From contig JALWDW010000020.1 in the NCBI GenBank assembly GCA_027036675.1, positions 1 through 38,496 of the forward strand: a DNA stretch of 38,496 bases, read 5' to 3'. How positions within the stretch are numbered: position 1 is the stretch's first letter; the number at the start of each line of letters is the position of its first letter. The DNA comes from Candidatus Dojkabacteria bacterium (lineage in GTDB: Bacteria; Patescibacteriota; Dojkabacteria; SC72; JAHDCA01). The translations under genes were made by a program, and so were the position numbers. Below are positions 1 through 38,496 of the stretch, piece by piece. Under the pieces are notes generated by a model, which saw only the letters and a list, made by a program, of their open reading frames with translations, was not told the origin of the DNA and made no database searches.

Positions 1-665
1 CCTACAATATCTGCGAATCTCCCACGGCCCTGCGGTCGGGGACCGACTACACAAACTCCGTTTGTCCCAAAGTTCTCGGACGGCGTGGATGTCCGAAATA
101 CTGCCGAATGCAATGTTGAGCTCGACGCGCACCATGCTGCGACTTCGAGCACAATAGTCAGCAAGCGGCACGCAGTGTGAAATTTTCATTAAAATTTCAT
201 CTGTCCCCACAGAGTGGGGACCGTGATCCGCAGGCTGCATGAAAATCTCATTAAGTTTTCATACGCAACCATAACAACTAGTAGACTACAATGAATGCAA
301 AATTTCACGAAGCCCATCCCATGGCCTGCAGACATGCCGGAGGCAATAAAGTTCCACCCGTAGCCACGAAGTCGGTGAAGTGCACGAAGTGTGAAATCTT
401 CATTAGAATTCCATCCGCGGTCGCAACGACTGATGTCCCGCACTGAATACAGGGTATTCACAAAGCCCTCCACCCTGTTCTCAGGCGGACGAGGCATCCG
501 GGAGTCGCACCCTCACACGCCTCACAGCCAGGGAATCACACCAATGACATCACATGTAAAACACGCGAAGCATTGCGACCGGGGTCAAAAGCTTGCATTT
601 CCCGCAGGGAGTACCACAAAACCCCGACCACCACCTCGAATAACAGGGTACATATCCTAAAACTC

Positions 666-1727
666 CTAAAACCCCATCGCTTCGATGACTCTACCGATCA
701 CTTCATCAGCAACCTTGTTTGCACGGACTTCACCCGTTCGCAATATATCCAAGATACAATCGTCTCCCAATTTTTCCAATTCTCCCAACCTTTCTCTGAC
801 CGGAGTCAAAAATAATTCTATTGCTTGATACAGTTTCTCCTTTACTTCAACATCGCCCACCGTTCCCTTGCGATAACGTTCTTTCAAGTCTTCCACTTCT
901 GCCTTATTTTCATTAAATGCATCATGGTATATAAACACCGGGTTACCTTCCACGGTACCTGGATCTGTAGCTCGGATACGATTTGGGTCAGTGTACATAG
1001 ACATCACCTTCGTCCGCACTTCATCCGCCGAGTCGGAGAAAAATATTCCACCCGTGCTTTTACCAGATTTGCCTTGCCCGTCCAAGCCGATCATTACATC
1101 CCCTATTAACCCCTCGGGTACTTTCAACACCTCCCGACCTTCGGTCAACTTCCCACTATGGATTTTATTAAACCTCTCAGCCAGCAATTTGGCGATCTCG
1201 ATATGCGCTTCATTGTCCTTAGCCACCGGCACGACATCGCTATCTACAATCAGTATATCCGCCGCCATCAGGACCGGATACCCCATCAGACCGAAATTCA
1301 ATTTATGACCCTGAGCCAATTTTTCCTTGAGCATCGGCTGTTTTTCCAGCTCTTTCATCCGAGTGATCATCCCCAGGATTGTAAATAGTCTAAACGTTTG
1401 CGGTAAACGAGATTGCCTGTAAAACACCACTTTTTCAGGATCCAAACCAAGTGCGATCTGTGTCCTGATCAGGCTGATTTGATTATGGCGTATCTGGTCA
1501 GTTCTGTCATAATGCGTCGTCATTGCATGGTAATCCGCAGACATGATGAATACTTCATAATCATCCTGCGCCTGCAATCGTGCTTTCATCGTGCCTTGAT
1601 AGACCCCTATCACATAGGAATCATTGGTGGGCCTATCGCCGGACATCAACCGGTTTTTACGTATATCTGACGAAGTCGGCTTATCTCTTTGTTGGTTCGG
1701 TAGATTTGTGTTTGTGTGTTTATTCAT
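666..1727 (-). CDS. trpS: Tryptophanyl-tRNA synthetase (class I aaRS), probable start at the internal Met of 'MNKHTNTN' (ORF extends to 1781)
   Basis: Seen: LMSGDRPTND..YVIGVYQG, DDYEVFIMSADYHAMTT, GYPVLMAADILI, VPVAKDNEAHIEIAK, RTKVMSMYTDPNRI match TrpRS family blocks. KMSKS position reads KSGKS. Confidence 0.88.
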   Translation of the reverse strand: MNKHTNTNLPNQQRDKPTSSDIRKNRLMSGDRPTNDSYVIGVYQGTMKARLQAQDDYEVFIMSADYHAMTTHYDRTDQIRHNQISLIRTQIALGLDPEKVVFYRQSRLPQTFRLFTILGMITRMKELEKQPMLKEKLAQGHKLNFGLMGYPVLMAADILIVDSDVVPVAKDNEAHIEIAKLLAERFNKIHSGKLTEGREVLKVPEGLIGDVMIGLDGQGKSGKSTGGIFFSDSADEVRTKVMSMYTDPNRIRATDPGTVEGNPVFIYHDAFNENKAEVEDLKERYRKGTVGDVEVKEKLYQAIELFLTPVRERLGELEKLGDDCILDILRTGEVRANKVADEVIGRVIEAMGF

Positions 1728-1848
1728 AACTGTAAAAATAATCTTAAATAAATACTCTGACCACGTACTTAGCCCCGCCAAGCAAACTTGGAGTATTTAT
1801 AAAAGAATTCTGTTTTGTTGTTATGAACTTGCATGGGGTAATTATATC

Positions 1849-1949
1849 ATGGGCGAAGCCGGGCTTCGGACCCGGGGTTGGAACCCACCCTTTGAGACAA
1901 AAGCCCAACACCGCGGGCCTGATAGGTCAAAATCCGTGATTTCGCCCAT
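1849..1949. repeat. GC-rich intergenic element bounded by a 9-bp perfect inverted repeat (ATGGGCGAA/TTCGCCCAT), containing the dispersed GAAGCCGGG-N-CCCGGGGTT hairpin
   Basis: Seen: ATGGGCGAA at 1849-1857 and TTCGCCCAT at 1941-1949; internal CCGGGCTTCGGACCCGG. Related sequences at 2657-2695, 35236-35290 and 38128-38165. Confidence 0.6.
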
Positions 1950-2402
1950 ATATGGAAAAAGCTAAGTATACGACACTTCCCACCTCCGTACCGTGACGAT
2001 AGGCTTTGTGCATGATACCAACTGATGGCTGTACAGCATGTCCTCATAGCAATTCGCAGATATACCAGGGGTGGGGATGTCCAATGATAGAGCTACTAAT
2101 GGACACTGAACCGTGTGCACCAACTAGGCCAAGTCCTACAGCTAGTGGGCAAACTGATGGTATAGAAGTCTAATGGCTACGCCCAATGCCTGAAGTACTT
2201 GCAGCAACTGCAATAGAAAGAGACATCACCCTGGGACTATTCCCCATTTTGCAACGGAGTGTAAAGTAGTACACCCGCACGTAGGCTACAATGAGTGGCT
2301 ATCAGCCGCGGTAGGTCGAGCTTGACCTACGGTCGTAGCAATAAACTGGAGGGACTCAGAATCAAAAATCTCCTCCGGGCTTCGGACCGACAAGTATAAC
2401 AA

Positions 2403-2522
2403 AACACCCTCTGTCATTGGGAATTGCTCACTATACAGTTTCTGATTTACGTTGAGTAGTGTCGATATTGTCTCTACAGAAGCAGGAAACTTGCGATCAT
2501 TGGCACAATCCCTGTAGTCATG
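2403..2522 (-). repeat. 120-nt intergenic repeat, copy 1 (partner at 38312-38431)
   Basis: Ungapped alignment to 38312-38431: CATGAC[TA]ACAGGGATT..GCCAAT at one end and CCAATGACA...GGTGTT at the other; about 60% identity by hand count. Confidence 0.6.
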
Positions 2523-2673
2523 AGCAAAACAGGTACTCAAAACGACACAACCTTAAAAATTGCGGATCGACAGCATAAGTCGGCCATTAAATTTCAGTTA
2601 AAAAAACATTAAAGATCCCAACTTTTGTACTACTATTCCTATAAATACAATATTCTCTCGCCAACCCTGGTGC

Positions 2674-3972
2674 TCAACCCCGGGACTTGAGCCCGGCTTC
2701 GTAGCTACGGCTCAACTCCAAAACCTGTCCGCGAACCCCTTCGATATCAGCTCCGGTACCCGCTCGCAGGACATCATCGATCCAACCTGCCACGAGGCGG
2801 ACATCATCCGCACCCAACCCGCGGGCCGTCATCGCCGGTGTCCCCAACCGTATCCCGGATGGACGAAACGGTGGATTTGGATCGTCCGGCACAACCTGCC
2901 TGTTCACAGTAATCCCTACTTTGTCCAACAACGTCTCGGCCTCTTTACCGTCCATACTATAGGTATTAATGGTATTCACCACTATCATATGGTTGTCAGT
3001 CCCTCCAGTTACCATATCCACCCCCTTGTCCGCAAACACCTGCGCCATCGCCTTCGCATTAACCAATACCTGCTTGGCATATGCGCGAAAATCATCCGTG
3101 GATGCTTTCTTGAGCGCTACAGCGATACCGGCGATCGTATTCATATGAGGTCCACCCTGCAGTCCTGGAAATACAGACTTATCAAGTATGGTCGGTAGGT
3201 TCTCTTTGGTAAACTCCACCTGCTTCATCGGATTGGATACCTTGCCACGGGACAATATCAAGGCGCCTCGAGGCCCTCGCAGGGTTTTATGTGTCGTAGT
3301 CGTCACTACATCGAAACCGTCATCAAACGGATTTCGCATTGCCTTACCAGCTATCAGACCGCCGATATGCGAAACATCCGCCATCGCTATAGCTCCCACC
3401 TCATCAGCTATTTTACGAAATTGAGCGTAGTCATATGTACGCGGGTAGGATGTATAACCGCATAATATGATCTTTGGGCGGTGTTTAAGTGCCAATTTAC
3501 GCACTTCACCAAAGTCTATCGCACCACCGGCATCAGGATTGGTCTTGTACCGTACGAAATTAAAAAGTTTACCCATATGCGAGACCGGTGCTCCATGCGT
3601 CAGATGCCCACCGTGTGATAGATCCATACCCATGATCGTGTCGCCCGGTTGACAGATAGCTAAATAGACGGCCTGATTCATCGGCGACCCGGACAACGCT
3701 TGTACATTGGCATGATCGGCGCCGAAAAGTTCCTTCGCCCTCTCTATCGCCAGAGTTTCCACCTTGTCGGTGAATTCCTGTCCGCCGTAATACCTTTTCC
3801 CAGGATAGCCCTCCGCATACTTATTGGTCAATACGGATCCCAACGCTTCCAAAACTTCGGGATATGTGTAATTCTCGGAAGGGATTAGTTCCAACCCATC
3901 TCTTTCTCGTTTTTCCTCACCTTTGATCGCTTCCCAAATTTCCGAGTCCGTTTGTTTCAGTGAATTTTTCAT
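2674..3972 (-). CDS. glyA: Serine hydroxymethyltransferase
   Basis: Full-length SHMT: ENYTYPEVLEALGSVLTNKYAEGYPGKRYYGG, PLP site VTTTTHKTLRGPRGALILSRG, FPGLQGGPHMNTIAGIAVALK, RLGTPAMTARG. Confidence 0.97.
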   Translation of the reverse strand: MKNSLKQTDSEIWEAIKGEEKRERDGLELIPSENYTYPEVLEALGSVLTNKYAEGYPGKRYYGGQEFTDKVETLAIERAKELFGADHANVQALSGSPMNQAVYLAICQPGDTIMGMDLSHGGHLTHGAPVSHMGKLFNFVRYKTNPDAGGAIDFGEVRKLALKHRPKIILCGYTSYPRTYDYAQFRKIADEVGAIAMADVSHIGGLIAGKAMRNPFDDGFDVVTTTTHKTLRGPRGALILSRGKVSNPMKQVEFTKENLPTILDKSVFPGLQGGPHMNTIAGIAVALKKASTDDFRAYAKQVLVNAKAMAQVFADKGVDMVTGGTDNHMIVVNTINTYSMDGKEAETLLDKVGITVNRQVVPDDPNPPFRPSGIRLGTPAMTARGLGADDVRLVAGWIDDVLRAGTGADIEGVRGQVLELSRSYEAGLKSRG

Positions 3973-4039
3973 GTGAATGTGTGGTTGGGGTTTTTGTGTA
4001 TATTACCATACGGGTAAAGTATGGCTAAGTTTGTTGCGA

Positions 4040-4510
4040 TCAGGACGAAGCTTTAGGGCCTTGATCAGCAAACAACACCGAATCAATGAGTGACCCGTCG
4101 ACAGCTATGCTAAGTATAGCTTTATCATCCTCTGAACCAAGATTTATATACATATATACTAACTCATCTTCCTGAGCCCTTCGGAATACGCGAAACCTAC
4201 CCTGCCAGATGACATACCTGTCTAGGACGAGCGATTTTATCGTTTTTAGGAAAACACCAAGATAAACACTTCTACCGGCTATATCCAAGACTGTATTTGG
4301 ACCTGCTCGTAGCTGACGCTCCATTGTTTCGTATGCGTGCCTTATGATTAGTGGGACTTCCACTACCTCTTCTTCACGGTCTTCCCAGCCTTGGAGGACG
4401 CGTTGGACGGAAGAAGCCAGCTTGATCCTTGGGTAGAGGGTACCGTTTATGTCGAGAGGGGGACTCTCTATGATTGGGGTGAGTGAATATCTCTCTTTAT
4501 CAATCAACAT
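4040..4510 (-). CDS. Hypothetical protein, 156 aa
   Basis: Clean ORF, 25 nt downstream of the next ORF on the same strand; no recognised motif. Confidence 0.6.
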   Translation of the reverse strand: MLIDKERYSLTPIIESPPLDINGTLYPRIKLASSVQRVLQGWEDREEEVVEVPLIIRHAYETMERQLRAGPNTVLDIAGRSVYLGVFLKTIKSLVLDRYVIWQGRFRVFRRAQEDELVYMYINLGSEDDKAILSIAVDGSLIDSVLFADQGPKASS

Positions 4511-4535
4511 ATCGTAATAAATCTACCTTACTTTT

Positions 4536-5453
4536 CTATTGTTCCGCGAGGAGCGCATGTGCATGGCGCATAAGCGCATGGTCTTCATGTACAGCTATCA
4601 CTATATTTCCGTGATGGTTCTGTGGGAGTGTTGGCTCGTTCCCATCATCCATTCTTTTAATAGAGGCATTTCTTATGAATAGGACAAGATACTTATCATA
4701 AACGCGTACTGCATTTTTAGCAGCATTAGCCAACGAAGCGACATTACAGTATAAGATATATTGATCGCCCAGTGTCAGCTTGATTTCACCTTTTTCTCTT
4801 TCATTAGTTAGTTGAGTAATCCTTAGACTTGAGTGATCGTTCCAGTAAATGTTCCCTTCTTTATTGTCTGCTGGACAAATTGGTCTGCCTCCAGAGTTAC
4901 GCATCGCAACTAGTGTACGCTTACCATCCCAATCTGCGCCATATGCCAAGTTCTTCCAGTAGTTATTCTCCGCTTTAGATCGCTCTCGTCGAGTTATAGC
5001 CAATAACAATTCCTCTGGTACATCCACGGCAATATAGTCTCTCTGGGTATCTCCAGTAACTTTGCGGTGCGAACCCATTGGCATGTAAATGCGATACATC
5101 AATCGTCCAGACTCTTCATCTGTAAATGAGATTGCCGATTCTTGACGCAAAGAACGGAGCATCTGTATCCTAGGTATATACATCGAATTACCACCTATTT
5201 CAACAGATACGCCACGTCTACCCTCTGTATCAACAGGTATTTCTGTCAGATCACGCAAATCTACAACAGACAAAACCTGCTCTTCACGAGGCATTCCAAA
5301 AGAGCCTCGAGGCAACCCTAACTCAAGATCTACCTCCTTTTCGTTGAAGGTGATTATTTCATCAATTTCATCATAAGGGACACGACCCAAATACGTTACT
5401 CCTCGCGGTCTCGGAGAACCGTCGTTTCTTAGTGATTCCGTCATATTTAACAA
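4536..5453 (-). CDS. Hypothetical protein, 305 aa (possible start at internal Met of MTESL)
   Basis: Long uninterrupted ORF; no recognised domain. Confidence 0.65.
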   Translation of the reverse strand: MLNMTESLRNDGSPRPRGVTYLGRVPYDEIDEIITFNEKEVDLELGLPRGSFGMPREEQVLSVVDLRDLTEIPVDTEGRRGVSVEIGGNSMYIPRIQMLRSLRQESAISFTDEESGRLMYRIYMPMGSHRKVTGDTQRDYIAVDVPEELLLAITRRERSKAENNYWKNLAYGADWDGKRTLVAMRNSGGRPICPADNKEGNIYWNDHSSLRITQLTNEREKGEIKLTLGDQYILYCNVASLANAAKNAVRVYDKYLVLFIRNASIKRMDDGNEPTLPQNHHGNIVIAVHEDHALMRHAHALLAEQ

Positions 5454-5706
5454 CTTACTTGGATTAAATTCGACTAGTGTAATAGAAGTTCAATACGCAC
5501 CGGATTATACCACCTCGTCTCACCATACACAACCTATAACCTGCCCGAGGTATCACCTACTACCCAATCCCCAACGCCCGCAACCACAATCCAGATTCAA
5601 CCACGCTACACCCTATAAAAAGGCCGACGTACATTCCACATCCTTGCTTCATCGCCTTCAAGGTGTTATCTTTTGAATACAGATAATATATTTTCCAAAA
5701 CAATTT

Positions 5707-7056
5707 ATGGATGTAGATAAGTATATAAACGACACTTTGGCGACTGTGGTGGAGCGCAACCCGCACGAAAATGAATTTCATCAAGCGGTGGAAGAGGTAT
5801 TCCACAGCATCAAACCCGTATTGACTCAACACCTGGAGTATATCGACGCAAAAATACTCGAACGCATCAGCGAACCGGAAAGAGTGATCATGTTTCGTGT
5901 ACCGTGGGTGGACGATCAAGGTGAAATTCAGATCAACAAAGGGTATCGGGTACAATTCAACAGCGCCATAGGGCCGTACAAGGGAGGACTCCGTTGGCAC
6001 CCGAGCGTCAACCTCTCAATCCTAAAATTCCTCGGATTTGAACAGACGTTTAAGAACGCTCTGACAGGCATCCCGATGGGTGGAGGCAAAGGGGGAAGCA
6101 ATTTCGACCCGCATGGGAAATCCGACGGAGAGATCATGCGATTCGCCCAAAGCTTCATGAGTGAATTGTATCGCCATATAGGTGCAGAAACCGATGTACC
6201 CGCCGGAGATATCGGTGTGGGTGGACGTGAAATAGGTTATCTTTTCGGGATGTACAAAAAATTGGCAAACGAATTTACCGGCGTATTGACCGGCAAGGGC
6301 TTAACTTTCGGAGGTAGCAATATCCGCCCAGAAGCGACCGGATTCGGCGTCGTTTACTTCCTTGCCGAAGCTCTCAAGGCTCGCGATGACGGTATCGAAG
6401 GTAAACGAATACTTGTATCTGGTGCCGGTAACGTAGCTCAATATGCGGTACAGAAGGTCATACAGATGGGCGGGAAAGTATTGACGATGTCCGACTCCAG
6501 CGGGATGGTATACGATCCGGATGGAATCGACGAAGAGAAACTGGCATTTATCATGGAATTGAAAAACGTCAAACGCGGGCGTATCAAAGAGTTTGCGGAA
6601 AAGTACCCTTCCGTCGAGTATCATGAAGGACAAAAGCCGTGGGGCGTCCCTGCGGATATAGCATTGCCGTGCGCTACGCAAAATGAAGTCGAATTGCCAG
6701 ATGCCAAGGCTTTGATAGCCAACGGCGCCACTTACCTGGTAGAGGGTGCGAATATGCCGACAACCCCTGAAGCTATAGAAGCTCTGCAAGAAGCAATGGT
6801 GATTTACGTCCCTGGCAAAGCATCCAATGCGGGAGGTGTATCGGTTTCCGGTCTGGAGATGTCGCAAAACGCACTCAAAGCCCAATGGTCGCGAGAAGTG
6901 GTGGATGAAAAATTACAAGAAATCATGCGAAATATTCACCAAAAGGTCGCGGAACATGGTGAGGATGCGCAAGGAAATATCGACTATATGCAAGGTGCGA
7001 ATATAGCCGGTTTCTTGAAGGTGGCCGAGGCCATGTTGGCGCAGGGTTTGGTGTAA
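5707..7056 (+). CDS. gdhA: Glutamate dehydrogenase, GdhA-type (about 450 aa)
   Basis: GPYKGGLRWHPSVNLSILKFLGFEQTFKNALTGIPMGGGKGGSNFDPHGKSDGEIMRFAQSFM, DVPAGDIGVGGREIGYLFGMYKK, GKRILVSGAGNVAQYA. Confidence 0.96.
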   Translation: MDVDKYINDTLATVVERNPHENEFHQAVEEVFHSIKPVLTQHLEYIDAKILERISEPERVIMFRVPWVDDQGEIQINKGYRVQFNSAIGPYKGGLRWHPSVNLSILKFLGFEQTFKNALTGIPMGGGKGGSNFDPHGKSDGEIMRFAQSFMSELYRHIGAETDVPAGDIGVGGREIGYLFGMYKKLANEFTGVLTGKGLTFGGSNIRPEATGFGVVYFLAEALKARDDGIEGKRILVSGAGNVAQYAVQKVIQMGGKVLTMSDSSGMVYDPDGIDEEKLAFIMELKNVKRGRIKEFAEKYPSVEYHEGQKPWGVPADIALPCATQNEVELPDAKALIANGATYLVEGANMPTTPEAIEALQEAMVIYVPGKASNAGGVSVSGLEMSQNALKAQWSREVVDEKLQEIMRNIHQKVAEHGEDAQGNIDYMQGANIAGFLKVAEAMLAQGLV

Positions 7057-7077
7057 TCAGTACTACGTCGCGATATT

Positions 7078-7740
7078 ATGGTCAAAATCGAAAAGTCCTG
7101 GCAAAATCTGTTGAAAGATGAGTTTCAAAAACCGTATTTTTTGTCCTTGATCAAGACTGTCAGAGCAGAGTACGCAAAACACAAGGTATACCCGCCGGGC
7201 AAAGAGATTTTCCGAGCTTTTGACCTATGTCCGACCGATGACGTCAGTGTGGTGATCTTGGGGCAGGATCCGTATCATCAGCCGGGGCAAGCCAACGGTT
7301 TGGCTTTTTCAGTTCGCCATGATGTACAGAACCCTCCCTCGTTGCAAAATATCTTGCAAGAGGTGCGCGACGATATCGGCTCTACGCAAATAGAAGACGG
7401 CGATTTGACACCATGGGCGAAACAAGGTGTTTTGTTGTTGAATGCGACGTTGACTGTCAGAGACTCCGAAGCCGGTTCACATAGCGATATAGGTTGGCAA
7501 AAATTCACCGACGCTGTGATCACGAAACTCAGCCGACACAAGAGGCACATTGTCTACATGCTTTGGGGGAATTATGCCAAATCGAAGGAGAAGTTGATAG
7601 ATCCCGACAATAACCTCATACTGAAATCAGCCCATCCTTCGCCACTTGCGGCCAACAGGGGCGGGTGGTTTGGCAATCATCATTTTTCCAGAACCAACCG
7701 TTATTTACTTGTCGCCGGGAAAAAGCCGATTGTGTGGTAA
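7078..7740 (+). CDS. ung: Uracil-DNA glycosylase, family 1
   Basis: VVILGQDPYHQPGQANGLAFSV and LKSAHPSPLAANRGGWFGNHHFSRTNRYL match UNG motifs. Confidence 0.96.
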   Translation: MVKIEKSWQNLLKDEFQKPYFLSLIKTVRAEYAKHKVYPPGKEIFRAFDLCPTDDVSVVILGQDPYHQPGQANGLAFSVRHDVQNPPSLQNILQEVRDDIGSTQIEDGDLTPWAKQGVLLLNATLTVRDSEAGSHSDIGWQKFTDAVITKLSRHKRHIVYMLWGNYAKSKEKLIDPDNNLILKSAHPSPLAANRGGWFGNHHFSRTNRYLLVAGKKPIVW

Positions 7741-7756
7741 AGGATGGGCTTCGGCC

Positions 7757-9397
7757 CTACTCCGACGCCACGCGTAAAAACTCCGTGAAGATCGGATGCG
7801 GATCCAACGGTCGGGCTTTCATCTCCGGATGAAATTGGGTTGCCAAGAAAAACGGATGATCAGGTAATTCAATAATCTCTGCCAACACACCGTCCGGCGA
7901 AGTGGCTGAAATCACCAAGCCGTTTTCCTCCAAAACGTTCCCGTATTCCGGATTCAATTCGTATCTGTGGCGATGCCTTTCGGAAATTTCCGTAGTACCA
8001 TATATTTTATGCGCCAATGTACCCTCTCGCACAACGGCCGGATACGCGCCAAGTCGCATAGAGCCACCATAATTTCCATCTCGCAAGAGTTTCTCTTGCG
8101 CCGGCATGATGGTGATGACTTTGTCTTTCGCATCGGGGTCCAACTCGTACGAAGTCGCCCCGGCAATACCGCATACATTTCGAGCGTACTCTATACTTGC
8201 CAATTGCATACCGTAACACAGCCCGAGAAACGGGATACCTTGCTCTCTGGCATATCGGATTGCGTTGATTTTGCCTTCTATCCCACTTGAACCGAACCCT
8301 CCAGGCACTACGATCCCGTCAAACTCTTTCAGCACGGCAATATCCTTGGCTCCCTTACCTTCAAGTTTTTTACTGTTGAACCAGTTTATATCAATATCTA
8401 CCCCGTTTTTGTATGCGGAAAACTTCAACGCTTCTATGACGGAAATATATGCATCTGTCAGCACAAAGTCACCAGTATCAAAATATTTGCCCACGACAGC
8501 TACGCGCACTTCCTTATTGTGCGGTTTGCTCGATCGGACAAACGTATCCCATTGGTCGGATTTCTTCGCACTGAACCTGGTACCTGGTATTTTCAGCTTT
8601 TCAATAATTAACCGGTCCAATCCTTCTGTCATGAAATTACCTGGTACGTCATATATTGACTTGACGTCAGGTGCCGATATTATCGCTTTTTTCGGTAATG
8701 AGCATGCTACGGACAATTTTTCTTTGCGCTTATCATCCATCTCTCGAGGCGACCGTCCGAGTATGATGTCTGGCGACACTCCAGTTTGTCGCATCGTACG
8801 GACCGCATACTGCGTAGGTTTTGTTTTCATCTCGCCTATCTTGCTTGGTATTGGAAGATACGACACCATCACAAACAATACGTCTTCCGGATGTTGATCT
8901 CTGAGCATCCGACCTGCTTCCAGGAACAAAATATTTTGGTATTCTCCCAAAGTTCCTCCGATCTCCACCATCACAATATCGGCGTTTTCTCTGCGACCGG
9001 CTTCTTTGATTTGTTCGATGACGGCAAACGGTACATCTGGGACGACATCGACGCATCTACCTCCATACCCGAGGGATCTTTCTTTCTGTATTACTTTCAA
9101 GTAAATCGAGCCGGTGGTCATGTAGTTGCTTCGTCGCAACGATTTGTTTAAGAAACGTTCATAATTACCCATGTCCTGATCACACTCATGCCCATCGTCA
9201 AGTATGAAGGCTTCGCCATGTTCGGTGGGGTTCATCGTGCCCGCATCCACATTGACGTATGGATCAATCTTGACGGCGGTCACGTTCAAGTTATGAAATT
9301 GCAGTATTTTCCCTATCGAAGACGAAGCTACTCCCTTGCCTACCCCGCTCATCACACCACCTACTACGAAAATGTATTTTCTAGGGAATTTCCGCAT
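7757..9397 (-). CDS. pyrG: CTP synthase
   Basis: KYIFVVGGVMSGVGKGVASSSIGKIL; IDPYVNVDAGTMNPTEHGEAFILDDGHECDQDMGNYERF; glutaminase FLGLCYGMQLASIEYARN. Confidence 0.97.
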   Translation of the reverse strand: MRKFPRKYIFVVGGVMSGVGKGVASSSIGKILQFHNLNVTAVKIDPYVNVDAGTMNPTEHGEAFILDDGHECDQDMGNYERFLNKSLRRSNYMTTGSIYLKVIQKERSLGYGGRCVDVVPDVPFAVIEQIKEAGRRENADIVMVEIGGTLGEYQNILFLEAGRMLRDQHPEDVLFVMVSYLPIPSKIGEMKTKPTQYAVRTMRQTGVSPDIILGRSPREMDDKRKEKLSVACSLPKKAIISAPDVKSIYDVPGNFMTEGLDRLIIEKLKIPGTRFSAKKSDQWDTFVRSSKPHNKEVRVAVVGKYFDTGDFVLTDAYISVIEALKFSAYKNGVDIDINWFNSKKLEGKGAKDIAVLKEFDGIVVPGGFGSSGIEGKINAIRYAREQGIPFLGLCYGMQLASIEYARNVCGIAGATSYELDPDAKDKVITIMPAQEKLLRDGNYGGSMRLGAYPAVVREGTLAHKIYGTTEISERHRHRYELNPEYGNVLEENGLVISATSPDGVLAEIIELPDHPFFLATQFHPEMKARPLDPHPIFTEFLRVASE

Positions 9398-9485
9398 GTG
9401 AATATAGAAAAATTATGAGTGATTATATCAGTAAATTTCCAGAACCTGAAAATTTTTCGTAAGCTTGGCAATACGTACAATTTAC

Positions 9486-10400
9486 TTAGAGGCCGGATTT
9501 ACACCGATTATTCCTTCTATGCCTTGCAAGTCTTTGACTTTTCCTGCCCAGTTTCTTCAGTAATTTGTTTTCACCCCACGATCTCACCATACGCTCGGTG
9601 ATCGGCGTCGCTTGATTCCACATCACATTGTAAATAGCCCTAAGACTTGATGATAGCGCACTGCTTTTAATCGCCATTCCCCATACTTCATCGCCTTCGG
9701 CGCAAGCCATATTTACATACTCGCCCTGTATCTCGAGACGGAGATACATTTGAAAAGCATAGTTGTCAATATACCTGATATTGTTGCGAACCAAATAATC
9801 TCTGTTTCTGCCATATTGATAGGAGATCACATGCTTGGTCCAATCGTTCAACGGCACCAATTCTTTATCTTCCCCGTCTGGCGCTCGCTTCATCGACTTA
9901 TCTATCACTTCGTTGGTCCATTCCTCTCCAAGCGCATCCATAGGCATAAGATGCGTCCATGCATAAGTTGGTATTCCCAGCTCCCCGGACAATGCAAAGA
10001 CTCTTTTGACTCCTTCGACGCCTGGATAATACCGTACATCCGTATTTGTTTCACCCTTGTGATAATCACGCTTCAAATCTGGAAGAATGTGAACAACATC
10101 AGCCTCCAATGCAAACAATTTATTTCTACGTTTTCTGATAATTTTCCTTAGTTCCGAAGGGTTCTTCCCTTTCACCTTCGTTTGTTGTTTGGTAAAACCG
10201 TCACTTTGTTCCAGTTCCACTAGACCTTTCAGCGAAAGGCTCATCAATATGTCATAAATCGTCGTCCTAGGAATATTAACCAACTTAGAAATTTTATAAG
10301 GAGATAAATCGTCATGTTTGATACAAACTAAATAGACTTCAATCTCTTTTTCGCTAAGCCCAAATTGTTCCAAGACCTTTCGCACTCTTTTCATTGCCAT
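9486..10400 (-). CDS. TrmB-like transcriptional regulator; likely start at 10400 (MAMKRV) or 10394, since the ORF start at 10433 overlaps the -35 box
   Basis: N-terminal wHTH: LEQFGLSEKEIEVYLVCIKHDDLSPYKISKLVNIPRTTIYDILMSLSLKGLVE, typical of TrmB-like wHTH proteins. Confidence 0.75.
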   Translation of the reverse strand: MAMKRVRKVLEQFGLSEKEIEVYLVCIKHDDLSPYKISKLVNIPRTTIYDILMSLSLKGLVELEQSDGFTKQQTKVKGKNPSELRKIIRKRRNKLFALEADVVHILPDLKRDYHKGETNTDVRYYPGVEGVKRVFALSGELGIPTYAWTHLMPMDALGEEWTNEVIDKSMKRAPDGEDKELVPLNDWTKHVISYQYGRNRDYLVRNNIRYIDNYAFQMYLRLEIQGEYVNMACAEGDEVWGMAIKSSALSSSLRAIYNVMWNQATPITERMVRSWGENKLLKKLGRKSQRLARHRRNNRCKSGL

Positions 10401-10403
10401 ACT

Positions 10404-10433
10404 ATTATAGCCAGTGTCGACACTGACCGTCAA
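10404..10433 (-). promoter_or_regulatory. Promoter of the TrmB-like gene: TTGACG - 18 bp - TATAAT, with the 14-bp palindrome CAGTGTCGACACTG in the spacer
   Basis: Minus strand reads TTGACGGTCAGTGTCGACACTGGCTATAATAGTATGGCAATG; palindrome at 10412-10425. Confidence 0.7.
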
Positions 10434-10480
10434 GTTAGACAGTCGATCAATTTTACTCTATACTCAAGTACTTTGCTTAT

Positions 10481-10555
10481 GGGGGGGTAGTTTAATAGCA
10501 AAATATATATTGGAAACAATATATGACGTCGGTTCAAATCCGACCCTCTCCACCA
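10481..10555 (+). ncRNA. tRNA-like RNA with encoded CCA; acceptor, D and T arms recognisable, anticodon arm replaced by a GAAA-tetraloop hairpin
   Basis: Acceptor GGGGGGG/CCTCTCC (two G-U), D arm GTTT-AATAGCA-AAAT, T arm GTCGG-TTCAAAT-CCGAC, discriminator A then CCA. 10505-10524 ATATATTG-GAAA-CAATATAT. Confidence 0.65.
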
Positions 10556-10567
10556 AACAAAATAGAT

Positions 10568-11575
10568 ATGATGAATATTACAAGCACTTTAAACAAATTG
10601 ATATCTACCGTACCTGATTATCAGCTTACCAAGAAAGATCGCAAGCAGGTTAAATTCGAAGGGATGGATGAATACATTTTTCATAAGATTAAGTCGTCCA
10701 GGTACACTGGATCTGCTATACCTCCGGAACTGGCCGAGAAAGTACGGGATATCATCCGAGATACTGTCAATAACAATAAGCCTATTCATATATCGATACC
10801 TTTTGGTGGCTACAAAAAGCCTCAATTTTCCTCCGCCCCACATCTTGATTGGGCGGAAGTTTTCAATACAATCCAACTCAGAGAGTATCTGACTCCCATA
10901 GCGACTGCATATCCTCCGGGAGTCGTCATTGAATATTTTTCAGATGAAATATTTGTTTCTCGTATGAACAATATTCCCCAATCCGATCTGGACTTATACA
11001 ATGGTGAATTTGCATCACTCATAAAGTTTATGAACAAATTTACAACAAAAAATATGATTTTCAGATTCTCAAAAATACGTGACCAGATCACTTTTGAAGA
11101 GTTGCATCGAAGATTCGATAGAGAAATGGTTAAATTACGGAAGGATTGGAATTCTTTGACTGAAGTTGAGAAGTCTTTTCGGTTGCGTAAGGCTGAAAGA
11201 AATTACAACCAAGATCTATCATCTGTATCAAAGCAAGAGAGACATGAACTATTATTGAACTCAACCCTCGTGCATGACGCCTTTATCTTCGGAGACTGGG
11301 ATCATGGCGTATCATGGGCCTTTGCTGATGATATGATCCCGGTCGGATTTAGATATACAGGTACCTGGGGTGTTCACATAAAGTCTTCTCGCAGTAGTAC
11401 AGTGCAATTCTGGGTCGGCAAAGGGGGAATGCGAATACACGATGATTGTCCAATCTCGACGATTCTCACCTACAAACAGTATGTGAAATCAGGCAAATCC
11501 ACTATTAAAGTAGATACCGTCGTCCAACATATTTCGCCGATACTAAAGGCCATTGAATTCTTCAATTGTGGCTAA
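10568..11575 (+). CDS. Uncharacterised protein, about 335 aa; faint pattern resemblance to DIT1/PvcA isocyanide synthases
   Basis: Clean ORF starting 12 nt after the tRNA-like CCA. Block DWAEVFNTIQLREYLTPIATAYPPGVVIEYFSDEIFV...DLDLYNGEF recalls the PvcA-type YPPGxxxxxxSDxxxF pattern, recognised by eye only. Confidence 0.7.
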   Translation: MMNITSTLNKLISTVPDYQLTKKDRKQVKFEGMDEYIFHKIKSSRYTGSAIPPELAEKVRDIIRDTVNNNKPIHISIPFGGYKKPQFSSAPHLDWAEVFNTIQLREYLTPIATAYPPGVVIEYFSDEIFVSRMNNIPQSDLDLYNGEFASLIKFMNKFTTKNMIFRFSKIRDQITFEELHRRFDREMVKLRKDWNSLTEVEKSFRLRKAERNYNQDLSSVSKQERHELLLNSTLVHDAFIFGDWDHGVSWAFADDMIPVGFRYTGTWGVHIKSSRSSTVQFWVGKGGMRIHDDCPISTILTYKQYVKSGKSTIKVDTVVQHISPILKAIEFFNCG

Positions 11576-11737
11576 AGGTAAACTTGAAGTACTTACCTGT
11601 GTACCACATATATGCATGAAATATTCCAATTTTCTCTTGAGTCCTGATAAACTTCCCTATGGATACAGACTTGCTAAGCTGTGCACCGTACCACAAAACT
11701 AAACATAGAGCGAGTTGAGGTAGCCTCTGTCCTGGCA

Positions 11738-11928
11738 GGGAAAATGTCCCCAGGTAAACGCCCTCACGGCACGCATTACATAGCAATTGTTGCAAGTATG
11801 CGGTATCTGTATATGCCGTATACACACTGTTTTGCATATTCGCACTGGACAAGTTATCGTCTACAATCCATATGGCGACAACATTCTTAGTTAGTCAGTG
11901 TGTATGAAGACCGGGTCCTAACCCCGAC
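11738..11928. repeat. 191-nt intergenic repeat, copy 1 (partner at 35539-35729, same orientation)
   Basis: Both begin GGGAAAATG[TC]C.CCAGGT.A.CG and end GAAGAC[CT]GGGT.CTAACCCCGAC, with TTTTGCATATTCG in the middle; both exactly 191 nt. Confidence 0.8.
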
Positions 11929-11981
11929 CTTGAGTGAGGCCCCTCACACACCACGACGGGCAGGGAATGGCACTGGAGCAG

Positions 11982-12353
11982 TCAAATAAACAATGATAAC
12001 CCGGACACCACGATTACCACTATCAACCCGACCCACAACGGCAAAATGCCAAACCCCGCGGACACAAATACCGCTCCGACCGTGATCCCTCCGATGATAC
12101 CGACCTTCGTCGGTGTGACCAGATCGTGCTTATCATTTGGCGCCATGATAAACCTGGCTTCAAACAAATAAACGGCGATACTCAAAACCGAACTAAACGC
12201 CAACCCCAACAAGAAAGCTGTCAACAATATGTTCTTCCATTCAAATTGCCCCTCCACAACAGGTACGAAACCGGGCAAATTAAATAAATATGACAAAAAC
12301 GTAACCGCTACAATTCCAAGAATAAACTGATATATAACGTACTTTTTAATCAT
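11982..12353 (-). CDS. Small integral membrane protein (about 4 TM)
   Basis: Several hydrophobic segments over 123 aa; no family recognised. Confidence 0.6.
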   Translation of the reverse strand: MIKKYVIYQFILGIVAVTFLSYLFNLPGFVPVVEGQFEWKNILLTAFLLGLAFSSVLSIAVYLFEARFIMAPNDKHDLVTPTKVGIIGGITVGAVFVSAGFGILPLWVGLIVVIVVSGLSLFI

Positions 12354-12476
12354 GATATATAGGACGTTTCATCAAGTTCAAATAAAAGTTATCCTCATGA
12401 CACCATTACATAATACTACAGATCCATAGAAATTGTGGATATGTAATTGGCTATATAAAATAAACGATAATTTCAA

Positions 12477-13199
12477 ATGAGAATCTTATTGATAGACGAT
12501 TACAAAACAATCTCACAAATCATAGGTTCATCCCTTGAAGCCTATGGATTCACCCTTCGCAAAATATCCTCCGATATGGTCGATGCAAAAAACATCAAGA
12601 AAAATAAATACAACCTGATCATCATCAATACAAACCTGGCGACCCGCGACGCGTTTTCACTCGTCAAAGGGCTGCGCAATCACCACGTGTGGTCATATAT
12701 CATAGGTATCACCAGCGTTACCAAATGGAAACACACTGTTCGTTTTCTGAATGCCGGAGCAGACGATATCATCAAATTCCCGTTCCCATTTCAAGAATTA
12801 CTTGCACGTATCCAGGCTCTGCAGAGACGTCCCAAACTTACAGCAAAAGAGGTCATCGACTTTGACGGATATAAATTGGACCTTGTGCAAAGGGAATTAA
12901 AATATGACGGAAAACCCATCCCGTTGCGTCGAAAAGAGTTTCAGATCCTCGAATATATGGTACGAAACAAAAACCGACCTATCAGTCGCAGCGAACTGAT
13001 GGACAACGTATGGGATTATAGTCGCATCATCTCGTCAAATACCATAGATGTGCATGTCAACAATATACGCCAACGTCTGAAAGACGTGCGAAAAGGTGAA
13101 AATATTGACTCAATCAAGACCGTACATGGGTTTGGCTATATGTTTCACGAGCCGACACCCAAATACAACAAAAAGAAGTCCACAAAGAAGGCGAAGTGA
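12477..13199 (+). CDS. OmpR/PhoB-family response regulator with atypical receiver
   Basis: Receiver MRILLIDDYK...GADDIIKFPFPFQELLARIQALQRR; C-terminal wHTH PLRRKEFQILEYMVRNKNRPISRSELMDNVWDY..SNTIDVHVNNIRQRLKD. Confidence 0.92.
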   Translation: MRILLIDDYKTISQIIGSSLEAYGFTLRKISSDMVDAKNIKKNKYNLIIINTNLATRDAFSLVKGLRNHHVWSYIIGITSVTKWKHTVRFLNAGADDIIKFPFPFQELLARIQALQRRPKLTAKEVIDFDGYKLDLVQRELKYDGKPIPLRRKEFQILEYMVRNKNRPISRSELMDNVWDYSRIISSNTIDVHVNNIRQRLKDVRKGENIDSIKTVHGFGYMFHEPTPKYNKKKSTKKAK

Positions 13200-13202
13200 A
13201 AC

Positions 13203-14354
13203 TTACAACCTCATCGGCATGATCAGATGCAAGAAATCTTCATCGTCTTTGATCCTAAATACACCGGCCTGTTCCGGAGTGGTCGTTTCCAACACAATCT
13301 CCTGGGCACTGATATGTGAAAGGAAATCTCCCACAAATTTCGCACTGAATGCCATATGTATATCGTCCCCCTCAATCTTGGCGTTGAAGGTACTTTGGTT
13401 GCTTCCCAACTCGGCCTGGGTCGCAGATAATTGAATCGTACCGGACTTGGCATCAATTTGAAATTCCACTTTGTTGCCAAAAATATTTCTTGCGATGATA
13501 TTGACTATCTTCAAAGAATTTTGCAGATCATCCTTGGCAAAAACAGATCGTGTGCGATGCTCCTCAGGTATCACAGCTTTGTATCTCGGGTATACACCGT
13601 CAATTACTCGAGCGCTAAGTTCGATACCGTTGAATTTAAACACAACTTGATTCAACTTTTCCAGCATATACACCTCAACCAAGTTTTGCGAATCGTCCTC
13701 GGCAAATTCGGACACTATCGCCGACAACTCGCCAAAAGCCCGCGCGGAAACCAAGATTTCCACAGGTGCCGTAGCTTCCTTATCTACATTTGCCGGAGAA
13801 ACGAGCTCTATATTTTGCCTCGACAGCCGCAAACCGTCTGCCCCGACAAAAGTAGCGTTTTTCTGTTCCAGCTCTATCAAGATACCAGTCATTACTGGTT
13901 TGATATCGTCGTTGGCAGTGGCGAACGAAACTCTTTGGTGTACTAGATTCACCTGTTCCGGAGTCAGCAAAAACAAAGGCTTGTCATCTTTCTCCGGAGA
14001 TGGCGGAGTCGGATACTCATCCGGACGTATCGTGTTGCACGTCGTAGAGTTGGCCTCTGTACTTACCATAAACTTGGTCCCTTGAAGTTCCGCGTTGATC
14101 TTGTCTTCTCTGACAGTATTGACAAATTCGGATAATTCTTTTGCCGGCACAGTCGTATTACCACTTTTCTTGACATCGGTACCGATCCAACTCTTGATAC
14201 CCAACTCAAGATCGGTTGCGACCATATTAAGCTTGCCTTTCTCGGCGGAGATATAGATATTGCTCAATATCGGAAGCCCTGATTTGTTGTTTATTATACG
14301 TTTCAAAGCGTTTAAGTGCTTGGACAACGTATCTTGATTGGAGACAAATTTCAT
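13203..14354 (-). CDS. dnaN: DNA polymerase III beta subunit (sliding clamp)
   Basis: MKFVSNQDTLSKHLNALKRIINNKSGLPILSNIYI; C-terminal DEDFLHLIMPMRL. Confidence 0.95.
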   Translation of the reverse strand: MKFVSNQDTLSKHLNALKRIINNKSGLPILSNIYISAEKGKLNMVATDLELGIKSWIGTDVKKSGNTTVPAKELSEFVNTVREDKINAELQGTKFMVSTEANSTTCNTIRPDEYPTPPSPEKDDKPLFLLTPEQVNLVHQRVSFATANDDIKPVMTGILIELEQKNATFVGADGLRLSRQNIELVSPANVDKEATAPVEILVSARAFGELSAIVSEFAEDDSQNLVEVYMLEKLNQVVFKFNGIELSARVIDGVYPRYKAVIPEEHRTRSVFAKDDLQNSLKIVNIIARNIFGNKVEFQIDAKSGTIQLSATQAELGSNQSTFNAKIEGDDIHMAFSAKFVGDFLSHISAQEIVLETTTPEQAGVFRIKDDEDFLHLIMPMRL

Positions 14355-14639
14355 ACTGAGAGTATACTACATATCCGGTAATTTACGCCAGAAAATTTTC
14401 CTACAATTCTATTTCTGCCGGTAATATGAGTTTTGGTACCATGTGCTTTAAATGGGTGGGGACCTATTTGCCAGAAATACAAGGGAACCACATATCGCCC
14501 ATAAAAGTCGTCGAACAGGAGTCTTGACTGATATTTTCAATGAAGCCTCTCCCCCGATCTGACGGTTGGGGAACTGTGCCGGAGGCATTAAAACTGTACC
14601 CGCGGTTACGGTAGCTGGTGAGATGTACTGAGTGTAAAT

Positions 14640-15060
14640 TTTACAATCCCCTATCGTATATATTTCTTATATAAAATACAGTCGCAGTCATAGTAGGTAC
14701 TGTGCATAATTTGGATAAGTTGCGATGGTGAATTCGGATTTATTGTCGTTACGGCGATTCCACGAGAGGGAATGTAATTCATCGTTTGTGGAAACTTTTA
14801 TCGCGATATTTTGTCCATCGTAAGCAAATACTTTGTGAAAAAGCGGATAGTGGATACATAGGCATTGTGGATTAGTTTTGCGGATAAGTGCGGGATAAGT
14901 CGTGGGCCATGTGTATAATACATGAACACAGTATCATTGCTGCAATAAGATTTGTTGAATAAGCCTGTGTGCGGACGGAGGTCGGCGGAAATAAGTTATT
15001 CAGACTTATACGAGGTTATCATCAAGTTAACCACATAGTTATCCACAGTGTTTAAGGTGT
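14640..15060. other. Putative oriC in the dnaN-dnaA spacer: AT-rich stretch plus cluster of DnaA-box-like sites
   Basis: Perfect TTATCCACA at 15039-15047; near matches TTTGGATAA (14710), TGTGGATTA (14866), TGCGGATAA (14879); AT-rich 14655-14685. Confidence 0.65.
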
Positions 15061-15520
15061 CCAGCCTAGTTCCCTGAACGGCGGGTCGGGTGGAGAGCTT
15101 TTGTTGCGGTTTTCACATTGCGTGCAGGTCGTTGGTAGTTGCGACCGCAGGTCGCGGTAGGCTCGGTTGAGTGCAACTGTGGGCAGTGGCAGGCTCAGTT
15201 ACTACCGTGGATGAAAATTTAATGAAAAATTAACCCCTCAGTCGTTCCACCAGATGCTGTTTGTTTGTGGCATGTGTGCGATCTGCGGTTCCGTACCGCT
15301 GGTATCCAGCCTGCTGGGTGATGGAGCCTTTCTGCACGAATGAAAATTTAATGAAATTTTCATCCCCTCGGCGTGATCCCCCGACCGTAGGGTCGTAGGA
15401 AATAGAATTTGCGCCTATTGCGATCAGAAATAGAGTACAGCGGTCCGTCTTATGACAGCGGATTTTTGCCCAGACAAGAGGGCCTCAAATCCGGGTCAGA
15501 AGCCTGCCTGCAACGCAGTG

Positions 15521-16978
15521 TCAGAGCATATACTTTGAGCGAACGTTCTCAACCTTGGCGGCGAAGTCTTTGTCTTCGTTGATCAATGACTCTATCTTTT
15601 CATAGGCATGCAATACGGTCGTATGATCTTTGCGATTGACCAGGTGAGCTATCTTCTCCAGCGGATACTCCAGATCTTTACGCAGAAGGTACATCGCCAC
15701 CTGCCGTGAGGCCGCTATATACGCAGTCCTCCTTTTACCCTTGATCTCCGCTTTGGTGATATCAAAAGTTTGACAAACCGCATCCATGATCTGATCGGGC
15801 GAAATACGTTTCCTTTTGCTATCCACATCCAGATGTAATAATTTACCGATATCGTCAATCGGCATTTGTTTGCCAAGTATTTCCTGTGTCGATATCACTT
15901 TGTTTACCGCGCCTTCAAGTTCGCGGACGCTCCCTTCAATATTTTTTGCTATATATTCTTGAACCTCGGTCGATAAGTGAGCCTTTTTATCCCGGAGGCG
16001 TTGTTTGATGATCGCAAGTCGAGTCTCGTAATCAGGCAAATGCATATCTATGACCATCCCGCCCATAAACCTGGTTTTTAGGCGGTCAGGCAGGTTCTCT
16101 ATCTCTTGAGGTGATTTGTCAGAAGCGATGATTATCTGTTTGTTTTTTTGATACAAGGTGTTGAAAGTATTGAAAAGCTCTTCCTTGGTTTTCTCTTTGG
16201 AACTGATAAATTGAATATCGTCGATCAGAAGCATATCGGTATCCCTGTACTTTTTGCGAAACTCGTCAGTGCTTTGCTTACGTATAGATTCGATCATCTC
16301 ATTCATGAAAGTTTCAATCTCCACGTATGTGACTACAAATTTGGGATCATGCTTCATGATTTCGTTGCCTATTGCCTGCATCAAATGGGTTTTACCGACT
16401 CCGCTCGGCCCGTATACAAACAACGGGTTGTAAGCATGTCCGGGTGTTTTGATGATATTTTTGGCTACGGCTACGGCGATTTGGTTGTTGCTACCGATTA
16501 CGAAATTTTGCAATGTATATCGCGGATTTAAGTGGGATGAACGTGTATTGCCGCCTCTGGTCGTCGTTGCTATATCGTCGAAACTGGTCTGTGACGGCGA
16601 ATCTTCGGATGGGTTGTGGTACTCATATTTTGGTCGCGCAGTCAACGCCGATTTGATATCTACTACGATTTCCGGGGATATGCCGGTGATCTGCATGATG
16701 CTGTCTTTGATCATATCGGCATGCAATGTTTCAATCCATTCTTTGTGATAGCTGTTGGCTACGGAAATTGTAGCCTTGCCGTTTTGGAATTTTTCCAAAT
16801 TGGCCGTTTTAAACCAAGCAAAAAGGCGTTTGTCGTCGCTTTTGAGTCGCAAATGTTCTTTGACAAGTTTCCATAGGTTGGCAAGATCGATGGTTGATTG
16901 TTTTTGCGAACTGCTCGTGTTTGAGGGATCAGGTTTGTGGATATTTTCGATATAACCGGTGTAATCTATTTTTTGCAT
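15521..16978 (-). CDS. dnaA: Chromosomal replication initiator DnaA (start at MQKIDY; ORF extends to 16987)
   Basis: NPLFVYGPSGVGKTHLMQAIGNE, DMLLIDDIQFISSKEKTKEELFNTFN, C-terminal DHTTVLHAYEKIESL. Confidence 0.97.
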   Translation of the reverse strand: MQKIDYTGYIENIHKPDPSNTSSSQKQSTIDLANLWKLVKEHLRLKSDDKRLFAWFKTANLEKFQNGKATISVANSYHKEWIETLHADMIKDSIMQITGISPEIVVDIKSALTARPKYEYHNPSEDSPSQTSFDDIATTTRGGNTRSSHLNPRYTLQNFVIGSNNQIAVAVAKNIIKTPGHAYNPLFVYGPSGVGKTHLMQAIGNEIMKHDPKFVVTYVEIETFMNEMIESIRKQSTDEFRKKYRDTDMLLIDDIQFISSKEKTKEELFNTFNTLYQKNKQIIIASDKSPQEIENLPDRLKTRFMGGMVIDMHLPDYETRLAIIKQRLRDKKAHLSTEVQEYIAKNIEGSVRELEGAVNKVISTQEILGKQMPIDDIGKLLHLDVDSKRKRISPDQIMDAVCQTFDITKAEIKGKRRTAYIAASRQVAMYLLRKDLEYPLEKIAHLVNRKDHTTVLHAYEKIESLINEDKDFAAKVENVRSKYML

Positions 16979-17033
16979 CGGGAGCAATGCCTATATTACA
17001 TCTATGTCGGGGAGTGTATTCGGATTATATAAC

Positions 17034-17096
17034 TTATCCACAATTTGTAAATGAATTTCACAGAACCATATAAAATTAGTGTACAGATGTGGATAA
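17034..17096. promoter_or_regulatory. Two consensus DnaA boxes upstream of dnaA (TTATCCACA 17034-17042; TGTGGATAA 17088-17096)
   Basis: Exact matches to TTATCCACA on opposite strands. Confidence 0.7.
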
Positions 17097-17134
17097 CTCG
17101 TACTCCGTGTGGAGTCTACTTCTCGTAGAGATGA

Positions 17135-18226
17135 TCAGAACTCTCTTCGGAGCAGGTAATCGGCCATACCCAATATGAAACGATACGACTCTTCGTTTTG
17201 GAAGAGCGACTTGTTTGCAATCAGTGTTTGTTTTGCCGTATCGGTCAAGTCATGTGCTTGAGTTGTGGCGTATTCCAATGCACCGGTATCTATCATCACC
17301 TTTTTGAGCTTGTCTATATCTTGTGCGCTTGCATCGGGATTGCCCAGGACTGTATGTAAAAGATTGCGTTGTTCGTTATCGCCGTGTTTTTCGACATATG
17401 AAGTCAACAATGTCTTCTTCCCTTCCAAGATATCACCGGTATCCGGTTTGCCGGTTTTCTTGACTATCCCGAAACTGCCTATGATATCGTCCTGTATCTG
17501 AAATGCAGTCCCGAGCGGTATCGCAAATTCCGAAAGAATCCTCAAGACCTCTTCGTCGGCTCCGCCCAATATCGCTCCGACAAGCAATGGATTCTCTACG
17601 GTGTATGACGCGGTTTTCCATTCCAACATATGCAAAATATCAGATTCCGCGATGTTTTCAGTAAACATATTAATAATATCAAACATCTGCCCGTGCCCCA
17701 CGATCTGCATTTGTTTGTGCAAAATCAACGACGCTTTCTGCATCCTTACCGCCGGGAAATCTGCTTGATGGAATATTTCCATAGCTATATGAGCCAGTAT
17801 CAGACTAGCCGTGACCGCGAGAGAATTCGCAATATGCGCCCCATCACCACCCCCGACTTGCGGGCCGTATTGTCGGAGAAAGAGCCCGTGCAATGTGGGA
17901 AAATCATGACGCATGTTGGCACGATCCATAAAATCGTCCTCGATCAATAGATAGGTATGCAATAATTCGATAGCCACAGCAATGTCAAAAATCACATCCG
18001 TATCGTCACCTTGCATCAATCCATACCCGTGGTATGTCAATGCGCCCCTGAGTCGTTTACCGCCGGCCAAAGCTACATCTCGCAACGATTCCATATATTC
18101 GCCGGCAATCTGTCCGTATTTTTCCGACGATGCGTCTATGTACCTACTCAAATGTTCGGCGATCCTATCGTTGATTTTGGGTACCAGAGATTTCAGCTGC
18201 TCGCGAAATGGCGGGTTTTCATCCAT
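17135..18226 (-). CDS. Polyprenyl (isoprenyl diphosphate) synthetase
   Basis: AIELLHTYLLIEDDFMDRANMRHDFPTLH (first Asp-rich motif variant); FQIQDDIIGSFG (second motif); GKRLRGALTYHGY. Confidence 0.88.
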   Translation of the reverse strand: MDENPPFREQLKSLVPKINDRIAEHLSRYIDASSEKYGQIAGEYMESLRDVALAGGKRLRGALTYHGYGLMQGDDTDVIFDIAVAIELLHTYLLIEDDFMDRANMRHDFPTLHGLFLRQYGPQVGGGDGAHIANSLAVTASLILAHIAMEIFHQADFPAVRMQKASLILHKQMQIVGHGQMFDIINMFTENIAESDILHMLEWKTASYTVENPLLVGAILGGADEEVLRILSEFAIPLGTAFQIQDDIIGSFGIVKKTGKPDTGDILEGKKTLLTSYVEKHGDNEQRNLLHTVLGNPDASAQDIDKLKKVMIDTGALEYATTQAHDLTDTAKQTLIANKSLFQNEESYRFILGMADYLLRREF

Positions 18227-18343
18227 ATCTTTGCGATATATGCGGTGAAAATTTAATTAAAACTTAACTATATTTCGGTAACATTATTTTTTATCCAATG
18301 CATGTATTTGCACTTTTCTTTATTGTAAAGTATAATTGCCGTC

Positions 18344-18535
18344 ATGAAAAGAACTTACCAACCCAAGAAATTGAAGAGATTGAGGAAATTTGGATTTCTG
18401 GCTCGCAATTCCAACAAAAAAGGGAAGAAGGGTATCGCTGTTTTGCAACGTCGCCGAGCCAAAGGTCGCAAGTCCTTGACAGTCTCCGATGAATTCAGAA
18501 AACTGCGCAAGAAGCCCACTTCACGCATCAGGTAG
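18344..18535 (+). CDS. rpmH: 50S ribosomal protein L34 (with a C-terminal extension)
   Basis: [21 protein letters not shown]...[20 protein letters not shown]. Confidence 0.93.
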
Positions 18536-18562
18536 GGTTCGTATATCTGTCCGGCAATCCGA

Positions 18563-18907
18563 TTGCTTATGCTTCCAAAAAAATATCGTTTGGTTTCCAA
18601 AAAAGATTTCGCACGTATAGCGAAAAAAGGTAAACGGTCTTACGGCAAGCTTCTGACATTGGTATATATGCCCTCCGTCGAGGCAAATACATATAGATAC
18701 GGTATAGTCATCAGCAAAAAAGTTTCAAAGCGCGCAGTAGTACGCAACAAAATCAAAAGGCAGATATCGTCGTATTTGGCCGGGCGGATGCATCAAAACA
18801 AACTGCACGCCATCGACGCCATGATTTTAGTCAAGTCGGTACCGGATTCGTATAATGCTCTGATAGCGGACCTGGAGTATGTCCTATCTTCCGTACTCGA
18901 CGATTAG
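18563..18907 (+). CDS. rnpA: Ribonuclease P protein component
   Basis: LPKKYRLVSKKDFARIAKKGKR..., YGIVISKKVSKRAVVRNKIKRQI; follows rpmH. Confidence 0.92.
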   Translation: MLMLPKKYRLVSKKDFARIAKKGKRSYGKLLTLVYMPSVEANTYRYGIVISKKVSKRAVVRNKIKRQISSYLAGRMHQNKLHAIDAMILVKSVPDSYNALIADLEYVLSSVLDD

Positions 18908-21727
18908 CTTGGATAGTAGGTCTTCGGCCACGCGCAATTTATCTTTGTTCTGCTCGGTTCCCATAAATATGGCCAAATATTTTTTGGTTTTTGATGTGAT
19001 CATCGTCCGTTTGGATTGTTTGACGTTGAGTCGGCATAAGATACCGGTGTCATCGACATATGCATACTCCCCTTTGCGTGCAATCGTGTCGGCGCCAGTG
19101 GATATATCGTTGAAATGCGTATCTTTTTCAAGGATGGTGAGCCTTGGATAACCGTCAATTTTGTCTATATCATGTATCCCGATGGAGATACCGGTCAGAG
19201 CCGATACGTAATTGTACAAATCGACGATCGGCAATCCTTTTGGCAAAGATTTGGTTTCTTGCAGGTACTTGATCAATGCCGTCACGGAATCCACCACTTC
19301 GTCGGGTGATACGCCGTACTCTCGATTTAAAGTTTCATAGTCGCGCATCGTTGAGGATATATCTTCGTTGCTTTGCAATTGGGATAATAAATCTTCGACA
19401 GCTTTGGTGAATTTCTTTTTCTGCTCGGTATTGAATTTGCGTAAATGAATGTCAGTGTAGACTTTGGACGATATGAATATCTGGTCCTCGCAACATGTCT
19501 GTCGTACAAAGAAGGTTTCGTCGAACAATTCGGCAGTGGAGATACCTTCGGGGATTCTCGCACCCGCGGGTCGGTTTTGAGTATTGCGAAATACAGCGAC
19601 CTTGGTGTGCTCTTTGGTTAGATTCAGTTCCTTGAGACTCAATATTACCCCCACTGATTTGACTCCGTCCAGTGTCTTGACAGCTACCGAGGCTGCATCG
19701 CTGGATTTGGCAAGATCATGAGGGATTGTCCCGCCGGGTGGCACGTAAAAGATGAACTCGCCAGGTTGCAACGTCTTGTCCGTCGAGACGACTGTCACTT
19801 CATCATCCGCCGTATCCACGGTGTATACGGCATAATTGGCGTTGTGAGGGTGTTCCGTTTTCTTCTTGATCCCGGCCAGTCGGACGTCTTTGTAAAGTAT
19901 CGCCGGATCGAGCGATTCAGTTCCTTTATCGTAGGCTTGCAGGTTTGGTGTGTACTCACGTTTCTCAAAAAGGAGTTGTGATTCGCCAAGTTGATGTCCG
20001 GGTTCGATCGGTGTGCAAATCCAGCGGTCAACTCCGTCATTGTCTTTGACACGTGTCGGGGTGCCTGTATTCTTCAAAATGTCGTCGCTAGGGTCTTCGT
20101 ATGGAATATTCAAGGCAGATGCGATCCTCTTGCTCGCGTGTGGCAAAAATGGTTGCAATAGCTTTTGCAATGCGGCGACTATGCGGATAACATTGTATAT
20201 AGTGTTTTCGGCTTCAGGCTTGTTCTCTTTGATAGACACCCACGGGGCTTTGTCATTGAAGTACTTGTTTGCGTACGAGCTCAAAGCGACCACTTCGCTC
20301 AACGCCTTGGAGAATTCAGTGTTTTCCAGATGGTAACCGGTTTTCTCAAATGCTTCCGAGATTTTGTTTTCCACTTCAGGATCCAATTTGCCGTTTGGTA
20401 CTTTATTGTCAAATTTGCTCCTCGTAAAGGTCAGCGCCCGATTGATGAAGTTACCTATATTACCGACCAATTCGGCGTTGTTGACTTGTATCATTTCTTC
20501 GTAGCTAAAGTCGCGATTTGTTTTTTCAGGAGCGTATCGGGTGAGGAAATATCTCAGGAGGTCCGCTCCAAACATTTCCAACATTTGGTTGACCGGTATG
20601 GCATTGCCGTCAGATTTTGACATTTTTTTGCCGTTCAACGTCAACATATTGTTAGCTGGCACATCATACGGCAGATTCAATTCTTTTTTTTCCTTTTCGC
20701 CGGGAAGCAGATATTTTTTGTGTAATTTTTCATCTTGATATTTTTGGTTGAATGCCAGGATTTCGCCGGGCCAGATGATTGTATGGAATGGCACATTGCC
20801 GCCCGCTATGAAATAGTAATGTTTTGTGTTGTCGTCTTTCCAAAAGCTCTCCCAACCCGGTGCCGAAGGGTCGTCTTTTTGCAGTGTTTCCGACCACTCT
20901 ATAGCCGCGGACAGATACCCGATGACCGCTTCAAACCAAACATATATGACCTTGTCATCCCATCCGTCCACCGGTACCGGGATTCCCCATTTCATATCAC
21001 GTGTGATCGGTCGCGGTTTCAACCCTTGTCGTATCCATCCCAATGAAAATTCTCGCACCCATTCTCGCCAATGAGACGATTCTTTTTCCAACCAACTGCC
21101 TATTTTGGATTGCAAGGCTGACAGATCCATGTAGAAATGTTCAGTTTCCCGTATCTCCGGTTTGCTTTCGGATACAGTGCTACGTGGATCGATCAAATCG
21201 GTCGGTTCCAGATACGCTCCGCATTCCGGGCATTCGTCGCCTCTGGCGTTGGTAGCTCCGCAATGAGGGCACGTGCCGCGTACATATCTGTCGGGTAGGA
21301 ATTTTTGTTCTTGTACATCGTAAAATTGTTTGCTTTTCTTCGCTTGCAGATAGCCTGATTCACGCATTGCGTTGAAGAGTTTGTGTACGACTTCTTTATG
21401 CGTGTCTGTCATGGTGGATGTGTAGTTTTCGTATGCGAAGCCCAGGTCCTTGTACGTTTGAACCATCTCTTTGTGAGATTGCGTGGCAAGTTGCTTCGGT
21501 GTGATGCCTTGCTTTTCAGCTTTGAAGACTATCGGCGTACCGTGCGAGTCGCTTCCTGACACCATCAATACGTCGTGGCCTCGCAATCTGTGATATCGAG
21601 CGAATACATCGCACACTACGTATTGTCCGGCCAGATGTCCTATATGTATATCGTTGCTGGCGTATGGCCACGAGACGCCTATGAATAATTTCTCGTTGTG
21701 TGTGGAGGCTGTTTTGTCCGTATTCAC
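18884..21727 (-). CDS. metG: Methionyl-tRNA synthetase with C-terminal OB-fold-like and B3/4-like extension (947 aa)
   Basis: SWPYASNDIHIGHLAGQYVVCDVFARYHRLRGHDVLMVSGSDSHGTPI, KMSKSDGNAI, zinc knuckle CPHCG..CPECG; C-terminal KGLPIVDLYNYVSALTGISIGIHDIDKIDG...YAYVDDTGILCRLNVKQSKRTMIT. Confidence 0.93.
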   Translation of the reverse strand: MNTDKTASTHNEKLFIGVSWPYASNDIHIGHLAGQYVVCDVFARYHRLRGHDVLMVSGSDSHGTPIVFKAEKQGITPKQLATQSHKEMVQTYKDLGFAYENYTSTMTDTHKEVVHKLFNAMRESGYLQAKKSKQFYDVQEQKFLPDRYVRGTCPHCGATNARGDECPECGAYLEPTDLIDPRSTVSESKPEIRETEHFYMDLSALQSKIGSWLEKESSHWREWVREFSLGWIRQGLKPRPITRDMKWGIPVPVDGWDDKVIYVWFEAVIGYLSAAIEWSETLQKDDPSAPGWESFWKDDNTKHYYFIAGGNVPFHTIIWPGEILAFNQKYQDEKLHKKYLLPGEKEKKELNLPYDVPANNMLTLNGKKMSKSDGNAIPVNQMLEMFGADLLRYFLTRYAPEKTNRDFSYEEMIQVNNAELVGNIGNFINRALTFTRSKFDNKVPNGKLDPEVENKISEAFEKTGYHLENTEFSKALSEVVALSSYANKYFNDKAPWVSIKENKPEAENTIYNVIRIVAALQKLLQPFLPHASKRIASALNIPYEDPSDDILKNTGTPTRVKDNDGVDRWICTPIEPGHQLGESQLLFEKREYTPNLQAYDKGTESLDPAILYKDVRLAGIKKKTEHPHNANYAVYTVDTADDEVTVVSTDKTLQPGEFIFYVPPGGTIPHDLAKSSDAASVAVKTLDGVKSVGVILSLKELNLTKEHTKVAVFRNTQNRPAGARIPEGISTAELFDETFFVRQTCCEDQIFISSKVYTDIHLRKFNTEQKKKFTKAVEDLLSQLQSNEDISSTMRDYETLNREYGVSPDEVVDSVTALIKYLQETKSLPKGLPIVDLYNYVSALTGISIGIHDIDKIDGYPRLTILEKDTHFNDISTGADTIARKGEYAYVDDTGILCRLNVKQSKRTMITSKTKKYLAIFMGTEQNKDKLRVAEDLLSKLIVEYGR

Positions 21728-21805
21728 GGGGAAATTATATCATAAGAAGTCGGGATTGTTTGCCAAAAAATATGTTATACTATTGCATATATCACTGCCA
21801 TAATC

Positions 21806-22378
21806 ATGCCTAGGAAATTACTGCCGAAATCCATCAACTTAATTGAACCTTTGCATCCGCCTGATGATATGTGGAGCAATCTATCAGCATGGGTCATGAC
21901 AGTTGGCCGTGTAATATTGATATTTGTGGAAGTTTTGGTAATAGGAACTTTTGTACTGCGATTTCGGGTTGATAGACAAAATATAGATCTAACGAATAGT
22001 ATCAACGACAATGTAAGTATTTTATCAAGATCGTATTATCGTGATAATGAACGGAAGTTCACCAAGATGCAACAGCTTTTAGCTGATATACGTTCTTTGC
22101 AAACGAATCAAGAAAGAAACTCTGCTTTTATACAGCACACCAGTTCTCTGACACCCGAGAATATCCAACAATTCGGATATACATATTCCGATCATATGGC
22201 TACGTTGACAGTACACGCTGAGAATCTTGCAGATATAGCAGACTTTGAGAAACAATTAAAAAACGATTCGCAAATCGCCAAAGTAGTTGTTGCGATTACT
22301 CGCTCGTCCGAACAGGACGGTGTGATGGCGACTGTATCATTTGTAGATAAAGATTATTTAGACATTATAAATAAATGA
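21806..22378 (+). CDS. PilN-like type IV pilus assembly protein
   Basis: Short N-terminal LLPKSINLIEP, single TM, coiled region; followed by a PilO-like ORF overlapping by 4 nt. Confidence 0.6.
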   Translation: MPRKLLPKSINLIEPLHPPDDMWSNLSAWVMTVGRVILIFVEVLVIGTFVLRFRVDRQNIDLTNSINDNVSILSRSYYRDNERKFTKMQQLLADIRSLQTNQERNSAFIQHTSSLTPENIQQFGYTYSDHMATLTVHAENLADIADFEKQLKNDSQIAKVVVAITRSSEQDGVMATVSFVDKDYLDIINK

Positions 22379-23031
22379 TCAGTACACAAACGTTGGCTGA
22401 AAAAAATGAAAACCTCGAGTTACTGCATGATAGGAAGGGATCATTTATACAGTATTTGGTGTTTACATTGGTAGTACTGACAATTCTTATATTTGCCGCT
22501 TTGACACCTACCATTACTACAATCGTCAAAGTGCGTAACGAAATAGCTCGAAAGAAAGAACTCAACAAAATGTTGGAGGATAAAATTCAACAAATGGATC
22601 TATTGGATTCTCAATACATCGCAAATCAAACTACTTTTGACGATATGCAGCTTGTGTTTCCGGCTGGAGAAAACTATAGTCTGTTACTTGCTGATATTAA
22701 TAGGTCTGTATTGAACAATGGGTTCACTTTAAACAGTATTGCGTTTGCTGATGCCAATTCAAAAAAAAGATTTACAGTACTTTCACCCAAGTCAATAACT
22801 TTACAGATCACAGGAGATCCGTCCAGAATATTTATATTGCTTGATGAGTTACAGGATTACCCTCAAGCGTTGGAAGTTACGGGATATTCGCAATCAATCC
22901 CGACCGTGGGTACGACCAAATCTACTGATGAAGATGGTATTGTATCTGGACCGCTGGATCAGACTACTAAAGCCAGTTTCACAATAGATTTACGCTTTTT
23001 CAGTCCAAACAGAACTAATTTTTATGAATAG
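22375..23031 (+). CDS. PilO-like type IV pilus assembly protein
   Basis: N-terminal TM, coiled-coil, FPAGENYSLLLADINRSVLNNGFTLNSI..., start overlaps PilN-like stop. Confidence 0.6.
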   Translation: MISTQTLAEKNENLELLHDRKGSFIQYLVFTLVVLTILIFAALTPTITTIVKVRNEIARKKELNKMLEDKIQQMDLLDSQYIANQTTFDDMQLVFPAGENYSLLLADINRSVLNNGFTLNSIAFADANSKKRFTVLSPKSITLQITGDPSRIFILLDELQDYPQALEVTGYSQSIPTVGTTKSTDEDGIVSGPLDQTTKASFTIDLRFFSPNRTNFYE

Positions 23032-23040
23032 ATACCCTAA

Positions 23041-23310
23041 ATGAAAGATATACTAAGGCAAAGTTTGATAGTGATAGTTTTGCTGTTTATGATCGCTGTA
23101 GGTTGGTTGGGACTAAAGATCTTTCTTGCGCGCGAAAACTTGGATATAGATAAACAAGCTCAAGAGTACGTAAAAAACATGCCGAATCCGCTGGATGTGG
23201 AATTATTGATGGAGTTTGATAAAAGAGAGGATAACCTGCCGATAAAGCCACAAGAATTTAAAGATCTTGTAAACTCCTCTAAGATCGAGACTCCGCCAGA
23301 GAGCTTCTGA
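23041..23310 (+). CDS. Small single-TM protein at the end of the pilN/O-like operon
   Basis: 89-aa ORF with an N-terminal TM, 9 nt after the PilO-like ORF. Confidence 0.55.
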   Translation: MKDILRQSLIVIVLLFMIAVGWLGLKIFLARENLDIDKQAQEYVKNMPNPLDVELLMEFDKREDNLPIKPQEFKDLVNSSKIETPPESF

Positions 23311-23314
23311 TTTA

Positions 23315-24415
23315 CTAATCGTCGATATTGATATAATCCGACAATTTGTGTTTCAGAGATTTTTCTTTTAATTTTTTGAGGGCCTTGGCTTCTATCTGTC
23401 GAATTCTTTCCCTTGTGACGCCGAATTCGCGTCCTACTTCCTCTAATGTCCGGGCTACTCCGTCCTCCAAACCAAAACGCAAGTTTAGGACTCGCTTTTC
23501 TCGATCTTGTAATGTGTCCAGAGTATTATGCATTTGATTTCTTAAGTATTCGATAGTAGCTAATTTTTCTGGTGAGTTGGAGATCTCGTCTGCCAACAAG
23601 TCGGCTAAGACACTATCTTTCTCCTCTCCTATTGGTAGAGCCAGTGAGGTGGGATTCTGATTGATTCGCTTGATATCAGCGATTTTCTTTTTCTCGATAT
23701 CCATTTCTGTAGCGACTTCCATATCGGTGGGCTCTCTACCCAGACGGGAACGTAAGTAAGTGACGGTTTTATTGTATTTGTTGATTGTTTCAATCATGTG
23801 GACAGGTATTCTGATAGTTCGCGCTTGATCCGCAATAGCCCTGGTGATTGCCTGTCTGATCCACCACGTGGCATAGGTTGAAAATTTAAACCCTTTTTTG
23901 TAATCAAATTTCTGTACAGCACGCATCAACCCTATATTTCCCTCCTGAATCAAATCCAATAATTCCAAATTTCGATTTACGTATTTCTTGGCGTTGCTGA
24001 CTACCAGACGCAAATTAGCCGTTGTCAACAGGTCAATCGCTTCTTGATCTCCTTTTTCAATCCTTTTGGCGAGCATCACTTCTTCCTCGGCCGTAAGTAA
24101 CGGAATTTTGCCGATTTCATGTAAATACGAGCGTATGGCCTCGGTATTGATACCCGAATGGATCGTTTTCAAAACACGGACTTTTTGTTCGAAGGTCATA
24201 TTTGCACCATCTTTGTTTGACGTTGGTTCCTCATCTTCTTCATCCAATACTTCGATGCCGAGATTTTGCAATTCCAGATATACACGGTCAAGCAAATCTA
24301 TATTATCTTCTATGTTTGGTATGCGAGACAATATGTCTTGTTGCATCAGAAATCCTTGAGACTTGGCCATCTGAACCAAAGAATCGATTATTTCTTGTTC
24401 CTTCTTACTGGTCAT
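23315..24415 (-). CDS. rpoD: RNA polymerase primary sigma factor
   Basis: [75 protein letters not shown]; region 4 [17 protein letters not shown]. Confidence 0.96.
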
Positions 24416-24494
24416 AATTCTTTTTGGTATAATTATGATAGTTTATATAGAGCAATTCCCAGTGAGGGAAATTTAAATTTTAGATATATAGTAA

Positions 24495-24872
24495 TTGGCT
24501 GAACCTAAGATAAAGAACAATAAGCCGAGAGTCGATTTACCAAAGTCCGATAAAACGGATTTTGCTACCAGGTATAGAATGTATATCGATAAGATTGCCA
24601 GATATTGTGATCGATGTGGAACTCCGTATAAAGTATCTGATCTGAATATAATTAAAGAGTCGGACATGACCAGTATTATACACTTCCGTTGCTCCAATTG
24701 TAAAGCTGATCATATCGCTACATTTATAAATCCATTGGGATTGAGTACACGCTCTCTTATCGTGTCTGATTTATCGCCGAGTGAGTATTTGCGGTTTATC
24801 AATATGCCTCCGGTACAGATCGAAGATTTGTTGGCGTTGTACGACAGTATGAATTCACGACAACGGTCGTGA
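24495..24872 (+). CDS. Small zinc-ribbon protein (TTG start)
   Basis: YCDRCGTPYKV...IIHFRCSNCKADHIATF: CxxC-CxxC spacing. Confidence 0.6.
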   Translation: MAEPKIKNNKPRVDLPKSDKTDFATRYRMYIDKIARYCDRCGTPYKVSDLNIIKESDMTSIIHFRCSNCKADHIATFINPLGLSTRSLIVSDLSPSEYLRFINMPPVQIEDLLALYDSMNSRQRS

Positions 24873-25043
24873 GGTTGCCCCCACGCCCTGCGGTTGGGGC
24901 CCCAGCCAGTGCAGAGCCTGCATCCGCAGTCGCAACTGCTCACGCTCCGTACGGATGGTTAAAATTTCGTTAGAATTTCACCCGTTGTGTGAGCCGGTGA
25001 GTCGGACGCAATGTGAAACCTAATTCTTCATCTGTGCTGTACA

Positions 25044-25072
25044 CGGTAGATCGTACAGCGAGCGATCTACCG
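25044..25072. repeat. Perfect 10-bp inverted repeat CGGTAGATCG-TACAGCGAG-CGATCTACCG
   Basis: Seen directly; 9-nt loop, no T-tract. Confidence 0.75.
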
Positions 25073-25250
25073 TAGGATGTGTGAAAAACCTATTAAGATT
25101 TCACCTGCAGTCGCAGAATTTGGTATTCAGTACAGGCAATTGCAGAAGGTAATGAATCGTACAAAGTACGACAGTCACATATGGCGAAGGGCGCCATTTG
25201 CCATAGGATAGTCTTCTGCCCCATTCAAGACAAGCAACGATAAACTTCCC

Positions 25251-28200
25251 TCAATAACTCCAGCTTACATGAATAGGTATATCAGTCTTTTGAGTGGTGA
25301 TTAATCTCATTGTATTGTCTGAAGTCTTTTGGAAGCTTCCTAGATCATCAAGTATCCAGGTTTTAGGATAGGTGATCTCCACTTCGTATATATCGGCAAA
25401 AGTACCGGGTTGTTTGAAGAGCTGTAGGTCCAGTGTGTAGTTGCGATCGTGTTTTGAGATAGGGAAATACGTACCTTCCTTACGGATCAGTTTGGCTTGA
25501 TATTTGATGGTAGCGGTGGACTTGACTGGCACATAGACGTATCCACCGGACACATGAAAAATACCCTTGTCATAGTTCAATAATATTTTTTGTGTGTCAA
25601 AACCGGAAATTTTGAGTATCTTGGCATCTTTGTTGATATATATTCTATGGACATCCGTATACGGACCTTCAGGGTAATGATCGACCTGCGAATCATTTCT
25701 CAGTATCGTTTTATAAGTATAAGTAATCTCATTTGGATTTGATATATCGATATACAACTTCTGTTTACGTTTGATAAAAAGATTCGCTTTGTTGCCACCC
25801 CAATTCCATTCAATTGAAAAAGGAGTATAAGAGTATTTTTTATTTAAGTGGCCGTCCCAGCCAGTGTCTGCAAATAGTTCATTGTTGCGTGAATTTTTAA
25901 AATGGACCAGTATATGTTTTTGTTGCAGTGCTTCATTGATAACATCGAAATTTTCTTTATAAGAAGCATACTTGGATGTGAGTAAACCGTTCACGACTTC
26001 CCTAGACAGATCTGACAAGAAGTCGGTTTTGTATTGTTCGCCGGGTTTAAAATTTCTATGAATTTTGAAAATTTTGTCATATAAGTTGTCGGCCGTGATA
26101 ATCTCTCCGTCTTTTCCTAAAGGTACCCCCCCCCATTTGTGAATTATCATTTGCAAGAAAGTAATGTCGATCGCTACAACTCCATTTACTCTTGGGGCAA
26201 TTGAGGCTTGTCGTGCAAACTTCGTTACGGTGCGTGATGTTGTTGGATAATCAGGATCCCAGTTGGCAAGTGACATATCCCATGAATCAATATTAAGAGC
26301 TTCTTGCATTTCCTTTGGTGGCTCGTTCACATATCCGTTTTTCAGTAGGTTTCCGTTAACGTTATATACGTCGTCTACGTAAAATTCGCGCAACTGTCCA
26401 TCTTCCATTCCGATCACTACAAGACTTGAAATCCAGCCACCCGTGGAGCGAAGCTCTGAAGGATTTTGCAAAAGTATTATGTATCGTTTGCGACCGTTGA
26501 TTCCTAAGATATCTGGTACTCGCGGTAAAAATACGAGCAAAGGTTTTATATCGTTTGCCGTCTTATGGTGGAAAGCTCGGTAATTTACAATCTTTTCCCG
26601 CAGAGGCCCTGGAAACTGATTTATCTCCAACTGGGACAAGAGCTCGTCGCTGTATTGTAAACTTAATAGTGAATCATTGAAAGATTGTGAAGCTTCTTGC
26701 ATGTCGACCAGTTCTTGATGGTAAGCAATTTGATTGTGTGGTCGCGGGTCATTGATGTCCAATGCTGGTTGAAATTTATCGATGTATCGTATATATGGTG
26801 TCATGCCGGCACTGAGGCTTTCACCGGATTTACAAGAGGACTGCAGACTGGATAAAAGTATTTGAGTATTTTGATAGAGAGGGTCTTTGTCCATGAATTT
26901 GAAAAGCCAATACAATTGGGATGTACCATTTTGAATCTGAGTGATATCGAGACAAGAAGTATGCAAGTTGGTATTCAATGCATCAAAATCACGAGTCGCT
27001 AAATTTTGTTTGAGAATGTCTCGTCTGAGATAAATCCTGCCGGAATATATACCAACACGCAATAGAGGGAATAGCAAGAAATAAAATATTGGTAATAAAA
27101 ATATAAGCCAGAATACAACAGGAATAATGTTTCTGCGTGAAAAAATTATCCGCGTTGTTTGCCATGCACCCTTCAAGAGTCGTATCAGCTTAGAAACTTT
27201 AAGAAGAACAACTCCCAATAATGTTGCATTTGTTCGTTTCCGGATTTTTCTGGTATGTTTGTGAGGATTCTGGATATGGCGAAGTGGTTTTGCCTGTCCT
27301 TTTTGTAGCGGTTGGCGAATTTTGCGAGTTTTTTTGTCGTGTGCTCGTCTCCCTTTCATAGCGGTAAGTGTTTTTGAGAGTGATTCCGTCAAGGTTGATG
27401 AGGGTTTCCAATGAAACTCAGTGGCATTTGGAGCAGGGATATATTTCTCTTTGCGAATCTTTTCAGGAGACTCTGATTGTACAAACTTGATAGTAGCCTG
27501 AGTCGGGGTTAGCTCAAGTAGTTTGTATGCCAGAGAAAGTGTTGTATATTGTTCGTCGTTGGCTAATGTGATCACTTCTCCGGTGAGATCATTGTTAAAT
27601 GTAAGTTGGACGATGCCTTTAACAGCGTCTTTGATATCAACCAGAAAGTGAGTATCCAAACCATCTCCAGGAATCTCTATACGGTGTCGTTTCAACAGGT
27701 CGGCGATCATTCGGGCCAATACTGGGTCATCGTTAAGATGCGTAATGTCCCCGATCGGTGTTCCCAAGCGCAATATACGTGTCTTTATCTTGTACTTGTC
27801 AAATTTTTCCGCTATAGTGCTTTCCGCATACTTTTGCAAAGCCTCCGGAGAATATTTGGAATCGGTCGAAGCACTCGACATTTGATACATATTCTTATGT
27901 ACACGTGCCGAGGAGATTAACGCACTTTTGATATCGAATTTAAGAGAAGCGTTGAATGCGGTTTCCAGGTAATTTGATTCGCGGATAAATGAAGTGCTGT
28001 CAAATTCAGTGTCTGGATCATCCAGGTAGTCATTGAGCAGATAAAACAGATAATCTATTTTGGGAATAGTTTTGAATAATCCGTCTAACCCTGTGAAGTC
28101 TATAAAATCAACATCTCCGTACGATTTGAATTGTTGTATGATTTTATCACTCCCAGATGTGTAATCTCCGATGACTATGACTTTGCTTCCGTGCGCGGAA

Positions 28201-28295
28201 AGCAGTTTAGTCAGCATCCGTCCCAAGTCGCCTTTACCGTGGACGATGATCGACACCAAATCTCCTTTTCCGAAATCAGTTAGTTTGCCTGACAT
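25251..28295 (-). CDS. Fusion protein: N-terminal NAD(P)-binding epimerase/SDR-like domain, TM, C-terminal DUF4012
   Basis: N-terminal IIVHGKGDLGRMLTKLLSAHGSKVIVIGD; C-terminal GRKRYIILLQNPSELRSTGGWISSLVVIGMEDGQL (DUF4012 signature). Confidence 0.82.
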   Translation of the reverse strand: MSGKLTDFGKGDLVSIIVHGKGDLGRMLTKLLSAHGSKVIVIGDYTSGSDKIIQQFKSYGDVDFIDFTGLDGLFKTIPKIDYLFYLLNDYLDDPDTEFDSTSFIRESNYLETAFNASLKFDIKSALISSARVHKNMYQMSSASTDSKYSPEALQKYAESTIAEKFDKYKIKTRILRLGTPIGDITHLNDDPVLARMIADLLKRHRIEIPGDGLDTHFLVDIKDAVKGIVQLTFNNDLTGEVITLANDEQYTTLSLAYKLLELTPTQATIKFVQSESPEKIRKEKYIPAPNATEFHWKPSSTLTESLSKTLTAMKGRRAHDKKTRKIRQPLQKGQAKPLRHIQNPHKHTRKIRKRTNATLLGVVLLKVSKLIRLLKGAWQTTRIIFSRRNIIPVVFWLIFLLPIFYFLLFPLLRVGIYSGRIYLRRDILKQNLATRDFDALNTNLHTSCLDITQIQNGTSQLYWLFKFMDKDPLYQNTQILLSSLQSSCKSGESLSAGMTPYIRYIDKFQPALDINDPRPHNQIAYHQELVDMQEASQSFNDSLLSLQYSDELLSQLEINQFPGPLREKIVNYRAFHHKTANDIKPLLVFLPRVPDILGINGRKRYIILLQNPSELRSTGGWISSLVVIGMEDGQLREFYVDDVYNVNGNLLKNGYVNEPPKEMQEALNIDSWDMSLANWDPDYPTTSRTVTKFARQASIAPRVNGVVAIDITFLQMIIHKWGGVPLGKDGEIITADNLYDKIFKIHRNFKPGEQYKTDFLSDLSREVVNGLLTSKYASYKENFDVINEALQQKHILVHFKNSRNNELFADTGWDGHLNKKYSYTPFSIEWNWGGNKANLFIKRKQKLYIDISNPNEITYTYKTILRNDSQVDHYPEGPYTDVHRIYINKDAKILKISGFDTQKILLNYDKGIFHVSGGYVYVPVKSTATIKYQAKLIRKEGTYFPISKHDRNYTLDLQLFKQPGTFADIYEVEITYPKTWILDDLGSFQKTSDNTMRLITTQKTDIPIHVSWSY

Positions 28296-28297
28296 AT

Positions 28298-28942
28298 TTA
28301 TTGAACTACGACAAACTCAAGTGGTATAGCTTGAAGTTTTGTTCGCACGTTTAGGTTATATCCTGGTTCGGTCTTGACTGTGAACGAGTCGCTCTCATAT
28401 CCTTCTTTGGAAAGGTGGATATTGTGTTCACCGGGTGCTAATGCGTAATCCTGCACTGGAAGAAATCCGATGGGTTCATCGTCAATCTCGACTTTTGTAT
28501 CTTCGGGCAATCCTGTAATGGATATACTTGATTTGGAAGGCGAATCGAGCAATTTTTCATTGAAACTTATGATGTAACCGGCGAATTCGCCATCCGGTAG
28601 TAAATCAACATTGATGACCACTTCGGCGTGTTCAATGACGTTGACTACAAATGTTTGTTTTCCATAAAACTTTTCATATTCCCCTATTCTTCTGAGTTCC
28701 ACCAGATGCTGCCCTATAGGCAATTGTGTTATCGACTGTGGAGTTGTGCCAAAGTCTTGTCCATCTATCTTGATATGTGCGTGTCCTTTTTGTACATTGA
28801 CGTATAATCCACCGGTTTGTGTTAAACCTGGGAAAAAGCGTGACTGAGAAGATAGTAAATCGTTAGGTACAAGTAGAAGCAAAATACTCCCTGACAAAAG
28901 TATAAAGAAAGCGAAAATCAGTGCAAAAAATTTGAATTTCAT
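28298..28942 (-). CDS. PEGA-domain membrane-anchored protein
   Basis: Two PEGA-like repeats: AHIKIDGQDFGTTPQSITQLPIGQHLVELRR and TKVEIDDEPIGFLPVQDYALAPGEHNIHLSKEGYES. Confidence 0.82.
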   Translation of the reverse strand: MKFKFFALIFAFFILLSGSILLLLVPNDLLSSQSRFFPGLTQTGGLYVNVQKGHAHIKIDGQDFGTTPQSITQLPIGQHLVELRRIGEYEKFYGKQTFVVNVIEHAEVVINVDLLPDGEFAGYIISFNEKLLDSPSKSSISITGLPEDTKVEIDDEPIGFLPVQDYALAPGEHNIHLSKEGYESDSFTVKTEPGYNLNVRTKLQAIPLEFVVVQ

Positions 28943-28978
28943 GGCTTATTATATGGTGTAATCAAGGCCGACGCAAGA

Positions 28979-30172
28979 TCAGTAGGCGTATCGTGATTCA
29001 GGAGTTTCATCATTATTTTTTATCGTAGGATGTCGCGAAGTACGTTCGGCCAAGTTAGTTTTGACATGCAACAGTCCGATGATGGCAAAAAGGATTCCCA
29101 TGACAGCGGAAAGTATGAAAAGGTGCGATGCGCCGGTTGTCAGGATCGCAAGTGCGCCGATGAGTAGGGATATGGCCATTTCGACTGACAATACCTGTGC
29201 CGGTGATAGTCCCAATTTTCGCAATTGATGATGCAGGTGGTCCGTTCCGTTTATTTGCATCAGTTGTACGAAACTTTTCGGCCTGTAGATATATATTCGG
29301 CGTACCAATACGAAGAAATAGTCGGTTAGAGGTAGTAAAACGATCAATAGCGCCGTTGCCAATTTGACATGCGCTAATATTGCCAATGTGATCAGCAAAA
29401 AACCATATGTGGATTTGCCTGTTGCTCCTGTGTAAACCTTGGCTGGAGGTAGATTATATATGATGTATCCCATCATTGCTCCCACAGTCAGTATAGAGAT
29501 CGCGCTGACTGCATGTAGTGACGGATCCCTGAGGGAGATTACAAAGATTATCAAAAACGCTATAATCATATTACCTTCCAGCAAGGCGTCAGAGCCGGCG
29601 ATCATTTTGATCGAATTGATCGTGTATAAAATGATAAACAAAAGTATCAAATCTCCCGGGAATGTCAGCCCTATGTGTATGTTCCCGATCTGATAAGTAA
29701 AATTGAAAATGTCCATATTCAGATCTTTGAGGAAAAATAAATTATTGATGTGGAAAGAAAAATCTGTAGCGACAATCATCAATGAAGCTAAAAACTGGAC
29801 AATGAATTGATACTTTGCTTTGAGGTTTATTCGATCATCTATCACACCCATACTAATCAAGAACACTAAACCCAAAAACAACGGAAACATATCCGGGATC
29901 TTACCGACTTGTGTCAATATATAGGTGACGACCGGTATGACGACAGCCAGCCCCCCAAAAAAAGGTATAGGATATGAGTGTGTATGTCTTGCCGGATCGT
30001 CGTGGGGGTTTCGGAAGCGTCCGATTTGCTTCCTCATGGAGCCAGGGAAATCCATTATCCTATACTTTGAAGCAAGCATCGCAAAATATGGTGTCGAAAG
30101 TAATGCGAATAAAAACGCAGAGAGAAAATACGGCCAAAAATTGAGATAACGTTGCAAACTAGAGGGTATCAT
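28979..30172 (-). CDS. MraY/WecA-family phospho-sugar transferase
   Basis: Polytopic; DFPGSMRKQIGRFRNPHDDPARHTHSYPIPFFGGLAVV, GVIDDRINLKAKYQF, INGTDHLHHQLRKLGLSP. Confidence 0.85.
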   Translation of the reverse strand: MIPSSLQRYLNFWPYFLSAFLFALLSTPYFAMLASKYRIMDFPGSMRKQIGRFRNPHDDPARHTHSYPIPFFGGLAVVIPVVTYILTQVGKIPDMFPLFLGLVFLISMGVIDDRINLKAKYQFIVQFLASLMIVATDFSFHINNLFFLKDLNMDIFNFTYQIGNIHIGLTFPGDLILLFIILYTINSIKMIAGSDALLEGNMIIAFLIIFVISLRDPSLHAVSAISILTVGAMMGYIIYNLPPAKVYTGATGKSTYGFLLITLAILAHVKLATALLIVLLPLTDYFFVLVRRIYIYRPKSFVQLMQINGTDHLHHQLRKLGLSPAQVLSVEMAISLLIGALAILTTGASHLFILSAVMGILFAIIGLLHVKTNLAERTSRHPTIKNNDETPESRYAY

Positions 30173-30173
30173 T

Positions 30174-30632
30174 CTAAGTGGTTAGTAAACTTAGTTTCAA
30201 TACAATCACTACGAGAGATAGATAGACGGTCAAATTTATAAGGTAAATTTCAGCCCTGTATCTCTTTACTTTGAGTGATGATATGACGATAATTGCCAGG
30301 AGCATAGTGACCAGTACAATAGGTGTTGTCCGCAGAATCTTTTGTGAAACGAGTCTTTCTTTAAGATTATATTGATATGAAAATAGTGGTACGACGGATA
30401 TGCCGTCTGCGAAGAGCAATTTCAGCTTTTGATAAAGTACGAGCGCAGAACTGGCGATGAGTGCTATCGTAAGCCACAAAATTGGATCGTTCATACGTTT
30501 GATGCGGAAATAGATTTGTATACTCTTACGAACGTCACTCCTGAGTTTCAAAGCAAAGTTTTTGAGTGGGTCCTCTTTCAGATGCAATGAAAACTGTTCG
30601 TTTCTTTTGGATTTGCGAAGTGAATTTTTCAT
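30174..30632 (-). CDS. Hypothetical membrane protein, 152 aa
   Basis: Several TM segments; stop adjacent to the start of the glycosyltransferase ORF on the same strand. Confidence 0.55.
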   Translation of the reverse strand: MKNSLRKSKRNEQFSLHLKEDPLKNFALKLRSDVRKSIQIYFRIKRMNDPILWLTIALIASSALVLYQKLKLLFADGISVVPLFSYQYNLKERLVSQKILRTTPIVLVTMLLAIIVISSLKVKRYRAEIYLINLTVYLSLVVIVLKLSLLTT

Positions 30633-30715
30633 GATTAGTCGATTATAGCATTATGTACACTTCAACCCCGTGGGCGGAGCCGTACTTCGCTTGACAGTGT
30701 ATAATCCGGTAGCAG

Positions 30716-31492
30716 ATGCACGAGAAATTCACCATCAAGAAACAATTTGGACAGAACTTCTTCACCGACCGCCGGTTGGCAGAAGAATTGGCCACCCGCG
30801 TGATCGACGGGCGAGATGTCAACCTCCTGGAAATCGGCCCCGGCAAAGGCGCGTTTACAGAGTATTTCTACAAAAACCTGCACCACCGACTTTACCTTGT
30901 AGAAATCGATGAATACCTGGCGAAAATGATGCAAGTGTTTTATCCGCAGGCGACCATCTGGAATATGGACGTGCTGGAAGACACGTTCATACAACAACTT
31001 CTAAACAGCAAGTACGCACAAAACTCGGACTCAACTGGCAAGGTGGTATTCGGAGCTTTGCCATACAATATATCCAAACGGATCATCATGCGAATGTTGG
31101 AAAATCATGTCGCTGATGAATACTGGTATATCGTACAAAAGGAAGTCGGGGAACTCCTGCTGGAAAACAAAAGCGGGATGTTTAAACTGTTCACCCAAAT
31201 ATATGCCGACAGTGAAAAGATCAAAATCTTATCCCCGCACTTTTTCAATCCGCGACCCAAGGTGGAAAGCATGCTGATAAAAATCACACCACACTACAAA
31301 GATGCAACCATCAGCGATATACCGAAACTGAGCAGATTTATCAAAACCGCATTTCGCATGCCGCGCAAGACTGTCAAAAACAACTTTGCAGGCACCGAAT
31401 TTGCCGACATTGCCGATCAAAACATCCTGAGTAAACGTGCCGAAGACATGAGTCTTGCAGAGATCGTGCAGGCCCTTGATATTACGAAGTAA
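30716..31492 (+). CDS. rsmA: 16S rRNA dimethyladenosine transferase family (RsmA/KsgA)
   Basis: FTIKKQFGQNFFTDRRLAEELA, LLEIGPGKGAFTEYF, VFGALPYNISKRII, FNPRPKVESMLIKI, AFRMPRKTVKNNF. Confidence 0.9.
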   Translation: MHEKFTIKKQFGQNFFTDRRLAEELATRVIDGRDVNLLEIGPGKGAFTEYFYKNLHHRLYLVEIDEYLAKMMQVFYPQATIWNMDVLEDTFIQQLLNSKYAQNSDSTGKVVFGALPYNISKRIIMRMLENHVADEYWYIVQKEVGELLLENKSGMFKLFTQIYADSEKIKILSPHFFNPRPKVESMLIKITPHYKDATISDIPKLSRFIKTAFRMPRKTVKNNFAGTEFADIADQNILSKRAEDMSLAEIVQALDITK

Positions 31493-32471
31493 CTCGGAAA
31501 TCCCAAATCCCGTCCACCTTATCAAAGGATTTCCCGCAACCGCGACATTCGGCTTTGTCCGCATCGAAATGCAGACCCCCTTTGCATGATGGACATACAA
31601 GGATATCGGTGATCGATACGTCCGCGGGACCCTCTCCCGCATCGCCACCCCCAACCCGCTCATCCGTCATCGCTTTTTGCAGAGTGTAAATCATGCTTGG
31701 AGCCAACGAAGCGACAAACGGTATCGCCTGCAACAAACCGTCCAGTCGCCGGAGCAGTTTGGTCGGTATACGGCGCTTCAAAAAAGGCATTCGGAAAAAG
31801 GACAATCCACGTACATTGCGAATCCGGAGATCATGAGATTGCGCAACGGTTCGTAAATGCTTCGGGTGGTAGTTTAAGAAGATATTGGCGTCGGAATTGG
31901 CCCGCGGGTCGTCTTCGCCCGGCAGGCCGGAAGATTCATCGGTATGTGGCTGTTGGTAAGGAGTCTGGTCATAAAGACGAGGCTGTTTTCCCAGTAAATT
32001 GCGAATACGTGCCTTCATATGAATCTTGTTTGCAAACTCCTGCAAAAATATCGCACCGGGCTTCAAGACACGCGCCAGTTCCTCGAAATACCTATCCGGC
32101 TCCTCAATATGGTGCATCACTCGCATCATCAGCCCCCCGTCAAAAGTACCCGGTCTAAAGGGAAGATGATAAAGATTACCGGCGATCAATATGACATTTT
32201 TGTTCGTTTTCTGTATCTTGCTCCGATATTTACGCAAAGTATTCAGTGAATAATCCAAAATGATATTTTGTCTAAACAATGGCGCATACAGAGGTGTCAA
32301 TCGCCCAAACGAACCGCCTATATCTATGAACACCCCACCCTTTTGTCGATCCCGCAGGTGGCGACCCAGCAAGTGCCGTATGGCCATCGATTCTACGGCA
32401 TTTTCGTACTCCCGGCCCTGCCAGTAATCCGCATAATCATAGTCCGTCGAATCGTAATCTGAAATTTTCAT
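31482..32471 (-). CDS. Class I SAM-dependent methyltransferase with C-terminal Trm112-like zinc ribbon
   Basis: GVFIDIGGSFGRLTPLYAPLF, GTFDGGLMMRVMHHIEEPDRYFEELARVLKPGA, C-terminal LVCPSCKGGL..ECRGCGKSFDKVDGIWDFR. Confidence 0.8.
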   Translation of the reverse strand: MKISDYDSTDYDYADYWQGREYENAVESMAIRHLLGRHLRDRQKGGVFIDIGGSFGRLTPLYAPLFRQNIILDYSLNTLRKYRSKIQKTNKNVILIAGNLYHLPFRPGTFDGGLMMRVMHHIEEPDRYFEELARVLKPGAIFLQEFANKIHMKARIRNLLGKQPRLYDQTPYQQPHTDESSGLPGEDDPRANSDANIFLNYHPKHLRTVAQSHDLRIRNVRGLSFFRMPFLKRRIPTKLLRRLDGLLQAIPFVASLAPSMIYTLQKAMTDERVGGGDAGEGPADVSITDILVCPSCKGGLHFDADKAECRGCGKSFDKVDGIWDFRVTS

Positions 32472-34243
32472 GATATTTTTTGTCCTTTTAAATTATTAAG
32501 TTGTACGGAAAGAGCCTGCATCTCCTTGAGCAATTCTGTCTGCACCTGCGGGTCGTCGCTTTGGACCAACCGTTGACGCAGAGACTTGATATCCCGTTGG
32601 ATTTTATCAATTTCCAGCAATGACAGGGTATCCGAAATTTCGTCTGCCAATTCACCGGGACGTATTGCCAAATCGGTCGGAGACATCAAAATATCTTCCA
32701 GTTTTCGCCAGGCCGACGAGCCCTCCCGGAGGTTGGCAAAAACATCTTTGATAAACACGGTATCTTCCCTATTCAACAGTATGACAATCTCCCGCAGGTC
32801 GGGATCGGCAAAGAGTGTCTCATCCACATTGACCGTTTCCAAGTTGTTTTGCAACAACAATAATCTGATGAAATATGATTCACGCGGATAGAGTTCGGTA
32901 TTGTCATTGACATCTCCGCGCTGTTTTGTAGGTGTCGCTTTGGTGTTGTCGGAGGCTCGAGTATCGATGTTAATATCCATCCCCGTCAACAACGGAATTT
33001 GTTCCATGGCAAATTTACGTTGCGTATCGTCTTTGATCGTGGCAAACAGGTTTTTCACATATTTTTCCAATCTTTTGCGATCATCCAGACGACTTATGTC
33101 CAATTTGGATAATTTACGTTTGACAAGGTATGAAAACGCATCCTCTTTTTCCGACAAGATTTCATCTGATTTGTTATCGGAATTATTGAGAAATTCGTCC
33201 ATATCCGAATAAGGTTGCGGATTGAATACGTAACTTGTAAATGACAATTTATTCGCCAAAATGAATGATTTTTCCAATGCCTTTTGGCCGGCATCATCGT
33301 TGTCAAATACAAAAAGTACGTTGTCGGTATATGTCCTCAACAGCTCCAATTGTTGCTCCGTCAACGCCGTACCTTGCGGTGCCACGGTATTTTGCAACCC
33401 GTGCTGATAAGACATGATGACATCGATCTGCCCTTCTACGACGATCGCCAAATCCTCTTGTCGGATCACATATTTGGCTTTGTGCAGTCCGTAAAGTATA
33501 CGGCCTTTGCGAAAAATCGGTGTCTGCGGTGTATTCAAATACTTCGGCCCAAATTGGTCTTGATCTATATGGCGACCGGAAAATCCAACCGGATGTCCAT
33601 GCACGTCGTGTATCGGAAACATGATCCGGTTTTGAAATTTGTCTCGGATACGCCCTTTTCTCTCCACAAACAAACCTGATCTCAGCAAGAAATCTCGCGA
33701 GAAATATAGTTTACCCTGCCTGCGTTTACCTATGTGTCCTTCTTTTTGCAGAAAATTCAGGAATAAATCACCTTTTGGCGCGTAACCGATCTTAAAATCT
33801 TTCACCGTCTGCGCCGTAAGATGCCTTTTTTTGACATATTCGATCGCTTTCGGCGTATTGGCAAGTTTCAGGTAATAAAAATCGCCCGCCAGCTTGTTGA
33901 TCTCTTCGTAGAGGAAGTACTTGGACTTTTTCTTTGTGTGCTTCAATTCCACTCCGGCTTGTTTGGCCAGTTTTTTCAGTGCTTCCGGGAAGTCCAGCTT
34001 CTCTATCTTTTGTATGAAATCAAAGATATCGCCAGTTTCTCCGCAACCGAAGCATTTATATCGTTGCAATGTCGGGCTGACACTGAATGAAGGGGTCTTC
34101 TCATCGTGAAATGGACAGAGAGCGACATAATTTTGTCCGGCTTTTTTCAAAGTGAGGTATTGGGAAACGATATCTACGATATCCAGTCGCTCACGGATGG
34201 TTTCTATATCCCGCCTATCGTCTTGTGGTTTCGTCATTGGCAC
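32468..34243 (-). CDS. dnaG: DNA primase
   Basis: Zinc finger CPFHDEKTPSFSVSPTLQRYKCFGCGETGDIFDF; VVEGQIDVIMSYQHGLQNTVAPQGTALT TOPRIM. Confidence 0.95.
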   Translation of the reverse strand: MPMTKPQDDRRDIETIRERLDIVDIVSQYLTLKKAGQNYVALCPFHDEKTPSFSVSPTLQRYKCFGCGETGDIFDFIQKIEKLDFPEALKKLAKQAGVELKHTKKKSKYFLYEEINKLAGDFYYLKLANTPKAIEYVKKRHLTAQTVKDFKIGYAPKGDLFLNFLQKEGHIGKRRQGKLYFSRDFLLRSGLFVERKGRIRDKFQNRIMFPIHDVHGHPVGFSGRHIDQDQFGPKYLNTPQTPIFRKGRILYGLHKAKYVIRQEDLAIVVEGQIDVIMSYQHGLQNTVAPQGTALTEQQLELLRTYTDNVLFVFDNDDAGQKALEKSFILANKLSFTSYVFNPQPYSDMDEFLNNSDNKSDEILSEKEDAFSYLVKRKLSKLDISRLDDRKRLEKYVKNLFATIKDDTQRKFAMEQIPLLTGMDINIDTRASDNTKATPTKQRGDVNDNTELYPRESYFIRLLLLQNNLETVNVDETLFADPDLREIVILLNREDTVFIKDVFANLREGSSAWRKLEDILMSPTDLAIRPGELADEISDTLSLLEIDKIQRDIKSLRQRLVQSDDPQVQTELLKEMQALSVQLNNLKGQKIS

Positions 34244-35193
34244 GATATATCATTTCCATCTATGTTACATGTATTATCCCCAGCGTGCAAAGACAATTCA
34301 TCCCCTTGCCAATCGACCTTCAGTGCTCCCGGACGCGCGGTGGAGATCACCGCTTCCTTTGTGGGTTCAAATGTCTGCTTGTCACCTTCCTGCATGGTAC
34401 CGGTAAATTGTTCCGTTCCGTCTATATTGACAGTCAACCAAACCGGCCCGGTAGCCTCTATCGTCAAGGTACCTGGTTGCGCTTTGGGCGGTTCCGGAGA
34501 CTCGGGCTCATTGGCCCGGGGTGTAGCATTCTCTTGGTGATCGGGGTTATCAAATACAACCTTGCGTATGATTTGCGTACTCGTTCGCTGATTGCTTTTT
34601 CTCGTCGCTTTGAAAACCAAGATATTGGTACCTTCGTTCAATGTATATCGAGTCGAGAAAAAGCCATTTGTACGCACTTCCAACTCCGCATCATTCAGTG
34701 TTACGACCGCGTCCTTGTCCACCAAACCCTCAACGTCAATGGTCGCGGTGTGGACGGTCATGTCTTTGTCCGGTTTAAACACCTCCAGCAACGGAGCCCG
34801 CTGGAAAGCCACTAGCTGGAAAGCAAAATATACCAATACGGCAGTTACCAGCACAACCAAAGCTGCGATACCGGATAATTTGTGCCAATCCCGCATATTT
34901 TTGCCGGCACCTTTGCCGGCGGGCATCTTCTCCACCGGCTTGGCGTTTAGCATGGCCCGACGTTTCAATGCCAATGCTCTGTTTTTATCCACCCCGAGAA
35001 ATTCCGCATATACGCCGACAAAACCGTCGGCAGAGATATCCGATGGCAACTTTTCGTAATCATCATTTTCTATCGCCTTCAGATACTCCTTCTTGATATT
35101 CGTCTGAGCGGAGATAAGATCGAGCGACAGGCTTTTGGTCACTCGCACTTGCTTTAAAAGTTGTCCTGCGGTCAGCATAGTTGATTTTACCAT
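34234..35193 (-). CDS. RodZ-like HTH protein with TM and extracytoplasmic domains
   Basis: LKQVRVTKSLSLDLISAQTNIKKEYLKAIENDDYEKLPSDISADGFVGVYAEFLGVD; one TM; beta-rich C-terminus. Confidence 0.78.
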   Translation of the reverse strand: MVKSTMLTAGQLLKQVRVTKSLSLDLISAQTNIKKEYLKAIENDDYEKLPSDISADGFVGVYAEFLGVDKNRALALKRRAMLNAKPVEKMPAGKGAGKNMRDWHKLSGIAALVVLVTAVLVYFAFQLVAFQRAPLLEVFKPDKDMTVHTATIDVEGLVDKDAVVTLNDAELEVRTNGFFSTRYTLNEGTNILVFKATRKSNQRTSTQIIRKVVFDNPDHQENATPRANEPESPEPPKAQPGTLTIEATGPVWLTVNIDGTEQFTGTMQEGDKQTFEPTKEAVISTARPGALKVDWQGDELSLHAGDNTCNIDGNDISCQ

Positions 35194-35538
35194 ATGGGAA
35201 GTACGCCCTACGTTCTAATTCCGAGCGCAACAGGTCGGGGTCCCACCCCGGGGTTGGAACCCGGGCTTAAACCCCGGACTTGACATGGGAAGCCCGTTGT
35301 CATAGGGATGGTACATAAGAAAATCTTGCAGTTAATGTTGTTTTAATCGAAATTTAACGGCCAACTTACGTTGTCGTATAAGCATTTACGAATGCCCGTC
35401 GCTCTGGAGCGCACATCCCGGGTTTCCCGCACATCCTTTGTCGGCAAGGCACTTACCGATACTTCGCAGCTACGGTAAATGGCGAGACGTACCTAAACGT
35501 AGGTACAGAGAGGGTCGCCGCACCATCTATCTCATATT

Positions 35539-35729
35539 GGGAAAATGCCTCCAGGTGAGCGCTTGCACGGCATGCAGCACATAACAATTGTTATAGGTAT
35601 ACGGTATCTGCATACGTCGCATACGCCCCGTTTTGCATATTCGATCGAATTGAAACCCTACCCACCGCCCTTGTAGCAACAACATTTCTATCTGACCAAT
35701 GGGCTCGAAGACTGGGTACTAACCCCGAC
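35539..35729. repeat. 191-nt intergenic repeat, copy 2 (partner 11738-11928)
   Basis: See 11738-11928. Confidence 0.8.
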
Positions 35730-35742
35730 TTCTACGCCCCGC

Positions 35743-38082
35743 TTACTCGTCCGCTTCCGGGCCGTGCAAAATTTCCGCCGGGTCGGAAATCAAAACCTTG
35801 CGCGAGGAACTTCCTTCCTGCGGACCTATGGCACCCGCCGCTTCGAGCTCATCCATCAGCCTTGCCGCCCTGTTGTAACCAATCCTAAACTTCCTCTGCA
35901 ACATGGACGAGGATGCCTTTTGAGCATTAACCACCGCTTCCAACGCGTCCGCAAAGAGAGGATCTTCCGAAACCGCTCCGGCCGCGCCCCCACTGTGAGA
36001 ATCTCCGTCATTTTTAGGCGCGGTGATAGTGTCGGAATATGTGACCTCGCCATGCGTCTGCTCCTTGATAAACCGAACTATATTATTAACATCATTTGTA
36101 GTGGTAAACGCACCCTGTACACGTACCGGTTGCCCGACCTGAGGCGCCTTGTATATCATATCCCCTTTGCCGATCAACGTCTCCGCGCCGGGACGATCCA
36201 AAATAACCCTGGAGTCTGTGACTGTCGATACGGTGAAGGCCATACGCGAGGGGATGTTTGCCTTGATCAATCCGGTGATAACATCTACGGAAGGCCTCTG
36301 CGTCGCCAAAATCATGTGAATTCCGATTGCCCTTGCCATCTGAGTCAGCCGTACTATTTTCGATTCGACATCAACTCCGGTAGAAAGCATCAAGTCCGCC
36401 ATTTCATCTACCACTATGACGATGTACGGCAAGGCAATGTATCCCATACGGTCGTTGTACTCTTTGATATTACGAACCCCGACCTGTTTCAACAATCTAT
36501 ACCTGCGTCGCATTTCTTCCACAGCCCATTGCAATGCATTGACGACCAATTCCATATCGGTGATCACCGGAGTAAGCAGATGAGGTATCCCCTCGTATGG
36601 GTACATCTCCACCATCTTGGGGTCCACCAAGACCATCCGTACTTCATCGGGTGACTTTGTCATGAGAATCCCGGACAAGATCGAGTTGATACCGGCGGAT
36701 TTACCGGCACCTGTAGCTCCAGCGACCAGGAGGTGGGGCAACGACACAAGGTCGGTGATCAGTGGTTCTCCGGAAATAGTCTGCCCCAAGGTAACGGGGA
36801 TTTCATAATCGTCTTTGTCTACCAACAGTACGTTCATCATCTCTCTCAAATATACAAAATTCGGTGTAGGGTTCGGCATTTCGATGCCTATCAACGAAGT
36901 CCCCGGGATTGGAGCCTCAATCCGGATATGATTTTCCGAGGTTGCCAGAGCCAGAGCTATGTCGTTTGTATAATTTTTGACTTTGGAGACCTTGGTACCG
37001 ACGGCTATGCTAAATGCGTATTGCACAACGGTAGGTCCGATCGTCACTTTGTTAGCCTTGGTCTCTATGCCGAAACTTTTCAGGGTATTCTCGATCAATT
37101 TCGAATTTCTTTTGTGAATAGCGGGGTCGGGCTCCACTCGTTTGGGTTTGGTCAGCAACTCTATCGGTGGTAGTTTCCAGTCGGGAAATTGTGGTGTACC
37201 AAAAAGATCGTCCGTACCATCTTCGGATGTTTCGCTTCCCGAACCCGGACCGACCAGCTCTATTTCATCTTCTTCATCGGCTGTATATACATCTTTGTGT
37301 GTATCGGGATCTTGCACGTCATCAACCACCGTAGTGGTGGGGACATCATGCGGCACGGTCTCATAAGAGGTTGCCGTCTCTATTTCTATGTCATCGCTAT
37401 CATCGTTTTCTCCCTTTTTCTTGAACATAGAGAAGAAGCTTTTCTTTTTTGGGTTCTCCACGTATTCAGTTTCTTTTTCTTCTGCTCTAGTTGCCGTCTC
37501 GCCTGTCGGAGATGTATCTTTGACTGCATTTATCTCAGGTTCTTCCGCGTCTTTCGACGAATGGAATATTTTGGTGAATATGGATGGCAACTTGTCGAAT
37601 ATGAATTCGATAGCGCGTTCGAAATCTTGCCCGGCCGTCAGGCTTGCAGATATGAGGATAGCTAACAGAATTATTATGAATTCAAGAAATGAACCGAGGA
37701 ATGATTGCAAGTGTGAATGCAAGAGGTATCCAAATTGTCCGCTGTATGATGACAGGTCTTGCGAGTTTTCCAATACCTCCGCCGGTACGAAGAAGGTCAA
37801 AAGCAATGTACCGGACAACGCGAGCAAGAAGAACCCTGACAATACTTTCAGTGAATTGAAGTATTTTGATTTCGTAAGGAATTTCATGGACAGTGCGATG
37901 GTGCCGATCCCCCACAGAAAAGAGGAATAACCGAAAAGTGTAAGGGCTTTGGTGGCGACAATGCTTTGGTTTAACGGTGCAAGGAACAAAGCGGCACCGA
38001 CGACAAACAAGAGGATGCCCAGCATTACACGGGTTTCCTTGCTATGGATTGTGACTTGCGTGCTTTTGCGCTTTCTCGCCAA
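35743..38082 (-). CDS. ftsK: DNA translocase FtsK/SpoIIIE
   Basis: LPHLLVAGATGAGKSAGINSILSGILMTKSPDEVRMVLVDPKMVEM, HMILATQRPSVDVITGLIKANIPSRMAF, C-terminal gamma domain RKFRIGYNRAARLMDELEAAGAIGPQEGSSSRKVLI. Confidence 0.96.
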   Translation of the reverse strand: MARKRKSTQVTIHSKETRVMLGILLFVVGAALFLAPLNQSIVATKALTLFGYSSFLWGIGTIALSMKFLTKSKYFNSLKVLSGFFLLALSGTLLLTFFVPAEVLENSQDLSSYSGQFGYLLHSHLQSFLGSFLEFIIILLAILISASLTAGQDFERAIEFIFDKLPSIFTKIFHSSKDAEEPEINAVKDTSPTGETATRAEEKETEYVENPKKKSFFSMFKKKGENDDSDDIEIETATSYETVPHDVPTTTVVDDVQDPDTHKDVYTADEEDEIELVGPGSGSETSEDGTDDLFGTPQFPDWKLPPIELLTKPKRVEPDPAIHKRNSKLIENTLKSFGIETKANKVTIGPTVVQYAFSIAVGTKVSKVKNYTNDIALALATSENHIRIEAPIPGTSLIGIEMPNPTPNFVYLREMMNVLLVDKDDYEIPVTLGQTISGEPLITDLVSLPHLLVAGATGAGKSAGINSILSGILMTKSPDEVRMVLVDPKMVEMYPYEGIPHLLTPVITDMELVVNALQWAVEEMRRRYRLLKQVGVRNIKEYNDRMGYIALPYIVIVVDEMADLMLSTGVDVESKIVRLTQMARAIGIHMILATQRPSVDVITGLIKANIPSRMAFTVSTVTDSRVILDRPGAETLIGKGDMIYKAPQVGQPVRVQGAFTTTNDVNNIVRFIKEQTHGEVTYSDTITAPKNDGDSHSGGAAGAVSEDPLFADALEAVVNAQKASSSMLQRKFRIGYNRAARLMDELEAAGAIGPQEGSSSRKVLISDPAEILHGPEADE

Positions 38083-38311
38083 TTGTACAGAAAGTATAAC
38101 TTAACCTGTACATTCTAACATATTTTGTGGACGAAGCCGGGGTTCGGACCCGGGGTTGGGGCTCGGGGTTGATCCAGAAAGCCCATCGGCACAACAAGAG
38201 TATGAGGGAAAACGGGAATATTGGTGTTTATCCGGGTAAGTTTCAGCCCCCTAGTATAGCTTGTCGCAGCAACCTTTTCGCAGGGTCCTACCATCGAGCA
38301 TGCGAATCGCC

Positions 38312-38431
38312 CATGACAACAGGGATTACGCCAATATGCGCGAATTTGCTACTCTCATAGAGAGTTCTCTTGGTTTTCTAAGCGTAGATCGAGAGCTGTG
38401 CGGTGGCATTTTGCCAATGACAATAGGTGTT
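38312..38431 (+). repeat. 120-nt intergenic repeat, copy 2 (partner 2403-2522 on the other strand)
   Basis: See 2403-2522. Confidence 0.6.
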
Positions 38432-38496
38432 TTTCATTACCGGCAGTCGTGAAAGATAGACCCGTGGTGGTAACCCTCAGGTCTTACACCGACCGC

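Follow-up and report, generated by a model that had tools for sequence, protein, structure and literature searches.

A candidate non-decoding tRNA gene paired with a PvcA-fold enzyme gene in Candidatus Dojkabacteria and other Patescibacteria

Besides cyclodipeptide synthases (CDPS), the biosynthetic enzymes that use aminoacyl-tRNA include FemX/MurM, VlmA and the PEARLs; to our knowledge, all of these draw on ordinary cellular tRNAs and none is co-encoded with a tRNA. Staphylococcus possesses a non-proteinogenic tRNA-Gly for cell-wall synthesis, which is charged yet specialised away from translation; unlike the pair considered here, it keeps its anticodon, serves Fem ligases and forms no unit with an enzyme gene. 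PvcA, the nearest fold to the enzyme family described below, works on free amino acids, and we know of no use of tRNA by it. CDPS are derived class-I synthetases (PMC2922099). Like the proposed tRNA-enzyme pair, they employ charged tRNA outside the ribosome, and the two may share a distantly class-I-synthetase-like Rossmann fold, although the family studied here lies nearer to PvcA than to CDPS in fold and sequence. The Bacillus cereus tRNA-Other would resemble our copy in being a tRNA-like gene without a role in translation, and is thought to form part of a larger regulatory RNA (PMC3399842); unlike our copy, it has no enzyme family as partner. Our survey of open-access journal papers on tRNA use by isonitrile/isocyanide synthases, on gene clusters that hold dedicated tRNAs or pseudo-tRNAs and on Patescibacteria tRNA-likes returned nothing relevant, and within it we found no prior description of the tRNA-enzyme pair.

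The window (the whole stretch of 38,496 nt that was analysed) comes from a Candidatus Dojkabacteria genome of 0.88 Mb in 49 contigs, 83% complete. Within it, a tRNA-like gene and an enzyme gene, apparently co-transcribed, are arranged as follows.

9486-10433, minus strand: TrmB-type transcriptional regulator, transcribed divergently to the tRNA-like and enzyme genes
10436-10464, plus strand: candidate sigma-70-like promoter TAGACA-17-TATACT (10/12 matches), with 16 nt between it and the tRNA-like gene
10481-10555, plus strand: tRNA-like gene with encoded CCA and putative tRNA-Ala-type acceptor (G3:U70, A73), from sequence, Rfam and RNAfold
10481-10487, plus strand: acceptor 5' strand GGGGGGG, G3 pairing with U70
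10490-10504, plus strand: D arm GTTT-AATAGCA-AAAT, D-loop without G18G19
10505-10524, plus strand: 8-bp hairpin ATATATTG-GAAA-CAATATAT replacing the anticodon arm, GAAA at 10513-10516
10528-10544, plus strand: T arm GTCGG-TTCAAAT-CCGAC, loop canonical
10545-10555, plus strand: acceptor 3' strand CCTCTCC, discriminator A73 and encoded CCA
10571-11575, plus strand: PvcA-like enzyme gene, 334 aa, pI 9.1, with an in-frame alternative ATG at 10568

The 75 nt of the tRNA-like gene read GGGGGGG-TA-GTTT-AATAGCA-AAAT-ATATATTG-GAAA-CAATATAT-GAC-GTCGG-TTCAAAT-CCGAC-CCTCTCC-A-CCA, and retain the full cloverleaf of a decoding tRNA: the acceptor stem, the D arm, the T arm and the CCA end are all present. 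Rfam family RF00005 (tRNA) matched 10481-10552 at 50.4 bits against a gathering score of 29 (E 4.6e-8); ARAGORN called no tRNA gene at 10481-10555. RNAfold gave a minimum free energy of -24.3 kcal/mol (z -3.75 against dinucleotide shuffles), the GAAA hairpin being present in both the MFE and the centroid structure. The initial annotation had described tRNA-grade arms with a canonical T loop and encoded CCA, on which the sequence and the RF00005 match agree, and an 8-bp GAAA-capped stem in place of the anticodon arm, on which the sequence and RNAfold agree. Its two reported losses were likewise confirmed: no 7-nt anticodon loop with U33 could be formed in the hairpin arm, and G18G19 were sought in the D-loop (AATAGCA) and found absent. 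A reading as tRNA-Ser(GGA), by way of UU-GGA, was rejected because it would need a loop of 8-10 nt, and is also disfavoured by the normal tRNA-Ser(GGA) already present in the same genome.

One feature had been overlooked, namely the combination of G3:U70 and A73 in the acceptor stem. Among the 43 other tRNAs recovered from the genome, G3:U70 occurs only in three tRNA-Ala. AlaRS recognises this pair and ignores the anticodon, so it should charge the tRNA-like molecule with alanine through G3:U70 and A73, and loss of the anticodon is compatible with such charging. The same G3:U70 and A73 recur at L047. By inspection, other identity sets look coherent as well (G-1:C73 with GUG at L041; U73 with UCC at L049, L050 and L093; U73 with GCA in Cys-type linked tRNAs). 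From some of the Cys types GCA has gone (L067, L092, L095, L100, L113, L119 and L063), and since CysRS normally reads GCA, the charging of these is doubtful. Housekeeping tRNA-Cys genes exist separately from the linked Cys-type tRNA-likes.

The pairing is not confined to the window. A search of 380 genomes from the phylum recovered homologues of the enzyme in 15, a count that includes L044 and L045, which encode a different, larger PvcA-like protein; genome contigs yielded 76 loci, most of them in draft metagenome bins. Immediately upstream of 47 of the 76 homologues (in-group tree rows), mostly in Patescibacteria, there is a same-strand gene for a tRNA or tRNA-like, and among these 47 no other order or strand was seen. 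Linked tRNAs often end 4-12 nt from the enzyme start codon or overlap its ATG with their CCA. The 47 include L099, whose tRNA, though about 195 nt from the gene, is still a full cloverleaf; housekeeping-looking tRNAs near L053, L060, L109 and L118 were excluded. No other neighbour recurs around the enzyme loci. Set against an estimated chance expectation of 5% (44 tRNAs, about 900 genes), the adjacency gives a binomial P of about 1e-41, which is only illustrative since the homologues are not independent. The remaining 29 homologues, including a whole clade of nine, have no adjacent tRNA by the criteria used and so must use other tRNAs or none.

Co-occurrence was assessed across 245 genomes of the Saccharibacteria class with a covariance model of 20 Cys-type tRNA-likes (R2) and a protein profile (A4); a first model covering all types (R1) had given a poor RNAalifold structure and was replaced. 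The tRNA-like was found in eight genomes and the protein in nine, with all eight shared and adjacent (hypergeometric P 3e-14), and the ninth belongs to the tRNA-less clade. Five of the 245 genomes were already known through loci behind R2, which makes the test partly circular for those five; the finding that genomes lacking the enzyme gene also lack the tRNA-like is unaffected. A single-sequence scan of genome contigs gave no matches, and a search of viral contigs and phages was negative. The initial annotation had called for a covariance search for the same arms upstream of homologues of the downstream gene, and had named an ordinary anticodon loop in relatives, or a lack of co-occurrence, as counting against its reading. 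Neither objection held: the R2 tRNA-likes, in 8/245 genomes, all lie beside the enzyme gene, and the nearest relative, L047, also lacks an anticodon loop. The window copy is not a lone pseudogene.

The linked tRNAs comprise at least seven identities, mostly Cys, which switch along with the enzyme.

L047: Ala-type with a UUCG hairpin, nearest relative, at about 50% identity
L048: Val
L033: Met
L034: Arg
L049, L050, L093: Gly
L041: His, G-1:C73
Many loci: Cys

U33 of the anticodon loop, GG of the D-loop and TTC of the T-loop have often disappeared, yet the cloverleaf still pairs; "often" here reflects a reading of alignments, as the automatic loop parser mis-cut many Saccharibacteria D-arms and some anticodon arms and its tallies of GG, U33 and TTC were left unused. 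Among 20 Cys-type members, 95% of cells are paired and the covariation score is 0.45, against 0.22 when shuffled. The cloverleaf is maintained via compensatory changes despite the non-standard D- and T-loops. The 33:38 pair flanking GCAA-containing loops is C:G in 21 cases, U:A in seven and another combination in eight, so that U33 has often given way to another base and the loop could close in GNRA-like fashion; at L067, L095, L100 and L113, GGAA stands in place of GCAA. By one criterion a GNRA loop could be closed in 35/51 linked tRNAs against 4/43 housekeeping ones, a difference that is only suggestive because a GCA anticodon with A37 makes closure easy in Cys types. GNRA-like loops do recur within the Cys clade. 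The earlier suggestion that the GNRA loop docks to a receptor or protein is unsupported in the window's own clade, in which L047 carries UUCG and ordinary 7-nt loops are present in other members. At L067 (4751-5930) the unit is doubled in tandem as tRNA-enzyme-tRNA-enzyme, both tRNA-likes having a GGAA-type loop.

The pairing of a dedicated tRNA with the enzyme is established on comparative grounds, and aminoacyl donation is the best-supported candidate function of the linked tRNA. We consider it probable that the two genes form a module in which a dedicated non-decoding tRNA donates its amino acid to the adjacent PvcA-fold enzyme for small-molecule synthesis. In such a module, an ordinary cellular synthetase, here AlaRS, would charge the tRNA by its acceptor-stem identity; the missing anticodon, joined in many relatives by loss of U33, D-loop GG and T-loop TTC, would bar it from translation; and the enzyme would bind the aminoacyl-tRNA and transfer or modify the amino acid to give a small metabolite. 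Because the same pair recurs across many such bacteria with at least seven amino acids, the tRNAs probably feed the enzyme rather than the ribosome. A change of enzyme goes with a change of tRNA identity (Ala, Val, Met, Arg, Gly, His, Cys), so that every enzyme would come with an amino-acid supply of its own. The initial annotation had likewise proposed a dedicated molecule that might donate an aminoacyl group to the neighbouring protein or bind it as a ligand; the dedication is strongly supported by co-occurrence and by the missing anticodon loop of L047, and the donor role is well motivated by the identity elements and the enzyme fold.

Alternatively, the tRNA-like could act in cis as the 5' leader of the enzyme's mRNA, regulating translation through mimicry, processing or synthetase binding, with no donor role. 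The very tight spacing would suit a leader, as would the promoters. At 29 of 49 tRNA-enzyme units a -10-like box stops 6-8 nt short of G1, a spacing seen in 0/34 housekeeping tRNAs of the window genome and 8/86 at other loci, so transcription of many units may begin directly at the tRNA. In the window the -10 box ends 16 nt before G1, in a promoter that is a consensus match of a kind present at six sites in the region against 3.8 expected, and the enzyme start codon follows 12-15 nt past the CCA. At several loci the A of CCA is the A of ATG, and a single transcript would then yield either tRNA or protein, not both. A leader, however, would not have to preserve identity elements that are coherent for seven amino acids, or to switch identity with enzyme clade, and the L099 tRNA is a full cloverleaf despite its distance from the gene; we regard this explanation as unlikely. 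Relatives of the TrmB-type regulator were found near four other loci of the enzyme family.

Returning to the donor module, the enzyme itself belongs to an undescribed, basic family of PvcA/isonitrile-synthase fold that is distantly TyrRS/CDPS-like. A Pfam scan of the window protein found no family at cut-off, PF05141 (DIT1_PvcA) reaching 17.6 bits against a gathering score of 26.4; up to E 1, PF05141 matched 9/13 family members (best E 2.3e-7). A profile of 13 homologues matched the isonitrile synthase 9dhm at E 4e-7. In Foldseek searches with the AlphaFold model of the window protein (pLDDT 89.7), the top structural matches were PIsnA (9dh4/9dhm; E 1.6e-10) and PvcA (3e59; E 1.2e-8), with weak matches to TyrRS (E 9e-5) and CDPS (E 5e-3) at TM about 0.3; the PvcA fold was found in predicted models at TM about 0.6. 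The model of a Saccharibacteria member (pLDDT 95.4) gave the same order of matches, and Pfam scans and PDB sequence searches gave no CDPS match. Over the part of the protein that aligns, an invariant Lys and a D..AE motif are common to the family and to PvcA/isonitrile synthases.

These similarities invite a narrower version of the donor module, in which PvcA-type isonitrile chemistry takes place at the amino group of an amino acid still attached to its tRNA, and the tRNA is a carrier protecting the carboxyl. The tRNA-linked family nevertheless differs from PvcA, PIsnA and the distant Patescibacteria homologue L044 in lacking their C-terminal R-L-S/T-I/V-H-P motif, which makes use of the same co-substrate as PvcA doubtful, and we rate this specific chemistry as rather improbable.

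In quick trees, with some long branches, the window's clade holds two Ala pairs, one Val, one Met, one Arg and two Gly; it adjoins the tRNA-less clade, one of mixed composition and a large one of Cys types. In the window's order, among 42 genomes, no other carries the whole tRNA-like, which suggests horizontal gain. Homologues in myxobacteria and Rhizobium, with no tRNA seen, are located in biosynthetic gene clusters; a free-standing Corallococcus homologue lies between PKS and PKS-NRPS genes. Such surroundings, together with the biosynthetic fold, argue against a protein that attacks or sequesters tRNA with the linked tRNA-like as decoy or antitoxin RNA, a proposal that one tRNA per protein and the tandem copies at L067 would also fit; the linked tRNAs differ from housekeeping ones in parts where a decoy would have to imitate them, and we give it very little credence. 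That the tRNA-like is a pseudogene in decay, or what is left of an integration site, next to a cargo gene is scarcely credible, for although tRNAs commonly serve as integration sites and a Bacillus cereus pseudo-tRNA flanks an island (PMC3399842), this reading is contradicted by strong covariation and co-occurrence, by constant order and strand, by the lack of a conserved integrase or other neighbour and by the spread over many lineages with different tRNAs and a separate housekeeping tRNA.

If the donor module is correct, it would constitute the first tRNA family known to us whose members each have a biosynthetic enzyme as partner gene and no longer serve decoding, and would connect isonitrile synthases with tRNA-using enzymes. 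The pairs would point to unknown metabolites in Patescibacteria, and the system would allow a direct test of how little of a tRNA a synthetase and a non-ribosomal enzyme require. More tentatively, and with somewhat less than even confidence, we envisage a new biosynthetic class whose enzymes are each coupled genetically to a decoding-dead tRNA of their own, with tRNA swaps setting the choice of amino acid and with isonitrile synthases, TyrRS and CDPS linked through tRNA-using relatives.

Several homologues stand apart from the paired loci. In myxobacteria, L101 (5965-7053), L094 and L105 lie between large PKS-type genes without a tRNA, the neighbours of L101 being, by domain, PKS upstream and PKS-NRPS downstream. 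A distant homologue on a Rhizobium leguminosarum plasmid (L178, 5917-6969) sits beside transaminase, methyltransferase, MetK and MFS genes, surroundings resembling a small biosynthetic cluster. L044 (670-2478) and L045 (889-2682) encode proteins of about 600 residues with, by eye, an N-terminal MerR-type HTH-like segment and a PvcA-like region, which in L044 matches PvcA at E 8e-15.
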